Source: an uncultured Parabacteroides sp.
GTDB lineage: Bacteria > Bacteroidota > Bacteroidia > Bacteroidales > Tannerellaceae
Assembly (NCBI GenBank): GCA_944325345.1
Contig: CALUZV010000001.1
Location: 248,001 to 312,000 of the forward strand
Direction of reading: 5' to 3'
Length of the DNA stretch: 64,000 nucleotides
Under the pieces are notes generated by a model. It had not been told where the DNA came from and made no database searches. It saw only the letters and a program-made list of their open reading frames with translations. A program made the position numbers and the translations under genes. Below, piece by piece: positions 1 to 64,000 of this stretch. The stretch's first letter is position 1; the number at the start of each line of letters is the position of its first letter.

Positions 1-1213
1 CGCGAATTAGTTGGCAAGTATTCAATTGTTCCCCTATGCGGCAAAGGGTAGGCTCTTTGCTTGCCTCACAGACTTGCTTGATAGCCTCTACCGCCCGAAG
101 TGCTACCTTTAGTTGTACGACTTCGCGGGGAGTTACGCGTCCGACGGCAACTTTCGAGATTATACGTTCCAAATCCCCTATCTGCTCCAATTGCGTATCC
201 AATACATCTTTCATATCCGGTTCGCGGAAGAAATATTCCACCACATTAAGCCTTTCCTCGATAGGTTTGACATCTTTCAGGGGAAATAAAACCCAACGAC
301 GCAGCATACGGGAACCCATCGGCGATATCGTTTTGTCGATAACATTCAAAAGGCTTGTCCCGTCTTCGTTCATCGGCGAAACCAACTCGAGATTGCGGAC
401 CGTGAACTTATCCAAACGCACATACCGCTCTTCTTCGATGCGTGTAAGCGAAATGATATGCTGGATATGCGTATGTTCCGTGATATCTAAATAATGTAAG
501 ACGGCTCCGGCAGCTACGATTCCCAATTTCAAATGCTGCACACCAAAGCCTTTCAAGTTGCGGGTTTCAAAATGTTTCAGCAAGCGTTCGTGCGCCGTCT
601 CGTAGGTAAACACCCAATCATCCAACTCGAACGTAAAGAAATGTGGTCCGAAACATTCCTCGAAATGCTTCTTCTCGCCACGTTCTATCAAAACTTCCTT
701 GGGGGAAAAGTTATTCAGCAACTTATCCATATAATCAACCGTTCCTTCTGCGGTCATAAACTCGCCGGTCGATATATCCAGCAAAGCAATGCCACATTGC
801 ACCTTGTCGAAATGGATAGCCGCCAAGAAATTGTTTTCTTTGTGGTTTAAGATATTATCATTGATAGAAACGCCAGGCGTTACCAGCTCCGTAATCCCAC
901 GTTTCACTAATTTCTTCGTCAGTTTCGGGTCTTCCAATTGGTCGCAAATAGCTACGCGTTTGCCCGCCCGCACTAATTTTGGCAAATAAGTATCCAAGGC
1001 ATGGTAAGGAAAACCGGCCATCTCCATTTTCTCTCCACCCACACCATTGCTCCGTTTGGTCTGTACTATGCCTAAGATTTCTGCCCCTACAACAGCATCT
1101 TCACCATACATTTCATAAAAATCGCCCACTCGAAACAAGAGTATCGCATCCGGATGTTGTGCCTTTATCTGAAAATATTGCTTCATCAAAGGCGTTTCCA
1201 CTATTTTTGCCAC
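1..1213 (-). CDS. mutS: DNA mismatch repair protein MutS, N-terminal part (cut by window edge)
   Basis: The reverse strand reads [16 protein letters not shown] and then the mismatch-recognition segment [10 protein letters not shown], with the Phe-x-Glu pair that inserts at the mismatch in MutS. About 404 residues are visible, covering the mismatch-binding, connector and start of the core/lever domains. The ATPase and helix-turn-helix parts lie beyond position 1 (family length about 860-880). I place the start at the GTG at 1213, just below a TATCTTTG box at 1240-1247; the ATG at 1186 is an alternative but would cut conserved residues. The role is recognition of mispairs with MutL in post-replicative repair. 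Identification is firm and the start is moderately sure. Confidence 0.95.
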
Positions 1214-1239
1214 AATTATTCGCCGATTAAAAATTCGCG

Positions 1240-1247
1240 CAAAGATA
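1240..1247 (-). promoter_or_regulatory. Bacteroidetes -7 promoter box for mutS
   Basis: TATCTTTG on the reverse strand, matching TAnnTTTG, 27 bases before the proposed GTG start of mutS. A TTG lies about 14 bases further upstream as a possible -33 element. Confidence 0.55.
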
Positions 1248-1277
1248 CGCTTTTTCCGGACAAGACTTTCTATATAG

Positions 1278-1344
1278 GCACGGATTTCACGGATTACACA
1301 GTCCTACCTCTCGGTCTTCTGCCGTATAATCCGCAAAATCTATA
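1278..1344. repeat. Dispersed GGATT-type repeat between mutS and the propeller gene
   Basis: The stretch holds GGCACGGATTTCACGGATTA and, further on, TATAATCCGC. The same word family (CACGGAT, GCGGATT and their complements) recurs at about 12.7, 17.75 and 19.6 kb, there as clear inverted repeats. Here the right arm is eroded. It lies downstream of the propeller gene, so it may contribute to transcript termination. Confidence 0.45.
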
Positions 1345-1351
1345 TATCCTT

Positions 1352-2440
1352 TTACTTGGTGCCTACGATGATAAGCGGATTGTCATCTTCCTGGAGATTA
1401 TACTTCGCCAGCATATCTTCCTCCAACAGAGCGGGATTGACAACGAAAACATATTCACCTTTCTCCGTGATATGGTCGGGCCATAAATTCACACCTCCGT
1501 CAATATCGTCTGTAAATCCTTCGTCCAGCCGGCAACCCTCTCCTGCTTCTTTATCATACAGCAAACAATGCTTTTCCTTTTCATATTCTATCTGATACAA
1601 GACGTAATCATTATCTTCCATGATTTGCTTCACTACATACAGTTCATCCATAGCCTTCCCCATCGTCTCCGGATGTTCCCGCAATTCCAATTGAGGTAAT
1701 TTTTCCGTCGGAGCAAAAGTATAAGTCGGGAGAAGTGCCTTATCGGTTACTTCATAAACCGTATCGTTGATCATATACTTATAATAAGTCTTTCCATTCG
1801 TCCGATAGAAGAAATCTTCATCGGTAAAAATCGCCACGGCATTCGTTTTCAATTCATAATTTTCTTTATTCGGTATGGAATCGACATATTGGTAATCTTT
1901 ATAAACACGCATCTTTACTTTTTTCGTTCCATCCCAATTCATCGCCGTACAAACCATCGTATGCTTATCAATATAAGCCACAGAACCAAATTCCGGATTC
2001 GGTATCCGGTTTCTTTCTCCCGTCTCCAGCGAATAAACAGCTACCTTCCCATTAAATTCATTGAAGAATATGGTTTTCTCGCTTTCATTTCCCAGCATAC
2101 CAAATCCTAAAGTAGTAGATGAATACCCATCCGGTCCTTCTTCGCGCCGCAAAACTTCTTTGATAAACTTTCCGGTAGCCCTATCAAACAACAAACATTT
2201 CCGCTTATTAATCGCTACAATTTCTTTATCAAATAACAATATACCCAAATTCTCATCCAACAAAGAATTACTATCCATCTCCAGCGGAATATATTCCAAA
2301 TTCTTTACAATAGAAGACAACTTGACTTCTTTCTTCTGATTTAAAGCCCTATCGACATCGATTTTCATTTCGTCCTTCTTGTCTGCTGTCGAACAAGAAT
2401 AGAAAAAGAAGACTAAGAGAGCTAATGCTAAATGTTTCAT
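1352..2440 (-). CDS. Six-bladed beta-propeller lipoprotein (DUF4934/DUF5128 type)
   Basis: A 362-residue protein starting MKHLALALLVFFFYSCS. This is a lipoprotein signal whose Cys follows FYS, so the mature protein is probably anchored in the cell envelope. I chose this ATG over the one eight codons upstream because it gives a normal signal peptide. The mature part has the wording of Bacteroidales six-bladed propellers: LSSIVKNLEYIPLEM near the N terminus, LLFDRATGKFIKEV, then repeated short beta blades ending EEDMLAKYNLQEDDNPLIIV. The family is common beside polysaccharide-utilisation and transporter genes, and its ligand is usually unknown. It sits 27 bp downstream of a related broken gene on the same strand, so the two are probably a tandem duplication in one operon. 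Confidence 0.8.
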   Translation of the reverse strand: MKHLALALLVFFFYSCSTADKKDEMKIDVDRALNQKKEVKLSSIVKNLEYIPLEMDSNSLLDENLGILLFDKEIVAINKRKCLLFDRATGKFIKEVLRREEGPDGYSSTTLGFGMLGNESEKTIFFNEFNGKVAVYSLETGERNRIPNPEFGSVAYIDKHTMVCTAMNWDGTKKVKMRVYKDYQYVDSIPNKENYELKTNAVAIFTDEDFFYRTNGKTYYKYMINDTVYEVTDKALLPTYTFAPTEKLPQLELREHPETMGKAMDELYVVKQIMEDNDYVLYQIEYEKEKHCLLYDKEAGEGCRLDEGFTDDIDGGVNLWPDHITEKGEYVFVVNPALLEEDMLAKYNLQEDDNPLIIVGTK

Positions 2441-2467
2441 TTCTATTTTAATTAAAAATTTCACCTA

Positions 2468-3497
2468 CTACTTATTTACAAAGAATCCCACCACCGGATT
2501 ACTATCATCATCCACCTGCATTATTTCTTTCAAGTTATCCGACAGCTTATCCGCCGATAATAAGGTATAGAAATAACCATCAGACGATAAACCTCTGATA
2601 CGAAATTCTTGATTGTTCGCTGTATCCAAGTAGTTATCTCCTTTTATCACACAATTCGTCTTATTGCGCTTATCATAAAACGCTACAAAGGTTTTTTCAC
2701 TTCCGGAATAGGTGTTAGCATATAAATCTGTACAGAAATGAATATAAACGCAGTCTTTGTTTTCAAAAATATAATTAATGGCTATACGTTCGTTGGCGTA
2801 ATCCTTGGTTGTGATCCGCTCATGATAAGGCCAGCTTTTATTTCCCAAATTTAGAATATAAGAGGCTTTTATCGTATCATTCGAAATTGTATAAATGGTA
2901 TCATTATAATCCGGTTTAATTCTTACTTTCCCATCTATTTCCCATAAAGAAGGAGAACCTATCGTATAAGAAAATACTTTATTTCCTTGAAAATCCATAA
3001 AAGAGAAATGTCCGCCATAAGCAATATAGTTTCCTAATGTCATAGATGAATTTATCACTTCATCTATCGGTATTTGCTCAGCATACAATCCCCGAATATC
3101 TTTTGTCTCTCCGGTATTTACATCTATCACATATAAAGGAGGCATATTACTTTGTACATGTAATTTTTCATAACCATAAATATGCAAAGAATCCACGAGG
3201 AAAAAGCTGGATGCCAAACTATATTGTTCTCTATTTTCGATTTTGACTTTCGACAGATAGTTTCCTTGAAAATCATACACCATCATATCATTATCCCAGC
3301 CCAGGAAATAAATTCGATTCATTTTATCGTCTATATTAAACGTAATATATCCCCATGTATCTTTCGCATAACCTTCCGGGTCTGTCCCGATATGCCCTAT
3401 TTTCCGGATAAACTTTCCCGTAAAGCGATCGAACATATATGTTACATGAAATGCACAAAAAGGCAAAACACAAAATAGTAAATAGATTAGTTTTCAT
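2468..3497 (-). pseudogene. Broken six-bladed propeller lipoprotein gene (internal deletion plus frame change)
   Basis: The reverse strand from ATG 3497 encodes MKTNLFTILCFAFLCISC, a typical lipoprotein signal. The propeller body, beginning MFDRFTGKFIRKIGH, lies in a different frame, joined near 3437-3445. Aligned to its downstream neighbour (signal, about 70 residues, then LLFDRATGKFIKEV), the body starts where the neighbour is already near residue 90. Roughly 200 bp between signal and first blade therefore seem to be missing. The body stays open to the stop at 2468 (about 322 residues). The open frame could only start at a TTG at 3466 and would lack a signal. I read this as a recent deletion in a paralogue of the next gene. 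A second phase or an assembly error is possible. Confidence 0.75.
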
Positions 3498-3515
3498 ATT
3501 ATTCGCTTTTAATGG

Positions 3516-4322
3516 TTAGTTATTTTGTTTAGTTTTTTCAAAATCATCTTCTCTTTTCCCCCCTCTCTTCTTAAAATCCTCCCGCGCACTTTCATAAAGC
3601 TTGATGATATCGCGGACAAAGGTGGAGGCCGTCTCGCTCGGGAAGAGGAGGCTCGCGGCGTTCGCATAATTGTTCATGTTATTGACAATTTCCTCAGCCT
3701 TGGTGGTGAGTTGCTCGATGCTAACCTTCTCGGCCTTAATTTTTTGTTTGGATTTGCGGGCTTGGGACAGGGATTCATATCGGTCGTTCAAATCTTGCAG
3801 TTCGGCGAGCGGGGCGGCAAGTCCGAGGGTCGCGATATGCTCGGCAAACGCCTCTTTGTGTGCATCGACGAGCAAACCTATGATGTCGGCAGTGCGCTGA
3901 CCTACAGGAACGTAAGCAATATCCTTATACGGCTTGATTTCCGCCTCCATCGCCCGCGCAGCCTCCCGTTCGTCGGCCATCGGCAGAGCATTGCCATTCA
4001 AAATCCGGTTCACGACGTACTTGGCAATCCGAATCCGGTCGGTATCCAACTGTTTCATCTGAGCCGTTTCCACACTGGCGGTCGATTGTTTGTTCCGATC
4101 GACCATTTGCTCCAAAAGCGCGTCGAATTCAGCCAACAAATCGGCCGGGATATGCAAAACCGGGATGCCATCTTCGTTATCAGCCTGGACAGAAGGCTGC
4201 TCCGGATTCTCAACAAGCTCGGGACGAGGCAGGGCAGCGTCATAGCGGAGCAAGAAATTCGTTTTTTCGGACTTGTTCCACAGTTTCATGGATATTTTTG
4301 GTATTAGTACTTGTTTTGCCAT
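3516..4322 (-). CDS. DUF6261-like protein 1
   Basis: A 268-residue, helix-rich protein without signal peptide or membrane segment, starting MAKQVLIPKISMKLWNK. It resembles the Bacteroidales DUF6261 family: a short N-terminal strand/helix, a central helical bundle with regular Leu/Ala heptads, and a charged C-terminal tail (KKRGGKREDDFEKTKQ). The function of the family is not known to me. Four divergent members occur in this window (3.5, 17.8, 50.3 and 59.1 kb), differing mainly in the tail. The gene stands alone. The region directly upstream, from 32 bp before the start codon, is a tandem array of about 42-bp units, an arrangement also found at two of the other members. The family call rests on general sequence character and is moderately sure. 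Confidence 0.65.
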   Translation of the reverse strand: MAKQVLIPKISMKLWNKSEKTNFLLRYDAALPRPELVENPEQPSVQADNEDGIPVLHIPADLLAEFDALLEQMVDRNKQSTASVETAQMKQLDTDRIRIAKYVVNRILNGNALPMADEREAARAMEAEIKPYKDIAYVPVGQRTADIIGLLVDAHKEAFAEHIATLGLAAPLAELQDLNDRYESLSQARKSKQKIKAEKVSIEQLTTKAEEIVNNMNNYANAASLLFPSETASTFVRDIIKLYESAREDFKKRGGKREDDFEKTKQNN

Positions 4323-4353
4323 GATTTTTACAGGTTTAAATAAAAACTTAATC

Positions 4354-4613
4354 GATTAAAGTCTCACTTTTAATAGTAAAAGGAAGAAATAAATTGCTTT
4401 ATTTCTCACTTTTGATATTAGATGTGCGAAATTAAGCAATTAATTTGATACTTCAATCATCAGAGTAGAAAATTAATGGATTAAAGTACTACTTTTAATA
4501 CCAAAAGTAAGAAATAAGTCGATTAATTTCTCATTCTTGATATTAAAAGTGAGAAATTAAGTGATTAAAATACTACTTTTAATAATAAATGAAGTACTTT
4601 AATTGATTTAAGT
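4354..4613. repeat. Array A1: tandem 42-bp units with dyads every 21 bp
   Basis: Unit starts at 4354, 4396, 4438, 4479, 4521, 4563 and 4605 (spacings 42, 42, 41, 42, 42, 42; the last copy is partial). Typical unit pieces are GATTAAAGTACTACTTTTAA and TACCAAAAGTAAGAAAT. Two dyads occur per unit: TTAATCGATTAA across the unit border and ACTTTTAATAnnAAAAGT in the middle, with centres about 21 bp apart. The units are contiguous with no spacers and drift by point changes. The array is very AT-rich, unlike the flanking genes, and ends 32 bp before DUF6261-like gene 1. Confidence 0.85.
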
Positions 4614-4707
4614 TGTATATTTAAAGGTGAAAATGGGTTTTGAGGAGGCTCAAAGGGAAGATTGAGACGGAAAAGAGGGGGAAGAGGTGGGTGAAAGGCA
4701 TTTCTGT
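4614..4707. other. Gene-free spacer, purine-rich
   Basis: Mostly G/A-rich sequence between array A1 and the REP-like palindromes. No open frame, promoter box or repeat was recognised here. Confidence 0.4.
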
Positions 4708-4800
4708 CCCGGCAATGAATTGCCGGGCTAAACATAAAAGGCATTTAAACGCCTAAATATGAACGATAATTTATGTTTAGCCCGACATTGAAATGCCGGG
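4708..4800. repeat. REP-like palindrome pair (inverted)
   Basis: CCCGGCAATGAATTGCCGGG at 4708-4727 is followed by CTAAACAT. The mirror half, ATGTTTAG followed by CCCGACATTGAAATGCCGGG, ends at 4800. So two 20-bp palindromes point at each other around a short spacer that holds another small dyad (GGCATTTAAACGCC). The same CCCGGC...GCCGGGCTAAACAT words recur at 4874, 51480, 51535, 52445, 52512 and 52542. This is the layout of REP/BIME elements. No mobilising transposase is visible in the window. Confidence 0.75.
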
Positions 4801-4873
4801 GTTTGATTGGTTCCCCCAAAAAATGGGTTTTAACCCATGATAGATTGTTTCGAGAAGAGGTTTCATTAAAAAA

Positions 4874-4901
4874 CCCGGCGATAAATCGCCGGGCTAAACA
4901 T
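4874..4901. repeat. REP-like palindrome at the 3' end of the acyltransferase gene
   Basis: CCCGGCGATAAATCGCCGGG at 4874-4893 followed by CTAAACAT, ending just before the stop codon of the gene at 4903. It can form a strong hairpin and may help end or protect that transcript. Confidence 0.7.
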
Positions 4902-4902
4902 C

Positions 4903-6000
4903 TTATATCTTGATATATATCTTCTTCTTATAAAGCACATACCCCGGAACCCAGTTGAGCAACACAAAGAAGATGGCCCATGCCAGGGAACCGCCGTAAT
5001 CGCCGAAAAGGGGCACGAAGACATCGCTGTAAACATATCCTTGGATGCCGCCGAGGAGTGTCGCAACGATGGCAGCCTGCACGTAGAGGTACAAGGGGTT
5101 GATGCCGAAGGACTCGAAGAACATCGTCCAGCGTTTTTTCTTGTTGATGTCGATAATCCATATCAAGATGGCGAGCAAGAGGGAACCGAGTCCGCAAGTC
5201 GTCAATACGAAGGTGCTGCTCCAGATTTTCTTATTTATCGGACAGCCATAACTGAGCAACAAACCGGCAAAGAGGAGGAGGGTACCGAAGATGAAAATGC
5301 GGCGGATGATTAACTCGATGTCCTTTTTGCTGTCTATGATGACTTTTCCGACGTAGAAGCCGAAGAGAACGTGGGCGATGCTGCCGATGCAACTCAAGAG
5401 TCCCTCGGGATCGAAGGCTATCACGGTGCCATCGGCCATCGTGTCGGTGTACATGTGCGATTCGCCGACAATCGCCCTATCCACGGCAGCGATGATGCTC
5501 TCCGGCGACAAATCCATGCTTCCCGTGAAGCCCAGAAGTGCCCAGTAGAAAATCAAAATGCCTACCGCCGTATGCAAAATATATTTGTGGTTAATGCAAA
5601 GGCCGAGGAGCGAACCGAAACCGTAGGCCAGGGCGAGGCGCTGCATGACGCCAAGGATGCGAAGGTGCTCGAAATCCGAGAAGCCGTGGTTCCACAGGTG
5701 ATTGAAGAGGTTCAATCCGAAACCGACGAGGAAAATGACGATGGTACGCCGGACGATTTTCTTGACGCTCTCCGCCGACCACTCGAAATTATACTTCCGG
5801 AGCGAGAAGAACATCGAAACGCCCATGATGAACATGAAGAAAGGGAAAACGAGGTCGGTCGGCGTGAAGCCGTTCCATTGCGCGTGTCGGAGCGGGGCAT
5901 AGACGTAAGTCCAAGAGCCCGGGTCGTTCACGAGAATCATTCCGGAGATCGTGATGCCTCGCATCACGTCCAGAGAAAGGAGTCTGCTTGTTTGTGCCAT
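4903..6000 (-). CDS. NagX/HGSNAT-type transmembrane acyltransferase (DUF5009 family)
   Basis: A 365-residue integral membrane protein with about ten hydrophobic segments. The N terminus reads SLDVMRGITISGMILVNDPG, the signature of the heparan-alpha-glucosaminide N-acetyltransferase family (COG4299, NagX in other bacteria). The conserved TDLVFPFFMFIMGVSM stretch and the C-terminal FGINPLYLY motif are present, and length is normal. The family moves acetyl groups from cytosolic acetyl-CoA to amino sugars across the inner membrane; the substrate here is inferred only. The gene is monocistronic, with a TATATTTG box 34 bp upstream of the ATG. Confidence 0.85.
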   Translation of the reverse strand: MAQTSRLLSLDVMRGITISGMILVNDPGSWTYVYAPLRHAQWNGFTPTDLVFPFFMFIMGVSMFFSLRKYNFEWSAESVKKIVRRTIVIFLVGFGLNLFNHLWNHGFSDFEHLRILGVMQRLALAYGFGSLLGLCINHKYILHTAVGILIFYWALLGFTGSMDLSPESIIAAVDRAIVGESHMYTDTMADGTVIAFDPEGLLSCIGSIAHVLFGFYVGKVIIDSKKDIELIIRRIFIFGTLLLFAGLLLSYGCPINKKIWSSTFVLTTCGLGSLLLAILIWIIDINKKKRWTMFFESFGINPLYLYVQAAIVATLLGGIQGYVYSDVFVPLFGDYGGSLAWAIFFVLLNWVPGYVLYKKKIYIKI

Positions 6001-6034
6001 TAGATATTACAATTATTAGGTTGTTTATGGGCAC

Positions 6035-6042
6035 CAAATATA
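6035..6042 (-). promoter_or_regulatory. -7 promoter box for the NagX-type gene
   Basis: TATATTTG on the reverse strand, matching TAnnTTTG, 34 bases before the start codon at 6000. Confidence 0.55.
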
Positions 6043-6528
6043 CGCCTTCTTGGGGAGAAAACCGCTGCCGGGGACGGAAATCTTTTCCCCGAAGTTCTCC
6101 ACTACCTTATATCTATATTCTTTTTTATCTTTTTTCTTTTTAAAATGAATGATGGATATAATAGTCGGTTTATCGTGTTAAAACTTTAGGAGGCGAAATC
6201 TTGCATCTGAAGTTTTCAAACTATGGAAAACGGTTTTGAAAAGGATACGAACAAGACGGAAGGAGCTAAGTTGCTTCTTTCTTATCGGTTTAGAGACTTC
6301 GTCCCGTTTTCGTTGAAAAAAGCCCTGTTGGAAAAGTTCCCTGCTGTCGGAGGGTGCTAAGCCGTGGAAAAGGGGCGTGGATATCCCGTAATAAATAAGG
6401 AAGAAATAGATTTGGAGGTTTGACGAGGCAGTCCGTATAGGTAAGAAATCGGATTCTGCAAGGTTTATTTTTCATTTTCGATGCACGAGTTATGACAGGC
6501 TTTTCAACGGGGTTTGAACATGAATCCG
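6043..6528. other. Gene-free region between divergent genes
   Basis: About 490 bp between the acyltransferase and TrmH promoters. It holds a T-rich run near 6118-6142 and several short open frames without family resemblance. No tandem repeat, tRNA or clear terminator was found. The reverse-strand frame at 6290-6589 overlaps the TrmH start and promoter and is not believed. Confidence 0.4.
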
Positions 6529-6536
6529 TACCTTTG
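6529..6536 (+). promoter_or_regulatory. -7 promoter box for the TrmH-type gene (approximate position)
   Basis: TACCTTTG about 16 bp before the ATG at 6552. Its position rules out the longer reading that begins at 6492. Confidence 0.55.
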
Positions 6537-6551
6537 CCGAAAAAAGAAGCA

Positions 6552-7091
6552 ATGCGAAAATTAAAGGTAACTGAAATGAATCGCCTCACACCGGAGGCTT
6601 ATCGTGAGAGCCGGAAGCTGCCTTTGGTAGTTGTGCTCGACTATATTAGGAGTTTGAACAACGTAGGTTCTGTTTTCCGCACCTCGGATGCTTTCCGTGT
6701 CGAAGCCGTCTATTTATGCGGGATAACAGCTTGTCCCCCTCATGCCGAAATCCATAAAACTGCCCTCGGAGCAGAGGAAACCGTCGCATGGAAATATTTC
6801 AAAGATACGCACGAGGCCGTTGAAAACCTCAAGAAGGAAGGTTACATCGTCTGTGCCGTCGAACAGGCCGAAGGAAGCGTGATGCTCGATAAATTGCAGT
6901 TAGACAAGACGAAAAAATACGCCATTATCCTCGGCAACGAAGTCAAGGGCGTTCAACAATCGGTTGTTGATAGCTGCGATATGTGTATCGAAATCCCTCA
7001 ATACGGAACCAAGCACTCGCTGAATGTGGCAGTAACGGCGGGAATCGTCATTTGGGAAATGAATTGTCAATTGACAATGGACAATTCATAA
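6552..7091 (+). CDS. TrmH/SpoU-family RNA 2'-O-methyltransferase
   Basis: A 179-residue SPOUT protein. Motif 1 is LDYIRSLNNVGSVFRTSDAF, motif 2 is ILGNEVKGV, and motif 3 is SLNVAVTAGIVIWEM, the segments that form the knot and bind S-adenosylmethionine. It probably methylates a ribose in tRNA or rRNA; the target cannot be read from sequence. The start at 6552 follows from the promoter box at about 6529-6536. Oddly, the last residues (MNCQLTMDNS) come from a dispersed intergenic repeat of the form AATTGTCAATTGACAATGG, which continues past the stop codon. The C terminus was therefore probably altered by repeat invasion. Confidence 0.88.
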   Translation: MRKLKVTEMNRLTPEAYRESRKLPLVVVLDYIRSLNNVGSVFRTSDAFRVEAVYLCGITACPPHAEIHKTALGAEETVAWKYFKDTHEAVENLKKEGYIVCAVEQAEGSVMLDKLQLDKTKKYAIILGNEVKGVQQSVVDSCDMCIEIPQYGTKHSLNVAVTAGIVIWEMNCQLTMDNS

Positions 7092-7126
7092 TTAAAAGGG
7101 CAAAACCAATTGTCAATTGTCAATTC
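7064..7126. repeat. Dispersed ATTGTCAATT repeat at the end of the TrmH-type gene
   Basis: AATTGTCAATTGACAATGG overlaps the stop codon, and CAATTGTCAATTGTCAATT follows at about 7106-7126. The two halves are partly inverted. The same words occur at 14963-15027 and 50172-50255. It lies between convergent genes (TrmH-type, DUF4294), so it may act as a two-way terminator. Confidence 0.6.
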
Positions 7127-7127
7127 C

Positions 7128-7742
7128 TCAAAGCATTCCGTTTTCCACCAGCACCACCACCCTCTCCGTCAGTTTATCTTTCCCCATCGGGTCATATTCC
7201 GATTTCAGACTTGCCCCGAACATTCCGGCGAAGATATTCCAAAAATTGGCGCGGAAACCACCGAGGAAAGCCTTGGCGAGTTCAAAACTCGTCTGGTTAC
7301 ATTCCCGGTCGATAAGGCGGATGAGGAGTTTGCCTTGGGAGAAAGTTAGTTTCTTTAGGATAGGCTTGTATTCGCGGAAGAGTTCTTTCTCCATGCGCTT
7401 GAGGTGCTTGTGTTTGGATTTTTCGTCGGGCATGGTTTCGATGTATTCATACGTTTCGATGAGCGTATTATATACCAACTTAGCGTAAGGAAGCGTTTTC
7501 TTGACGTCGCGAACTAATTTCCAATATCTTTGCTCCTCCCGTCGGTTGCGGAAACGCACCTGCGGGAAGATGTAGATGTCCCGGAGATTGACAATAGCCA
7601 CCGTATCCTTCCCATCGACATACGCCCGGTGGAAACCTTCGGGCAGGGTGTTCATCGGGACAGGACGGTCTTGCGCTTTTGCCGTCCAAGCGAGGGAGGC
7701 AAATAACAGCACGACAAGATAATATAGGATTTTATCTTTCAT
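7128..7742 (-). CDS. DUF4294-family exported protein
   Basis: A 204-residue protein with an N-terminal signal peptide (YYLVVLLFASLAWTAKAQ) and a basic, helix-rich mature part. It contains RDIYIFPQVRF, EEQRYWKLVRDVKKTLPYAK and LIRLIDRECNQTSFELAKAF, the conserved blocks of DUF4294 as I know it in Bacteroidetes. Length is normal. The role is unknown; it is probably periplasmic. It is divergent from the outer-membrane barrel gene at 7847 and has its own TACTTTTG box at 7748-7755. Confidence 0.8.
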   Translation of the reverse strand: MKDKILYYLVVLLFASLAWTAKAQDRPVPMNTLPEGFHRAYVDGKDTVAIVNLRDIYIFPQVRFRNRREEQRYWKLVRDVKKTLPYAKLVYNTLIETYEYIETMPDEKSKHKHLKRMEKELFREYKPILKKLTFSQGKLLIRLIDRECNQTSFELAKAFLGGFRANFWNIFAGMFGASLKSEYDPMGKDKLTERVVVLVENGML

Positions 7743-7747
7743 CGTTG

Positions 7748-7755
7748 CAAAAGTA
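7748..7755 (-). promoter_or_regulatory. -7 promoter box for the DUF4294 gene
   Basis: TACTTTTG on the reverse strand, ending six bases before the start codon at 7742. The leader would be very short or the message leaderless. Confidence 0.5.
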
Positions 7756-7799
7756 GGAAAATTTTCTTTCGATTCTGTTTTCTGCCCGAAAGATAATGC

Positions 7800-7807
7800 G
7801 TACTTTT
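7800..7807 (+). promoter_or_regulatory. -7 promoter box for the two-barrel operon
   Basis: TACTTTTG about 40 bp before the ATG at 7847. It falls inside the longer open reading beginning at 7796, which supports the downstream start. Confidence 0.55.
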
Positions 7808-7846
7808 GTCGGCATCAAACGAAAACATTTAAACAACAACTTAACT

Positions 7847-8650
7847 ATGAAAGAAAGACTTCTGATCGTATTCCTGATTTTATCCACTTGTTTGCGAGCC
7901 GAGAATTTGCGCTTGCCCGATGTCCGTTCCTGTGCTTTGGGCGAGAATGGCGTGATGTTGTCGTCCGCTTTTAATCCCGCACTGATTCCGTTATCCACGT
8001 TGAAAACTTTAGAACTCTCGTATAGTAATCGCTATATGGTAAAGGAGTTAGGGACTATATCCACCAGTTTTCAATACCCCAATGAGACGTTATCAACAGG
8101 GCTTTTCCTTTCTACTTTCGGCTACGACGAATACCGAGAAACGATGCTGCGTCTTGCCGTCGGGAAAAAGCTGGGCGAGCATTGGTCCTTAGGCGTGGGT
8201 TTTCAATATAGTTTCGTCCAGACTGCGATGTTGGAACATACGCCGGCCCGTCTATCGACCGACATCGGCGTACTTTACCTGCCGGTGGAAAAACTGTCGG
8301 TCGGTTTGTTGATAAAAGATTTCCCGTCGGTTAAATTGAATCAGCAAGGCGTTGATTTAGATTGCTTCCGGGCGTTTGCCATCCAAGCTGGTTTTCAATA
8401 CGAGGTTTTGGAACATACGTTGATGGCGTTTTATGTCGGCACCGATCAGGACTATCGGATAACTGGTGGCCTCGGCATCGAATACACCTTCATGGAACAG
8501 TTTTACCTGCGCGGCGGGGTGAAGATAAGTCCGCTGCTGCCTACTTTCGGGATTGGGTATGTGTTGAAATCGTTCCGGCTGGATGCGGCGGCGTTGTATC
8601 ATACGGTCTTGGGTGTCTCGCTCGCCGTCGGTCTGTCTTTTCATTTTTAA
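7847..8650 (+). CDS. Predicted outer-membrane beta-barrel protein
   Basis: A 267-residue protein with signal peptide (ERLLIVFLILSTCLRAE) and a mature part of alternating short hydrophobic strands (LGVGFQYSF, LSVGLLIKDF, LAVGLSFHF). It ends in aromatic F-H-F, as outer-membrane barrels do. The N-terminal part (LPDVRSCALGENGVMLSSAFNPA) resembles the PorV/PorQ style of Bacteroidetes barrels. The start at 7847 is supported by the promoter box at 7800-7807. It is followed after 24 bp by a second barrel gene, so the two probably form an operon. No substrate can be named. Confidence 0.65.
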   Translation: MKERLLIVFLILSTCLRAENLRLPDVRSCALGENGVMLSSAFNPALIPLSTLKTLELSYSNRYMVKELGTISTSFQYPNETLSTGLFLSTFGYDEYRETMLRLAVGKKLGEHWSLGVGFQYSFVQTAMLEHTPARLSTDIGVLYLPVEKLSVGLLIKDFPSVKLNQQGVDLDCFRAFAIQAGFQYEVLEHTLMAFYVGTDQDYRITGGLGIEYTFMEQFYLRGGVKISPLLPTFGIGYVLKSFRLDAAALYHTVLGVSLAVGLSFHF

Positions 8651-8674
8651 GGAATCTGTAAAAATTGCTTTGCT

Positions 8675-10693
8675 ATGGAAAAGATGTTTATAATCCTGTG
8701 TATGCTCTTGTTTATGGTATGTTATAAGGTTAATTGCCAGGAAAGTTTTGCGGTGGATAAATGGCGCGAATATATTGAGGAGTGGGCGGAATCGACCGAG
8801 AACGAAGAACAAGCCGAAGCCCTCTACGCCGACCTCTCCCAGCTCGCCGAGCATCCTTTCGACCTGAACCTGGTTACGCGTGAACAGCTCCAGCGTCTCC
8901 CCTTCCTCACCGACCGGCAGATTGATGCGCTGCTCGACTATCGGCGGCGTTCCGGGGGCCTGCTGACGGTCTATGAATTGCAGGGCATTTATGCGATGGA
9001 CTGGCAGACTATCCTTCTCCTCCTTCCTTTCGTCCGCGTCGGTGAATATGCCGTTGAAAAGCGGAAACCTTCCGTGGAAAATCTGTTTAAATACGGGAAG
9101 AATGAGCTGCAAATCAGGTACGACTATTGTTTTCAACAGAAAGCCGGCTATCGTGCCTATCCCGACAGCATTTTGGCGCGTTATCCAAACCGAAAATATT
9201 TGGGCGAGCCTTTCTATACCTCCATCCGCTATTCCTACGCCTTCGAGGACATGCTTCAGGCGGGTATCCTGGCCGAAAAAGACATGGGCGAGCCGTTTTG
9301 GAAGCCGCAACACAAGGGCTACGACTTCTATTCCTTCCATTTCCTCCTGCGCGACCAAGGCTGGTTGAAAACTCTGGCTTTGGGGGATTATAAAGTGTCG
9401 TTCGGTCAGGGTCTGGTTATCAGCAACGACTTTACTCCCAGCCGTTCGGCCCTCGTCGCCCAGGCTGAGAGGCGGAACAACGGTTTCCGCCGCCACTTCT
9501 CGACAAACGAGCATGATTTCTTCCGTGGCGCCGCCCTCACCGCCCGTTTTGGGGCATGGAACCTCAGTGCCTTTTATTCCCGCCGCCGTCTGGATGCTGC
9601 GCTCGAGGGAGATACCTTTCCGTCTATCCAAACCTCCGGACTACACCGCCTCCAGCGCGACTACGCCAAGCGGCATCAGCTCGTGATGCAGACTGTCGGC
9701 GGCAACGTCCGTTTCGCTCTGCCTTGGATGCACGTCGGGGCGACCGTCGTGCGTTACGATTTCGGCGGAAAAGACTGGCAGCCTACGCCTCGGCTCTATA
9801 ATCTCTTTTATTTCCGGGGACGAAGCAATTTCAACATCGGTGTTGATTATCGGCTGAAAAATGCGTGGATAAAATTCTTCGGTGAGACGGCACGTTCGCA
9901 AAACGGGGCGTGGGCGACGCTTAATGCCTTGCAACTCACGCCTTCCTCCTATCTTTCCGCCCTCTTCCTTTACCGTTATTACGACCGTCGCTACCAGGCG
10001 TATTTTGCCAATGCCTTCTCGCAGTCCGACGTGCAGAACGAAAGTGGTTTCTATCTCGGACTCCAGTGGGTGCCCCTCCCCTATTGGAAACTTTCTGCCT
10101 ACGCCGACATCTTCCGCCATCCGTGGTTGCGCTACGGCGTGGACACCCCTTCGACGGGAAAAGAATACATGGTGCAGGCCGACTATTCGCGCGGCGAACA
10201 AATATCTACCTATCTGCGTTACAAATACAAACGCCGCGAGGCGAGCAGCACGCAGCACCGCCTCCGCGCCCAAGTCTCGTGGAGCGCCAACCCCTCGCTC
10301 GTCTTCCGCTCCTCTGCCGATGCCACCCTCTACGTGTCTTCATCGAACGAAAAGAATCGCGGCTTCATGCTCGCCCAAAGTGCGGGCTGGAAACCCACGC
10401 GCCATTCCCTCGGCATCGACCTTTTTGCCGCTTATTTCCATACAGATAACTACTACACCCGCATCAGCAGCTACGAGAAAAACATCCTCTATGCCTTCTC
10501 CCTCCCGTCGTTCTACGGCCGAGGCATCCGCGCCGCCATCTCCTTTCGTTGGGACATCACCCGCTCCCTCGTCCTCTCCGCCAAGCTCGCGCATACACTA
10601 TACTTCGACCGCGACATCATCGGCACCGAGACTGAGCAAATCACTGGTTCCCAGAAGACAGATTTATACGCTCTTCTTCGCTGGAAGTTCTAA
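8675..10693 (+). CDS. Helix-hairpin-helix domain fused to an outer-membrane barrel
   Basis: A 672-residue protein. After a signal peptide (FIILCMLLFMVCYKVNC) comes an acidic helix, then a ComEA-like helix-hairpin-helix at residues about 55-115 (DLNLVTREQLQRLPFLTDRQ, then YELQGI). The rest, from residue about 130, is a long series of amphipathic strands ending in the aromatic LLRWKF, typical of an outer-membrane barrel. Proteins of this build are widespread in Bacteroidetes. The hairpin motif suggests nucleic-acid contact, but a purely structural role is equally possible. It is second in an operon with the smaller barrel, with no terminator between them. Array A7 begins 26 bp after the stop. 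Confidence 0.7.
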   Translation: MEKMFIILCMLLFMVCYKVNCQESFAVDKWREYIEEWAESTENEEQAEALYADLSQLAEHPFDLNLVTREQLQRLPFLTDRQIDALLDYRRRSGGLLTVYELQGIYAMDWQTILLLLPFVRVGEYAVEKRKPSVENLFKYGKNELQIRYDYCFQQKAGYRAYPDSILARYPNRKYLGEPFYTSIRYSYAFEDMLQAGILAEKDMGEPFWKPQHKGYDFYSFHFLLRDQGWLKTLALGDYKVSFGQGLVISNDFTPSRSALVAQAERRNNGFRRHFSTNEHDFFRGAALTARFGAWNLSAFYSRRRLDAALEGDTFPSIQTSGLHRLQRDYAKRHQLVMQTVGGNVRFALPWMHVGATVVRYDFGGKDWQPTPRLYNLFYFRGRSNFNIGVDYRLKNAWIKFFGETARSQNGAWATLNALQLTPSSYLSALFLYRYYDRRYQAYFANAFSQSDVQNESGFYLGLQWVPLPYWKLSAYADIFRHPWLRYGVDTPSTGKEYMVQADYSRGEQISTYLRYKYKRREASSTQHRLRAQVSWSANPSLVFRSSADATLYVSSSNEKNRGFMLAQSAGWKPTRHSLGIDLFAAYFHTDNYYTRISSYEKNILYAFSLPSFYGRGIRAAISFRWDITRSLVLSAKLAHTLYFDRDIIGTETEQITGSQKTDLYALLRWKF

Positions 10694-10718
10694 TCCGGCA
10701 GGCTGGGAAGGTAGTTTG

Positions 10719-10929
10719 TATTGATTCTTTCTATATGCAGATATGCAACAAATAAGAATCTATTGATTTTTTTATTCCTACAAAATGCATCATAATATAA
10801 TCAATAGATTCTCTTTATATGCACATCCGCATCATAATGATGTTTTATGATTTCCAATATATGCAATCTGCAAGAAATAAAAATCAATTGATTCTAATAG
10901 GTTGCATATTTGCAAGTAGTCGGAATCAA
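10719..10929. repeat. Array A7: five tandem units of 41-44 bp with dyads 21 bp apart
   Basis: Unit starts at 10719, 10761, 10805, 10847 and 10888 (spacings 42, 44, 42, 41). Recurring pieces are TATTGATTCT, TATATGCA...ATGCA and AATAAnAATC. One dyad is GAATC-TATT-GATTC across the unit border. The second is TGCA...TGCA, centred 21 bp away. The array is AT-rich and lies between the converging barrel and GNAT genes. From 10930 to 11061 there is only a G-rich stretch and a small GGCGG..CCGCC-type hairpin (CCGCCTCCCGG...CCGGGAGGCGG), possibly a terminator. Confidence 0.75.
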
Positions 10930-11007
10930 AAAGGCAAAGGGTTCGCGGGGGCGCGGGGAAAGGGTTGGGAGGCAGATGATAGAAGGTTTGGGAAAAAAAG
11001 AAAACCG

Positions 11008-11036
11008 CCTCCCGGATGATAGGTCCGGGAGGCGGG
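11008..11036. terminator. Hairpin between convergent genes
   Basis: CCGCCTCCCGG followed by ATGATAGGT and CCGGGAGGCGG forms an 11-bp GC-rich stem. It is preceded by AAAAAAAGAAAA on the plus strand, i.e. a U-rich tail on the reverse strand. This fits a terminator for the GNAT gene transcribed leftward. Confidence 0.6.
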
Positions 11037-11061
11037 AGAGAGTAAATAGAATGTGAGAAGT

Positions 11062-11580
11062 TTAGTCCAGCAATCCTTTTAAGTCATAATACATGGGAAT
11101 CGTGTGTGAATCATCATCAATCGTATTAACCAATGTCTTAAATCCATTTTTCACATAGAACGGTAGAGCCTCTTTATAGGCATCAACAGTCAAGAAACGG
11201 CAAGCGGAGAGTGCACTTTTATTTACCAGCATTTGTTTGACCATTGAAACCAGTTCGGTACCTATGCCCTGCCCTCTGTAAGCTATCGATACAGCCAGAC
11301 GGCCTATCTTCACCGCCGGATAGCTACCGAGATGCTTTCGGTGCGGAAAAGCCTTTCGCAGTTTGCGCCATAGGTTCTTATCCACGGTTGTTTGTGATAT
11401 TTTGTCGTTCAATAGGCTGAAGTAAGCAACGGTTATCTGGTCATCTTCCATGATAAATGTATTGGCTATCATTTCCTTGAAATAATAACCGGCATCTTCG
11501 AAGAGAAAGCCATTCAAGTCTGTGTCGCCACAATCGAATGGCTTTATCTCTTCTACTTCTTCTAATTTGACTAAACGCAT
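11062..11580 (-). CDS. GNAT-family acetyltransferase, possible toxin
   Basis: A 172-residue GNAT protein. The acetyl-CoA binding motif is VSIAYRGQGIGTELVSMV (R/Q-x-x-G-x-G/A type), preceded by the beta4 strand VKIGRLAV and followed by the C-terminal YVKNGFKTL fold. It starts three bases after the stop of a 52-codon gene on the same strand. GNAT toxins of the TacT type acetylate aminoacyl-tRNA and are paired with a small antitoxin encoded just upstream, and the size and layout here fit that. A housekeeping acetyltransferase cannot be excluded, because the upstream protein has no recognisable ribbon-helix-helix. Confidence 0.8.
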   Translation of the reverse strand: MRLVKLEEVEEIKPFDCGDTDLNGFLFEDAGYYFKEMIANTFIMEDDQITVAYFSLLNDKISQTTVDKNLWRKLRKAFPHRKHLGSYPAVKIGRLAVSIAYRGQGIGTELVSMVKQMLVNKSALSACRFLTVDAYKEALPFYVKNGFKTLVNTIDDDSHTIPMYYDLKGLLD

Positions 11581-11583
11581 GGC

Positions 11584-11742
11584 TTATAAAACGAAAGTGG
11601 CTATTTTCTTCATCTTCTCGAAAGCAGCGCGTACACGTTGCTTTTCTTCTTCCGAAGCGGGTTTTACATCTTCCATTGCTTTTAGGAAGCGTTTAGCGTC
11701 TTCCCCGAACAATATCGGGGTCTCTTTGATGGGTCGTGCCAT
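11584..11742 (-). CDS. Small protein paired with the GNAT gene, candidate antitoxin
   Basis: A 52-residue open frame on the reverse strand: MARPIKETPILFGEDAKRFL, then a Glu/Lys-rich helix (EEEKQRVRAAFEKMKKIA) and FVL-stop. Its stop is followed by GCC and the ATG of the GNAT gene, so translation is probably coupled. The N-terminal strand with Arg/Lys and the amphipathic helix are what a small DNA-binding or toxin-binding antitoxin would show, but I recognise no named family. A TACTTTTG box lies 41 bases upstream. Coding is supported by the tight spacing and the ordinary codon use. Confidence 0.7.
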   Translation of the reverse strand: MARPIKETPILFGEDAKRFLKAMEDVKPASEEEKQRVRAAFEKMKKIATFVL

Positions 11743-11783
11743 AGTTTTGTTCCTTTCTATTTTGGTATTGTTTAATTGTGATG

Positions 11784-11791
11784 CAAAAGTA
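11784..11791 (-). promoter_or_regulatory. -7 promoter box for the GNAT pair
   Basis: TACTTTTG on the reverse strand, 41 bases before the start of the 52-codon gene. There is no box between the two genes, in line with one transcript. Confidence 0.55.
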
Positions 11792-11906
11792 CGGATTTAT
11801 TTTGAGCCTATGCGTTAAATTGTTGGGTTGAATCGATTTTCACCCGGAAATATTTGCGAATTTCTGCCTTTGTCTGTTCTTTTGCGGAAAAATAAATTCA
11901 TTGCTT

Positions 11907-12677
11907 ATGATATTCGATAGCATCGTTTACGGCCCGATACACAGCCGCCGCCTGGGGATTTCCCTCGGCATGAATCTGTTCCCGACTGACGGGAAACTCT
12001 GTACTTTCGATTGTATTTATTGCGAATGCGGGTACAATAAAGACCATCGCCCGCACGAGAAGATGCCGCGCCGCGAGGAGGTTCGCGAGGCATTAGCCCG
12101 GAAATTGGACGAAATGCGGGCCGACGGGAAGGTGCCCGATGTCATTACCTTCGCGGGCAACGGCGAGCCGACGATGCACCCTGATTTTGCAGGCATTATC
12201 GACGATACCATCGCCATTCGCAACCAGCATTGTCCGTCGGCAAAGATAGCCGTGCTCTCCAATTCAACGATGTTGGGGAAAGAAGATGTCTTCCAAGCGT
12301 TGTGCAAGATAGAAGACAATATCATGAAGCTCGACTCGGTGCTGGATAAGCGCATCCGACAGATTAACGTGCCCAACCAACCGGGTTTTTGTTTCGACGA
12401 GTTGCTCAAGAATCTCTGCCGTTTCGATGGAAAAGTTATCATCCAAACCATGTTCCTGCACGGGGAGAGCAATGGGGAACCGGTGGACAACCTCAGCGAG
12501 GAGGAAATTTCCGGCTGGATAGAAGCCCTGAAACAAATCCGTCCGAAGCAGGTGATGATTTATACTATCGACCGCGCGACGCCGCTCCAGACGCTCCGCA
12601 AGGCGACGAAAGACGAGCTCGACGCTATCGCGGCACGGGCACGTGGGGAAGGGTTCGACGTAACGGTGTCCTATTAA
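11907..12677 (+). CDS. Radical SAM protein (COG0731-like)
   Basis: A 256-residue protein with the cluster motif CTFDCIYC (C-x3-C-x2-C) near residue 35, which binds the [4Fe-4S] cluster and SAM. The glycine-rich FAGNGEPTMHPDF strand and IDRATPLQTL near the end are typical of short Fe-S oxidoreductases. No extra C-terminal cluster domain is present. The substrate is unknown. The ATG at 11907 (MIFDSIVYGPIHSRRLG) is preferred to a TTG two codons upstream. The gene ends at a large inverted repeat shared with the converging mechanosensitive-channel gene. Confidence 0.85.
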   Translation: MIFDSIVYGPIHSRRLGISLGMNLFPTDGKLCTFDCIYCECGYNKDHRPHEKMPRREEVREALARKLDEMRADGKVPDVITFAGNGEPTMHPDFAGIIDDTIAIRNQHCPSAKIAVLSNSTMLGKEDVFQALCKIEDNIMKLDSVLDKRIRQINVPNQPGFCFDELLKNLCRFDGKVIIQTMFLHGESNGEPVDNLSEEEISGWIEALKQIRPKQVMIYTIDRATPLQTLRKATKDELDAIAARARGEGFDVTVSY

Positions 12678-12683
12678 AATTTA

Positions 12684-12754
12684 AAAGACGCGGATGACGC
12701 GGATTGCGCGGATTAATTTTTAATCAACAACTTATCCGCGTCATCCGTGTCTTT
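12684..12754. terminator. Inverted repeat between convergent genes (GCGGAT type)
   Basis: The left arm at 12684-12704 reads AAAGACGCGGATGACGCGGAT. The right arm at 12734-12754 is its near-complement, with one or two changes. The loop contains AATTTTTAATC. It can form a stem of about 21 bp for both convergent transcripts. The right arm is inside the coding sequence of the channel gene and encodes its KDTDDADK. Confidence 0.65.
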
Positions 12755-13945
12755 ATATATTAGTTCAGCTGGTTTCTGATAGAGGCGCAGGCTGAATTCC
12801 GGCAAGACGCCGATGAGGTGGTTGAAGATAGAAGTCTGGATGTCTTCGTATGGAATCCAGTCTTTTACGGTAGTGAAGCAATAGATTTCCAGCGGGAGAC
12901 CCTCGGAAGTGGGCTGGAGTTGGCGAATCATGAGGGGCATCTCTTGGTTGAGTTCCTCCCGTTGCCGGAGATAAGCTAAGGCGTGGCGGCGGAAAGCCTC
13001 GAGGTTGATGAGGGGCTGCTTTGCGGGCAGTTCGTTTTCCTTTTCCTCAAAAGCCCAAAGATTTTTGGCCTTATATTGTTCGATTTCCTCCGGGGTACAC
13101 GCATGGATGCTGCGCACGTCGATGAGGAGCGAACGCTTGATGCGGCGGCCACCGCTTTCGCGCATACCGCGCCAATTTTGAAACGAATCGCTGACTAAGG
13201 CGTAAGGCGGGACGGTCGTGATGGTCTTGTCGAAATTCTGAACTTTGACCGTTGTGAGCGAGACCTCGATCACATAGCCATCTGCTCCATATTTCGGCAT
13301 CGTAATCCAGTCTCCCGGGCGAAGCATATCGTTTGCCGAAAGCTGGATGCCCGCTACCAATCCCAAGATACTGTCCTTGAAAACCAACATCAGAATAGCC
13401 GCCGAAGCCCCGAGGCCGGCAAGGATAGATGTTGCATTCTGATTTATCAAAATGCTGATGATAAGGATGAGGCCGACACCGATGGCGACGAGGTTCAACA
13501 TCTGATAGATACCCTTCAGCGGCCGGTTGCGGAGCCTTTCATGCTCATTGGATATCTCATACAGGATATTCATGAAAGTGCTCACCAAGCGGAGCACTAC
13601 GATAATCAGATAAACCAAGCAGGCACGGAGCAAGATATCCAACAGTTCCGGTTCGTCTTCCAAAACAAAAGGCAGAAGGATATACCACATCAATGGCGGG
13701 ATGAGACGGCAAAAGGCCGTCAGCATCTGCTCGTTGAAGACATAATCGTCCCACGTGGCTTTCGTCCGCCGGGTAATTTTCTGGATAGTAGGGATGACGA
13801 TGTGGTGGAAGAGCTTCGTCGTCAGGTAAGAGATGACGATGATACCCAGGAGGCTGGCAATGCGGATGCTCCAGGTATGGATATGGATTTGTTCAATACC
13901 GATGCCCGCCATCAGACGGGCAACGGCTTGGTCTATTGTATTCAT
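12713..13945 (-). CDS. MscS-family mechanosensitive channel (YbdG/MscM type)
   Basis: A 410-residue inner-membrane protein. Four to five transmembrane helices (residues about 20-190) lead into the MscS pore helix and beta domain: LAGLGASAAILMLVFKDSIL, then MLRPGDWITMPKYGADGYVIEV. A C-terminal alpha/beta part follows. The insertion between the beta domain and the C terminus (EEKENELPAKQ) matches the longer YbdG-like group rather than MscS itself. It releases solutes on osmotic downshock. It is the second gene after yitT (12 bp gap). The final residues YKDTDDADKLLIKN are encoded by a dispersed repeat arm, so the natural C terminus was probably replaced. Confidence 0.85.
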   Translation of the reverse strand: MNTIDQAVARLMAGIGIEQIHIHTWSIRIASLLGIIVISYLTTKLFHHIVIPTIQKITRRTKATWDDYVFNEQMLTAFCRLIPPLMWYILLPFVLEDEPELLDILLRACLVYLIIVVLRLVSTFMNILYEISNEHERLRNRPLKGIYQMLNLVAIGVGLILIISILINQNATSILAGLGASAAILMLVFKDSILGLVAGIQLSANDMLRPGDWITMPKYGADGYVIEVSLTTVKVQNFDKTITTVPPYALVSDSFQNWRGMRESGGRRIKRSLLIDVRSIHACTPEEIEQYKAKNLWAFEEKENELPAKQPLINLEAFRRHALAYLRQREELNQEMPLMIRQLQPTSEGLPLEIYCFTTVKDWIPYEDIQTSIFNHLIGVLPEFSLRLYQKPAELIYKDTDDADKLLIKN

Positions 13946-13957
13946 AAAAGGGAAAGG

Positions 13958-14911
13958 CTAAGACTGTTTCGGCTCAACCGTTTGTGCCTCTATGACTTTC
14001 TCAGGCTGTTTATGTTGTTTTACCTTGATATGGTCGAAACCTTTTCCATAAACACCGATGACGGCACTCTGTGAAACGAATGCATCCGGGTCGATGTCTT
14101 GGATGAGGCGGAAGATGGCATTGGATTCCCGCTTCTTGGCAAGGACAAACATCATCTTGACGCCTAATCCGGTGTACATACCTACGCCGTCGATGATGGT
14201 AACGCCTCGGTGCATATCTTTGTTAATGTGGTGTCCGATTTCCTCGTAATGTTTGGAGATGATAAAGAACTGGACAGACTGGCGGTTGCTGTTCACGATT
14301 TGGTCGAGGACGAAGCTGGAGATGAACATCATTACATAACCGTAAACCACCTTCTCCCAATCGTGGAGGGCAAAATAACTGGAACCGATAATGATGATAT
14401 CGCAGAACATGATGATGCGTCCCAGCGAAACATCCCGGTATTTGTGGACGATAGCCGCGATAATATCCGTACCTCCTGTGCTTCCATTATAAGAAAATGC
14501 CGTTCCGATACCGCTTCCGCAGAAGGCAGCTCCGATTACGCACGCCATGAAAGGTTGGTCGCCCAGCAAATGGATGCCCTTTGTCATTTCCTGCACAACT
14601 GACAACAGGAACGTCAGCACAAATACCGCATAGATCGTTTTGATACTGAACTTGAATCCTAAGATTTTCAAGGCAAGTAACAGCAGGAAGGCATTGATAG
14701 GAAAGTAAACATACTGTACCGGAATACCCGTGGCAAAATAGACGATAGAGGCGATACCCGGAACGCCATTACTCGTGATATCATTCGGCAAGAGGAACAC
14801 GGTCCAGCCGATAGCATACAAAAGCATGCCTACTGCTATCATCACGTAGTCCTTCAGCTCTCGTTGAAGCAGTTGGCGGTCTGTTAGTTTTGAGAAACTT
14901 TTTGCATTCAT
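13958..14911 (-). CDS. YitT-family membrane protein (DUF161 + DUF2179)
   Basis: A 317-residue protein. Five or six transmembrane helices (residues about 20-200) contain the DUF161 hallmarks TSNGVPGIASIVYFATGIP and SYNGSTGGTDIIAAI. A soluble DUF2179 domain (GVTIIDGVGMYTG, then FVLAKKRE) follows. Length is normal for the family, whose transport or sensing role is not settled. First gene of a two-gene operon with the MscS-type channel. A TACTTTTG box lies 24 bases upstream. Confidence 0.85.
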   Translation of the reverse strand: MNAKSFSKLTDRQLLQRELKDYVMIAVGMLLYAIGWTVFLLPNDITSNGVPGIASIVYFATGIPVQYVYFPINAFLLLLALKILGFKFSIKTIYAVFVLTFLLSVVQEMTKGIHLLGDQPFMACVIGAAFCGSGIGTAFSYNGSTGGTDIIAAIVHKYRDVSLGRIIMFCDIIIIGSSYFALHDWEKVVYGYVMMFISSFVLDQIVNSNRQSVQFFIISKHYEEIGHHINKDMHRGVTIIDGVGMYTGLGVKMMFVLAKKRESNAIFRLIQDIDPDAFVSQSAVIGVYGKGFDHIKVKQHKQPEKVIEAQTVEPKQS

Positions 14912-14934
14912 TTTAAAGTGATTTAAAACGGGTG

Positions 14935-14942
14935 CAAAAGTA
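14935..14942 (-). promoter_or_regulatory. -7 promoter box for yitT-mscS-type operon
   Basis: TACTTTTG on the reverse strand, 24 bases before the start at 14911. Confidence 0.55.
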
Positions 14943-14962
14943 GTAATAACAATTGAAAAATA

Positions 14963-15027
14963 GAGAATGGACTATTGACAATTTTTTTAGGTCTCAAGAC
15001 TTATTTAATTGTCAATAGTCCATTCTC
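14963..15027. terminator. Inverted repeat downstream of the transglutaminase gene
   Basis: GAGAATGGACTATTGACAAT at 14963-14982 is mirrored exactly by ATTGTCAATAGTCCATTCTC ending at 15027, a stem of about 20 bp with a T-rich loop side (ATTTTTTTAGG). On the reverse strand it follows the transglutaminase gene and would be a strong terminator. It belongs to the ATTGTCAATT word family. Confidence 0.7.
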
Positions 15028-15040
15028 AGTTATTCATTGT

Positions 15041-17698
15041 TTAGAGCTTGTGGATGACTTTCATTAACTGTTCACCCAAGCCAATAGTGTAACCTTGTGA
15101 TACAAAGACTACGCGGTTGAATGTATCAGCAATGATGAAGATGGGCAACTGATGGGCGTTGCTGAGCTTCATGGCTGCTACGATTTCATTTTGGATAGCA
15201 TGATTCGTATCGATACCGTAGGTGATGCAATTCGGCAATTCGCCAAATTCCTTTGCATCGAAACTCTTCCATCCCTTTTCATCCGGGAAGAGGAGAACCA
15301 TCTGGCGTCCCCAAGCCTCGAGGTCGCTCTTCACGGCTGCAATATCGCGCATTGCATGGTTTGTCGGCTCCTGACGGGCACCGAGGATAGCTACGATATA
15401 ATATCCACGGCCGGTCGTAGCAAGCAGACTGGTTTCTTCTCCGCTTTCAGCCAAGGTGAACTTGTTTTCGGAGTTGAAATTGCCGATGACTTGGATTTCA
15501 TCCTTGCTTTCGCGCATTTCCAACTTGATATTGGTTGTTTTCCCGGCATTTACGGTAAAGAAACTTATTTCTGAGAGGACACTGCCGTTGGCCATACGAG
15601 TTCCGGTTACCAACATATAGTTTCCTTCGTCCAAGGTCAGCGGTTTCTTCAAGAGGGCACTCCAAGTATCGCCTGTACCCATATCCGCTCCGTTTGCACT
15701 TTCGAAGTCGAGGGTCTGCAAGGTACCGTTATCCAAAACCTTGGCAATCGTGAAGTGGCTGTAATATTTCGGATCTTGCAAGGCTTTGATGGGCGTATAG
15801 GAAGCAACTACTTTCCCTTGCTTGGCATTGCTCTGTACGGCAGCTTCGAAATCTACGTCCACCCAACCATCCTTATAATACTGTACTTTCTTGGCCACCG
15901 GTTCGATGCGTGCCGGCACACCCATGCTGCGTGCTGCTGCCACGAAGAAGATATCGCGGGAATGCTTATCAGCCGCGCGTGCCTTCCAAACGCCTTCCGG
16001 CATGATGGGGATACGCTGCGGATTCAAGTCGCCTTTTATCGTAATATTCTGTTTTACCCAATCCACCAATTCGGCAGGGTTCTGCTGAACGGCGTTGCGC
16101 GTAGCTTCATCTACTTGTGCAGCCGCAAAACTCTTGTACGGAGTCAGGAACTCGTTGCTGACACGCGGATTCATGATATACTCTACATACAAATCACTTT
16201 CCACAGCCGGCGTATTGTTCAAATGATCGGCAAGGACAGAAGCCGGTGTGTCGCGCAAGTCTTTCGCCGAGACTACGCCCAAGAGATTCATCGCCATCTC
16301 CCGTTTCTCGGCCGGCGTCTCGCGCAGGAACTTCTCAATCTCGGCATAGTTGCCTCGGCTGGCTATCAGATATTGGATGGTCTTTGCCTCGTCTGTCCCT
16401 AATTCTTTTGCCAAAGCCTTGGCTTTATCCTCGGTATAGAATGTGGCTACATATTTATTACGTATAGCATCTTCTTCGAGCAGACGCTTGGCGTTGGCTT
16501 CTTTCTGTTCCTCGGTAACTTCCACTGGAATGGAGCCATCTACCGGCGGAACGATGTCGAGTTGCACTGACTCTTCGTTGCCCGGATTCTTATCCAAGGC
16601 TATCGTCTTTTCGCTATCTTTTCCGAAGGAAACTTTGCTATATCCATACTTTCCGTCTTTGCTGGCCCATACCAACATATCCCCTTTCCCGGCTGCCAAG
16701 AAACAAGTACCCTCGGCATCCGTCGTCTTGCGGGCTACGGAATAAAACTCAGCGTAATTATAAATCTTGAATTCAACCAAAGCGCCTTCCACGGGCTTGC
16801 CCTCGGCATCGGTTACTTTGATCGTAGCTTTTGCTGAAGGGGCATAGTTGTCGATGACATTGATTTCGGTATATCCTTTCGTCCGCTCCATGACATCTTC
16901 CGGTCCGTAATATTTTCCGAACACTTTCGTGTGCATCAGCATTCCACGATAAGCAGGCCCGTTGAACCAACCCATATTCAAGACCGGTTCCGGCTCGCAA
17001 GCCCCGAAGAAATACCATTTTCCATCGACCCACGCCTCTACCCAGGCATGATTATCGTCGGTATGTGCCCAGCGTGGCGTATAAACCTGGCGGGCCGGTA
17101 TGCCAACCGAACGCAAAGCGGCTACCGTAAACGTCGATTCCTCGCCGCAACGCCCGTAAGCCGTTTTCACCGAGGCCAGCGGCGAACTGGTACGCGCATC
17201 CGAAGGCGTATAAATCACCTTCTCGTGGCACCAATGGTTTACCTCCAGCACCGCATCGTAGAGCGAAAGATTCTTCACGCGGTCTTTCAATTCCTTATAA
17301 AATACCATGCGGCTCTCGTCCAGATTCTCGTTGTTGATGCGGACGGGCAACACATAGTGCCGGAAAATATCTTCCGGAATGACTTTTCCCCACGGCATTT
17401 CGCTGCGGGCCTGGAAAGAAGAACGGATATTCTCGAGATAGAAATCCCCGCTATAATCCGTGATGTCGCCGATAGGCATATAGGCGTACAGGAAGGTCAG
17501 CGCCTCCTTCTCCTCCGGCGTCATCGTTTCGTTGAACACTGCAAACAGGTCGCCGTTGGGCAATTCCTGCTGTTTCGTTTGGAAATCCTTTTCCACCTCC
17601 GCGCGGTAGGCCTCGTCGGTGATAAAGTGCGCTTGTTGGCTGCAACTTGCCAGCACGAACAAGCAAAGCAAAAGGCTGATTAGATGTTTTTTGTTCAT
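15041..17698 (-). CDS. Lipoprotein with two transglutaminase-like domains
   Basis: An 885-residue protein. The lipobox LASC has Cys19. The first transglutaminase-like domain (about 100-240) has YGRCGEES (Cys184) and DDNHAWVEAW (His217); the expected third residue region reads GACEPEP, so an acid residue there is Glu. A carboxypeptidase-regulatory-like beta sandwich follows (about 290-370). A second transglutaminase-like domain (about 540-660) has SRDIFFVAAARSMGVPARIE with Ala in place of the nucleophile, so it is probably inactive. The C terminus resembles a thioredoxin fold without a CxxC. It is probably an envelope peptidase or peptide-binding protein rather than a cross-linker. TACCTTTG box 20 bases upstream. 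Confidence 0.8.
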   Translation of the reverse strand: MNKKHLISLLLCLFVLASCSQQAHFITDEAYRAEVEKDFQTKQQELPNGDLFAVFNETMTPEEKEALTFLYAYMPIGDITDYSGDFYLENIRSSFQARSEMPWGKVIPEDIFRHYVLPVRINNENLDESRMVFYKELKDRVKNLSLYDAVLEVNHWCHEKVIYTPSDARTSSPLASVKTAYGRCGEESTFTVAALRSVGIPARQVYTPRWAHTDDNHAWVEAWVDGKWYFFGACEPEPVLNMGWFNGPAYRGMLMHTKVFGKYYGPEDVMERTKGYTEINVIDNYAPSAKATIKVTDAEGKPVEGALVEFKIYNYAEFYSVARKTTDAEGTCFLAAGKGDMLVWASKDGKYGYSKVSFGKDSEKTIALDKNPGNEESVQLDIVPPVDGSIPVEVTEEQKEANAKRLLEEDAIRNKYVATFYTEDKAKALAKELGTDEAKTIQYLIASRGNYAEIEKFLRETPAEKREMAMNLLGVVSAKDLRDTPASVLADHLNNTPAVESDLYVEYIMNPRVSNEFLTPYKSFAAAQVDEATRNAVQQNPAELVDWVKQNITIKGDLNPQRIPIMPEGVWKARAADKHSRDIFFVAAARSMGVPARIEPVAKKVQYYKDGWVDVDFEAAVQSNAKQGKVVASYTPIKALQDPKYYSHFTIAKVLDNGTLQTLDFESANGADMGTGDTWSALLKKPLTLDEGNYMLVTGTRMANGSVLSEISFFTVNAGKTTNIKLEMRESKDEIQVIGNFNSENKFTLAESGEETSLLATTGRGYYIVAILGARQEPTNHAMRDIAAVKSDLEAWGRQMVLLFPDEKGWKSFDAKEFGELPNCITYGIDTNHAIQNEIVAAMKLSNAHQLPIFIIADTFNRVVFVSQGYTIGLGEQLMKVIHKL

Positions 17699-17717
17699 AA
17701 GGCTTAATTATTTCGGA

Positions 17718-17725
17718 CAAAGGTA
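17718..17725 (-). promoter_or_regulatory. -7 promoter box for the transglutaminase-like gene
   Basis: TACCTTTG on the reverse strand, 20 bases before the start codon at 17698. Confidence 0.55.
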
Positions 17726-17743
17726 GGTGTTTTTTATAAAATA

Positions 17744-17781
17744 GGCACGGATTTCGTGGTATAATCCGCGTAATCCGTGCC
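17744..17781. terminator. Inverted repeat after DUF6261-like gene 2 (GGATT type)
   Basis: GGCACGGATT at 17744 and AATCCGTGCC ending at 17781 form a 10-bp perfect outer stem around further partly paired GGATT/AATCC words. It follows the stop codon of the DUF6261-like gene (17790) on the reverse strand. Confidence 0.55.
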
Positions 17782-17789
17782 CCGAATGT

Positions 17790-18608
17790 TCATTGGACAA
17801 CCGGCCGGTCGTCCCCTTCGCCTTCCTCCTCTTTCTTTTTTGCGTTGAGGGTATCGCGGCGGTCGGAGATGGCGCCCTGGCGTTCCATCTGTGCATTCAC
17901 TTCGTCGATAAATTCAGCGTAAGGTGCCTCGCCGTTGAAGATTACGGCTGCATTGACCACCTTAACCAAATTCCTGTAAGCCGCCTCAGCTTCCAGGCGG
18001 GCTTGCTTGATGACCCCTTTCGTTTTCGCGCCTTCAGCCTTTGCACGCTGGCGGTCGGCCGCCTCAAAAGCTGCTTGCAATTCCGAAAGTTTGTTGTACC
18101 ACGGCAAGATACCCGACTGCTCCTTGTCTTCTTCTTCGAGCGCGTCGATATCTGCCAACACATTATGGATGACACCCGTTTCCTCGGTCTGCGCCAAGTC
18201 CGTAGGGTCTCCATACTTTTCCACGATGTCCCGTGCTTTACCTGAAGCAGTAGCCACGGCCTCGGTCGGATGCTCTGCCATCACTTTCGTATAGGCATTC
18301 AGCAAGCGCCAGAACTTGTCGCGCTGTTCATCCAGGTCGGAAGCCAAGGCAGCCGCCGGGTTCTTCTCGGATTCTTTCAACGTCTCGTCGAATCGGTCGA
18401 ACTTTTCGTTGAAATCCTCCACCGCCTCATCCAGTTGCTGCGAAGCACCCTCCGAACTGCGGGCGGAGAGGCCCTGCACCTCGGGGCGGTCTTCTCCGCC
18501 GCCGGATGTAGTCGGGAGCGAATCCGTAGCGGCCTTGATGCCTTTCAGGAAGCCGAAACATTCTTGAATATGGAGCCTTGCTAAGCCCCATCGCTCAATT
18601 TGTTTCAT
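17790..18608 (-). CDS. DUF6261-like protein 2
   Basis: A 272-residue, Ala/Glu-rich helical protein without signal peptide, starting MKQIERWGLARLHIQECFGF, the conserved N-terminal layout of DUF6261 proteins. The central part (residues 80-230) is predicted long helix/coiled coil. The C-terminal tail is acidic and ends EEEGEGDDRPVVQ. The last seven residues and their codons (GACGACCGGCCGGTTGTCCA) are the same as at the end of DUF6261-like protein 3. Function is unknown. The gene is alone, with an inverted repeat after it and array A2 beginning about 65 bp before the start codon. Confidence 0.7.
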   Translation of the reverse strand: MKQIERWGLARLHIQECFGFLKGIKAATDSLPTTSGGGEDRPEVQGLSARSSEGASQQLDEAVEDFNEKFDRFDETLKESEKNPAAALASDLDEQRDKFWRLLNAYTKVMAEHPTEAVATASGKARDIVEKYGDPTDLAQTEETGVIHNVLADIDALEEEDKEQSGILPWYNKLSELQAAFEAADRQRAKAEGAKTKGVIKQARLEAEAAYRNLVKVVNAAVIFNGEAPYAEFIDEVNAQMERQGAISDRRDTLNAKKKEEEGEGDDRPVVQ

Positions 18609-18672
18609 AAGAATGAATATTAAAATTAAAAATGTGCCTCAAAGTTAAGTCTTTTCTTCCTTAAAACATTTT

Positions 18673-18938
18673 TTTGAGGAAGAAAAAATAGCGTCAATCG
18701 GGCTAAAATTTTTCCGGAAGCCCAAAAAACATCGTCAATAGTACTTACTATTTTCCGGAAGCCCGATTGACGATGTTTTTTCAGCTAAAATTTTTCCGGA
18801 AGTCCGATTGAGGCTGTTTTTGATACTTAAAAATTTCCGGAAGCCCAATCGACGATGTTTTTAGGGCTTACTATTTTCCGGAAATCCGATTGACGATAGA
18901 TTTTAGTGCTCGGAAATTTGCAGAAGCCCGGTTGAGCC
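18673..18938. repeat. Array A2: tandem 41-bp units with TTCCGGAA core
   Basis: Unit starts (at TTTCCGGAAG) fall at 18711, 18752, 18793, 18834, 18875 and 18917, i.e. spacings 41, 41, 41, 41, 42. A degenerate copy (TTTGAGGAAG) sits at 18673. Each unit carries TTCCGGAA, then a GCCCGATTGACGATG word and an AT-rich stretch. Spacers are absent. The second dyad is poorer than in the other arrays (AATAGTA-CT-TACTATT in the first unit only). It lies upstream of DUF6261-like gene 2; the downstream side faces the cupin gene. Confidence 0.85.
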
Positions 18939-19069
18939 TTGTTTTATTCCTTCTTCCTCTTAAATAAGGTTAATACCCTTTTTTCTAACCCCTTCTCCCT
19001 CAACATTAGTATCATCCAGGTAACCGACTGACTTTTGCGTGCCTTCTTGCGCGTCGCCGGGGAGCCGTT

Positions 19070-19077
19070 TACCTTTG
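19070..19077 (+). promoter_or_regulatory. -7 promoter box for the cupin gene
   Basis: TACCTTTG 42 bp before the ATG at 19119. It lies inside the longer open reading from 19035, favouring the downstream start. Confidence 0.55.
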
Positions 19078-19118
19078 TCGTGCATTTAGAAATAATAAAC
19101 AATAAAGTGATAGATACG

Positions 19119-19568
19119 ATGAAAAAGATTGAGAATGTAGCGGAAGCTAAGAATTTCAGTGCGATTAATGTGGGCAAACTGAATGAACTGGGTGAGTATG
19201 TATTGGAACTGGGACCAGAGGTGAAAATCCCGGGGAAGGTATTCGGCGGGGCTGCTCTGAAGGCTACGGGCGGCGAGTTTTCCTTCCAACTTTTCCAGCC
19301 GGGAACGGAAACGGGTTTCCTCCATACGCACAAAAACCACGAGGAGTTGTATTTTTTCCTGGCGGGCAAGGGTGAGTTCCAGGTCGATGGCAAGGTCTTC
19401 CCGGTCGAGGAAGGGAGCGTGGTGCGTGTGGCTCCCGAGGGTCGTCGCTCGGTGCGCAACAACGGGGCAGAACCGCTGGTGATGCTGTGCGTGCAGTATC
19501 GGGGAAATACGTTCACGGCCGAGGATGCGGCGGATGGGAATATCCTGCCGGACGCGGTGAAATGGTAA
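19119..19568 (+). CDS. Single-domain cupin protein
   Basis: A 149-residue cytosolic protein, MKKIENVAEAKNF.... Cupin motif 1 is TGFLHTHKNHEELYFFLAGK (His, His, Glu metal ligands, then G-x5-P-x-G as GKVFPVEEG). Motif 2 is reduced to PEGRRSVRNNGAEPLVML, with Arg where the last metal His is often found. A metal is therefore possible but not assured. The family spans isomerases, dioxygenases and sensors, and no substrate can be named. Monocistronic. Confidence 0.8.
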   Translation: MKKIENVAEAKNFSAINVGKLNELGEYVLELGPEVKIPGKVFGGAALKATGGEFSFQLFQPGTETGFLHTHKNHEELYFFLAGKGEFQVDGKVFPVEEGSVVRVAPEGRRSVRNNGAEPLVMLCVQYRGNTFTAEDAADGNILPDAVKW

Positions 19569-19660
19569 AAGGACGCGGATGACACGGATGACGCGGATTC
19601 GCACAGATTGAATAATATACGCTGTGCAAATCCGCGTTATCTGCGTTATCCGCGTCTCAA
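19569..19660. terminator. Long imperfect inverted repeat between cupin gene and nadA
   Basis: The left half carries GACGCGGATGACACGGATGA and GCGGATTCGCACAG. The right half carries CTGTGCAAATCCGCG and GTTATCCGCGTC. Together they form a large cruciform-like structure over about 90 bp between two convergent genes, in the same word family as 12684-12754. Confidence 0.65.
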
Positions 19661-19663
19661 CTA

Positions 19664-20647
19664 TTACAACCCGAGTTGAGCTGAAATATCCAGCATCCGC
19701 TGAATAGGCCGGATGGCTTTCTGCTGTATGGCCTCATCGACGAAGATTTCGGGAAGCTCGAATTTCAAGCAATTGTAGAGTTTCTCCATCGTGTTGAGGC
19801 GCATAAAGTTGCATTCGTTGCAGGCGCAGGTGCTGTCTTGCGGCGGCGCGGGGATAAACTCCTTGCCGGGGCATTGTTTGCGCATCTCGTGGATGACACC
19901 GCTCTCGGTGGCAACGATGAAGCGTTGTTTGTCAGACTTGACGGCGTGCTTCAGCAGGGCTGCGGTCGAGCCGACGAAATCAGAGACTTCGACGACGGGC
20001 TTTTTACACTCCGGATGGGTGATGACCTCCGCGTCGGGATATTGTTTCTTCAGTTCTACAATCTTTTCGAGGGAGAATTGCTCGTGGACGTGGCAGGCGC
20101 CGTTCCAGAGGAGCATTTCGCGGCCCGTGATGCTGTTGATGTAGTTGCCGAGGTTGCGGTCCGGACCGAAAATGATTTTCGCGTCTTTCGGCAGGCTCTC
20201 GACGATTTGGCGGGCGTTGGTAGATGTTACCACGATGTCCGTTACCGCCTTGACAGCAGCCGTCGTATTCACGTAAGAGATAACCGTATGGCCCGGATGA
20301 GCCTTTACAAACTTCTCAAACTCTCCGGCGGGGCAGCTGTCGGCGAGTGAGCAGCCGGCATTCAAATCCGGCACCAGCACTTTTTTATCCGGACAAAGAA
20401 TCTTTGCCGTTTCGCCCATGAAATGCACGCCGCACATGACGATGATGTCCGCTTCCGTGCGAGCAGCCCATTGTGCCAAGGCCAAACTATCTCCTACGAA
20501 GTCGGCGATATCCTGGATATCTCCCGTCTGGTAGTAATGCGCCAGGATGACCGCATTCTTTTCCTTCCGCAACTTGTTGATTTCCGCTTTCAAGTCGATG
20601 CCCTTGGGAACCGGGGCATCCATATAACCGATAGATTGTGTTTGCAT
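19664..20647 (-). CDS. nadA: Quinolinate synthase
   Basis: A 327-residue enzyme condensing iminoaspartate with dihydroxyacetone phosphate to quinolinate in NAD synthesis. The three conserved cluster cysteines are Cys99 (NAGCSLAD), Cys185 (WNGACHVH) and one of Cys274/276/279 (DSTCACNECNFM), binding a [4Fe-4S] cluster. The HYYQTGDIQDIADFVGDSL block, FGPDRNLGNYI and HPECKKPV match the family throughout. No nadB or nadC is next to it here; the next gene upstream is an acyltransferase. A TAAGTTTG box lies 29 bases before the start. Confidence 0.97.
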   Translation of the reverse strand: MQTQSIGYMDAPVPKGIDLKAEINKLRKEKNAVILAHYYQTGDIQDIADFVGDSLALAQWAARTEADIIVMCGVHFMGETAKILCPDKKVLVPDLNAGCSLADSCPAGEFEKFVKAHPGHTVISYVNTTAAVKAVTDIVVTSTNARQIVESLPKDAKIIFGPDRNLGNYINSITGREMLLWNGACHVHEQFSLEKIVELKKQYPDAEVITHPECKKPVVEVSDFVGSTAALLKHAVKSDKQRFIVATESGVIHEMRKQCPGKEFIPAPPQDSTCACNECNFMRLNTMEKLYNCLKFELPEIFVDEAIQQKAIRPIQRMLDISAQLGL

Positions 20648-20675
20648 ATAAGTCGATGTGTTAAGTAAGTGGCTG

Positions 20676-20683
20676 CAAACTTA
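20676..20683 (-). promoter_or_regulatory. -7 promoter box for nadA
   Basis: TAAGTTTG on the reverse strand (fits TAnnTTTG), between the acyltransferase stop and the nadA start. nadA therefore probably has its own promoter. Confidence 0.45.
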
Positions 20684-20707
20684 CGGAAAAATCTGCGGAA
20701 AACGGCA

Positions 20708-21865
20708 CTACTTGCGCTGAAGTTTCTTGCCCAACCACCTTCTGACGGGCTCGTCGTAGCCTTTCAAGCAGACGTAAGCCAGGAGGATGCTGCCGAAGTA
20801 AACCACGGCGGCGACGGGCCAGACCTCGCCGAAGGTGTAGTATTTGTTCTCGATCAGCCACGAATAGAAGAGATACATCACGGGATAGTGGACGGCGTAG
20901 AGGGGGAAAGAGATGTCGCCGAAGAATTTGCAGATTTGGGTCGAACGGATATCGGTCGTCTGCCCCGATGCCCCGAGCCATACCAGGACGGGGAAAACGA
21001 AGAGGATGCAGATGGCTTCGAATACACCATTCAGGCTGACCGGCGATTGCCCTTCGATATAAGGTACGCAGAAAAGAACGAGGAGGACGGCGGAGCATAT
21101 CCAGAATGCCCCTCTTATTTTCACGGGTTTGAAGTGGCGGGACAAAAGCATTCCCATGGAAAAGGGGAAGAGCATCCGAATCATTCCGCCAAGGAAATTG
21201 GCTCCGTCGAGTGTCCAGCCGACGCCAATCATTCCGTAACCGGCAACATCAAAAAGGGCAAACCACGCTAAGGCAACGCCCAGGATGCCGACTAATACGG
21301 TCAGGGCCCGATTGCTGAGGCGATGGATGAAAAGGGCATACAGGATATTCCCTATATATTCAAAGAAAAGCGACCAGCTCGGGCCGTTGAGCGGGAACAT
21401 CTCGCCGTTTCCACGGATGTCATAGCTTGCTCCCGGTGTGGCGGGTATGAAAAACATGGCACAGAGCAGAGCCAGCATAATCATTGACGTGGCAACGTGC
21501 GTCCCGTCCCAGCGGACACAACCTTGGAGGCAGTAGAAGACGACTCCCAGCACAGCCCCCATGACAATCATCGGGTGGAGGCGAATCAACCGGCGCTTGA
21601 AGAAATTCCCGAGGCTCATCGTCTTGCCCAGGCGGTCGTCGTAGGCATAGCCGATGACAAATCCGGAGAGGATAAAGAAGAAATCCACAGCCAGATAGCC
21701 GTGGTTGATGGTAGTAATCAGTGTGCCCCCTGCGGCAAACGACAATCCCTCGAATATATGGTAGAAAACCACCAGGAGGGCAGCCACACCGCGCAGGCCG
21801 TCGAGAATCTCGTAATGCGGTTTCGTGTCTGCGAAAGCAGCGGAAGAAATAATTGTTTTAGACAT
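20708..21865 (-). CDS. Acyltransferase-3 family membrane protein (OafA-like)
   Basis: A 385-residue membrane protein with ten or so hydrophobic segments. Its N-terminal motif ILDGLRGVAALLVVFYHIFE holds the His of acyltransferase-3 enzymes, and FFILSGFVIGYAYDDR follows. The C-terminal periplasmic SGNH domain of full OafA is absent, so this is a membrane-only member of normal size. Such enzymes O-acylate surface sugars; the acceptor is unknown. TACCTTTG box 33 bases upstream; it faces away from the RhuM-Fic gene. Confidence 0.85.
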   Translation of the reverse strand: MSKTIISSAAFADTKPHYEILDGLRGVAALLVVFYHIFEGLSFAAGGTLITTINHGYLAVDFFFILSGFVIGYAYDDRLGKTMSLGNFFKRRLIRLHPMIVMGAVLGVVFYCLQGCVRWDGTHVATSMIMLALLCAMFFIPATPGASYDIRGNGEMFPLNGPSWSLFFEYIGNILYALFIHRLSNRALTVLVGILGVALAWFALFDVAGYGMIGVGWTLDGANFLGGMIRMLFPFSMGMLLSRHFKPVKIRGAFWICSAVLLVLFCVPYIEGQSPVSLNGVFEAICILFVFPVLVWLGASGQTTDIRSTQICKFFGDISFPLYAVHYPVMYLFYSWLIENKYYTFGEVWPVAAVVYFGSILLAYVCLKGYDEPVRRWLGKKLQRK

Positions 21866-21898
21866 GGATATTGTGTTTACGTAAGTTTAAAAGTGAGG

Positions 21899-21906
21899 CA
21901 AAGGTA
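21899..21906 (-). promoter_or_regulatory. -7 promoter box for the acyltransferase gene
   Basis: TACCTTTG on the reverse strand, 33 bases before the start at 21865. Confidence 0.5.
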
Positions 21907-21949
21907 CAGGGAAAAAGTGGGGGAAAAGTTGTTCTATGGCAAAATTCTG

Positions 21950-21957
21950 TATATTTG
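21950..21957 (+). promoter_or_regulatory. -7 promoter box for the RhuM-Fic gene
   Basis: TATATTTG 28 bp before the ATG at 21986. The broken gene thus keeps an intact promoter. Confidence 0.55.
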
Positions 21958-21985
21958 TGCACGAAATATATAACTAAACTATACT

Positions 21986-22975
21986 ATGGACAAAATAATC
22001 ATTTATCAGACAGCGGACGGACAGACTTCCATCGATGTCAAGTTGGAACAGGATACGGTATGGCTTTCGCAGGCGCAGATGGCGGAGTTGTTTCAAAAGG
22101 ATAGAACCGTGATAGGGCGCCATATTAATAATATATTTAAAGAAGGCGAACTTTCCAGGGAACAGGTATGTGCAAAATTTGCACATACCACTCGTCATGG
22201 GGCGATGGAAGGTAGATTACAAGAAAGAGAATTAGTACTTTATAATTTGGATGTCATTATCTCAGTTGGTTATCGAGTAAAGAGCCAGCGCGGCACTCAA
22301 TTCCGTATCTGGGCAAACAAAATCCTGAAAGATTATCTGGTTAAAGGCTATGCTATCAATAAATCTTTGGCCGAACAGCATTACGCAGAACTGAAACAGT
22401 TGGTGGGTGTCTTAGGACGGACGATAAAGACGCAGGATGCTTTAAATTCTGACGAAACAGCCAGTCTGGTGGAGGTCGTTTCCGATTATGCTTATGCTCT
22501 TGACACCTTGGATAAATATGATTACCAGCAGTTGTCTGTGGAGCAAACAACTAACGAGGAGAAATTTCACGCTACCTACGAAGGGGCTATTCAAGCAATT
22601 GATAGTTTACGACAGAAGTTCGGTTCCAGCCAATGGTTCGGAAACGAGAAGGACGATTCTTTCAAAAGTTCTATTGGTCAGATATACCAAACCTTCGGAG
22701 GGTAAGACCTTTATCCTTCTATCGAGGAAAAGGCGGCCATGTTGCTCTATTTGGTAACCAAGAACCACTCTTTTAGCGACGGAAATAAGCGTATTGCCGC
22801 TACGCTTTTCCTTTGGTTTATGTCCGGGAATGGCATTTTGTATAATCCGGACGGAAGCAAGCGTATAGCAGATAATACCTTAGTGGCTCTGACATTAATG
22901 ATAGCCGAAAGTCGCACAGAGGAAAAAGACGTGATGGTGAAGGTCGTGGTGAATTTGATTAATCGCAATAATTAA
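21986..22975 (+). pseudogene. RhuM-Fic (death-on-curing type) protein gene with in-frame TAA
   Basis: The first 239 codons encode a RhuM-family N-terminal half: DKIIIYQTADGQTSIDVKLE, LSQAQMAELFQKDRTVIGRH, RGTQFRIWANKILKDYLVKG. A TAA stop at 22703-22705 follows. The same frame continues without any indel as DLYPSIEEKAAMLLYLVTKN and HSFSDGNKRIAATLFLWF, a Fic/Doc active-site motif (His, Asp, Gly-Asn-Lys-Arg), to the stop at 22973-22975. One base change (most simply GAA to TAA, Gly-Gly-Glu-Asp) splits a protein of about 329 residues. Either the gene is newly dead, or the Fic part is made by readthrough or by restart at ATG 22739. The intact promoter and codon-perfect downstream part argue that the mutation is recent. 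Confidence 0.85.
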
Positions 22976-23535
22976 GGAATATTCCTCAACCTACTCAGCG
23001 TCGAAAGCGTAATCCCCAGATATGATGCGATATAGCCTAAGTTCACCCGCCGGCAGACCTCCGGGAATTGCTTCCGGAACGCCTCATACCGCTCGCGGGC
23101 GGGCAGCGTCAGCCGCTCCTTGTGGCTCCGGTGGAGGCGGCGGTACTCGTTTTGGTGGATGATGCGCCACCAGTTGCAAAGCTCGAGATTGGTTTCGATG
23201 AGGCGCCTCAGGTCGGCGATGGCGATGCGGTAGGCCACGACCTCCTCCAGCGCCTCGACGTATTCCTCGCTGATTTTCCCGTAATATAACTCGTCCATAC
23301 TGAAGACGATGCACCCCTCGGCGGCAAAGGAAGTGGTGATTTCCTCGCCATTGACCAGCCAGAATGAGCGGGTGATGCCCTTCTCGATGAAATAGGCGGA
23401 GTGGCAATACGCCCCGGCCTCCACCATTCGGCCTCTCTTCGGGAAACGGCACGGGGTGAGGTGCGCCTTGAGGGCCTCGAGCGTCGCGTCCGAGACGGGA
23501 TATGCCATTTTTATCTTGTTGATAATATTTTCCAT
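22972..23535 (-). CDS. Crp/Fnr-family transcriptional regulator
   Basis: A 187-residue protein. The N-terminal cyclic-nucleotide-binding-like beta barrel (residues 15-110) contains RGRMVEAGAYCHSAYFIEKG and FSMDELYYG. A C-terminal helix-turn-helix ends RVNLGYIASYLGITLSTLSR. No cAMP-contact Arg-Ser pair or cluster cysteines are seen, so the effector is unknown, as in most Bacteroidetes members. Its 3' end overlaps the RhuM-Fic gene by four bases (convergent). Array A6 begins about 21 bp before the start codon, so it probably overlaps the promoter. Confidence 0.88.
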   Translation of the reverse strand: MENIINKIKMAYPVSDATLEALKAHLTPCRFPKRGRMVEAGAYCHSAYFIEKGITRSFWLVNGEEITTSFAAEGCIVFSMDELYYGKISEEYVEALEEVVAYRIAIADLRRLIETNLELCNWWRIIHQNEYRRLHRSHKERLTLPARERYEAFRKQFPEVCRRVNLGYIASYLGITLSTLSRLRNIP

Positions 23536-23556
23536 GTTTCACAAATTAAAAAACAC

Positions 23557-23790
23557 TTCGTAGGGCTACGGGAGGCACTTGCACGGGTGAAAATAGTCTC
23601 CGTAGGCCTACGAAAGGCATTTGCAGGCTCGCGGTCGCCTCCGTAGGCCTACGGAAGCCACTTTCACGGTTGCAGATGGTCTCCGTAGGGCTACGGAAGT
23701 CATTTGCAAGCCTGCGGCCGTCGCCGTAGGGGTACGGAGGGTGGTTGCACGGGTGCAGGTGGGCGTCGTAGGGGTACGGAAAATAGTTTC
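23557..23790. repeat. Array A6: tandem 41-42-bp units with TCCGTAGGCCTACGGA
   Basis: Unit starts at 23557, 23599, 23640, 23682, 23723 and 23765 (spacings 42, 41, 42, 41, 42). The main dyad is TCCGTAGGCCTACGGA, perfect in the third unit and degraded in others. A second, GCACGGGTGC or GCAAGCCTGC, is centred 21 bp away. GC-rich, with no spacers. It sits directly upstream of the Crp-like gene and downstream of purN. Confidence 0.85.
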
Positions 23791-23829
23791 TTGTTTGCGA
23801 GCTAACAATTTTGGGTAAGGCGCGCAGCC

Positions 23830-24399
23830 TCACTCCTTACTCACCACCTCCTCAATCACCTTCGGGAAATACGCATACTCGAGGGCATGGACGCGGGAGG
23901 CAAGCGAGTCGGGTGTGTCGCCGGGCAGGACCGGGCAGGTCGCCTGGAAGATGATGCCGCCTTCGTCGTAATGTTCATTTATATAATGTATGGTAATCCC
24001 CGACTCCGTTTCACCGGCGGCAAGGACGGCCTGGTGCACGTGGTCGCCGTACATCCCTTTTCCCCCGAATTTGGGCAAGAGCGACGGGTGGATGTTGATG
24101 ATTTTCCCGGGATAGGCGTCCAGGAGCGGACGGGCGACATAGCAGAGGAAGCCGGCCAAGACGATGAAATCGATATGATGCTCGTGCAACAACTCGACGA
24201 TGGGTTCGCCAGCGGTAAAAACATCCCTCGGGAAAGAGAGCGAGGGGACACCGAGGCGGCGGGCACGTTCGTGTACACCAGCCTTGGTTTTGTTAGACAA
24301 AACCAAGGCCACATTAATACTTTCACTGTTAGAAAAATATCGGATGATATTTTCGGCATTCGTTCCGTTTCCGGAGGCAAAAATGGCTATATTTTTCAT
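23830..24399 (-). CDS. purN: Phosphoribosylglycinamide formyltransferase
   Basis: A 189-residue enzyme using 10-formyl-THF to formylate GAR in purine synthesis. It has the N-terminal phosphate loop IFASGNGTNAENI, the catalytic Asn-His-Asp region IINIHPSLLPKFGGKGMYGD (Asn, His) and ESGITIHYINEHYDEGGII (Asp). Full length. ATG 24399 is chosen; the preceding ATG at 24402 is equally possible. It diverges from acpP across 152 bp. Confidence 0.93.
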   Translation of the reverse strand: MKNIAIFASGNGTNAENIIRYFSNSESINVALVLSNKTKAGVHERARRLGVPSLSFPRDVFTAGEPIVELLHEHHIDFIVLAGFLCYVARPLLDAYPGKIINIHPSLLPKFGGKGMYGDHVHQAVLAAGETESGITIHYINEHYDEGGIIFQATCPVLPGDTPDSLASRVHALEYAYFPKVIEEVVSKE

Positions 24400-24551
24400 C
24401 ATAAACACTAATTTTGCTGCACAAGGTAAGAAAAAACGTGCAGTTTTCAATATTTTTCAGAGCAGAAATTTTATTGTACCGCAAAAAATTCTTTCCTTTG
24501 CAGCGCAAAAATAAAAAGTAAATTCGTATTATTAATCTAAATTTAAAAGTT

Positions 24552-24791
24552 ATGTCTGATATTGCATCTAAAGTAAAGGCTATCATCGTTGATAAATTAA
24601 GCGTAGAAGAATCAGAAGTTACAAACGAAGCAAGCTTTACTAACGATTTAGGAGCAGACTCTCTTGACACGGTGGAATTGATTATGGAATTCGAAAAGGA
24701 ATTCGGTATTTCTATTCCAGACGATCAAGCAGAAAAGATTACAACTGTTGGCGACGCTATTGCTTATATCGAAGCAAACGTTAAGGCGTAA
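24552..24791 (+). CDS. acpP: Acyl carrier protein
   Basis: A 79-residue acidic protein. The phosphopantetheine site is [14 protein letters not shown] with Ser37. It carries acyl chains in fatty-acid synthesis. It lies 26 bp before fabF and heads the acpP-fabF-rnc cluster that is conserved widely in bacteria. No good TAnnTTTG box; TTCCTTTG at 24493-24500 is the nearest, preceded by a TTG about 17 bases up. Confidence 0.97.
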
Positions 24792-24817
24792 TCAATTTTA
24801 TTCTTTATTCTCAAAGT

Positions 24818-26083
24818 ATGGAATTGAAAAGAGTAGTAGTAACAGGTCTTGGTGCTATTTCTCCCCTTGGTAACACCCTCGCAGAAACATGGGAGGGTCT
24901 TATCAACGGAAGAAGTGGCGCGGGACCTATTACTCATTTCGATGCAAGTAAGTTTAAGACACAGTTTGCGTGCGAAGTAAAGAACTTCGATGCCTCTTTG
25001 TACGTAGATCGCAAGGAAGCCCGCAAATGTGATCGTTATAGTTTGTTGGCCATTGGTGCGGCAAAGCAAGCGATTGCCGACGCGGCAATGGACTTGGAAA
25101 CGGAAGATAAGAACCGTATCGGGGTTATCTTCGCTGCCGGTATTGGTGGTATCCAGACATTCGAAGATGAGGTGATGGGTTATGCAAAGACTAAAGATAC
25201 GATTGGTCCGAAGTTCAATCCGTTCTTCATTCCGAAGATGATTGCGGATATCGCAGCGGGTCATATTTCGATGATATATGGTTTCCGCGGTCCGAACTTT
25301 GCTACTGTATCGGCTTGCGCCTCTTCAACTAATGCTATTATTGATGCATTTAACTATATCCGTTTGGGTAAAGCGAATGCTATCGTAACAGGCGGTGCGG
25401 AAGCTGCTATTGCGGCAGCCGGTGTAGGTGGTTTCAATTCTATGAATGCCTTATCAACGCGCAATGATTCGCCGGAGACAGCCTCACGTCCGTTTAGTGC
25501 GAGCCGTGATGGATTTGTGATGGGTGAAGGTGCCGGTTGCTTGGTATTGGAAGAGCTGGAACATGCGCTTGCTCGTGGTGCTAAGATTTATGCCGAAATA
25601 GTAGGTGGCGGAATGTCTGCCGATGCTTATCACTTGACGGCTACTCATCCGGAAGGACTGGGTGCACGTCTGACCATGCAGAATGCATTGGAGGATGCGG
25701 GTATGAAACCGGAAGATATTGATTATATCAATGTTCATGGTACTTCTACTCCAGTCGGTGATATATCGGAAGCAAAAGCTGTAATCGACGTATTTGGAGA
25801 ACACGCTTATAAGCTGAATATCAGCTCGACCAAATCAATGACAGGCCATTTGCTTGGTGCTGCCGGTGCGGTTGAGGCGATTGCTAGCGTTATGGCTGTG
25901 AAGGAAGATATCATTCCTCCGACGATTAACCATGCGGAAGGAGACGATGACCCTGAAATTGATTACAACCTGAACTTTACATTCAATAAAGCTCAGAAGC
26001 GTACGGTGAATGCGGCATTGTCTAATACGTTTGGTTTCGGTGGACATAATGCGACAATTATTGTCAAAAAATTTGTGAAGTAA
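24818..26083 (+). CDS. fabF: 3-oxoacyl-ACP synthase II
   Basis: A 421-residue condensing enzyme. The Cys-His-His triad is visible: Cys167 in TVSACASSTNA, His in INVHGTSTPVGD (about 308) and His in SMTGHLLGAAGAVE (about 345). The GFGGHN motif near the C terminus is present. It elongates acyl-ACP with malonyl-ACP, supplied by the acyl carrier protein encoded upstream. The stop codon is separated by a single base from the start of rnc, so translation is probably coupled. Confidence 0.97.
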   Translation: MELKRVVVTGLGAISPLGNTLAETWEGLINGRSGAGPITHFDASKFKTQFACEVKNFDASLYVDRKEARKCDRYSLLAIGAAKQAIADAAMDLETEDKNRIGVIFAAGIGGIQTFEDEVMGYAKTKDTIGPKFNPFFIPKMIADIAAGHISMIYGFRGPNFATVSACASSTNAIIDAFNYIRLGKANAIVTGGAEAAIAAAGVGGFNSMNALSTRNDSPETASRPFSASRDGFVMGEGAGCLVLEELEHALARGAKIYAEIVGGGMSADAYHLTATHPEGLGARLTMQNALEDAGMKPEDIDYINVHGTSTPVGDISEAKAVIDVFGEHAYKLNISSTKSMTGHLLGAAGAVEAIASVMAVKEDIIPPTINHAEGDDDPEIDYNLNFTFNKAQKRTVNAALSNTFGFGGHNATIIVKKFVK

Positions 26084-26084
26084 C

Positions 26085-26927
26085 GTGTTGTTCTCACAGT
26101 TATATAGAAAAATAAGGCTTCTGAAAAACAAAGATAAGGAGCCTTATTTGTCTATTTATAGGATTACCGGCTTTTATCCAGATGATATCCAGGTTTATCA
26201 ACAAGCCTTCCTGCACAAGTCTTCGTTGGTAGAAGATGACAACGGAAGGCATATAAACAATGAGCGGTTGGAGTTCCTTGGCGATGCCATTTTGGATGCA
26301 ATCATAGCGGATATCGTATATAAGCATTTTCCCAATAAGCGGGAGGGTTACTTGACAAATACCCGTTCCAAGATTGTCAAGCGAGAAACCTTGAACCATA
26401 TTGCTTTGGAATTAGGGCTTGACAAACTGGTCAAATACACAACCAAGGTAAATTCCCACAATAATTATATTTATGGAAATGCATTGGAAGCCTTGATTGG
26501 AGCGGTTTATTTGGATCAAGGATACGAGCGTTGCTATGATTTTATTCACCGGGTTTTCATCCAGCGGTTTATCAATATCGATACGATAGCCCGGAAAGAA
26601 ATGAACTTCAAATCGCACTTGATAGAATGGAGTCAGAAGAACAAGCTGGAGGTTACGTTTAACATTATCGAATCGTTTAATGATAATGATGGAAATCCTG
26701 TTTTCCAAACAGCCGTGATTTTAGCCGGCGATATCCAAATGGGAATAGGCATTGGCTATACCAAAAAGGAATCCCAGCAGAATGCTTCCCAGATGGCTAT
26801 CAAGAAACTTCGAAGCGACAAAGACCTTCAGCAGGCAGTCGCCGACTTAAAAAAGAAGCGGAAGGCTAATGTCGCCGTGGCAGATATAGAGTCTGATGCT
26901 GTTTCGGAATCAGCTGTTTCAGATTGA
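26085..26927 (+). CDS. rnc: Ribonuclease III
   Basis: A 280-residue protein with the RNase III signature NERLEFLGDAILD, a second catalytic block NALEALIGAVYLDQGY, and a C-terminal double-stranded RNA binding domain (residues about 180-250, GIGIGYTKKESQQNASQMAI). It has an extra N-terminal basic stretch and a charged C-terminal tail. It matures rRNA and cuts structured mRNAs. The start is a GTG at 26085, one base after the fabF stop; no ATG gives the full domain. Any transcript of the nearby palindromic arrays would be a plausible substrate (inference only). Confidence 0.95.
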   Translation: MLFSQLYRKIRLLKNKDKEPYLSIYRITGFYPDDIQVYQQAFLHKSSLVEDDNGRHINNERLEFLGDAILDAIIADIVYKHFPNKREGYLTNTRSKIVKRETLNHIALELGLDKLVKYTTKVNSHNNYIYGNALEALIGAVYLDQGYERCYDFIHRVFIQRFINIDTIARKEMNFKSHLIEWSQKNKLEVTFNIIESFNDNDGNPVFQTAVILAGDIQMGIGIGYTKKESQQNASQMAIKKLRSDKDLQQAVADLKKKRKANVAVADIESDAVSESAVSD

Positions 26928-27010
26928 TGGATTATGGATTATACGTTATGATTTGTAGAAACATCCATTGCGTGTAATCCATAATTCATAACTCATTATT
27001 CATAACTCTT
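26928..27010. repeat. Short dispersed repeat (ATTATGGATTATA / TAATCCATAATTCATAACTC)
   Basis: GATGGATTATGGATTATACG is followed about 40 bases later by CGTGTAATCCATAATTCATAACTC and a second CATTATTCATAACTC copy. The two halves are partly complementary (TGGATTA/TAATCCA). A similar word occurs near 36238 (CACCCATAACTCAGAACTC). Confidence 0.5.
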
Positions 27011-27021
27011 GATATTACCTT

Positions 27022-28554
27022 ATGGATATTCTGACGAAAACCATCTCACTTTTCTTTCGTCCCCGCCAACAAGTCTTACGGCATTATGCGGAACGGGCTG
27101 ATGATTTGCAACATCAACAACTCCGATACCTCCTTACTACGGCCAAGAATACGGAATGGGGCAAGCGTTATGATTTCTCCTCAATTCGTACATGGCGTGA
27201 TTTCCAGGCACGTATTCCGGTGCAAAACTACGAGACTTTGAAAGAAGACATAGCCCGGATGATAGATGGTGAGTCTAATATTCTTTGGCCTACTCCCGTC
27301 CGCTGGTTTGCCAAAAGCAGCGGGACGACAAATGATAAAAGCAAATTCCTTCCAGTTTCCCAAGAAATACTGAAAAAGACTCATTACCAAGGCGGCTTCG
27401 ATAGCGTAGCTCTCTATTTGGAGAATACGCCCGGAAGCCGTTTTTTTCTGCATAAAGGTTTGATTCTTGGGGGAAGCCATGCACCTTCTCCCCTGAATAA
27501 GCAGGTGCATTGCGGAGACCTCTCGGCTGTCTTATTGCAGAATCTCAATCCGTTGGTCAATCTGGTGCGTGTCCCGAGCAAGAAGATTATCTTGATGGAT
27601 GAATGGGAAAGCAAAATCAAGGCCATCGTGGAGAGTACGAGCCATGCTGATGTAAACAGCCTCTCCGGTGTCCCATCCTGGATGCTGGTGTTGATTCGTG
27701 CCGTCCTCAGGCATACCGGCCGCGAGTATCTGACGGATGTTTGGCCTAATCTGGAGGTCTTCTTCCATGGGGGAATTAGCTTTGAGCCCTATCGCGAACA
27801 ATATAAGGCGCTTATTCCCTCCGACCGGATGCACTATATGGAGACCTACAATGCTTCGGAGGGTTTCTTCGGAATCCAAAACGACCCTACTGATCATTCG
27901 CTCCTCCTGATGCTCGACTATGGTATTTTCTATGAATTTATTCCATTTGAGGAGGTGGAGAGCGATAATCCCACTGTCCTTCCGCTCGAATCTGTCGAAG
28001 TGGGCAAGAACTACGCAATGCTTATCTCCACACCGGGCGGCTTGTGGCGTTACGAGATTGGCGACACGGTTCGTTTCACTTCCCTCCGACCCTATAAGTT
28101 TGTTATTTCAGGTCGCACAAAACATTATATCAATGCCTTTGGTGAGGAACTGATGGTAGATAATGCCGACAAGGCTCTTGCCCGCACATGCCAACAAACG
28201 GGAGCGCGGGTGAAAGATTATACCGCCGCTCCGCTCTTCCTGCTCGACAAGGCCAAGGGACGACACCAATGGCTTATCGAGTTTGAAGTCATGCCGCCAT
28301 CCATCCCTGAGTTCGCGGCTTTGCTTGACCGCGAATTGCAGGCTCTCAACTCGGATTACGAGGCGAAACGCTACAAAGAAATCTCCCTCCAGCCGCTTGA
28401 GGTCGTTGTTGCCAGCAAGGATAGCTTTTATGAGTGGTTGAAGCGGAAAGGCAAGGCCGGCGGGCAGCATAAGATTCCCCGTCTCTCCAATAGCCGTGCT
28501 ATCTTCGAAGCTATTGAGGAGATAAGCAATAAACTGGCTAATAATAAGGATTGA
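27022..28554 (+). CDS. GH3-superfamily (auxin-responsive promoter type) protein
   Basis: A 510-residue cytosolic protein of the GH3 fold, which belongs to the acyl-adenylating superfamily. The ATP loop is WFAKSSGTTNDKSKFLPVS (residues about 95-113). HYMETYNASEGFFGIQND and GLWRYEIGDTVRFTS, RTKHYINAFGEELM are the further nucleotide-binding blocks. Bacteroidetes commonly carry one copy; the acid and amine substrates are unknown. No clear -7 box within 60 bp; it may be read from the rnc operon across the short repeat. Confidence 0.85.
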   Translation: MDILTKTISLFFRPRQQVLRHYAERADDLQHQQLRYLLTTAKNTEWGKRYDFSSIRTWRDFQARIPVQNYETLKEDIARMIDGESNILWPTPVRWFAKSSGTTNDKSKFLPVSQEILKKTHYQGGFDSVALYLENTPGSRFFLHKGLILGGSHAPSPLNKQVHCGDLSAVLLQNLNPLVNLVRVPSKKIILMDEWESKIKAIVESTSHADVNSLSGVPSWMLVLIRAVLRHTGREYLTDVWPNLEVFFHGGISFEPYREQYKALIPSDRMHYMETYNASEGFFGIQNDPTDHSLLLMLDYGIFYEFIPFEEVESDNPTVLPLESVEVGKNYAMLISTPGGLWRYEIGDTVRFTSLRPYKFVISGRTKHYINAFGEELMVDNADKALARTCQQTGARVKDYTAAPLFLLDKAKGRHQWLIEFEVMPPSIPEFAALLDRELQALNSDYEAKRYKEISLQPLEVVVASKDSFYEWLKRKGKAGGQHKIPRLSNSRAIFEAIEEISNKLANNKD

Positions 28555-28645
28555 AGCGAGTTTAGATATAGAGTGTATAGCAATATTTAATCAACGATTA
28601 ACAACAATTATCCTTAAATCGCTTGACAAAAACTTGACAGGGCCG

Positions 28646-28653
28646 TACCTTTG
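28646..28653 (+). promoter_or_regulatory. -7 promoter box for a candidate small RNA
   Basis: TACCTTTG preceded at a suitable distance by two TTGACA-like words (TTGACAAAAA, TTGACAGG). No open frame follows, but a hairpin terminator does at 28709-28737. Confidence 0.55.
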
Positions 28654-28659
28654 CACTGT

Positions 28660-28737
28660 GGTTTTTTCATAATAGTATTAGATTTAAGGTTAACAAAGTT
28701 TGATTAGGGGTTGTCGTGAGACAGCCTTTAATTTTTT
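28660..28737 (+). ncRNA. Candidate small RNA, about 75-80 nt
   Basis: A promoter box (28646-28653) and an intrinsic terminator (stem GGTTGTC/GACAGCC at 28709-28726, loop GTGA, then TTTAATTTTTTAT) enclose about 75 bases with no credible open frame. The M16 gene downstream has its own TATATTTG box. The upstream GH3 gene ends 92 bases before the box. An alternative is a leader or attenuator of the M16 gene. No known sRNA family is recognised. Confidence 0.5.
28709..28737 (+). terminator. Intrinsic terminator
   Basis: GGTTGTC-GTGA-GACAGCC, a perfect 7-bp stem (one G-U) with a tetraloop, followed by TTTAATTTTTTAT. Confidence 0.75.
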
Positions 28738-28776
28738 ATATCCCTCCTATTTGGAATGTGTACATCCGAAAATGCG

Positions 28777-28784
28777 TATATTTG
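28777..28784 (+). promoter_or_regulatory. -7 promoter box for the M16 peptidase gene
   Basis: TATATTTG 28 bp before the ATG at 28813. Confidence 0.6.
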
Positions 28785-28812
28785 CCGCCAATAAATCCTA
28801 TAATTCGAAGCA

Positions 28813-31647
28813 ATGAAACATATCTTTATCCCTAAGAAAGCTTGGCTTTGTCTGGCTTTGCTACTCTTTGCTTTTGTGCCATCCCTTTTTGCACAGCAGG
28901 AGATGCAGCCTCTTCCCATCGACCCGAATGTCCGCTACGGGAAGTTATCCAATGGTCTGACGTATTACATCCGTCATAATGAATTGCCCAAGGAACGGGC
29001 TGACTTTTACATCGCTCAGAATGTCGGCTCCATCCTCGAAGAAGAAAACCAGCGTGGTCTGGCGCATTTCCTGGAGCACATGGCGTTCAACGGCAGCAAA
29101 AACTTCCCCGAAAACGGGATGGACAAGTATTTACAGAGCGTCGGTATGCGTATGGGCGAGAACCTGAACGCTTATACCGGCTTCGACGAAACGGTCTATA
29201 CGATTATCAACGCCCCGGTCTCCCGTCAGGCCGTGGTCGATAGCTGCCTTTTGATTTTGCATGATTGGTCGAACTTCCTGGCCCTTACCGACTCGATGGT
29301 CGAGAAGGAACGTGGTATCATCCGCGAAGAATGGCGTACCCGTAGCGATGCCAGCTTCCGCATCATGGAGAAGCAGTTGGCTGAGATGATGCCAACCAGC
29401 CGCTATGCCCACCGGATGCCGATTGGCACGATTGAGGTGATTGACAATTTCAAACCTGATGAACTGCGGGCTTATTACCACAAGTGGTATCGTCCCGACC
29501 TGCAAGCCATCATCATCGTGGGCGATATTGATGTGGATTCCGTCGAGCAGACCGTCAAAACCATGTTTGCCGATATCCCTGCTCCGGTGAATCCTACTCC
29601 CCGCCCCTATTATCCCGTCGAGGACAATACGGAACCTATCGTTTCCATCATCACGGACAAAGAAGCCCCGAATATCATCCTCTATTTCTTCCACAAATAC
29701 GACCCGCTGTCCCCTGCCGAGCGTGCCAGCATCGTGGGTCTGGCCGACGATTATCTCTCTGCCGTATGCAGCCAGATGTTGAACGAACGCTTAGGGGCTT
29801 TGCTCCAGCGTGCCGACCCGCCTTTCGTCTATGCCGAGAGCTATAACGGACCTTTCCTGGTGGCGCGTACCAAGAATGCCTTCACGATGGCGGCTATCGC
29901 CCAAGAGGGGAAATTGGATTCGACGCTCAACACCTTGGTGCGCGAGACCGAGCGTGTCCGCCGCTTCGGTTTCACGGCTTCAGAGTATGAACGGGCACGG
30001 ATTTCGGTCTTGAAGCAATACGAATCGGCCTTTAACGAAAAGGACAAGCAGCGGAACGGCGCCTACACCCGCGAATATGTCAATCATTTCACCGAGGGCG
30101 GCTATATCCCCGGCATCGAGACCGAATACCGCCTGATCAGCCAGATTGCTCCCCAGATTCCTCTCGAGCAGGTGAATGCTTATATCTCTCAGCTAATCAA
30201 AAAGGAAAACCTCGTCATCGCCCTCAGCGGTCCCGAGAAGGAAGGTCTTTCCTATCCTTCGGAAGCCGCCTTGCTCGCTATGTACCAGCAGGCCGTGGCG
30301 CAACCCGTCGAGCCTTATCGCGAGGAAGTGAACAACGACCCGCTTATCCCTCATCTCCCTGCTCCGGGCGCGATTATTAAGGAAGAGAAAGACCCCATCT
30401 TCGGCGCTACCATCCTCAGCCTGAGCAACGGCGCCCGGGTCATCTTGAAACATACGGACTTGAAGAAAGACGAAATCCTGATGACCGCTACCAGTCCCGG
30501 CGGCAGCACGCTCTTTGGAAATAATGATGCAAAGAATCTGAAGGTCTTCAACTCCGTCATCGGCCTCGGTGGTTTGGGTGAGTTTTCCGCCATCGATTTG
30601 AGCAAGAAGCTGGCCGGAAAGAAGGTCGCCTGCTCCGCTTCGATGGGTCTGGACAACGAGAGCCTGAACGGTTATGCTTCGCCCGACGACATCCGTACCC
30701 TCTTCGAGCTGATGTACCTTGCCGTTACCAGCCCGCGTGCTGATTCCGAGGCTTACCAATCGTTCGAGACCCGCATGAAGGCCGACTTGGAAAACGCGCG
30801 GCTCGACCCCGCCGAGGCTTTCAGCGACAGCATCACGCGTGCCGTCTATGGCGACCATCCGCGTGCCTTGCCCCTCCGTGCCGAAGATTTCGGGCAGATT
30901 AGCTATCCGCGCATTCAGGAGATGTACCGCGACCGCTTCAGCGACGTTTCCGACTTCACATTCACCTTTGTCGGGAATCTTGATGTCGATAGCATCAAAC
31001 CGCTTGTCTGCCAATATCTGGCCTCTCTCCCCGGCGGTGGACGGCAGGAAACAGGCCGCGCCGAGGCTCTCCCCACCTACCGCAAGGGTACGCACGAGGT
31101 TTCTTTCGTCCGCCCCATGCAGACACCGAAGGCTTCTGTCTTCCAGTTCTATTCCACCGATACAGACTACACGCTGAAGAACCTGCTGACCGCCTCGCTC
31201 CTCAGCCAAGTGCTTGATTTGGTTTATACCGAGACCATCCGCGAGGCCGAGGGCGCCAGCTACGGTGTTTCCGCCGGCGCGTCGGTCGGCGCTTTCCCTC
31301 CGGGACAGACGTCGCTCTTGATTTCGTTTGATACCGATCCGGCAAAATGGCAGGATATGAGCCGCATCGTCGATGAGCAGCTTCGACGTATCGCGGAAGA
31401 GGGTCCCGACGCTTCGCACTTCTCGAAAAGCGTGGACAATATGCTGAAACGCCATACCGAGCAGCTTCAGGAAAACGGCTATTGGCTTAATGCCATCGAT
31501 ACCTATTATTTCCGCCACATCGACCTCAGCACCGACTACGAGGAGACGCTCCGCGCCCTCACGCCGGCCGACGTCCAGCACTTTGTCAGCCTTCTGCTTG
31601 ATAGCGGGAACCGGATAGAGGTGGTGATGATCGGAATTGGGGAATAG
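28813..31647 (+). CDS. M16-family zinc metallopeptidase (two-repeat, exported)
   Basis: A 944-residue protein with a signal peptide (LALLLFAFVPSLFAQ). The inverted zinc motif HFLEH sits at residues 85-89, and the third ligand Glu is about 77 residues on (EKERGIIREEW). The N-terminal half carries the active site. The C-terminal half (from about residue 510) repeats the fold without the motif, as in pitrilysin-type clamshell enzymes. It degrades peptides in the periplasm or at the surface. Monocistronic, with a promoter at 28777. An array with long G/C tracts lies just after the stop. Confidence 0.9.
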   Translation: MKHIFIPKKAWLCLALLLFAFVPSLFAQQEMQPLPIDPNVRYGKLSNGLTYYIRHNELPKERADFYIAQNVGSILEEENQRGLAHFLEHMAFNGSKNFPENGMDKYLQSVGMRMGENLNAYTGFDETVYTIINAPVSRQAVVDSCLLILHDWSNFLALTDSMVEKERGIIREEWRTRSDASFRIMEKQLAEMMPTSRYAHRMPIGTIEVIDNFKPDELRAYYHKWYRPDLQAIIIVGDIDVDSVEQTVKTMFADIPAPVNPTPRPYYPVEDNTEPIVSIITDKEAPNIILYFFHKYDPLSPAERASIVGLADDYLSAVCSQMLNERLGALLQRADPPFVYAESYNGPFLVARTKNAFTMAAIAQEGKLDSTLNTLVRETERVRRFGFTASEYERARISVLKQYESAFNEKDKQRNGAYTREYVNHFTEGGYIPGIETEYRLISQIAPQIPLEQVNAYISQLIKKENLVIALSGPEKEGLSYPSEAALLAMYQQAVAQPVEPYREEVNNDPLIPHLPAPGAIIKEEKDPIFGATILSLSNGARVILKHTDLKKDEILMTATSPGGSTLFGNNDAKNLKVFNSVIGLGGLGEFSAIDLSKKLAGKKVACSASMGLDNESLNGYASPDDIRTLFELMYLAVTSPRADSEAYQSFETRMKADLENARLDPAEAFSDSITRAVYGDHPRALPLRAEDFGQISYPRIQEMYRDRFSDVSDFTFTFVGNLDVDSIKPLVCQYLASLPGGGRQETGRAEALPTYRKGTHEVSFVRPMQTPKASVFQFYSTDTDYTLKNLLTASLLSQVLDLVYTETIREAEGASYGVSAGASVGAFPPGQTSLLISFDTDPAKWQDMSRIVDEQLRRIAEEGPDASHFSKSVDNMLKRHTEQLQENGYWLNAIDTYYFRHIDLSTDYEETLRALTPADVQHFVSLLLDSGNRIEVVMIGIGE

Positions 31648-31672
31648 ACCCGGTGCCTCCTCCATACTCCTA

Positions 31673-31951
31673 CCGTTTACGAGCGTTTTTAGCCTTACCC
31701 CCCACCCCCCCCCTGAATCAAAAACGCTCGTAAACGGGCAAGGGGGGTGGGGGGTAACGCCGTTTACGAGCGTTTTTGGTCTTACCCCCCACCCCCCCCT
31801 GAGCCGAAAACGTCCGAAAACGGGCAAGGGGGGGGTGGGGGGTAAAGCCGTTTACGGGCGTTTTTGGTCTTACCCCCCACCCCCCTAAGCCAAAAACGCT
31901 CGAAAACGGGTAAAGGGGGGTGGGGGGTAAAGCTAAAAACGCCCGTAAATG
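31673..31951. repeat. Tandem nested-palindrome array with 87-88-bp units and long C/G tracts
   Basis: Units begin (CCGTTTACGAGCG) at 31673, 31760 and 31848, with a partial last arm to about 31951. Each holds an outer dyad, CCGTTTACGAGCGTTTTT paired with AAAAACGCTCGTAAACGG, around a run TTACCCCCCACCCCCC. The next stretch, GGGGGGTGGGGGGTAA, mirrors that run. Dyad centres in the first unit (31705 and 31726) are 21 bp apart. The G tracts could form G-quadruplexes on the plus strand. It lies between the converging M16 and TonB-receptor genes. The open frames crossing it code only for low-complexity peptides. Confidence 0.85.
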
Positions 31952-31979
31952 CTTTTTTGCTTCTATAAAAGTATCGAGT

Positions 31980-33878
31980 TTAAAACTTCAAGTTCACTCC
32001 GCCCATGAACGTCGCCTTGGGCATCGGGAATCCGGCATTGATTTCGTAACGCTGCGCCAGCAGGTTTTCCCCTTTGACCCAAAGCGAGAGCCAGTCGGTG
32101 AGGCGGTAAGAGCCGCGGACGTTCCAGAGGACGAAGTCTTCGGTCTTCGGCTTTTCGCCCACCTCGGTATAGAGGCCGCCGATATATTGGATGCCCGACG
32201 AGAGGTGCCACCGGCCCTTGGTATAGACCGCGCCGACGTAGAGCTTGTGCTCCGGCGAGGCGATGATGGGTGTATCCATGTGGAGGTAGCTGTAGTTGGC
32301 GTCGGCAGACCATGCCTCGTTGAAGCGGTAAGCGATTTGGCCCTCCACGCCGGCATTCTTGGCCTCGCCGGTGTTGAGGTTCATGCGGCGACCGTCTATC
32401 ATCCCGACCGTGATGAGGTTCTCGGCATCGATATAGAATACGTTTACGCCGTAGGAGAGGCGACCGTCGAGAAGTTTCTGAGAATAAGAAAGCTCGTAGT
32501 TCCACATCCGTTCGGCATCGAGGTCGGGATTCGCCACGCCCCACATGAACATCTCGCGGATGAGCGGGTAGCGGAAGCCTTTGCTCGCCGAGAGCTTGAT
32601 TTCTGCCTCTTTCGGGAGATGGAAAGAGAGACCGACCTGGGGAATCCATTCCGTCCCGACGTGCGAGTGGTGGTCGGCACGGACACCGGCATCGAACGTT
32701 AGCCATGAGCCGATATCCTGACGGAAATCGATGTAACCCGCAATCTCGTCCTGCGTCTCGTCGATGATGTCGGAGCGCTGGCCGCTCTGTGCCCCCGAAA
32801 TATATTCGTTCCAAGCCTCGCCCCCGAAGCGATACCAGTCGAAGCCCACGGTGAGGCGGTTGCCGGTGAAAAGCGTCGCACTCTGATACCACGAGAGGCC
32901 CATCATGTTGTCTTTGGAGTGGAAACGGTAGTCGAGCGGAGTCTCGCCCTGCGACGGAATGTAGCCGTCATCGACTTTATGCCGTCCCCAGTTGTAGAAG
33001 AAACTCAGCGCGCCGGAAGTGCGCTCGTAATGATTCTCGAGGGCGTAGGACGTCATGCCGCGCGTGATGCGCTGGTAGGCATCGACGAGGGGAGCGGAGA
33101 CAGTGCCGGGGTTCGAGGCGTTGAAGTGGGTGATGTTCACATCGCCCCAGAGCTTCCAGTTGTCGGAGAAGTCGTAGCCCAGTTTGGCATAGCCCCCGTA
33201 TTGTTCGAAGCCCAGATCGACGCGGTGGCCGTCCGTGCGGTTGTAGGAAGCCGTGAGGGTGCTGGAGAATTTGCCCTTCTTCACGCGGTTGGTGGCCTCA
33301 GACTGGAAGGTGCCGTAGGAGCCGGCACCGATATTGACCTCCGTCTTCACGCCATCTTCCTTCATCTTGCGGGTAACGATGTTTACCACGCCACCCATCG
33401 CGTTCGAACCGTAGAGGACTGAGGCCGGACCGCGCAAGACTTCGACGCGCTCGGCCATCATCGTCTGGTAGGCGTCGGAGATAGGATGTCCGAACAAACC
33501 CATATATTGCGGATGTCCGTCAATCAAAACCATCAGGCGACCCGAGCCGCCGCTCATGCCACGCAAGGAAATCCCACCGGCGGCACCGTCGGAGACTCCG
33601 AAACCCATCACGCCTCGCGAGGTGGTGAACAACCCGGGGATTTGCTCGGTCAGGATGGGGAGCAAGGAGGCTTCGTGCGTCTGCTCAATCTGCACGCGGT
33701 TTACGATAGAGACCGTCATCGGCAGATGCCGGATATCCGTCTCGTTGCGGGTGCCGGTAACGACCACTTCGTCCAGCGCATAATTCCGGGAAATGTTCGT
33801 GCTGTCTGTTTGCGCCTGTCCCGCGAGCGGGATGAAGGCGGAGGCCAGGAGGCCGAAGGCTACATTTTTTTTCGTCAT
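31980..33878 (-). CDS. TonB-dependent outer-membrane receptor
   Basis: A 632-residue receptor without the carboxypeptidase-like N-terminal domain of SusC proteins. Signal peptide FGLLASAFIPLAGQAQ, then the TonB-box-like ALDEVVVTGTRNET, the plug (residues about 45-160, with GGISLRGMSGGSGRLMVLID and VEVLRGPASVLYGSNAMGGV), and a 22-strand barrel ending in MGGVNLKF. Size and plug are like vitamin B12, haem or metal-chelate receptors. It lies 86 bp downstream of nikR on the same strand, so the ligand may be a metal chelate (inference). Confidence 0.92.
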   Translation of the reverse strand: MTKKNVAFGLLASAFIPLAGQAQTDSTNISRNYALDEVVVTGTRNETDIRHLPMTVSIVNRVQIEQTHEASLLPILTEQIPGLFTTSRGVMGFGVSDGAAGGISLRGMSGGSGRLMVLIDGHPQYMGLFGHPISDAYQTMMAERVEVLRGPASVLYGSNAMGGVVNIVTRKMKEDGVKTEVNIGAGSYGTFQSEATNRVKKGKFSSTLTASYNRTDGHRVDLGFEQYGGYAKLGYDFSDNWKLWGDVNITHFNASNPGTVSAPLVDAYQRITRGMTSYALENHYERTSGALSFFYNWGRHKVDDGYIPSQGETPLDYRFHSKDNMMGLSWYQSATLFTGNRLTVGFDWYRFGGEAWNEYISGAQSGQRSDIIDETQDEIAGYIDFRQDIGSWLTFDAGVRADHHSHVGTEWIPQVGLSFHLPKEAEIKLSASKGFRYPLIREMFMWGVANPDLDAERMWNYELSYSQKLLDGRLSYGVNVFYIDAENLITVGMIDGRRMNLNTGEAKNAGVEGQIAYRFNEAWSADANYSYLHMDTPIIASPEHKLYVGAVYTKGRWHLSSGIQYIGGLYTEVGEKPKTEDFVLWNVRGSYRLTDWLSLWVKGENLLAQRYEINAGFPMPKATFMGGVNLKF

Positions 33879-33964
33879 ATATTCGTCTTTAATATTTGAT
33901 ATCTCTCGATAGGGATAGCATGTATTCTGGAAATCGTGTTACGCTACGGGCAAAAAAATAAGCG

Positions 33965-34366
33965 CTAATCCGCCCGGCTCATCACCAATTTCCCGTGTTT
34001 GATGCCCTTGATAGTCGTCATCCGGTCCGCCAGTTCCGTCAGCTTGTAGGCCATACCCATGACCGTAACGATATGCAGACAGAAATTATGGTTGATATAA
34101 TACTGCGAAGACGATAAGATAAGTTCCTGATGCTCGCGCTGTATATCCGCCAGCTTCGTCGCGATATCTTTCCGCGTCTGGTCGTACATGATAATCACCG
34201 TGCCCGCCACAATATGGTTGCACTGCCACTTCTCTTCCGCGATATTCTTTTCCACCAGGAAACGGATAGCCTGCGAGCGGTTGGCAAAGCCGTTATCGGT
34301 AACGTACTTGTCCAACGCCTCCAGCAAATTGTCTTCCAAGGATACACCAAATCGTTTTAATGCCAT
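33965..34366 (-). CDS. nikR: NikR-like ribbon-helix-helix regulator with altered metal site
   Basis: A 133-residue protein. The ribbon-helix-helix is LKRFGVSLEDNLLEALDKYV (residues 3-45). A C-terminal ACT-like domain contains AGTVIIMYDQTRKDIATKL, SQYYINHNFCLHIVTVMG. The C-terminal layout is that of NikR. Measured against E. coli NikR, however, the nickel ligands His87 and His89 fall on Gln and Tyr (SQYYINH), and His76 seems replaced by Arg. Only the Cys (Cys95 equivalent, NFCLH) is clearly kept. It may sense another metal or none. It is upstream of a TonB receptor on the same strand, and a TATCTTTG box lies 21 bases before its start. Confidence 0.8.
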   Translation of the reverse strand: MALKRFGVSLEDNLLEALDKYVTDNGFANRSQAIRFLVEKNIAEEKWQCNHIVAGTVIIMYDQTRKDIATKLADIQREHQELILSSSQYYINHNFCLHIVTVMGMAYKLTELADRMTTIKGIKHGKLVMSRAD

Positions 34367-34386
34367 GTTCGTTCAATTTTCGGGCG

Positions 34387-34394
34387 CAAAGATA
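34387..34394 (-). promoter_or_regulatory. -7 promoter box for nikR and the TonB receptor
   Basis: TATCTTTG on the reverse strand, 21 bases before the nikR start. No second box was seen in the 86 bp between the two genes. Confidence 0.55.
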
Positions 34395-34532
34395 GAGAAA
34401 TAATCCAGACAAGACGGCAAATAGGCCTTCCCTATCATGCGCCTGTTTTTCGCTTTCGCGCCATTGAAATCAGAATCCGGCCCGCAAATGGATTTTCCCC
34501 GGGCAAATGGGCGAAGTCTCTTTTATTCTCCC

Positions 34533-34540
34533 TATATTTG
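34533..34540 (+). promoter_or_regulatory. -7 promoter box for the fucosidase gene
   Basis: TATATTTG 36 bp before the ATG at 34577. Confidence 0.6.
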
Positions 34541-34576
34541 CGGAGCAGATTTATTCATCTTTAATACTTGAATGAC

Positions 34577-35878
34577 ATGAAAAATGCAATTTACAGCCTT
34601 TTGCTATCGGCGGCACTATGCGTCCCGGCCGTAGCGCAAACTTCCGGCGAATACACGCCGAGCGCGGAAAACCTCAAGGCGCGCGAAGAGTTCCAGGACA
34701 ATAAATTCGGCATCTTCCTCCACTACGGCATCTACAGTATGCTGGGCGACGGCGAATGGGTGATGAACAACAAGAACCTGAATTGGGAGGAATACGCGAA
34801 GCTGGCTTCGGGCTTCTACCCCATCGAGTTCGACGCGGCGGAATGGGTCTCGGCCATCAAAGCCTCCGGTGCGAAGTATATCTGCATCACCTCGCGCCAT
34901 CACGACGGCTTCTCGATGTTTGACACGAAGCAATCGGACTATGATATCGTCGATGCCACGCCTTTCAAACGGGATTTAATCAAGGAGCTTGCCGACGAAT
35001 GCCACAAGCAGGGCATCAAGCTCCATTTCTATTATTCGCACCTCGATTGGCGCCGCCCGGACTACCCCGTGGGCAACACTGGCCACGGAACGGGTCGCGA
35101 AAAGGGCAAGGAGAACTGGAATTCCTACTACCAATTCATGAATAACCAGCTGACCGAGCTGCTGACGAACTACGGCGAAATCGGCGCCATCTGGTTCGAC
35201 GGTGTCTGGGACAAGCCGGAACCTTTCGACTGGCAGCTTGAGGAACAATACGTCCTTATCCATAAGCTCCAGCCCGCGTGCATGGTCGGCAACAACCATC
35301 ACCGTGCCCCTTACGCCGGTGAAGACTTTCAACTCTTCGAGCGCGACCTCCCTGGCGAGAACAAAGCGGGCTTTTCTGCCGGACAAAAAGTTACCGCCCT
35401 GCCGCTCGAGACGTGTGAAACCATGAACCATACCTGGGGCTACAGCATCACTGACCAAGACTATAAATCTACAACCGAACTCATCCATTATCTCGTGAAA
35501 GCTGCTGGCAAAAATGCCAACCTCCTCATGAACATCGGCCCGCAACCCAACGGCGAACTCCCTGCCGTCGCCATCCAGCGACTGAAGGAAGTGGGCGAAT
35601 GGATGAAGGTCTATGGCGAAACCATCTACGGGACGCGCGGCGGCGTCATCACCCCGCGCGAATGGGGCGTAACGACGCAAAAAGGCGACAAGCTCTACGT
35701 TCATATCCTCAACTCGCAGGACAAGGGCCTCTTCCTCCCGCTGACGGAGAAAGTCAAGAAGGCTGTTCTCTTCAAAGACCAGTCGAAGGTGGATTTCAAG
35801 CAGGACAAGAACGGTGTCCTCCTGATGTTGAAGCAAGTCCCGCAGGATGTCGATACCGTCATCGAATTAACGCTTTAG
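34577..35878 (+). CDS. Exported alpha-L-fucosidase, GH29 family
   Basis: A 433-residue enzyme with a signal peptide (IYSLLLSAALCVPAVAQ), so periplasmic or surface-bound. GH29 hallmarks are GIFLHYGIYS, ICITSRHHDGFSMFDTKQSD and the nucleophile Asp208 in GAIWFDGVWD. MNHTWGYSI and LLMNIGPQPNGEL follow in order. The C-terminal beta domain is short (to residue 433). It removes alpha-fucose from host or dietary glycans. ATG 34577 is preferred to one three codons earlier. The gene stands alone, with array A4 beginning 41 bp after its stop. Confidence 0.92.
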   Translation: MKNAIYSLLLSAALCVPAVAQTSGEYTPSAENLKAREEFQDNKFGIFLHYGIYSMLGDGEWVMNNKNLNWEEYAKLASGFYPIEFDAAEWVSAIKASGAKYICITSRHHDGFSMFDTKQSDYDIVDATPFKRDLIKELADECHKQGIKLHFYYSHLDWRRPDYPVGNTGHGTGREKGKENWNSYYQFMNNQLTELLTNYGEIGAIWFDGVWDKPEPFDWQLEEQYVLIHKLQPACMVGNNHHRAPYAGEDFQLFERDLPGENKAGFSAGQKVTALPLETCETMNHTWGYSITDQDYKSTTELIHYLVKAAGKNANLLMNIGPQPNGELPAVAIQRLKEVGEWMKVYGETIYGTRGGVITPREWGVTTQKGDKLYVHILNSQDKGLFLPLTEKVKKAVLFKDQSKVDFKQDKNGVLLMLKQVPQDVDTVIELTL

Positions 35879-35918
35879 CGCGGTTGATTTATTTCCCGCA
35901 ACGGGAAAAACAGAAAAC

Positions 35919-36184
35919 GTTGCAAGCTGCAACGCTCCTCGCTACAGTGTAGCGAATAACTCTGCAAGCTGCAACGGCTCTCGCTACAGTGTAGCAAATA
36001 ACGTTGCAAGCTGCAACGGCTCTCGCTACAGTGTAGCAAACAACTCTGCAAGTTGCAACGGCTCTCGCTACAGTGTAGCAAACAACTCTGCAAGTTGCAA
36101 CGCTTCTCGCTACAGTGTTGCAAATAACTCTGCAAGCTGCAACAGTCCTCGCAACAGTGTTGCGAATCGCGTTGCAGCTTGCAC
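35919..36184. repeat. Array A4: six tandem 42-bp units plus partial, two dyads 21 bp apart
   Basis: Units start at exact 42-bp steps: 35919, 35961, 36003, 36045, 36087, 36129, and a partial at 36171. Dyad 1 is GTTGCAAGCTGCAAC (centre at unit position 8). Dyad 2 is GCTACAGTGTAGC (centre at 29), so centres are 21 bp apart and 21 bp from the next unit. Arms co-vary in places (GCAACAGTGTTGC in the last unit), as expected if symmetry matters. It lies between converging fucosidase and lpdA genes. Confidence 0.9.
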
Positions 36185-36246
36185 GATTTTTTGATTCCGT
36201 CCGACCGGATACTATCTCATCCGACTCGGAACTCATCACCCATAAC

Positions 36247-37587
36247 TCAGAACTCTTTCAGGATTTCCCCGACCGTCGGATGCGGAAAAACATATTCTTT
36301 CAGTTGCTCCGCCTTCATCCCCTGTTCGATAGCGATGCCGGCGGTAACGATCAGTTCCGACGACGGGTTCCCCAGGAGATGCGCGCCGAGGAGCGTACCG
36401 TCCTCCGCGACGAGCCATTTGCAAACGCCGTTGCCCATCTCGTTCTCGGCGACGAAACGGCCCGAGAACGCCATCGGCACCTTCTTCACCTCGTAGGCGA
36501 TGCCCGCTGCCTGCAATTCCTCTTCTGTTTTGCCCACGCCGGCAAATTCCGGATTCGTATAGACTACGCCCGGGATGGCTTTGTAACTCATCTTGCGGCT
36601 GCGGCCCAAGATATGGTCGATGGCGACTTCAGCCTCGCTGACTGCCGTATGCGCCAGGAGCGAGAAAGCGGTGATGTCGCCGCAGGCATAGACGTTGGGC
36701 AGGGAAGTCTGCATATATTCGTTTACCTTCACCCCGTTCCGATACGGTTCGAGTGCGAGCGATTCGAGACCGAAGCCCTTCGTAACCGGACGGCGGCCGA
36801 CGCTGAGGAGAACCTTGTCGCCATGCAGGGTGGCGATGCCGTCGGCATTTTCTATCGTAACCTCCGTGCCGTTTACCGCTGTAACCTTGGTGCTAAGGTA
36901 GAATTTCACACCCTTTTTGGCATATTCGGCCTGCAGTTGGGCAGAAAGCTCGCGGTCCATCGGACCTAAAATCTTATCCATCATTTCAACCACCTGCACT
37001 TGCACGCCAAGGCTGTTGAAGAACGAGGCAAACTCCATGCCGATGACCCCGCCGCCGATGATGACGAGCGAAGCCGGCAGCTCTTTGCTTTCCAAAGCCT
37101 CGCGGCTGGTCCAATAGGCCGTTTCCGACAAGCCTGGGATGGGCGGGATGATGGTTTCCGAGCCGGTGCAGAGCAGCAGGTTCTCGGCTTCATAGACCGA
37201 ATCGCCGCACAGGATGGAAATCGTGCCGTCCGGGTTTTTGCCTTGAATCTGAGCCTCGGCGTTTACGACTTCGACACCGGCCTCTTTCATCTTCATGCGG
37301 ATACCGGCGGTCAGTTTCTTGACAACTTTATTCTTGCGGGCAACGATTTTGGGCAAATCGAAAGAAGGATTCTCCGCGCTGACACCGTACTTGGTGGAAC
37401 CTTGGATCTGGTTCAAAATTTTGGCGGAATACAACAGCGTCTTTGTCGGGATGCAGCCTTCGTTCAAACAAACGCCGCCCAAAGCCCTCTTCTCAAACAA
37501 AACCGTGGACAAGCCACCGCGCGCAGCCTTTTCAGCCGCAGTATAACCGGCGGGACCGCCGCCGATGATAGCAACTTGGAATTTCAT
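36247..37587 (-). CDS. lpdA: Dihydrolipoyl dehydrogenase
   Basis: A 446-residue flavoprotein. The N-terminal FAD loop is AIIGGGPAGYTAAE, the redox disulfide GGVCLNEGCIPTK (Cys40, Cys45), and the NAD loop VIIGGGVIGMEFASFF. The C-terminal His-Glu pair sits in FPHPTVGEILKE. It reoxidises lipoyl groups of 2-oxoacid dehydrogenase or glycine-cleavage complexes. No other component is encoded nearby. It follows the PH-domain gene by 16 bp, so the two may share the promoter at 38033. Confidence 0.94.
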   Translation of the reverse strand: MKFQVAIIGGGPAGYTAAEKAARGGLSTVLFEKRALGGVCLNEGCIPTKTLLYSAKILNQIQGSTKYGVSAENPSFDLPKIVARKNKVVKKLTAGIRMKMKEAGVEVVNAEAQIQGKNPDGTISILCGDSVYEAENLLLCTGSETIIPPIPGLSETAYWTSREALESKELPASLVIIGGGVIGMEFASFFNSLGVQVQVVEMMDKILGPMDRELSAQLQAEYAKKGVKFYLSTKVTAVNGTEVTIENADGIATLHGDKVLLSVGRRPVTKGFGLESLALEPYRNGVKVNEYMQTSLPNVYACGDITAFSLLAHTAVSEAEVAIDHILGRSRKMSYKAIPGVVYTNPEFAGVGKTEEELQAAGIAYEVKKVPMAFSGRFVAENEMGNGVCKWLVAEDGTLLGAHLLGNPSSELIVTAGIAIEQGMKAEQLKEYVFPHPTVGEILKEF

Positions 37588-37603
37588 GGGATTGTAGTTA
37601 TTA

Positions 37604-38014
37604 TTATTTGATGATTTTTATGTTGGGATTCATTCTTCGCAGGACATTGACAAACTCCTGTTTGTTGACAGGGGAAATGAGCAGCCATTGCAGATTGCCT
37701 TTCCAGATGATAATCCGGTCGAGCGATAGCGCATAGCTCGAGACCGGGAGGAAGGAAGATTCGACAGCGGTAATCTCCGAGACCGCAATCCGCTTTTCGG
37801 GGAAAAAGCTGCAGTGGACGATTAGGAAACCGTCGGCAGTCAGCTTATACCAGGTGTTCAGAAGCGCGTGGATAGCCATATAGACAACAAACAGGGATAG
37901 TATAATCATCCACACGCTTGCACCCGATATAATTTGCTGAACACTAACGGCGGCTAAAAGCAAAACGACACCGTGATACCACCAATCTACCTTAGATTTG
38001 AAAATTCGATCCAT
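37604..38014 (-). CDS. Small membrane protein with bacterial PH-like domain
   Basis: A 136-residue protein, MDRIFKSKVDWWYH.... Two transmembrane helices (residues about 15-55) precede a bacterial PH-like beta domain (TWYKLTADGFLIVHCSFFPE, then ISEITAVESSFLP). The start at 38014 is set by the TACCTTTG box at 38033-38040, which would lie inside any longer reading. Function unknown; it is inner-membrane attached. It may be co-transcribed with lpdA. Confidence 0.75.
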   Translation of the reverse strand: MDRIFKSKVDWWYHGVVLLLAAVSVQQIISGASVWMIILSLFVVYMAIHALLNTWYKLTADGFLIVHCSFFPEKRIAVSEITAVESSFLPVSSYALSLDRIIIWKGNLQWLLISPVNKQEFVNVLRRMNPNIKIIK

Positions 38015-38032
38015 ATCAGTTGTATTTTTGGC

Positions 38033-38040
38033 CAAAGGTA
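38033..38040 (-). promoter_or_regulatory. -7 promoter box for the PH-domain gene and lpdA
   Basis: TACCTTTG on the reverse strand, 19 bases before the ATG at 38014. It overlaps the longer frame beginning at 38035 and so decides the start. Confidence 0.6.
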
Positions 38041-38070
38041 CGCATTCCCTTGGTTTTTCTAAGTTATTTC

Positions 38071-38112
38071 AAAAAAAAGAATGTGTACTTCTTTCACAAG
38101 AAATACACATTC
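38071..38112 (-). terminator. Intrinsic terminator for the susCD operon
   Basis: On the reverse strand, GAATGTGTA-TTTCTT-GTGA-AAGAAG-TACACATTC forms a stem of about 15 bp with one mismatch, followed by TTTTTTTT. It lies about 160 bp after the susD stop, facing leftward. Confidence 0.8.
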
Positions 38113-38273
38113 GTTCCTTATTATCAACTCAATTGATACTTAATAACGGTAGCACTAAATCAAATTACTATCTCTCATCATTTTAAAGAGAGACGGGAGA
38201 ACATACATTTTACCTAAATCATTTTATCTACTACCAGATCTATGTTAGTTAGCAATGAAGTCAAGGTTGAGAT

Positions 38274-39950
38274 TTAATAACCTGGGTTCTGCGTCAGGTT
38301 CGGATTCAATAACAAGACGTCATTATGAATCGCGAACACTGTCGTATAACCGGTATTATCTATCTTGTAGTCTAAAGAACTTGCCGAGTGTTTCACGCCC
38401 ACGTACCGGTCGTCGTTTGGCTCGGTAAACGTACCAAAACGGATTTGGTCGTTACGTCTCCAGCCTTCCCACGCCAGTTCGAGCAGGCGTTCATCCAACA
38501 TATCTTCTAAAGTTACATTCTGTTTCAGCGGCGCATTGACGCGGGCACGGATTTGGTTTACCTCGTCGTCGGCACTTTGTCCCAAACGCAATTTAGCTTC
38601 GCCTTTCATCAGAACCGCATCGGCGTAGCGGTATAAAACCATGTCGTTGCGAGGCAGCTCACCGTTGTTCGAGCCCGGGTTTTCGTCCATCTCGTATTTC
38701 TTCTGGCGGGCACCAGCCGTCTGGACATAAACACCGTCGCTTGCTTCCATATACACCTTAGCCTGCATAGGTTCATATACGAACGGAAGAGATTCTCCAC
38801 CGTAGTCGAGCAAAAGCTGGTTGCCATCCGGTCCATAGACAGCACCGGCGAAATAAGTCAGTTCGAGACGTGGGTCGGGATTCTCCGTACCATATCCGAA
38901 TACCTTCATCGCCTCCGTAGTCGCACAAGAACCGTTCCAACCGTTCAGGCCAAAGGCAACGGCGTGGGTATAGTGGCGTGTACGGATGTAGTTATAACTC
39001 CAGTTGTTCGGGTAATCACTCGGATCCATCGGAATCGTGAAGATATTCTCGTTGGAATTATCATTCGTCAGCGAGAAATTAGCCGAGAAATCGTTTTCGA
39101 GCGTGTAACCCATCTCCGTCAGTTTATCGACATACTTGATGACGGCTTCGAAGGCATTCATTTCCTGCCCATCGACATTCATCATGATATTGCGTCCGTT
39201 GGGACGATTCAGGATACCGTCGTTCCAATTATTATCGGTATAAACTTCGGCATTCAATGCCAACTTGGCCAATAAGAAGTAAGCGACACCCTTCGTAAAC
39301 CGTCCGTAATACGTACCGGCCTGGTTGCTCTTCTGGTCGGAGAGCGACGGGAGGGCCTTTTGCAATTCGGAAACAACAAATTCAAACACCTCAGAACGCT
39401 CCGGCTGGCTGACTTCACTCATCTGCGTCGATGTAGAAGTTACCAAAGGAACTCGTCCATATAAATCCAACAAGTAGAAATAATACATGGCACGCATCGC
39501 ACGCGCTTCCTCAATATAGTCGGCCAAGTAAGTTGCTTCCGGAGATTCCTCCAGCAGTTGCTGAAGTTTTTCCATGGCTTGATTACAATGTCCTATCTTT
39601 TCGTAGAGGTAATTCCACGTGTTGAGCGAAAGGTCGAACGCCGTACCCCAGTTGTGCAGGAACAAGTTTTGCCACAAGCCACCATCTTCCCAGTCGCCGA
39701 TTCGACAAGGCAAGAAAGCCTCGTCGCTGGAGAACGTATTCATATCATAAATTTGCCGGTCGGAACCCATGATGTTTATCATACCATTGTATAAGTTGGC
39801 AACGGCATTCAGATAAACCAAATTTTCGTTGGCAAATGCATCTTCTTCCTCAAAGCCATCCGTCGGATGCTCCTCCAAGAAGTTGGAGCAAGAAGAGAAG
39901 AAAGCCGTACATGCTGCTATCAAAGCTACACTGATATATTTCTTTTTCAT
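38274..39950 (-). CDS. SusD/RagB-family surface glycan-binding lipoprotein
   Basis: A 558-residue lipoprotein. The signal with lipobox FFSSCSNFLEE is followed by the SusD start EHPTDGFEEEDAF. Helical TPR scaffold blocks (EEARAMRAMYYFYLLDLYGRVPLV, here split over residues about 165-190) and the C-terminal QIRARVNAPL and ERLLELAWEGWRRNDQIRFG are present. It forms the lid of the transporter encoded by the adjacent susC. The glycan cannot be predicted; no glycosidase gene is linked within the operon. Confidence 0.93.
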   Translation of the reverse strand: MKKKYISVALIAACTAFFSSCSNFLEEHPTDGFEEEDAFANENLVYLNAVANLYNGMINIMGSDRQIYDMNTFSSDEAFLPCRIGDWEDGGLWQNLFLHNWGTAFDLSLNTWNYLYEKIGHCNQAMEKLQQLLEESPEATYLADYIEEARAMRAMYYFYLLDLYGRVPLVTSTSTQMSEVSQPERSEVFEFVVSELQKALPSLSDQKSNQAGTYYGRFTKGVAYFLLAKLALNAEVYTDNNWNDGILNRPNGRNIMMNVDGQEMNAFEAVIKYVDKLTEMGYTLENDFSANFSLTNDNSNENIFTIPMDPSDYPNNWSYNYIRTRHYTHAVAFGLNGWNGSCATTEAMKVFGYGTENPDPRLELTYFAGAVYGPDGNQLLLDYGGESLPFVYEPMQAKVYMEASDGVYVQTAGARQKKYEMDENPGSNNGELPRNDMVLYRYADAVLMKGEAKLRLGQSADDEVNQIRARVNAPLKQNVTLEDMLDERLLELAWEGWRRNDQIRFGTFTEPNDDRYVGVKHSASSLDYKIDNTGYTTVFAIHNDVLLLNPNLTQNPGY

Positions 39951-39992
39951 ATTATATGCTTTTTATATTGTCTAAAGATACTGTTTGAATAA

Positions 39993-42900
39993 TTAGAACG
40001 TAACATTTACGCCCAGCGAATAGGTACGTGATAACGGATAGAATTCCTTGTTGTCCACACCAAGCGTATTAGCACCCGGGTCAGTTACGTTAGAGATTGT
40101 CTGGCTGTTCAGCATCGGAGAAAGACCGGAGTAGCCTGAAATCGTAGCGACGTTATTTACGGAGAAGCTCAAACGGATGTTCTTCACATACTTGTTTATC
40201 TTCTCGCAATTGAAGTTATAACCCAGCGTGATATATTCGATGTTCAGATAATTACCGCTTTCCAACCAATAGTCGCTGATATCTTGTGCGAAAATCATCG
40301 TATCTTGCGCGCCGTCCATTACGTTGTAAGTCGGGAACTGACTTAAGTTCATATAGGCAAGTGAAGTACCGTTGAAGATCTTATGACCGAAAGCACCGTT
40401 CATCTGCGTAGTCAAATCAAATCTCTTATAACGGAAGTTGAGGTTGAGACCCAGATAATACTTCGGCATAGCCTGACCAGCAATATATCTATCACCGCCA
40501 TCGTTTGCATTGAATCCTTCCTGGCCGTCGATCGTTTCATCCAAAATATAAGTATGCTTGCCATCCGCATCGGCTTCGCTGAGACCGAGGCAACGCGGGA
40601 TGTAGAAGACACCGACAGGTTGTCCTTCCATCATATACACTACGTTGTTGTTGCCGACGAAACCTGCGCCGCTCATGTTGGCGATAGGAATGTATTTAGA
40701 CGTAGATAATTCTTCGCCCATATAGGTTCCGCTCAACGAGTTCAGCTTGTTCTTCTGCCAAGAGAAGTTCACGCCCATGTTGAAATCAAAATCTTTCGTC
40801 TGGACAAGGCCGGCATTGAGGGCTAATTCAACACCCGTATTTGTCATCTCGCCCATATTGGCCAACAAGGTCGGGAATACGAACGGAGGAACAGGTACAT
40901 CATATTGATACAACATATCCGTCGTCTTGGAATGATACCAGTCGGCCGTCAAAGAATAGCGACCATTCAAAACACCGAAGTCCACACCGACATCGAATGT
41001 CTTCTTTACTTCCCAGCGCAAATCCGGGTTTGCATTGCGTTGGATACCATACGTAGCCATCGGAGAACCGCCTAAAGAAGTAACGCCCGTCGGTTGATAA
41101 AGCATCAAGGAATTGTAAGCAGCAATAGCATCCTGGTTACCGGTCAGACCATAGCCGGCGCGAAGTTTCAAATTGCTCAACCAATCCACATCTTCCATGA
41201 ATGCTTCTTCGTTGATAACCCAAGCAGCCGATGCCGAGGGGAAGAAGCCCCATTTGTTATCCATACCCAGTTTTGAAGAACCGTCGGCACGGAGGTTGGC
41301 CGTGATGATATAACGGTTATCGAACATATAGTTTACACGAGCCATGAAAGAGGCAATGCGGTTCTCGTTTTCCAGAGATTCTACGTCGCCATACTTCACG
41401 TCGCCGCCCGCCTTCAGATTATTATAGGTGAAATAATCGGTTTCATAGGCGTGAGACTTTGCCGTAAAGCCCGTATAGTGATACTTCTGGCCTTCCACCA
41501 ATGCCAACGCATCGAAATGATGCTTCTCATAGAAGTCTTTCGTATAAGTCAACTGGATATTACCCATCAAGATGTTCTGTTTGTTATCGACACGCTCTGC
41601 ATGGCCACCGTCGGCGATGCTGGCCTTGATATCTTTCGGGAAATAACGTTTGTTTTCCTTTACATTATAAGTATAAGAACCGAAAGCACTCAATTTTAAT
41701 CCTTCGAGGATGGTATAGGTGAGGCGGCCGTGTACGTTTACATACGCATTCGTTTCGCGGTCTTTGATTTCGAGGCGACCCATCGGGTTCTGGATTTCGT
41801 TTGCCATCGGGTCTTCGTCCCATATCCCGTCTTCATTCACCGTTGTTGGGAATGTTGGGTTATAGGAGGCTGCGGAATAGAATGTCTTTTCGTAGTCATT
41901 GGTGTAATTCGTTTCTTTCAATGAACCGAACATACCGAACTCAATCTTCAACTTATTGTCGAACATCGTTTGCATAGCGTCCAACTTCGCGGTATAGTTG
42001 CGCATCCCGCTATTCTTGATAATACCTTGCTGGTCGATTAAGCCCACTGATGCACGGTAATTGGAATCCTCGTTTCCGGCTCCGAATGAAAGGTTGTGAT
42101 TTTGCGTATAACCCAGTTGTTCGATTTCATTAAACCAGTTGGTACTATGTCCAAGGTCGTTCGGACTCATGCCTAATTTTTGCGCCGTAGCTCGATACTG
42201 TGCGGCAGAAAGCATGTCCAAGTTTTTATAGACGTTGCTGACGCCGTAAGTACCGTTGTAGCTTAATGTCTTCACGCCGTTCTTACCCTTCACTGTCGTA
42301 ACCACGATAACACCGGAAGCACCGCGAGAACCATACTGTGCCGTCTCGGAGGCATCTTTCAAAATCGTGAAGGTCTCAATATCGGCAGGAGCGATGGCGT
42401 TCAACATCGACAAGTCGCCGAATACACCATCGATAATTACCAGCGGGTCGTTACCACCCGACAAAGAAGTCGTACCACGAACGCGGATAGACGGAGTAGA
42501 GGCCGGGTCGCCGCCTGTTTGCGTTACCACAACACCGGCAACCTTACCTTTAATAGATTCCAGCGGATTGTTCACCACGCCTTGGTTCATGTCTTCCTTT
42601 TTCAGACGCTCGACCGCACCGGAAATCGTTCGTTTGCTACCCGTAGCATAACCTACGACGACCACTTCGTCGAGTGCTTCCATATCTTCTTCCAATACGA
42701 CATTAAAAGAAGTCTGTCCGTTCATCTGGATAACCTGCGTTTTGTAACCTACGTAGGAAATCTCAATCACACCCTCGCTGGACGAGGCATTAAACGTGAA
42801 GTTACCGTCGAAATCGGTAACCGTACCATTGGTTGTCCCTTTTTCCAATACACTCGCCCCAATGATTGGGTCGCCCAGTTTGGAATCTTTTACAACACCC

Positions 42901-43007
42901 GACACAACTATTTGTTGCGCGTAACTACTAACAGAAAGCAATATCCCTAACAGCAGTAGAAATACTCCCCTCCCTTTTTGCATTTTACAGAAGCCATGTA
43001 TTTTCAT
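39993..43007 (-). CDS. SusC/RagA-family TonB-linked outer-membrane transporter
   Basis: A 1004-residue protein. Signal peptide FLLLLGILLSVSSYAQ, carboxypeptidase-regulatory-like domain (GDPIIGASVLEKGTTNGTVT), TonB box (ALDEVVVVGYATGSKRTISG), the plug (SIRVRGTTSLSGGNDPLVII) and a long barrel ending SLGVNVTF. It imports oligosaccharides bound by SusD. It is encoded 42 bp before susD as usual, and the ATG at 43007 replaces a TTG two codons upstream. A TACTTTTG box lies 111 bases upstream, leaving a leader with a small AGGTTATTAACCT dyad. The divergent gene at 43357 is probably its regulator. Confidence 0.95.
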   Translation of the reverse strand: MKIHGFCKMQKGRGVFLLLLGILLSVSSYAQQIVVSGVVKDSKLGDPIIGASVLEKGTTNGTVTDFDGNFTFNASSSEGVIEISYVGYKTQVIQMNGQTSFNVVLEEDMEALDEVVVVGYATGSKRTISGAVERLKKEDMNQGVVNNPLESIKGKVAGVVVTQTGGDPASTPSIRVRGTTSLSGGNDPLVIIDGVFGDLSMLNAIAPADIETFTILKDASETAQYGSRGASGVIVVTTVKGKNGVKTLSYNGTYGVSNVYKNLDMLSAAQYRATAQKLGMSPNDLGHSTNWFNEIEQLGYTQNHNLSFGAGNEDSNYRASVGLIDQQGIIKNSGMRNYTAKLDAMQTMFDNKLKIEFGMFGSLKETNYTNDYEKTFYSAASYNPTFPTTVNEDGIWDEDPMANEIQNPMGRLEIKDRETNAYVNVHGRLTYTILEGLKLSAFGSYTYNVKENKRYFPKDIKASIADGGHAERVDNKQNILMGNIQLTYTKDFYEKHHFDALALVEGQKYHYTGFTAKSHAYETDYFTYNNLKAGGDVKYGDVESLENENRIASFMARVNYMFDNRYIITANLRADGSSKLGMDNKWGFFPSASAAWVINEEAFMEDVDWLSNLKLRAGYGLTGNQDAIAAYNSLMLYQPTGVTSLGGSPMATYGIQRNANPDLRWEVKKTFDVGVDFGVLNGRYSLTADWYHSKTTDMLYQYDVPVPPFVFPTLLANMGEMTNTGVELALNAGLVQTKDFDFNMGVNFSWQKNKLNSLSGTYMGEELSTSKYIPIANMSGAGFVGNNNVVYMMEGQPVGVFYIPRCLGLSEADADGKHTYILDETIDGQEGFNANDGGDRYIAGQAMPKYYLGLNLNFRYKRFDLTTQMNGAFGHKIFNGTSLAYMNLSQFPTYNVMDGAQDTMIFAQDISDYWLESGNYLNIEYITLGYNFNCEKINKYVKNIRLSFSVNNVATISGYSGLSPMLNSQTISNVTDPGANTLGVDNKEFYPLSRTYSLGVNVTF

Positions 43008-43117
43008 GCTCAAATTATGTATTTAAGATTAGTAATATGTTTCTCTCTACGGTCTTCTCGCTAGCAATGATTCTTTAACCAAATCATGGTAGGTTATTAA
43101 CCTTTTTCTTTCGTTGG

Positions 43118-43125
43118 CAAAAGTA
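43118..43125 (-). promoter_or_regulatory. -7 promoter box for the susCD operon
   Basis: TACTTTTG on the reverse strand, 111 bases before the susC start, leaving a leader of about 100 nt. The leader includes the small dyad AGGTTATTAACCT near 43090-43102. Confidence 0.5.
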
Positions 43126-43286
43126 GGGGAAAAAGAAACCTTCGTTTCAAGATATAAAATGGGTATAAACGGATATAAAAGCTAACAGATAGATATTCAA
43201 AACATAGTATTGTTACAATAGGGCTAAAAATATAAACGATATGGTATATTTTGTTACCTGCATATTGCCTCGCACAAGAAAATTCG

Positions 43287-43294
43287 TACCTTTG
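43287..43294 (+). promoter_or_regulatory. -7 promoter box for the DUF6377-type regulator gene
   Basis: TACCTTTG 62 bp before the ATG at 43357. Confidence 0.55.
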
Positions 43295-43356
43295 TTCGCT
43301 AAGAAAATATCACCAATATATCGATATTTTAAACGGCTTAAATCAACCCATGTATC

Positions 43357-44961
43357 ATGAAACATCTTCTCGTCATATTCTGTCTGCTTTTCCCGGTCGT
43401 CGTATCGGGTACCCAAAAGGAGTCGTTGGAAGAGGTGCTGCGCGAACTCGACCGCACTATCCAGAATCGTGATTTCTTCGTCGAACAAAAAGAACACACC
43501 CTCGACTCGCTCAAACTCCAGTTGAAGGCCGCGCAAACACCCCAGCGCCAATACGCCCTCTTCAACGAGTTGTTCGATGCCTATAAGAAGTTTCAAATGG
43601 ATTCCGCTTTGTATTACGTTTATCAGGAGGAACGGTTGTTGGCAAAGTACCCGACCGTCGGCGACCCGAACGACATCCGTATGAATCGCGCCGAGGTGAT
43701 GAGCATCATGGGTATGTACAAGGAAGCGGTGCAAACGCTCGACGCCATTCCCCGCGACAGCATCAACACCCAGGACCAGCTTATCAACTATTACCATCAA
43801 TACCGTACGGTTTACGGCTACATGGCCGACTACGCCCTGACGAAGCCTGAGAAAGATGACTATATCCAGAAAACCAACGCCTACCGCGATTCCCTCCTCT
43901 TCATGGAGCAGCAGACCGGCCGGAAAACCTATCTGCTGGTGGAAACAGACAAGCATATCGTCGAGCATCAATACGAAAAGGCGTTGAAAGAAATCGCCAC
44001 GCTCTACGACGACCCTGAGATTCCCCGCCGGCTGAAAGGTCTCCTTGCCTATAACTTCGCGGAAGCCTACAAGCGGCTGGGCGACCACGAGAATTATAAG
44101 TATTACCTCGCCGTATCCGCCATCACCGACTTGCAGCTTTGCATCCGCGAGTACGTGGCCCTGCCCAAACTTGCGCTGGCTATGTTCGAGGAGGAAGACA
44201 TCTATCGCGCTTACGACTACCTGCAATGCTCGATGAGCGATGCCGTCGCCTGCAATGCCCGCCTCCGTACCATCGAGGCTACCAGTATCTACCCCATCAT
44301 CGACCGGGCATACAAGGCGCGCGAAGAACGCAGCAACCGGATACAGCTCGGTTTGCTCCTCGGCATTACCCTGCTTTCCCTGTTCCTCGCCCTCGCTATT
44401 TTCTATGTTAAAAGCCAGATGCGGAAATTGGCCGAAGCGCGCCGCGCGCTGAGCGACATGAACCGGAAACTCTCGGAAGCAAACGCCGAGCTTTCGGAAC
44501 TGAACACTATCAAGCAGCAATACATTACCTACTATCTGGAACAATGTACCATGTATCTGGACAAGCTGGAAGAATACCGCCGCTCGCTGGCCAAGCTCGC
44601 CATCACCTCGAAAATTAACGAGTTGTTCAAGGCCATCAAGTCGGAGCGCTTCATCGAAGAAGAACGCATCAAGTTTTACAAGAGTTTCGACGAGACGTTC
44701 CTCAACCTCTACCCGCATTTCGTCGAGCAATTCAACGAGCTTCTGGCCGATGGCGAGAAAATCTATCCCAAGCCCGGCGAGTTGCTCTGCACCGAGATTC
44801 GCATCTTTGCCCTCATCCGCCTCGGCATCTCGGACAGCAACAAGATTGCCCGTTTCCTCCGTTATTCCATCAATACGATTTATATCTATCGCAGCAAGGT
44901 GCGCAATAAGGCGAAGGGGGACAAGGCGGAGTTTGAGCAGGAAGTGATGAAGATTGAGTGA
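43357..44961 (+). CDS. DUF6377-type membrane-bound regulator next to susCD
   Basis: A 534-residue protein. A signal peptide (MKHLLVIFCLLFPVVVSG) and a periplasmic helical repeat part (TPR-like, residues about 25-320) come first. One transmembrane helix follows (LGLLLGITLLSLFLALAIFY, about 330-350), then a coiled coil and a cytosolic C-terminal domain. That domain ends with a LuxR-like helix-turn-helix (IRLGISDSNKIARFLRYSIN, then TIYIYRSKVRNKA). This is the build of the DUF6377 regulators found beside SusC/SusD genes. It presumably senses a glycan or lipid signal in the periplasm and controls the divergent susCD operon. Confidence 0.85.
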   Translation: MKHLLVIFCLLFPVVVSGTQKESLEEVLRELDRTIQNRDFFVEQKEHTLDSLKLQLKAAQTPQRQYALFNELFDAYKKFQMDSALYYVYQEERLLAKYPTVGDPNDIRMNRAEVMSIMGMYKEAVQTLDAIPRDSINTQDQLINYYHQYRTVYGYMADYALTKPEKDDYIQKTNAYRDSLLFMEQQTGRKTYLLVETDKHIVEHQYEKALKEIATLYDDPEIPRRLKGLLAYNFAEAYKRLGDHENYKYYLAVSAITDLQLCIREYVALPKLALAMFEEEDIYRAYDYLQCSMSDAVACNARLRTIEATSIYPIIDRAYKAREERSNRIQLGLLLGITLLSLFLALAIFYVKSQMRKLAEARRALSDMNRKLSEANAELSELNTIKQQYITYYLEQCTMYLDKLEEYRRSLAKLAITSKINELFKAIKSERFIEEERIKFYKSFDETFLNLYPHFVEQFNELLADGEKIYPKPGELLCTEIRIFALIRLGISDSNKIARFLRYSINTIYIYRSKVRNKAKGDKAEFEQEVMKIE

Positions 44962-44978
44962 GTTATGGGTTATAACAA

Positions 44979-45017
44979 AGCGAGGCTGCAACATTGGAAA
45001 CATGTTGCAGCCTCGCT
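44979..45017. terminator. 16-bp hairpin between the regulator gene and the tRNA
   Basis: AGCGAGGCTGCAACAT at 44979-44994, loop TGGAAAC, and ATGTTGCAGCCTCGCT at 45002-45017 form a perfect 16-bp stem. It is flanked on the reverse strand by TTTGTTAT. It probably ends both the regulator and the tRNA transcripts. Confidence 0.8.
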
Positions 45018-45021
45018 CGTG

Positions 45022-45095
45022 TGGTCCCACTTGGGCTTGAACCAAGGACTCCCTGATTATGAGTCAGGTGCTCTAACCAACTGAGCTATAGGACC
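45022..45095 (-). tRNA. tRNA with CAT anticodon (elongator Met, or Ile with lysidine)
   Basis: The reverse strand from 45095 folds as a cloverleaf. The acceptor stem is GGTCCTA/T-GGGACC, the D arm GCTCAGTTGGTTAGAGC, the anticodon arm CCTGACTCATAATCAGG with anticodon CAT, and the T arm TTGGTTCAAGCCCAA. The discriminator is A and CCA is not encoded. The GG start excludes an initiator type. Met and lysidine-Ile cannot be told apart by eye. Confidence 0.93.
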
Positions 45096-45227
45096 GGGTT
45101 CCAAATCACCGTAGGGGTTTTCTGAAATCGGGTGCAATATTACGACATTTATTTGGAATATGCAAATATCGGGCGGCGGAACCTGTATTTTTTTCGGAAA
45201 GTTGCCGCCGACACCCGTTTAAGAAAG

Positions 45228-45437
45228 CGTGCAAGCTGCAACGCAATCGTGAACTGCGGTTCACGAGCCTGTTGCAGCTGAAAAGTAATCATGAACTGCG
45301 GTTCACAAGTCCGTTGCAACTGAAAAGTGATTGTGAACTGCAGTTCACGAGTCCGTTGCAGCTGAAAAGTGATTGTGAACTGCGGTTCACGAGTCCGTTG
45401 CAACTGAAAAGTAATCGTGAACGCCGGTTCACGACAA
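45228..45437. repeat. Array A5: five tandem 42-bp units with GTGAACTGCAGTTCAC dyad
   Basis: Units start at 45228, 45270, 45312, 45354 and 45396, exact 42-bp steps. Dyad 1 is GTGAACTGCAGTTCAC (centre 29.5). Dyad 2 is CAGCTG or CAACTG (centre 8.5), again 21 bp apart. The array ends in AACTTTTCAACTTGCAGCG, just before the stop codon of prfB, so it is in the 3' untranslated region of that gene. Confidence 0.9.
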
Positions 45438-45454
45438 CTTTTCAACTTGCAGCG

Positions 45455-46580
45455 TTATTTCTCCGCCGCATCGGTAGCAGCAAACTCCATGAGATAAGCC
45501 TTGATGAAGTCGTCGATTTTTCCGTCCATCACGCCATTCACGTCGGACGTCTGGTAATTGGTCCGATGGTCCTTCACGCGACGGTCGTCGAAGACGTAAC
45601 TGCGAATCTGCGAACCCCACTCAATCTTCTTCTTGCCGGCCTCGATTTTCGCCTGCTCCGCCATACGGTGTTTCAGTTCCTTATCATACAAAATCGAGCG
45701 CAACTGACGCATCGCGTTCTCGCGGTTCTTTGGCTGGTCGCGTGTCTCGGTATTTTCGATGAGGATTTCTTCCTCCTCGCCTGTATAGGGATCCTTAAAC
45801 TGGTAGCGGAGTCTGACGCCGGATTCAACCTTGTTTACATTCTGTCCACCGGCTCCACCCGAGCGGAAAGTATCCCAAGAGATGGCGGCCGGGTCGATTT
45901 TCACCTCAATCGTATCGTCCACCAGCGGGGTAACGAAGACAGACGCGAAGGAAGTCATTCGCTTGCCCTGCGCGTTGTATGGCGAGACACGGACAAGGCG
46001 GTGCACGCCGTTTTCGCTCTTCAGGTAGCCGAAGGCATAGTCGCCCTCGATGTTGAAGGTTACGGTCTTGATGCCGGCCTCGTCGCCCTCCTGGAGGTTG
46101 GCGACAGTAACCTTGTAACCATTCCGTTCCGCCCAGCGCATATACATACGCATCAGCATTGAAGCCCAATCCTGGCTTTCCGTGCCGCCGGCACCGGAAT
46201 TAATTTTCAGGACGCACGACATCTGGTCGGCCTCCTCGCGCAACATATTGCGGAACTCGAGGTTCTCAACCAGTTCCTTGGCGCGAGCGTATGCGCTGTC
46301 CACTTCCTCCTCCGAAACGATACCTTCTTTAAGATAATCGTAAGCCAGCTGAAGCTCGTCGGCAGCCGACTTAACCTCGTTGTAGAGTTCGATCCATTTC
46401 TTCAGGTCTTTGACCTTTTTCATCTGGACTTCGGCGCGCTTGGCGTCTTCCCAGAAACCGGGGTCGTGCGTACGCAGTTCTTCTTCTTCGAGCTGGATGG
46501 TCTTCCCATCGATGTCAAAGATACCCCCTCAGCGCCTGCTCGCGCTCCAATACGTCTCGTAATTGGTCTGATGTAATCAT
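45455..46580 (-). CDS. prfB: Peptide chain release factor 2, programmed +1 frameshift
   Basis: The first 21 codons (ATG at 46580, MITSDQLRDVLEREQALRGYL) end at CTT-TGA-C, with TGA at 46515-46517. The rest (DIDGKTIQLEEEELRTHDPG...) lies in the +1 frame to 45455. The AGGGGG just upstream of the CTTTGAC slippery site is the internal Shine-Dalgarno that drives the shift. This is the classic autoregulation of RF2 by its own stop codon. The GGQ loop is SGGAGGQNVNKVES. The stop-recognition tripeptide region reads VSPYNAQGKR, with Tyr where E. coli has Phe. Total 374 residues, normal length. Confidence 0.95.
46514..46528 (-). promoter_or_regulatory. prfB frameshift signal
   Basis: On the reverse strand, AGGGGGTATCTTTGAC: a Shine-Dalgarno-like AGGGGG a few bases before the CTT TGA C slip site. 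Confidence 0.92.
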
Positions 46581-46694
46581 ATTCTTTATCGGATTTAGTG
46601 ATTAAAATATCCCGCATTTTCAAGGAAATGACGAACATTCCGGAGAAAACGCGGGACAATACATTATTATATATGTATCCCTCGGAGGGATTTG

Positions 46695-47705
46695 TTACTT
46701 GATATTACCTACTTTCAGCAGGTATTCGGCAATCTGTACGGCGTTGAGCGCGGCGCCCTTCTTGATTTGGTCGCTGACCGTCCAGAATGTCAAACCGTTC
46801 GGATTGGAAATATCCTTGCGGATGCGGCCGACATAGACCGGATCGTGGTCTGCCACGAAGAGTGGCATCGGATAGACCTTGTTCGCCGGGTCATCTTGAA
46901 GAACAAGACCTTCGCCTTCGGCAAATGCCTTGCGAGCCTCTTCGACGCTGATGGGGCGCTCGGTCTCGACCCATGTAGCCTCGCTGTGTGCACGCATGAC
47001 AGGGACGCGGACGCAGGTAGCGCTCACCTCGATGTCTGAATGCATAATCTTGCGCGTCTCGTTGTACATCTTCATTTCCTCTTTCGTATAACCATTGTCC
47101 ATGAAGACATCTACGTGAGGGATGACGTTATATGCCAGCTGGTAGGCGAATTTCTCCACCGTCGGTTCTTCGCCCTTCAGGATCTGTTCGTATTGTTTTA
47201 CCAATTCCGCCATAGCCGACGCACCCGCGCCGCTGGCTGCCTGATATGTAGAAACATGTACCCGCTTGATGTGGGAAACCTTCTCGATAGCCTTCAAAGC
47301 AACAACCATCTGGATCGTGGTACAATTCGGATTGGCAATGATACCGCGCGGGCGGTCCAAGGCATCTTCCGGATTGACTTCGGGAACAACCAAAGGCACA
47401 TCGTCATCCATGCGGAAAGCGCTGGAGTTGTCAATCATCACCGTCCCGTATTTCGTGATGGTGTCGGCAAACTTTTTAGAGGTACCGGCTCCGGCAGATA
47501 CGAAAGCTACATCGATACCCTTGAAATCATCGTTTTCTTTCAGCTCTTTTACCGTATAAGATTTGCCCCGGAAGGTATAATCGTGGCCTGCACTACGGCT
47601 TGAACCAAAAAGCACCAGCTCATCTATGGGGAAATTCCGCTGGTCGAGGACGCGCAGGAACTCTTGCCCCACGGCTCCACTTACGCCAACAATAGCTACT
47701 TTCAT
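46695..47705 (-). CDS. asd: Aspartate-semialdehyde dehydrogenase
   Basis: A 336-residue enzyme making aspartate semialdehyde for Lys, Met, Thr and cell-wall diaminopimelate. The Rossmann loop is [18 protein letters not shown]. The catalytic Cys128 lies in [10 protein letters not shown], the basic-residue block in [18 protein letters not shown], and the ending [20 protein letters not shown] is also typical. Divergent from the lamin-tail protein gene. No -7 box of the usual type was found in the short upstream region. Confidence 0.96.
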
Positions 47706-47746
47706 TTTTTTAAGCGTTCTATTATATTCGGATTAAAATTATTTCT

Positions 47747-47754
47747 ACCTTTGC
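47747..47754 (+). promoter_or_regulatory. -7 promoter box for the lamin-tail gene
   Basis: TACCTTTG 69 bp before the ATG at 47823. It lies within the long open reading from 47664, which therefore cannot be the real start. A GCACGCG/CGCGTGC dyad follows in the leader. Confidence 0.55.
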
Positions 47755-47822
47755 GGACAAAGCACGCGGCTTTGTTTTTTGCGCGTGCAAAGATACAGAT
47801 TTTTAATTCAAAACATATAACT

Positions 47823-50171
47823 ATGAAGTATTTTGTACTTATCTTCTTGTTTTTAGTTCCTTTTTATACAAAAGGGCAGATGTTAGTGGAAAGGTTCGAT
47901 GATTCCTCCTTGGCAACGGAATGGGAGCTCCATCGCAACCAGTTTGAAATCAAAGACGGCGTTTTGTGGCTCAATGGAAATTCGGAGGCGGCTGATACCT
48001 CTTCCATCCGTCGGCTTTATACCCCGGCGGAGACGATGCAATGGACGTTCGACGTCTATCTCGATGTCAATCCTACCTCGCAGAACAAAGTCGTCATCTA
48101 TCCTGCCTATTCAGACTACAGTTCCCAGTATGTTTATCTTGTCATTGGCGGGACAAAGAACAAAGATTTATTCCTTTATCGCAACGGAAAGAAGAAACTC
48201 ATCGATGCCGAGCGCGAACTCCCCTACCCCGACGGCTTCCCCTGCGTCCTCTCCATCAAACTCACTTACGAAGCGGGCCTTTGGACCTTATATTCTTCTT
48301 TCGACAAGGAAAACTATACCGAGGAAGGCTCGGCGGAATACGAGATGGATAATCCGGAGGGCGAGGATGTCTATTTCCACCTCCAAATGGAATATACCAA
48401 GACGCGCAACCAAGCTTTCGGCTTCGACAACCTCGTCATTACGGATTACTTGACGGAGATGCCTGTCGAACCCGAGGAACCCGATTATTCCCCCGTCTCC
48501 CTCGAGTCCATCGACTTCCCCGACCACTCCTCCGTCCTCCTCTCCTTCTCCGACCCTGTCGATTGCTCCTTCGCTTCGGTCTCCCTCTCCGAAATCGGCA
48601 TGGCTTCGGATATCGACGATAGCGACGAGCAAAATATCTTAGTCTCTTTCGACGGGGAGATGGCGGCGGAGCATGAATATACCTTATATATTGAGGGTTT
48701 TGCCGACGAAGACGGTCTGGAAATCCCCGCCGAGGAGCTGACTTTTGTCTTGGAAAAAGAGGAACCGGAGGAAGATGTGGACGATGAAGATGACGAGGAC
48801 GAGGATGCCCCCGACTCCCTCCCCGCCGGCTCCGTCTATATCTCTGAAATCATGGCCGACCCCAAGGGCGCGTCCCGTATGCCCGACACGGAGTATATCG
48901 AGCTGCACAATACCCTCTCCCGCGCCGTTTCCCTGGACGGATGGACCTTGGTTTATCGCGAAAGCGTCTCCGTCCCGCTCGACGGGGCAAGGATTCCGGC
49001 CGACTCTTACCTTATTCTATATCGCACGGGCGATGATATGCTTTCCGACTTGGAAGACCGGGCTTTCGCCTCCGAAAAGTTCCCTGCTAACCTCGCGAAC
49101 TCGGGGAATCGCGTGCAGCTGCTCGATGCCTCCGGCGCGTCGGTGGACGATGTTACCTACGACAAGGCTAAATCTGGCATCTCCTGGGAGCGCACGGCCG
49201 AGGGCTGGTCTCTTTCTTCCGACCCGCAGGGCGGTACACCGGGTGCGCCCAACTCCTCGCCTCTCCCCGATGATGAAAAGGAGGAGGACGACGAAGAGGA
49301 GGATAACGAGGATGAAGAACAGCCGCAACCCGCCGTCCCCAACGTCGAACCCCGCGCCATCGTCATCAACGAGCTCCTCCCCGACCCCGCCCGTGGCGGC
49401 AGCGAGTATATCGAGCTTTACAACCGCTCCGACGAGCCTCTCCCCCTCCGTGGCCTGGCCATCGCGACGCGCAAACAGACCGGCGAACTGGCGAAAAACT
49501 ACCCGCTCAGCTCGCTCGCCGGGTCGCTGGAGGCTGGTGCCTACCTCGCGCTCACGAAAGACCGCGAAGGTGTCCTTGGTTTCTATTCCGTGGCGGACGA
49601 GGACTGTGTCGCCGAGCTTCAGCTCCCCATCCTGAACAACGACGGGGCGACACTCGTCCTTTTCAACGCCTCGGATTCGAGCGTGGTGGACGAAGTGCCC
49701 TATTCCCCCGACTGGCATTCGCCTTTGCTGGACGATGAGAAGGGGGTTGCCCTCGAGCGCATCGACCCGGATGCCGATTCCGACGATGCTGCCAACTGGA
49801 CTTCCGCCGCTGCTGCCTCCGACTTCGGTACGCCGGGTGCCGAAAATTCGCAATACCTCCGCGTGGACGATGCGCCGCTGACGGGCCTCGAGAAGCCGAC
49901 GTATTCGCCCGTGGATGGGACTTACCGCTTCCCCTACCACCTCGCGCGGGCTGGTTTCGAGGGGAATATCCGCATCTTCGACCTTGCGGGACGTGAAGTC
50001 GCCCTTGTCGCCCGCCAGCAACTCCTCGCCACTTCCGGCGAACTCGTTTGGGACGGAAAAGGCAGCGACGGGACTACCCTCCCCGCCGGTCTCTATGTCG
50101 TTTTTGCAGAATTTATCCACCCCAAGGGAGAAGTTTATCGGGAGAAAGCTGTGGTGCTGGTGAGAAATTGA
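47823..50171 (+). CDS. Large exported protein with two lamin-tail domains and a FlgD-like C-terminal domain
   Basis: A 782-residue protein. Signal peptide MKYFVLIFLFLVPFYTKG, then a concanavalin-like domain (to about 210) and an Ig-like stretch. The first lamin-tail domain (about 340-475) contains VYISEIMADPKGA and EYIELHNTLSRAVSLDGWTL. The second (about 510-660) contains RAIVINELLPDPARGGSEYI. The C-terminal beta domain IRIFDLAGREVAL...LPAGLYVVFAE resembles FlgD-type or type IX secretion-associated tails. Highly acidic linkers (DVDDEDDEDEDAPD; EEDDEEEDNEDEEQ) separate the domains and may bind calcium. It is likely a surface or secreted structural protein; function unknown. Confidence 0.8.
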   Translation: MKYFVLIFLFLVPFYTKGQMLVERFDDSSLATEWELHRNQFEIKDGVLWLNGNSEAADTSSIRRLYTPAETMQWTFDVYLDVNPTSQNKVVIYPAYSDYSSQYVYLVIGGTKNKDLFLYRNGKKKLIDAERELPYPDGFPCVLSIKLTYEAGLWTLYSSFDKENYTEEGSAEYEMDNPEGEDVYFHLQMEYTKTRNQAFGFDNLVITDYLTEMPVEPEEPDYSPVSLESIDFPDHSSVLLSFSDPVDCSFASVSLSEIGMASDIDDSDEQNILVSFDGEMAAEHEYTLYIEGFADEDGLEIPAEELTFVLEKEEPEEDVDDEDDEDEDAPDSLPAGSVYISEIMADPKGASRMPDTEYIELHNTLSRAVSLDGWTLVYRESVSVPLDGARIPADSYLILYRTGDDMLSDLEDRAFASEKFPANLANSGNRVQLLDASGASVDDVTYDKAKSGISWERTAEGWSLSSDPQGGTPGAPNSSPLPDDEKEEDDEEEDNEDEEQPQPAVPNVEPRAIVINELLPDPARGGSEYIELYNRSDEPLPLRGLAIATRKQTGELAKNYPLSSLAGSLEAGAYLALTKDREGVLGFYSVADEDCVAELQLPILNNDGATLVLFNASDSSVVDEVPYSPDWHSPLLDDEKGVALERIDPDADSDDAANWTSAAAASDFGTPGAENSQYLRVDDAPLTGLEKPTYSPVDGTYRFPYHLARAGFEGNIRIFDLAGREVALVARQQLLATSGELVWDGKGSDGTTLPAGLYVVFAEFIHPKGEVYREKAVVLVRN

Positions 50172-50257
50172 AAATGGACAATAAAAAATTGACAATTGAC
50201 AATTAAATGTTTACGAGCATAAAATTGTCAATTGTCAATTCTCCATTGTCAATTGAT
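50172..50257. repeat. Dispersed ATTGTCAATT inverted repeat
   Basis: AAAATTGACAATTGACAATT and, about 30 bases on, AAATTGTCAATTGTCAATTC, plus CCATTGTCAATTGATG, form a loose inverted structure between the converging lamin-tail and DUF6261-like genes. Same word family as 7064-7126 and 14963-15027. Confidence 0.65.
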
Positions 50258-50259
50258 GA

Positions 50260-51090
50260 CTATTGGACAACCGGCCGGTCGTCCTCCCCATCGTCCACCG
50301 ATGGCTGCCCGTCTTCCCCGTCCGGCGTTTCTTCGTCCGGGGTTTCCGGAATTTCGGGCTCCGGTTCCGGGGCATCGGTACTGGTTTCGGAGCCGGCGAT
50401 GTCGGAATACATCCCAACATAACCGTTCACCTGATTGATAAACGATTCGATTTCCTCTGATGGTTGTACGATAGCGTAAGCATTCACCGTACGAACTATC
50501 TCTTCATACAACCTATTGGCTTCATCCATCAACTTTTGCGAGTCGAGGTCGCTCACCTTCATACGTTCATTCATTTCCAGCGCCTTCTCATCGGCCGCCT
50601 CTTCAAAATCTTCGTTTGCCTTGCGAAGTGCCGCAATTTCCGGGTCGATGCCTAACAAGGTTGCCGCTGCGGCATTGGCCTCGATACTCAACACACCCAA
50701 CATACCATTTACCTCCTCAGACTGCTTGGTCTGCTCGTGCCGCCCGATGCCTTTGTAGGGAGACAACTGCGGATAAAGCAAGTGTGCCGCAGCCGCTTTC
50801 TCCGCCACCGGACTGGTGAGGTAATCTTTTACCACATTCACTAACACCCCCGCCGAAGCGTCGCGGATCTTGTCCGCTTCTTGCATGGCCTTGGTAGCCA
50901 CGAAAGCCTGCTGGCGGTTCACAACCGAGGACAACGTCTTCGACGCAGCCTCATACGCCGGAGCCTGTGCCTCCACATGAAGAGCGGCGGGTGTCGCTTT
51001 CTCCATGCTACGCAACACTTTCCGGTGGAAATTGGCGCACGACCCGACGGTCATCCGCGCCATGCCAAATGTACGAATCTGTGCTGTCAT
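50260..51090 (-). CDS. DUF6261-like protein 3
   Basis: A 276-residue helical protein beginning MTAQIRTFGMARMTVGSCAN, with the usual DUF6261 start (basic strand, then helix). The central part is Ala/Glu-rich helix. The C-terminal tail from about residue 235 is Pro/Glu/Asp-rich, resembling a flexible spacer (PEPEPEIPETPDEETPDGED), and ends DDGEDDRPVVQ. The final DDRPVVQ and its codons match protein 2 exactly over 20 bases. No signal peptide. Array A3 lies 127 bp upstream of the start, and a dispersed repeat lies downstream. Function unknown. Confidence 0.7.
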   Translation of the reverse strand: MTAQIRTFGMARMTVGSCANFHRKVLRSMEKATPAALHVEAQAPAYEAASKTLSSVVNRQQAFVATKAMQEADKIRDASAGVLVNVVKDYLTSPVAEKAAAAHLLYPQLSPYKGIGRHEQTKQSEEVNGMLGVLSIEANAAAATLLGIDPEIAALRKANEDFEEAADEKALEMNERMKVSDLDSQKLMDEANRLYEEIVRTVNAYAIVQPSEEIESFINQVNGYVGMYSDIAGSETSTDAPEPEPEIPETPDEETPDGEDGQPSVDDGEDDRPVVQ

Positions 51091-51217
51091 AGTTTCTTAC
51101 ATTTTAATAATTAATTATACATTCATTTACCTGTTGATGCCCTTCAGGGAGCATCGCCGTAAAAATACGATAAAGTTTTGATACAACAAGGCTTCAAGGG
51201 GAGAATTTTTTTTGATG

Positions 51218-51399
51218 TTCTCGAACATGGAGGCGTTGAGGGCCCTCAAAGGCGTTTTGTTCGAGAACATAGAGGCTTTGAGGAGCCTCAACGGCATCAT
51301 GTTCGAGAACATAGAGGTTTCGAGGAGCCTCAAAAGCGTTTTGTTCTCGAACATGGAGGTTTCGAGGGGCCTCAATGGCGTCATGTTCGAGAACATGGG
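51218..51399. repeat. Array A3: four tandem 42-bp units plus partial, dyads 21 bp apart
   Basis: Units start at 51218, 51260, 51302, 51344 and 51386 (exact 42-bp steps). Dyad 1 is TGTTCGAGAACA (centre 4.5 in the unit). Dyad 2 is TTGAGGAGCCTCAA (centre 25.5), so dyads repeat every 21 bp. The centre of dyad 1 flips between GA and TC in different units while the arms stay constant. The array lies upstream of DUF6261-like gene 3 and abuts a MITE-like element. Confidence 0.9.
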
Positions 51400-51629
51400 A
51401 TGTTTTTTAACCCCATCCCCCCTTCGGGGTACTTCCCCTTCGCAGGGGAAGAGTTCAGATAGTAATTTGATACAGCTTTCCCGGCAGTAAATTGCCGGGC
51501 TAAACATAAATCGCTGGTATCTAAATATGTTTAGCCCGGCATTTCAATGCCGGGACCAGCGCCGCTTTACCAATCCTTCTATCTGCACTCTTCCCCTGTG
51601 AAGGGGAAGTCCCCGAAGGGGGATGGGGT
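51399..51629. mobile_element. MITE-like element E1 with nested REP palindromes
   Basis: About 231 bp. Left end: ACCCCATCCCCCCTTCGGGG and ACTTCCCCTTCGCAGGGGAA. The right end is the near-complement (TTCCCCTGTGAAGGGGAAGT, CCCCGAAGGGGGATGGGGT), giving terminal inverted repeats of about 45-50 bp. Inside are two REP-like palindromes, CCCGGCAGTAAATTGCCGGG (51480) and CCCGGCATTTCAATGCCGGG (51535), facing each other with CTAAACAT/ATGTTTAG. It has no coding capacity. A near-identical end structure is found in E2. Confidence 0.75.
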
Positions 51630-51635
51630 ATTGCC

Positions 51636-52223
51636 TCACCACATCTCTTCGTCCACCAAGCCGGGGGACTGGAGGGTGATGACCGCCGGCGCGATTTCAA
51701 AATACCCTTCGCCCTCGATGCGCTCGCCATTGACACGCAGTTGGTTATATTTCAGATAGCGGCGATATTCCATATCGTCGTCCCTATCCACAACCTCCCA
51801 ATCGCAGGCGATTTCCAATTCGTCCTCGCGCCCGAAGAAGACGGGGAGCTGAATCCGGAAGGTCGATGTGCCCTTCTCGCCTACCTCCATGTGGGCATCG
51901 CCACTCAAGACGTGCTGCAGGTGGACGTAGGCCGGGCGCCCCTCGGCGTTTTCAGCTATTTTGAACTTGTCGTAGTATATCGTGTCGTTGCCCCAAGTCT
52001 CCGATTGCCAGAAACCGAGGCCCTCGGCGCGGACGTATTCCCTATCCAGCGAGTCGCTGAACATCGTTACCAGGTTCCGGCCCTCGGGGCCCTCGATGTC
52101 GAGGTAGATATCGACGTTGCAGTAGAAAGGGATTGAGTCTGGCGGTCCCACCGGAGTTTTGGGGTCTTCGTCTTGGCAGGCGAAGAGGAGCAGGAGGAAT
52201 AAAAATGGGAGAAATGTTTTCAT
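51636..52223 (-). CDS. Small lipoprotein of unknown function
   Basis: A 195-residue protein. Signal MKTFLPFLFLLLLFACQDED has a lipobox ending at Cys. The acidic mature part has a conserved-looking beta-rich body (VDIYLDIEGPEGRNLVTMF, then RLPVFFG-like QLPVFFGRED and YFEIAPAVITLQ). I recognise no named family. It is flanked on both sides by MITE-like elements E1 and E2. The stop codon lies six bases from E1, so the element may supply the 3' untranslated end. TACCTTTG box at 52272-52279. An ATG four codons upstream (52235) is an alternative start. Confidence 0.65.
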   Translation of the reverse strand: MKTFLPFLFLLLLFACQDEDPKTPVGPPDSIPFYCNVDIYLDIEGPEGRNLVTMFSDSLDREYVRAEGLGFWQSETWGNDTIYYDKFKIAENAEGRPAYVHLQHVLSGDAHMEVGEKGTSTFRIQLPVFFGREDELEIACDWEVVDRDDDMEYRRYLKYNQLRVNGERIEGEGYFEIAPAVITLQSPGLVDEEMW

Positions 52224-52271
52224 AATATGCTTCATTTTAAAAGATTATTTGTTGGTTGAATGGATGTGGGA

Positions 52272-52279
52272 CAAAGGTA
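52272..52279 (-). promoter_or_regulatory. -7 promoter box for the small lipoprotein gene
   Basis: TACCTTTG on the reverse strand, 49 bases before the start at 52223. Confidence 0.55.
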
Positions 52280-52363
52280 GGGAGATTGGGAGGGAAAAAC
52301 AAGAGGGAGAGGAGGATTTCGTAGGAATGTAATATGTGTTACAGGGGATGAGGGGGTGCGGCT

Positions 52364-52638
52364 GATGTTTTTTAACCCCATCCCCCCTTCGGGGAACTTC
52401 CCCTTCGCAGGGGAAGAGTTCAGATAGTAATTTGATACAGCTTTCCCGGCAGTAAATTGCCGGGCTATGCATCGGGTTAAAACCCAGCGTAAGAGGGGAT
52501 AATCTTCTGAACCCGGCGGTGAACCGCCGGGCTATGCATAACCCGGTATTTTAATGCCGGGTACCCGGTGCGCCCTTACCAATCCTTCTATCTGCACTCT
52601 TCCCCTGCGAAGGGGAAGTCCCCGAAGGGGGATGGGGT
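52364..52638. mobile_element. MITE-like element E2 with nested REP palindromes
   Basis: About 275 bp. The left 98 bp match E1 almost base for base (TTTTTTAACCCCATCCCCCC through CAGATAGTAATTTGATACAG and CCCGGCAGTAAATTGCCGGG). The right 60 bp match the right end of E1 (CCAATCCTTCTATCTGCACT and GGGGATGGGGT). The inside differs: three palindromes at 52445, 52512 and 52542, joined by GCTATGCAT instead of CTAAACAT. A short relict (GAGGGATGGGGT) follows at about 52670. Confidence 0.75.
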
Positions 52639-52718
52639 TTGAAACACCCACAACAGGATATCCCCGCCGAGGGATGGGGTCTGACCGCCCTCCCGCGCCT
52701 CTTTTCAAAAAAATCCCG

Positions 52719-52726
52719 TATCTTTG
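52719..52726 (+). promoter_or_regulatory. -7 promoter box for the porin/PAP2 operon
   Basis: TATCTTTG 40 bp before the ATG at 52767. Confidence 0.6.
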
Positions 52727-52766
52727 TCGCCCGAATTAAATATCCCTTCTACATTATATAATATAT

Positions 52767-53987
52767 ATGAGAACTAAATCTATCTTGGCCGCCCTCGCGT
52801 TGTGCCTTTGCTGCTGCGTGGCGGGCCTGGCTCAGAACAAAAAATTCACGTATAAGTTTTATGGGCAGATTCGCGGCGATTTGTTTTACAATTCGCGGGC
52901 GAACGGCGAGATTGTGGACGGCTTGTTCCACCTCTACCCCATGGATCACGACTACGACCCGGACGGGAAGGACCTAAACGCGCGGATGGATGGGAATTTC
53001 TACGTCCTCTATTCGCGCCTCGGCGTGGACATGACGGGGCCGATGCTGGGGAAAATCAAGACCTCGGCGAAGCTCGAAGTGGATTTCCGAGGCTCCAGCT
53101 CGACGTTCGCGTTGTTGCGTATCCGCCACGCTTACGCGCAGTTGGCGTGGAAGCAGTCGGCACTGCTTATCGGGCAGACGTGGCATCCGCTCTTTGGCGA
53201 CGTGTCGCCCCAGATGCTGAACCTCTCGACCGGGGCGCCGTTCAATGCCTTCAGCCGCAATCCGCAGGTGCGCTACCGGTTCACGAGCGGACGGCTGATG
53301 CTGACCGGCGCGGCCGTCTGGCAATCGCAATACCTGACGATGGGACCGAACGGAAAGAGCAATGAATATATCAAACACAGCGGCGTGCCGGAGCTTTACG
53401 TCTCGGCCGACTACAAACACGAAGGCTGGACGGCGGGCGCCGGGGCAGAGCTGCTCTCGATCGTGCCGAGGACGGAGAGCACGGTGGGCGCCAATACGTA
53501 TAAGGTGGGCGAACGATTGACGTCGCTCAGTTTCGAGGCGCACGCGAAATATGTTTCGGACGAATGGGTCGTGGCGGCGAAGAGCACGCTCGGGTCGAAC
53601 CTGTCGCACCTCTGTATGCTGGGGGGATTCGGCGTAACCTCGCGGGATGCACGGACGGGCGAACAGGAATATACGCCGTTCCGCCATTCGATGACGTGGC
53701 TCAATGTCGTCCACGGGAAGAAGTGGAAGCAAGGGCTGTTCGTCGGTTATATGAAAAACCTGGGGACGGGGAAAGACATCATCGACCAGTATGGCGTGGG
53801 CTTGGAGGTCGGGCAACTGGTAACGGTCAATGCCCATGTAGCCTACGAGCTGCCGCACTGGAAGTTCGGCGTGGAGTATTCGCCCTCGACGGGCTGGTTC
53901 GGCACGGCGGACAAGCGGGGGAAAATCAGCGATACGCATACCGTAACCAATCACCGGGTGCTGTGGGTAATGTTGTATAGATTCTGA
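52767..53987 (+). CDS. Porin-like outer-membrane protein (DcaP style)
   Basis: A 406-residue protein. Signal peptide SILAALALCLCCCVAGLAQ, then short strands starting FTYKFYGQIRGDLFYNSR, and a barrel ending RVLWVMLYRF with terminal Phe. The order of blocks (GNFYVLYSRLGVDMTGP, LRIRHAYAQLAWKQSALLIG, QTWHPLFGDVSPQMLNLSTG) matches the Bacteroidetes porins related to DcaP. It probably lets small anions or acids pass. Its TGA stop overlaps the ATG of the next gene (TGATG), so translation of the two is coupled. Confidence 0.8.
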   Translation: MRTKSILAALALCLCCCVAGLAQNKKFTYKFYGQIRGDLFYNSRANGEIVDGLFHLYPMDHDYDPDGKDLNARMDGNFYVLYSRLGVDMTGPMLGKIKTSAKLEVDFRGSSSTFALLRIRHAYAQLAWKQSALLIGQTWHPLFGDVSPQMLNLSTGAPFNAFSRNPQVRYRFTSGRLMLTGAAVWQSQYLTMGPNGKSNEYIKHSGVPELYVSADYKHEGWTAGAGAELLSIVPRTESTVGANTYKVGERLTSLSFEAHAKYVSDEWVVAAKSTLGSNLSHLCMLGGFGVTSRDARTGEQEYTPFRHSMTWLNVVHGKKWKQGLFVGYMKNLGTGKDIIDQYGVGLEVGQLVTVNAHVAYELPHWKFGVEYSPSTGWFGTADKRGKISDTHTVTNHRVLWVMLYRF

Positions 53988-55198
53988 TGAAACCGATAGT
54001 AGTCATCCTGCTTATCGCCGTCCTCGGCTGGGCGAACCACCCGGCGGCACAGGGGCAGAGCCTTGCCGACACGCTATTCCTCCATCACGAGCAGAGCCGG
54101 ATGGAGAAGTTCCGTTCGCGGCCGGTCTATCAGATAACGAAGGGCGCGATACCCCTCTTCGCGGCCAGCGCGTTGGCTTTGACCATCGACCACCGCATCA
54201 AGGAGACCCGCGATTTCTATGTATCCGACTTCGGCACCACGTTTGACAGCTACCTGCAGTTTGTCCCCGCCGTAACCATGCTGGGCATGAAGCTCGGCGG
54301 CGTGAAAGGGCGGAGCACGTGGGCGGAGATGATAACCGCCGATGCCATCTCCATCGCGACACTCGCGTCGCTGGTGAACGGCATCAAATATACCGTCAAG
54401 CGCGAGCGGCCGGACAACTCGCGGCGGACATCCTTCCCCTCCGGGCATACGGCAAACGCATTTATGATAGCCACCATGATGTATAAGGAATACGGAGAGC
54501 TGAGTCCGTGGATAGGCATCGGGTCGTATGCCTCGGCATCGACGGTGGCGGTGATGCGGATGCTGAACAACCGGCATTGGATGTCCGACGTATTGTTTGG
54601 GGCAGGCATCGGGATACTGTCCACCGAGCTGGGATATTATCTTTCCGATTTGATATTCAAGAAGAAGAAGGATGTCTATTTCAAGAATCGCGATATCGAC
54701 TATACGCAAGTGCCCTCCTTCCTCGAATACTCCGTAGGGTACAGTTGCCTTTTCCCACAATTATATTATTCCCCCACGGGCGAGAGGAATCTCCATGCCT
54801 ACGGAGGATTCAGCGCATCGCTCTCCGGGGCACATTACTTTGCTTCGGGCTGGGGGATTGGCGGGAGCACCACCATCCTGTCTGCCAAGTTGAGCCAAGA
54901 AGGAGGGACGCTGGGGAGCACGGCTTTTCTCGTCGGGCCGGAATACTCCGCCTGCATCTGTCCGCGCCTCTTTTGGAATGCCAACCTGCACCTGGGGGGC
55001 GGGAGTCTGTTGCTCGACCAAGACATCAAGAAGAACGGATTCGCGGCACGCGTCGGGGCATCCCTGCTCGGGCAGTTATCGCCGACGATGGGGCTGCGGC
55101 TCTTTGCCAATTACACCTATACGACGCTGTCGGGCGAGCCGGTTTACAAAGATTTAAGCTATCTGAGTGTCGGAATAGCGGCCTGCGCGTTGTTTTGA
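53987..55198 (+). CDS. PAP2-family phosphatase fused to an outer-membrane barrel-like domain
   Basis: A 403-residue protein with a signal peptide (VVILLIAVLGWANHPAAQG). The N-terminal half has the PAP2 acid-phosphatase motifs in order: KYTVKRERPD (K-x6-R-P), FPSGHTANAF (P-S-G-H) and RMLNNRHWMSDV (S/R-x5-H-x3-D). From about residue 240 the sequence changes to short amphipathic strands ending YLSVGIAACALF, like a barrel. Such fusions are seen in Bacteroidetes lipid A or undecaprenyl phosphatases. The phosphatase would face the periplasm or outer leaflet. Coupled to the porin gene by TGATG. Confidence 0.8.
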   Translation: MKPIVVILLIAVLGWANHPAAQGQSLADTLFLHHEQSRMEKFRSRPVYQITKGAIPLFAASALALTIDHRIKETRDFYVSDFGTTFDSYLQFVPAVTMLGMKLGGVKGRSTWAEMITADAISIATLASLVNGIKYTVKRERPDNSRRTSFPSGHTANAFMIATMMYKEYGELSPWIGIGSYASASTVAVMRMLNNRHWMSDVLFGAGIGILSTELGYYLSDLIFKKKKDVYFKNRDIDYTQVPSFLEYSVGYSCLFPQLYYSPTGERNLHAYGGFSASLSGAHYFASGWGIGGSTTILSAKLSQEGGTLGSTAFLVGPEYSACICPRLFWNANLHLGGGSLLLDQDIKKNGFAARVGASLLGQLSPTMGLRLFANYTYTTLSGEPVYKDLSYLSVGIAACALF

Positions 55199-55212
55199 TG
55201 CTAATAAATCCA

Positions 55213-55220
55213 TATTTTTG
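55213..55220 (+). promoter_or_regulatory. -7 promoter box for the KdsD-PfkB operon
   Basis: TATTTTTG 26 bp before the ATG at 55247. Confidence 0.5.
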
Positions 55221-55246
55221 CCCTCGTCAATTAATAACAAATCTGT

Positions 55247-55864
55247 ATGAACAAAGATACCATCCAATCCATCCTCGACCGCGAGGCGGAGGCCGTCCGT
55301 AACATCCCGGTAAGCGAGGAATACGAACGAGCCGTCGAGTTAATCGTGCACCACGTCCACGAACGAGGCGGAAAGCTCATCACCAGCGGCATGGGAAAGG
55401 CCGGACAGATAGCGATGAATATCGCGACGACATTCAGTTCGACCGGAACGCCGGCGTTCTTCCTTCATCCGAGCGAGGCGCAGCATGGCGACCTTGGCAT
55501 TATCCAGAAGAATGATGTGATGCTCCTGATATCCAATTCCGGGAAGACACGCGAGCTGGAAGAACTGGTTCCTCTCATGCGGGGATTGGTTCCCGATATG
55601 CCTTTTATCCTCATTACCGGAAATCCGGATAGTGATTTGGCACAAAAAGCCCAGGTCTGCCTGCCGACCGGCTCGCCGGCGGAAGTCTGTCCCTTGGGAT
55701 TGACACCGACGACATCTACCACGGTGATGACCGTTATCGGCGACATCCTCGTCGTGGGCACGATGGAACGTATCGGCTTCACAAACACAGAATATGCAAA
55801 AAGACACCACGGCGGCTATCTCGGAGATAAAAGCCGTAAACAAAGCGAAGGGGAAATACGATGA
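55247..55864 (+). CDS. SIS-domain sugar-phosphate isomerase (KdsD/GutQ-like, no CBS domains)
   Basis: A 205-residue SIS protein: TSGMGKAGQIAMNIATTFSS, then HPSEAQHGDLGIIQKND and ISNSGKTRELEELVPLM, the phosphosugar loop. It matches arabinose-5-phosphate isomerase over the SIS part but ends after about 200 residues, without the two CBS domains of KdsD. So it is a short isomerase, perhaps for Kdo or another keto/aldo pair. Its last bases overlap the start of the PfkB kinase gene by four bases (ATGA), so the two proteins are probably made together and may handle the same sugar phosphate. Confidence 0.85.
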   Translation: MNKDTIQSILDREAEAVRNIPVSEEYERAVELIVHHVHERGGKLITSGMGKAGQIAMNIATTFSSTGTPAFFLHPSEAQHGDLGIIQKNDVMLLISNSGKTRELEELVPLMRGLVPDMPFILITGNPDSDLAQKAQVCLPTGSPAEVCPLGLTPTTSTTVMTVIGDILVVGTMERIGFTNTEYAKRHHGGYLGDKSRKQSEGEIR

Positions 55865-56781
55865 GAAAAGTAATCGGTATCGGGGAAACGATCCTCGACA
55901 TTATCTTTAAGGACGACCAGCCACATGCGGCGGTGCCCGGAGGGTCGGTATTCAATGGATTGATTTCGTTGGGACGTTTGGGTGTGCCCGTCTTGTTTAT
56001 CAGCGAGACCGGGAATGATTATGTAGGCGATTTGATTCGCCGGTTCATGGAGCAAAACCATATTTCTACGGAATTCGTAGATCGATTTCCGGATGGGAAA
56101 AGCCCTATTTCGCTTGCCTTTCTCGACGAGCAAAACAACGCAAACTATACCTTTTATAAAAACTATCCCAAGCAACGGCTCGAAGTGCCGCTGCCGCCGA
56201 TAGAGGAAGATGATATATTCGTCTTCGGTTCGTATTATGCCTTGAATCCCGTCTTGCGTCCGCGTATCGTCGAATTCCTGCAATATGCCCGCGAACGGGG
56301 AGCCATCGTTTACTATGATCCTAATTTCCGCAATGCACATGCTAACGAAGCTATCCACGTTCGCCCCTCCGTTTTAGAAAATCTGGATTATGCCGATATT
56401 GTACGTGGTTCGGATGAAGACTTCTTTAATCTCTTTGGGAAGAATGATATGAAGCAGGTGTATGCCGAACATATCCGCTTTTATAGCGATGTATTCTTGA
56501 CTACGCACGGGAAAGATGGTGTTTGGTTACATACGTCAAGCTTCAATTCGCACTTTGATGTCCCCGCGATTCAGCCGGTGAGTACTATTGGCGCAGGGGA
56601 TAATTTTAATGCCGGCATTATCTATGGCTTGCTGAAGTATGATATCCGACGGAAAGATTTGCCGACGCTTACGGAAAACGATTGGAGGCGTATCGTACAG
56701 TGTGGGATTGATTTAGCTTCGGAAGTATGCCAAAGTTACGACAATTATATATCCGTTGATTTCGCGAAAGTGTATTCTTGA
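55861..56781 (+). CDS. PfkB-family carbohydrate kinase
   Basis: A 306-residue ribokinase-fold kinase. The N-terminal sugar-binding start is GIGETILDIIFKDDQPHAAV followed by PGGSVFNGLISLGRLG. The ATP-binding anion hole with catalytic Asp is TIGAGDNFNAGI (about residue 250). The middle YYDPNFRNAH matches the fructokinase-like group. It phosphorylates a sugar or sugar phosphate. Second gene of a two-gene operon, with the start codon overlapping the isomerase stop. Confidence 0.85.
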   Translation: MRKVIGIGETILDIIFKDDQPHAAVPGGSVFNGLISLGRLGVPVLFISETGNDYVGDLIRRFMEQNHISTEFVDRFPDGKSPISLAFLDEQNNANYTFYKNYPKQRLEVPLPPIEEDDIFVFGSYYALNPVLRPRIVEFLQYARERGAIVYYDPNFRNAHANEAIHVRPSVLENLDYADIVRGSDEDFFNLFGKNDMKQVYAEHIRFYSDVFLTTHGKDGVWLHTSSFNSHFDVPAIQPVSTIGAGDNFNAGIIYGLLKYDIRRKDLPTLTENDWRRIVQCGIDLASEVCQSYDNYISVDFAKVYS

Positions 56782-56906
56782 AAAGAAATGCAGCGGCTTC
56801 CTTTCCGCTGAAAGGTAACCGCTGCACTCTAAAGTTAGGAATAAAGTTCTGGTAGTGCAAAACTACATCTTAGATGTTACAAATCGGTAACAAATTGATG
56901 ACAATT

Positions 56907-58877
56907 TTACTTCTTTATCAATTTTATAGCAAAACCACCGCCCGAAGCTAAATGCAAAGGAAGGCGAGTTGTCCGATCTACATCCATCGTTTCCATCGTA
57001 TAATCCTCAGCTTGTCTGTCGGCATTGATTCCATCGCGGACAATTGTTGCCGTATAATGTTCACCTTCGCCGAGGAAAGAGAAGTCGATAGTCAAATCGC
57101 GAGCATCCCAATTAGTTAAACCACCGACATACCAATTATCGGCATTGCGACGAGCTGTAACGATATATTCCCCTAATTTGCCCAGAAGCACACGGGTATC
57201 ATCGACTTCGACGGGGATAGAAGCTAAAAATTCAAGATATTCCGGTTCCTCCATGTAATTCGTAGGTGCATCGCACAGCATCGTGAATGGAGAATCGAGC
57301 ACGATATATGTTGCTAACTGATGGCAACGAGTTCCCATACTCATCGGACGGTAGTACATCGGTTTGAAATCCCGTTTCGAAGCATTGCGCATCGCACCAG
57401 GAGTATAATCCACATGTCCGCACATCATTCGGATGAAAGGGAAGGTTACATCGTAACGTGGCATGTCATTCTCGGGAGAAGTCCATTTTACTTCTTCCAT
57501 GCCAAAGACACTCTCGTAATTAATAATATTCGGATATGTTCGATTCATGCCTGTTGGCTTATAGATACCATGATAATCAAGTATCAGGTGATATTCAGCA
57601 GCCTTTTCCGCAATCCGATAGGCCATTTCTACACCCGTCTGATCATCGCGGTCAAGGAAATCCACCTTAAAACCTTTGATACCCATTTCGGAATACTTCT
57701 TGCAAGCCTCTTCCAACTGATCATCAAGTACGTTGAAAACAGTCCAAAGGACAATATCCACGCCTTTGCTCTTTCCATACTTTACCAACTCCGGCAAGTT
57801 GAGTTCCGGAATAGTAGTCAGCATATCGCCGCCCTTCGGATTGTACCAACCTTCATCCAAGACTATATATTCCAACTTGTTGGCGGCAGCAAAGTCGATG
57901 TAATATTTATAGGTATCCATATTGATGCCTGCCTCGAAAGGAACTCCCTTCAAATTCCAAGCATTCCACCATTCCCAAGAAACCTTGCCGGGCTTGACCC
58001 AAGAATAATCGCCAATACGGTTAGGTGAAGCCAAAGCGTAAACCAGATTGTTTACCGGCATCTCCCGGTCATCGTCCGTAATAGCCAAGACACGCCACGG
58101 ATATTCACGTTCTCCATTAGTACGAGCAATGAAGTCCTCTGTAGAGGTAACCATTTCTTGGCAACGGGTCGGGTGAATCTTTGTTGTTTTGGGATACTTT
58201 GCGAAATAACCTTTAAGAGCCGTTCCTTCTGCTTCAACGAACATACCCGGATAAGCCTCAAGGTCTGATTCCATCAGCGTAACCTTTGCCGTCCCGCAAT
58301 CTACAGTAGCGGGTAAGAATGCTAATAACTTGCGTGCTTCGGAAAGCTTGCTTACCGTATAATAATTCTGATAAGCCATTGCTTCGGGCTTTTTCTCATT
58401 GGTAGAATAAGGCAGATAAGCGGTAAAGTCCTTAGCAAAGTTAAACTCTGCCGTCTCACCCGCGATAGTCAAGCTATCCTTCGTGTCGGTATAGAGACGA
58501 TAGGCCACTCCTTCATCATAGGCTCGGAATGTAACGCCCCATCCCCCTTTTAGCTTCAACTTCATTTCGTTGGCTACTTCCTGAAACGAAGGGAATCGAT
58601 AAAAAGGAGATTCAACCGTTTGGTCTATTTTCCGCTCTTTCTTCGAAGCACGTTCTGCGGTAAATTCCAGACCTTCCGCATCTAATCCTATGCGGCTGTT
58701 CACCAAGAGCGGTGTATCCCCAAAAGAAACAGAATACGTAAGGTCTTCGCCGCCTGTCGTAATTTCTACTTTGATTTGCTTGTCGGGAGACAACAAGGTA
58801 TAAACTTTCTCTGCCGCCCATACAGGCATTTGGGCACAAGCCAATAGCAATGCGCCGATTTTCCACGTGTTTTTCAT
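56907..58877 (-). CDS. GH97 glycoside hydrolase (alpha-glucosidase/galactosidase family)
   Basis: A 656-residue exported enzyme. Signal peptide KIGALLLACAQMPVWAAE, an N-terminal beta-sandwich (to about 280), the catalytic barrel (about 290-560) and a C-terminal beta domain. Barrel blocks include YIVLDEGWYNPKGGD, GIKGFKVDFLDRDDQTGVEM, LDYHGIYKPTGMNRTYPN and NYESVFGMEEVKW. KVDFLDRDDQ places an Asp where retaining GH97 enzymes have the nucleophile, while the inverting SusB group has Gly there. A retaining alpha-galactosidase-like activity is therefore more likely (inference). The start at 58877 is set by the signal peptide; TATCTTTG box at 58911. Confidence 0.88.
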   Translation of the reverse strand: MKNTWKIGALLLACAQMPVWAAEKVYTLLSPDKQIKVEITTGGEDLTYSVSFGDTPLLVNSRIGLDAEGLEFTAERASKKERKIDQTVESPFYRFPSFQEVANEMKLKLKGGWGVTFRAYDEGVAYRLYTDTKDSLTIAGETAEFNFAKDFTAYLPYSTNEKKPEAMAYQNYYTVSKLSEARKLLAFLPATVDCGTAKVTLMESDLEAYPGMFVEAEGTALKGYFAKYPKTTKIHPTRCQEMVTSTEDFIARTNGEREYPWRVLAITDDDREMPVNNLVYALASPNRIGDYSWVKPGKVSWEWWNAWNLKGVPFEAGINMDTYKYYIDFAAANKLEYIVLDEGWYNPKGGDMLTTIPELNLPELVKYGKSKGVDIVLWTVFNVLDDQLEEACKKYSEMGIKGFKVDFLDRDDQTGVEMAYRIAEKAAEYHLILDYHGIYKPTGMNRTYPNIINYESVFGMEEVKWTSPENDMPRYDVTFPFIRMMCGHVDYTPGAMRNASKRDFKPMYYRPMSMGTRCHQLATYIVLDSPFTMLCDAPTNYMEEPEYLEFLASIPVEVDDTRVLLGKLGEYIVTARRNADNWYVGGLTNWDARDLTIDFSFLGEGEHYTATIVRDGINADRQAEDYTMETMDVDRTTRLPLHLASGGGFAIKLIKK

Positions 58878-58910
58878 ATTGCAAAATGATTTAGATAAAT
58901 ATTCCGATGA

Positions 58911-58918
58911 CAAAGATA
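58911..58918 (-). promoter_or_regulatory. -7 promoter box for the GH97 gene
   Basis: TATCTTTG on the reverse strand, 34 bases before the start at 58877. A longer reading starting at 58964 would run through it. Confidence 0.6.
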
Positions 58919-59058
58919 GGGAAGAAAATCCAAGTAAATAAAGAAAGATAAAGAGAAAAGACAAATTTTACCTATCCTCTAAATTTTATGGGCAAATCGC
59001 ACATCATGTAAAAATTTTTCTGTATTTTAGCCCCCGATAATTTTAAATCGCATCGGTT

Positions 59059-59910
59059 ATGGAGCGTTTTTTGAAAATCAAAGAATTGGATATAGCTCGT
59101 TTAAATAATTACGAGTACATATCTTTTATGAGTAGGGTAATCGCTTTTATCCCGCCTAGTCAAAGTCGGCATAACGGAGAGCATAATCCCGCACTTATAG
59201 GTGTGCCCCAAGAATTGTATGAACGATTCGTAAAAGAAGTAGATCATTTGCAATACGACTCCGATCTGACAGTAATGGGTGATGAAATTAGAGTAACAAC
59301 AGAGGTTCCTGTTCGAGACGATAGGATTGACAAATTGGTTTGCTATATCTGGACCCGGGTTGTAACAGTAGCCAAACTTTCACTTGAAAAGGAACGTAAA
59401 GCAGGACTGGCATTGATGCCTGTAATTACGCCGTTTGCTGATTTCTCGCAGAAACCAATGAGTGAAGGGGTTGCTATTATTGATAAGGTGTTGAAAAACT
59501 TGGAAGTAGAAATCTATGCTCCTCACCTTGCTCTCCTCGGCCTTAATGGATATCTGGCTGAATTAAAAAAGGGAAATGAAGCTTATAAAGCGAAGGTTCT
59601 CCAACGCCAGCGTGAAATATCTTTGTTGAAGCAGAAAGAGAGTAGTGTTTTGATTCGCAAACGTATTGACGAAATTTATGGCGATTTCACACTTATCACA
59701 CAATCGTATAATGCAATTAAACCCTCTGAGGTGAGTCGAAAATATATCTTTATATTGAATGAATTGGTTACTCAAATGGGAGCTCTTCTTAAACGTCGTG
59801 ATACTCTTCGACGAAAAAAAGAAGAGAGACTCCGGGCTATAGCCAATGGCGAACCTCTTCCTCCGCCAAAGCCTAGAAAGAAAACCAGAAGGCGGCGTCG
59901 CAGGTATTAA
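59059..59910 (+). CDS. DUF6261-like protein 4 (basic tail)
   Basis: A 283-residue protein: MERFLKIKELDIARLNNYEY, the closest of the four to typical DUF6261 N termini. Helical centre, no signal peptide. The C terminus is strongly basic (PPPKPRKKTRRRRRRY), in contrast to the acidic tails of members 2 and 3. It could contact nucleic acid or an acidic partner. No tandem array is found upstream, only an AT-rich spacer; the gene is divergent from GH97. The AT-rich codon use is closer to the lrgAB genes on its right than to the other members. Confidence 0.7.
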   Translation: MERFLKIKELDIARLNNYEYISFMSRVIAFIPPSQSRHNGEHNPALIGVPQELYERFVKEVDHLQYDSDLTVMGDEIRVTTEVPVRDDRIDKLVCYIWTRVVTVAKLSLEKERKAGLALMPVITPFADFSQKPMSEGVAIIDKVLKNLEVEIYAPHLALLGLNGYLAELKKGNEAYKAKVLQRQREISLLKQKESSVLIRKRIDEIYGDFTLITQSYNAIKPSEVSRKYIFILNELVTQMGALLKRRDTLRRKKEERLRAIANGEPLPPPKPRKKTRRRRRRY

Positions 59911-60005
59911 TTTGTTCTTTAGAAAACTTCTTTGATTTGGGTCAAATTATCAAACTCGGCGGAAAGAAAAAAGTATGTTGTAAAACATCTTTTCGAAGTC
60001 CGCCG

Positions 60006-60013
60006 TACTTTTG
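60006..60013 (+). promoter_or_regulatory. -7 promoter box for lrgAB
   Basis: TACTTTTG 36 bp before the ATG at 60050. Confidence 0.6.
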
Positions 60014-60049
60014 TGCCTCGATAGCAAGAGCAAATAGATAGGCAGAAAA

Positions 60050-60400
60050 ATGTTGGCACAAGTTTTTTACATTCTCTTTTTTTACTTTGTGGGTGAACTT
60101 ATTAGTTATTTCATCCACGGTTTCATCCCTGGAAGCGTAATCGGAATGGTGATGCTGTTCGTGGCATTGGCATTTAAGTGGGTAAAGCCTGAGAAGGTTC
60201 GGAAAATCTCTACCTTACTTACAGACAATATGGGGTTGTTTTTTCTTCCAGCGGGGGTTGGACTAATGACTTCATTTGGTATTATTTCAGCTTATTGGCC
60301 ATTTATCGTGATGGCATCAGTAGTAAGTACCGTATTAGTAATAGCAACAGTTGCTTTATTACAAGAAAAGATGGGAAAGGAACAAGCCAATGATAAATGA
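60050..60400 (+). CDS. lrgA: LrgA/CidA-family membrane protein
   Basis: A 116-residue protein with four transmembrane helices: FYILFFYFVGELISYFIHGF, PGSVIGMVMLFVALAFKWVK, DNMGLFFLPAGVGLMTSFGI and a last hydrophobic helix to residue about 108. The PGSVIGM and FFLPAGVG motifs are those of the holin-like CidA/LrgA family linked to autolysis and carbon overflow. It overlaps lrgB by 11 bp. Confidence 0.9.
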   Translation: MLAQVFYILFFYFVGELISYFIHGFIPGSVIGMVMLFVALAFKWVKPEKVRKISTLLTDNMGLFFLPAGVGLMTSFGIISAYWPFIVMASVVSTVLVIATVALLQEKMGKEQANDK

Positions 60401-61082
60401 TCTTTTCTATTCGGAGATTTTTTCCCTGACACTTGTCGTGGGAACCTATTTGACTTCACTTCTCTTATACAAGAAGACTAAGTTGAAAATATTGCATCCG
60501 CTATTAGTATCCGTCTTGGTTATTATTGCGGTACTTGAAGTCTTGGGGATAGACTATGAGACATTCCGCGCTGGGAGCCATTTGGTTCATTTCATGCTTG
60601 GCCCGTCAGTCGTAGCCTTGGGGTATGTTCTCTTTGAGCAAATGAAGTATTTAAAGGGGAATGTTATTTCTATTCTGACTTCCGTATTTGTAGGTGCCAT
60701 CGTTGGGATTGTCAGTGTTATCCTAATCGGGCGACTAATGGGAGCCGACGAAGCCTTGATTGCCACACTCCAGCCTAAATCAGTAACCACACCCATCGCC
60801 ATGGGTATCGCCGAAAAGAACGGTGGCATTCCGTCTCTAACAGCGGTTATCGTTGTCGCGGTCGGTATATTTGGAAGCATTATAGGGCCGATGGTCATGA
60901 AAGTTTTGGGTATTGAAAGCCATATAGCTAAAGGACTGGCATTAGGTGCTTCCTCTCATGGAGTCGGTACGGCTACCGCCATCCAACTTGGAGCTGTAGA
61001 AGGAGCCATCAGTGGACTTGCCATCGGCTTGATGGGAATAATGACAGCTATCTTAGTACCCTTAATCGGCACGTTGATGTAA
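60390..61082 (+). CDS. lrgB: LrgB/CidB-family membrane protein
   Basis: A 230-residue partner of LrgA with seven or so transmembrane helices. Conserved blocks are HFMLGPSVVALGYVLFEQ, LQPKSVTTPIAMGIAEKNGG and LALGASSHGVGTATAIQLG. The start at ATG 60390 (MINDLFYSEIFSLTLVVG) lies inside lrgA, so translation is coupled. A frame from 60351 would extend it upstream with unrelated basic residues and is not favoured. Confidence 0.9.
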   Translation: MINDLFYSEIFSLTLVVGTYLTSLLLYKKTKLKILHPLLVSVLVIIAVLEVLGIDYETFRAGSHLVHFMLGPSVVALGYVLFEQMKYLKGNVISILTSVFVGAIVGIVSVILIGRLMGADEALIATLQPKSVTTPIAMGIAEKNGGIPSLTAVIVVAVGIFGSIIGPMVMKVLGIESHIAKGLALGASSHGVGTATAIQLGAVEGAISGLAIGLMGIMTAILVPLIGTLM

Positions 61083-61134
61083 TAATTTTTCGTTTTAAGT
61101 CGAAGTTTTTCCTCTGCTCCCAAATATCTTTTTT

Positions 61135-61142
61135 ACCTTTGG
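61135..61142 (+). promoter_or_regulatory. -7 promoter box for the ferredoxin/reductase operon
   Basis: TACCTTTG 42 bp before the ATG at 61184. A longer reading would start at 61139, inside the box, so 61184 is preferred. Confidence 0.6.
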
Positions 61143-61183
61143 ACAACATAACACCAATAAAACACCATACAAAACATCTTATT

Positions 61184-62656
61184 ATGCTTAGGAAAATCAG
61201 ATTGGCGCTGGCAGTGCTGTTTTTCGCACTTGTTACGCTCTTGTTTCTTGACTTCACCGGGACGTTGCATGTCTGGTTTGGATGGATGGCCAAAATCCAG
61301 TTCCTGCCTGCGGTGCTGGCGTTGAATGTCGGAGTAGTTGCGTTCTTGGTCGTGCTGACGCTCGTGTTGGGACGCGTTTATTGTTCGGTAATATGTCCTT
61401 TGGGTGTATTCCAAGACATCATCTCGTGGATTAATTCGCGAAGGAAGAAAAAGAAATTCCGTTTTTCTTATTCACCTGCGAAATCATGGCTACGTTACGG
61501 TGTCTTAGTCGTGTTTCTTATCGCATTGATAGCTGGCATCGGCTCGTTGGTCGCTTTGCTTGCGCCGTATAGTTCTTACGGACGAATTGCGAATAATCTC
61601 TTTGCTCCCATCTACCAATGGGGGAATAATCTGTTGGCTTATTTTGCAGAACGTGCCGATAGTTATGCGTTCTACGAGACGACGGTATGGATAAAAAGTC
61701 TTCCGACTTTCATCATCGCGTTGCTTACCTTTATTATTATTGCTGTCCTTGCATGGCGTAACGGGCGGACCTACTGCAACACGATTTGTCCCGTAGGTAC
61801 CATTTTAGGATTCCTCTCTCGTTTTGCTCTTTTCCGTCCAGCGATAGATAGCTCGAAATGCAAAGATTGTAGCTTGTGCGCCCGTCAGTGCAAAGCGGCT
61901 TGCATCGATTTCAAGAATCATCAAATAGATTATAGCCGTTGTGTGGCTTGCATGGATTGCTTGGATGTTTGCAAACATGACGCGCTCCATTTCGAATCCT
62001 ACCTGAAGAAAGCAGCTCCTGCCCAGGAACAAGGTGGCGAATCCCGTCGCGCCTTCTTTGCCGTCGGCGCTATGCTGGCGACTACCGCGGCACTGAAGGC
62101 GCAGGAGAAAACCGTTGATGGCGGTCTGGCTATGATCGAGGAAAAGAAGATTCCCAAGCGTGCTACGCCGATTGCGCCTCCGGGTGCCTTCAGCCTGCGT
62201 AATTTCGTCCAGCATTGTACCGCTTGCCAGCTCTGTGTATCAGTTTGTCCGAATGAAGTGTTGCGTCCTTTCACTTCGCTGTTGGAGCCTGAGATGTCTT
62301 ACGAACGTGGCTATTGTCGTCCGGAATGTGTGAAATGTTCCGAGGTTTGTCCGACAGGTGCTATTAAACCAATCACCGTTGCCGACAAATCAGCCATACA
62401 GATAGGACACGCTGTCTGGATTAAGGAAAACTGTATTCCGTTGCGCGACGGACAATCCTGCAACAACTGTGCACGTCATTGCCCGACAGCCGCTATCCAA
62501 ATGGTCCCCTCCGACCCGTCGAACCCCGATTCCCTCAAGATTCCGGTCGTAAACGAAGAGAAATGTATCGGTTGCGGCGCGTGCGAGAATCTTTGCCCGG
62601 CCCGTCCGTTCAGTGCCCTGTATGTCGAGGGACATGAAAATCACCGCATGATTTAA
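61184..62656 (+). CDS. NapH-type polyferredoxin membrane protein
   Basis: A 490-residue protein. Five transmembrane helices (residues about 5-210) carry the periplasm-facing motifs CSVICPLGVFQD and CNTICPVGTILG (C-x3-C-P). Four or more [4Fe-4S] ferredoxin motifs follow: CKDCSLCARQCKAAC, CVACMDCLDVCK, CTACQLCVSVCP, CVKCSEVCP, CNNCARHCP and CIGCGACENLCP. Between them a twin-arginine-like SRRAFFAVGAMLATTAAL marks where an exported ferredoxin domain seems to be fused on. It probably passes electrons across the membrane to the reductase encoded next. Confidence 0.85.
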   Translation: MLRKIRLALAVLFFALVTLLFLDFTGTLHVWFGWMAKIQFLPAVLALNVGVVAFLVVLTLVLGRVYCSVICPLGVFQDIISWINSRRKKKKFRFSYSPAKSWLRYGVLVVFLIALIAGIGSLVALLAPYSSYGRIANNLFAPIYQWGNNLLAYFAERADSYAFYETTVWIKSLPTFIIALLTFIIIAVLAWRNGRTYCNTICPVGTILGFLSRFALFRPAIDSSKCKDCSLCARQCKAACIDFKNHQIDYSRCVACMDCLDVCKHDALHFESYLKKAAPAQEQGGESRRAFFAVGAMLATTAALKAQEKTVDGGLAMIEEKKIPKRATPIAPPGAFSLRNFVQHCTACQLCVSVCPNEVLRPFTSLLEPEMSYERGYCRPECVKCSEVCPTGAIKPITVADKSAIQIGHAVWIKENCIPLRDGQSCNNCARHCPTAAIQMVPSDPSNPDSLKIPVVNEEKCIGCGACENLCPARPFSALYVEGHENHRMI

Positions 62657-62674
62657 CTCCTAAACTCGAATAAT

Positions 62675-64000
62675 ATGGAATGTAAGCATAAAAAAGAAAT
62701 AAGCCGCCGCGACTTCCTCAAGACCATGGGCGTCGCCGGCGCCGCCTCCGCAGGCCTGGCCGCGTGCTCGAACAACGACAATACGACGGCAGCCGCCCTC
62801 GAAATCCCCAAAGACCAGATGACCTACCGCACGAACCCGAAGAACGGCGACAAAGTCTCCCTCCTCGGCTTCGGTATGATGCGTCTCCCCTCCGTCATCG
62901 GAAAGAGCGCACGCGAGACGAGCGAAATCGACCAGGAAATGGTAAACCGCATGGTCGATTACGCCATCGAACACGGCGTGAACTATTTCGACACGTCCCC
63001 GGCCTATTGCCAGGGCTTCTCAGAACGTGCTACGGGCATCGCCTTGAGCCGTCATCCGCGTGAATCGTATTATGTGGCTACCAAACTCTCCAATTTCGCC
63101 CAATCGACATGGAGCCGCGAGGCATCCATGGCCATGTACGAGAAATCGCGGAAGGAATTGCAAGTCGATTACATCGATTATATGCTTTTGCATAGCATCG
63201 GCGGCGGCAAAGACGCGATGGCTGAATATAATGCGCGCTATGTGGACAACGGAATGCTCGATTTTCTGCTTAAGGAACGCGAAGCCGGCCGCATCCGCAA
63301 CCTCGGCTTCTCCTATCATGGGGATATCAAAGTATTCGACTACCTGCTTTCCCGCCACGATGAATATAAATGGGACTTTGTTCAGATTCAAATGAACTAT
63401 CTAGACTGGAAATTTGCCGAGCAAATCAATCCGCGGAATACCAACGCCGAATACCTCTACGAAGAGCTGGACAAGCGCAAGATTCCGGCCGTCATCATGG
63501 AGCCGCTCCTGGGCGGCCGCCTTTCGAACGTCCCCGACCGTGTCATCGCCCACCTCAAACAGCGCGAACCGGAGAAGAGCGTTGCTTCGTGGGCTTTCCG
63601 CTTCTGTGGCACCTATCCGAATGTCCTTACCGTACTCAGCGGTATGACGCGGATGGAACACCTGCAGGACAACTTGCGGACTTACTGCCCGCTGAAGCCC
63701 CTCACTGAGGAGGAATTGGATTTCTTGCAGGAAACAGCCAGCCTGATGATGCAATACGATACGATTCCGTGCAACGATTGTAAGTATTGTATGCCCTGCC
63801 CCTATGGACTGGACATCCCGGCTATCTTACTGCATTACAATAAATGCCTTACCGAAGGGCACGTTATCGAGAGCCGCAACGCAAGCAACTACGAAGAGGC
63901 ACGCCGTGCTTATCTGGTCGGTTACGACCGGACAGTTCCTAAGCTCCGCCAGGCGAGCCATTGCATTGGCTGCGAACAGTGCAACCCACATTGCCCGCAA
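62675..64000 (+). CDS. TAT-exported aldo/keto reductase with C-terminal ferredoxin motifs (cut by window edge)
   Basis: At least 442 residues; the frame is open to the window end. It starts ECKHKKEISRRDFLKTMG, a twin-arginine signal ending near GLAACS, where the Cys could also be a lipobox. An aldo/keto reductase barrel follows, with YFDTSPAYCQG (Asp, Tyr), VATKLSN (Lys) and LHSIGG (His). The C terminus has CNDCKYCMPCPYG and CIGCEQCNPHCP, two [4Fe-4S] sites. The family is called ferredoxin-linked aldo/keto reductase; the substrate is unknown. It lies 18 bp after the NapH-type gene, which is its likely electron donor. Confidence 0.88.
   Translation, partial: MECKHKKEISRRDFLKTMGVAGAASAGLAACSNNDNTTAAALEIPKDQMTYRTNPKNGDKVSLLGFGMMRLPSVIGKSARETSEIDQEMVNRMVDYAIEHGVNYFDTSPAYCQGFSERATGIALSRHPRESYYVATKLSNFAQSTWSREASMAMYEKSRKELQVDYIDYMLLHSIGGGKDAMAEYNARYVDNGMLDFLLKEREAGRIRNLGFSYHGDIKVFDYLLSRHDEYKWDFVQIQMNYLDWKFAEQINPRNTNAEYLYEELDKRKIPAVIMEPLLGGRLSNVPDRVIAHLKQREPEKSVASWAFRFCGTYPNVLTVLSGMTRMEHLQDNLRTYCPLKPLTEEELDFLQETASLMMQYDTIPCNDCKYCMPCPYGLDIPAILLHYNKCLTEGHVIESRNASNYEEARRAYLVGYDRTVPKLRQASHCIGCEQCNPHCPQ

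Follow-up and report, generated by a model that had tools for sequence, protein, structure and literature searches.

The window, by which we mean the whole stretch of 64,000 nucleotides that was analysed, corresponds to positions 248001-312000 of a contig, the largest of 44, in the 3.27-Mb draft genome of a member of the Bacteroidales. A repeat array takes up most of the 332-bp gap between two convergent genes, a setting given in the initial annotation and borne out by the gene calls, in which the M16 peptidase gene ends at 31647 and the TonB-dependent receptor gene has its stop at 31980. Genes for a NikR-type regulator and an alpha-L-fucosidase lie further on, past the convergent pair. The gene for the NikR-type nickel-responsive regulator (window 33968-34366) adjoins that for the TonB-dependent receptor, which suggests a nickel or related metal uptake locus. 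The features of the locus, as delimited by the sequence, Tandem Repeats Finder (TRF) and a dyad map for the array as a whole, are the following.

28813-31647, + strand: M16 peptidase, upstream convergent gene
31673-31951, no strand: whole array, 13 alternating elements of about 21 bp
31673-31692, + strand: element 1, X (CCGTTTACGAGCGTTTTTAG)
31693-31717, + strand: element 2, C tract (CCTTACCCCCCACCCCCCCCC)
31718-31737, - strand: element 3, X' (X reverse-complemented), paired with element 1 at 18/18 positions
31738-31759, - strand: element 4, G tract (reverse complement of the C tract)
31760-31779, + strand: element 5, X, 19/19 pairs with element 3
31780-31803, + strand: element 6, C tract
31804-31823, - strand: element 7, X', the most diverged copy
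31824-31847, - strand: element 8, G tract (G8TG6), which with GGG at 31822-31824 forms the only canonical G-quadruplex motif
31848-31867, + strand: element 9, X
31868-31889, + strand: element 10, C tract
31890-31909, - strand: element 11, X'
31910-31932, - strand: element 12, G tract
31933-31951, - strand: element 13, X', which breaks the alternation and pairs with element 1
31953-31958, + strand: T6 run directly past the end-to-end hairpin, which would be terminator-like for the + strand gene only
31980-33878, - strand: TonB-dependent receptor, opposite convergent gene

The array is real, and its 13 elements follow one another in the order X C X' G X C X' G X C X' G X'. Here X stands for CCGTTTACGAGCGTTTTTGG and C for a TTACCCCCCACCCCCC tract, with X' and G denoting the respective reverse complements. 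The nested palindromes that the initial annotation had described are present: the 18-bp sequence CCGTTTACGAGCGTTTTT (31673-31690) is perfectly complementary to 31720-31737 across 29 intervening nucleotides, successive copies of X start 87 and 88 bp apart, and G6-8TG6 tracts and their complements alternate along the array. The same description divided the array into three units, which is correct for the elements that it named but missed the thirteenth, whose orientation is out of line with the alternation. With TRF, the array is reported at a period of 86, with 3.0 copies and a score of 388. Because an element and the next but one are reverse complements of each other, the primary period is doubled to 86; each C or G tract therefore forms the loop of a hairpin between X and X', and each X that of a hairpin between C and G. 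Since element 13 pairs with element 1, the ends of the array are 35-bp inverted repeats that are 94% complementary. The whole array is predicted to fold end to end as one hairpin, with energies of -186 to -190 kcal/mol for the two strands. This lies far outside chance expectation, with z about -12 (RNA of both strands, and DNA) and none of 100 shuffled sequences folding as well.

Ten dyad centres, from 31705 to 31900, are spaced 21-22.5 bp apart, which agrees with the 21-bp spacing noted earlier, and it is for this reason that the link then drawn to the 42-bp class is right. Its kinship with the 42-bp arrays of the window is thus supported. The array has a constant, strand-neutral step of about 43 bp (86 bp when only direct copies are counted) and dyads at every 21-22.5 bp. 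Its direct similarity at lag 42 is only 0.19, its outer-dyad pairing (0.90) is the extreme of the sample, and within the first 850 kb it is the only array that combines sub-chance similarity at lag 42 with near-perfect outer dyads. On the + strand, the C tracts are alike in their flanks (GTCTTA...TGAGCC), and so are the G tracts (GGCTTTA...TTGCCC after reverse complementation), which suggests, as far as can be read from the sequence, that the 86-bp unit was tandemly duplicated once the alternation existed.

When the genome was searched for further copies of the unit, as had been proposed, target-related units were found at two other loci, C4:83.75-83.98 kb and C8:48.72-48.81 kb. In the first of these, the order is X C X' G X C X' C X' C and the step stays at 43 bp throughout, and this mixture of orientations at a constant step therefore indicates that single elements change their orientation while the ruler holds. 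We read the 86-bp period of the target accordingly, as that of a 43-bp array whose elements happen to alternate. A single decayed copy of an ordinary transposon end, the possibility that the initial annotation had set against its own description, is probably not what lies at this locus: the only two relatives in the genome are partial and are themselves arrays, and no transposase gene was called beside the target array. L052:18721-19100 is a chimeric locus, where one C/G-tract unit with a relationship to the target is joined to an 83-bp array of unrelated sequence.

Outside this genome, the target DNA had no match among 37 other genomes of the genus. Judged by the M16 gene, the nearest named relative is an uncultured Parabacteroides (77% protein identity), and the gap 3' of the M16 gene in other species of the genus contains a simple hairpin or unrelated DNA, with no array. 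In the orthologous gap of one relative (L058:2083-2160), the hairpin is a simple bidirectional terminator, AAAAAGGCACCGTAAATACA...TGTATTTACGATGCCTTTTTT. The relatives, with at most 67% identity in the M16 C-terminal region, are too distant for dating the array by orthologous gaps. The class itself does occur elsewhere in the genus, with 41-42-bp arrays in the genomes G003, G009, G019 and G024 and with 20-24-bp arrays in most of the sampled species, one of which has 4 in 100 kb.

In the window, the distance between successive arrays of the class is 4.0 to 14 kb. The arrays other than the target, none of which is assigned to a strand, are the following.

4344-4584: array of 42 bp
18683-18905: array of 41 bp
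23559-23781: array of 41-42 / 83 bp
35921-36184: array of 42 bp
45234-45451: array of 42 bp
51215-51398: array of 42 / 84 bp

Near the last of these, at 50165-50255, there are AT-rich short-period repeats (7, 14 and 21 bp), possibly a young or a decayed array.

The class was surveyed with TRF over 1.97 Mb (60%) of this one draft genome, which is probably a short-read assembly and may therefore have compressed unit counts. The survey detected 269 tandem arrays, as against 1 when the same 1.97 Mb was block-shuffled, and 245 of the 269 lie outside genes called with our own hexamer-based caller; scaled from the scanned part, the whole genome would hold about 400. The base period is 20-24 bp in 81 of the noncoding arrays, 40-43 bp in 157 and 83-86 bp in 3, so that 241 of the 245 belong to these three ranges and 4 have other periods. 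Strong dyads number 279, compared with 36 after shuffling, and their spacings cluster at 10-12, 20-23, 31-32, 41-42, 62-63 and 82-84 bp, which are multiples of about 10.5 bp; no strong dyad was found in 56 of 239 arrays (44 of 157 arrays of 40-43 bp and 12 of 82 shorter ones). By sequence, the 245 arrays fall into 91 groups, 48 of them singletons, and 197 arrays share sequence with another array. Neighbouring units are more alike than distant ones (0.82 vs 0.70), as expected for growth by tandem duplication, and a test for decay of the terminal units in the arrays was not significant (p = 0.11). A rule by which the same palindrome stands at both ends of an array was rejected, as only about one quarter to one third of the arrays align end to end with their own reverse complement and the boundaries are too fuzzy. 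Phased bending was likewise rejected as the basis of the class, the 10.5-bp GC periodicity being in mild excess in 42-bp arrays and in no excess in 21-23-bp arrays. In this class, units keep to a length of about two helical turns (20-24 bp) or four (40-43 bp), whereas their sequence is free; geometry is conserved, sequence is not, and there is no strand or gene polarity. The target is very probably an orientation-alternating member of this genome-wide intergenic satellite class.

Several other repeated elements were observed in the course of the survey. A dispersed element of near-constant length (about 82 bp), composed of four 21-bp palindromes AAAACTAAGNCTTAGTTTTT, is present at 23 loci, including L016:10896-10977 and L036-L043, and at many of these loci there are 23-bp repeats on either side, with the form AAACTT...CTGCCGAGG. 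It is located in divergent gaps in 14 of 23 cases, in same-direction gaps in 9 and in convergent gaps in 0, thus departing from the neutrality of the class, and it has the appearance of an independent regulatory or mobile unit. Another repeated element, at L024:15500-15740 and L158:2230-2400, has C-rich/G-rich inverted ends (CCCCTTCGCAGGGGAAGAGTTCAG ... CTCTTCCCCTAAGTTAGGGGAAG) and a variable middle with ACTATC/GATAGT palindromes, and is MITE-like. A family of 40-bp arrays has four copies, all in convergent gaps (L016:3690-3841, L018:3046-3277, L047:2957-3189 and C6:17027-17214 (L121)); three of the copies have common flanks and differ in unit number (about 4 to 6), which is evidence of the expansion or contraction of whole units.

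The arrays avoid each other. When arrays were placed randomly in eligible gaps of this draft genome, 66 pairs (sd 6.8) were expected at distances of 0.6-3 kb, and none of 500 randomisations gave fewer than 46, while 10 pairs were observed. The same deficit was found between unrelated sequence families (9 vs 63 expected) and between the 21- and 42-bp classes (5 vs 30 expected), and it was present in both halves of the data and at every detection or score threshold. Arrays that lack dyads exclude too, perhaps more weakly (5 vs 18.6 expected). For divergent and convergent gaps only, there were 2 pairs at 0.6-3 kb against 11.5 expected (P = 5e-4), and 11 against 12.6 at 3-6 kb. Second-order gaps are also depleted, with 1 of 35 within 3 kb, and exclusion is therefore a matter of distance and not of adjacent gaps. 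The results for second-order gaps and for strictly divergent or convergent gaps rule out one array per transcription unit as the cause. Arrays in the same gap form an exception, 12 spacings being shorter than 500 bp. At distances above 4 kb, the arrays seem to be placed at random with no upper limit of spacing evident, as given by exclusion plus random placement. In this genome, exclusion thus does not depend on sequence and extends over about 3 kb.

The closest known kind of repeat is the constant-size, variable-sequence satellite, and the target array falls within its definition. Such satellites are recognised as puzzling and, to our knowledge, no function has been established for them. The abstract of the J Bacteriol 2020 paper of Subirana and Messeguer is said to contain a 22/44-nt statement. 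In the available passages of their other articles, these authors report tandem repeats of bacteria whose size is constant while the sequence varies, of 20-21 and 52 nt in Bacillus (PMC8161180, PMC6749651) and of 20-23 nt in many groups, with a few of 40-41 nt related to those of 20-23 nt (PMC8161180). They noted the correspondence to two turns of the helix, and raised a polymerising protein or small RNAs as possibilities (PMC8161180). The arrays studied here resemble these satellites in having a unit of about two helical turns, or double that, across unrelated sequences (241/245), in comprising, within a single genome, many sequence families with a common unit length (245 arrays in 91 groups), and in being mostly noncoding (245/269). 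They differ in that 41-42 bp is the dominant length, units contain phased dyads, the target alternates in orientation, and arrays exclude each other over about 3 kb. As far as the searched passages of these articles go, the string "palindrom" is absent from PMC8161180 and is used for CRISPR only in PMC6749651, and PMC8161180 makes no mention of spacing or distance between arrays. Dyads, orientation flipping and exclusion were not found in the searched passages of PMC8161180 and PMC6749651.

Two other systems are similar in part. BIMEs consist of one or a few REP sequences genome-wide. The BIME/REP elements of enterobacteria are arrays that lie between genes and are built of palindromes whose orientation alternates, separated by two spacers in turn, which is the X C X' G layout. 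In contrast to them, approximately 91 sequence groups were found here with no gene-end bias, and the target unit, instead of being shared by many loci, is present at only two others and in 0 of 37 other genomes of the genus. BIME-2 elements bind gyrase (PMC6379681). The BrickBuilt MITE of Porphyromonas gingivalis (PMC4596501), from the same order, is also intergenic and has internal 23-nt tandem repeats of variable number; in the passages searched, however, it is a single sequence family with a leader and a tail, in 19 copies, with no 42-bp units and with no dyads mentioned (PMC4596501). For the target, the BLAST matches to the sister loci span the array only, with no common flank seen, and the period is 86, not 23.

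Since inversion of elements in place leaves the ruler unchanged, the constraint is geometric, and since arrays of unrelated sequence exclude each other over about 3 kb, they behave as one system whose range is close to that over which supercoiling is felt. It has been reported that supercoiling couples competing sites across kilobases, with longer inverted repeats winning, and that transcription-driven superhelicity travels 1.5-2.5 kb in eukaryotes (PMC3834812), and that the BIME-2 arrays of E. coli are gyrase sites and gyrase prefers a 10.75-bp GC periodicity (PMC6379681). We propose that the class consists of intergenic satellites with a unit length set by helical turns, of which the target is an alternating member, and that they act topologically as duplex DNA; we give this joint reading a probability of about 0.4. 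Arrays may grow by tandem duplication of whole units, and single elements may be inverted in place via recombination between the flanking inverted repeats. The array would then act as duplex DNA rather than as an RNA or gene-end signal, and could locally absorb negative supercoiling or provide a docking site for it, either by extruding cruciforms or by phased wrapping by gyrase or a nucleoid protein. Sites in one superhelical domain would compete, with long inverted repeats winning, and one array might relieve or occupy the surrounding 2-3 kb, so that a second array nearby would be idle and lost, or would never grow. Extrusion alone is not the whole story, because some arrays without dyads also show exclusion. 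Two observations count against a topological function, namely that the 21-23-bp arrays have no 10.5-bp GC excess, and that the spacing, being exclusion plus randomness, also fits an insertion-immunity model. In its favour are the mild 10.5-bp GC excess of the 42-bp arrays and the lack of any gene-orientation bias or wobble asymmetry in the class. Such a function is put forward tentatively.

Alternatively, the arrays could be dispersed non-autonomous mobile repeats of a MITE- or REP-like kind, in which target immunity blocks new insertions within about 3 kb and slippage and drift expand the units, with no host function needed. The sharing of sequence among 197 of 245 arrays (91 groups, 48 singletons), the 23-member family of near-constant 82 bp, the 40-bp family with common flanks and variable unit number, and the spacing by exclusion and randomness with no upper limit are all in line with this. 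However, exclusion crosses unrelated families and period classes, whereas target immunity is normally specific to an element; a fixed helical period across unrelated sequences would be left unexplained; and no target-site duplication was identified in the arrays. We therefore consider mobile repeats a somewhat unlikely explanation.

A sequence-tolerant DNA-binding protein that polymerises on two-turn arrays, spreads over 1-2 kb and organises the nucleoid, with exclusion reflecting the spread, is unlikely to account for the class, as no candidate protein has been identified and such a protein would need to ignore sequence and yet prefer arrays. It would nevertheless agree with a constant unit length and a free sequence, for which a protein of this kind was proposed by Subirana and Messeguer in the available text (PMC8161180), with the exclusion shown by dyad-less arrays, and with the many dyads, which suit a dimeric binder.

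The initial annotation had viewed the array as a gene-end device that could block transcription or replication, and this was not upheld for the class. Among gaps with at least 60 bp of other DNA, arrays are present in 42 of 139 convergent (30%), 49 of 158 divergent (31%) and 133 of 456 same-direction gaps (29%; p = 0.90), and the 42-bp arrays alone are distributed over 36 convergent, 32 divergent and 86 same-direction gaps (p = 0.20). T-runs at array ends showed no orientation with the transcription of the upstream gene across the class. Mismatches in sense-strand hairpins of same-direction gaps were G-U in 337 cases and A-C in 303 (array-level sign test, p = 0.21); selection at the RNA level should favour G-U, and no such preference is seen. 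An early wobble signal on 850 kb (G-U 172 vs 129, p = 0.015) vanished with the larger set, and a nominal opposite skew in the convergent set (p = 0.02-0.04), for which the strand is arbitrary, was taken as noise. Gap context, T-run orientation and the wobble test together rule out a terminator or gene-end role for the class. Rfam matches at E below 1 were all under gathering scores, and were microRNA-type chance matches to perfect hairpins.

At the target locus itself, the array might be considered a terminator acting in both directions, or a hairpin that stabilises the 3' ends of the convergent M16 and TonB-receptor transcripts, given the convergent setting, the strength of the predicted end-to-end hairpin on both strands, the T6 immediately past it on the + strand (31953), and the ordinary hairpins that relatives have just 3' of the M16 gene. 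Against this, the - strand has no T-run after the hairpin, the class lacks a preference for gene ends, oriented T-runs or a wobble preference, and a simple terminator scan returned none, with the qualification that its loop limit of 3-8 nt excludes a structure of this shape. Such a role is improbable as an account of the array, while the hairpin and the T6 run (31953-31958) could still terminate M16 transcripts at this locus alone.

The tracts had also been called G-quadruplex-capable, and the G6-8TG6 tracts are indeed present. There is one canonical motif only, on the + strand, and every G tract is flanked on both sides, approximately 24-31 nt away, by a complementary C tract with one of which it is paired in all predicted folds. 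The G4Hunter extreme of the target is 2.56, which places it among 20 clusters above 2 in 1.97 Mb, as are both sister loci. Most arrays of the class have no G tracts. Formation of a G-quadruplex is possible at the target, but is not a feature of the class, and the tracts are treated as a local compositional trait. That the array is a G-quadruplex or i-motif element stalling polymerases is very improbable, in spite of the G6TG6 tracts and the G4Hunter scores of target and sister loci, because the motif is single, perfect C:G partners beside each tract win in every fold, and most of the class is without it.

Returning to the reading of the arrays as topologically acting duplex DNA, the keeping of the ruler and the mutual exclusion are the two results that narrow the possibilities for the function of these satellites. 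It is conceivable, if doubtful, that satellites unrelated in sequence work together as a single functional system. DNA geometry alone would then set a comb of topological or protein-docking sites, with some 3 kb of chromosome under the control of each; the information would be carried by position and helical period and not by sequence, and two-turn elements could flip with no loss of function. The mutual avoidance over about 3 kb hints at a hidden rule of chromosome organisation. If it is true in cultured Parabacteroides, the arrays would allow local topological domains, or the action of a new nucleoid protein, to be read directly from the genome.
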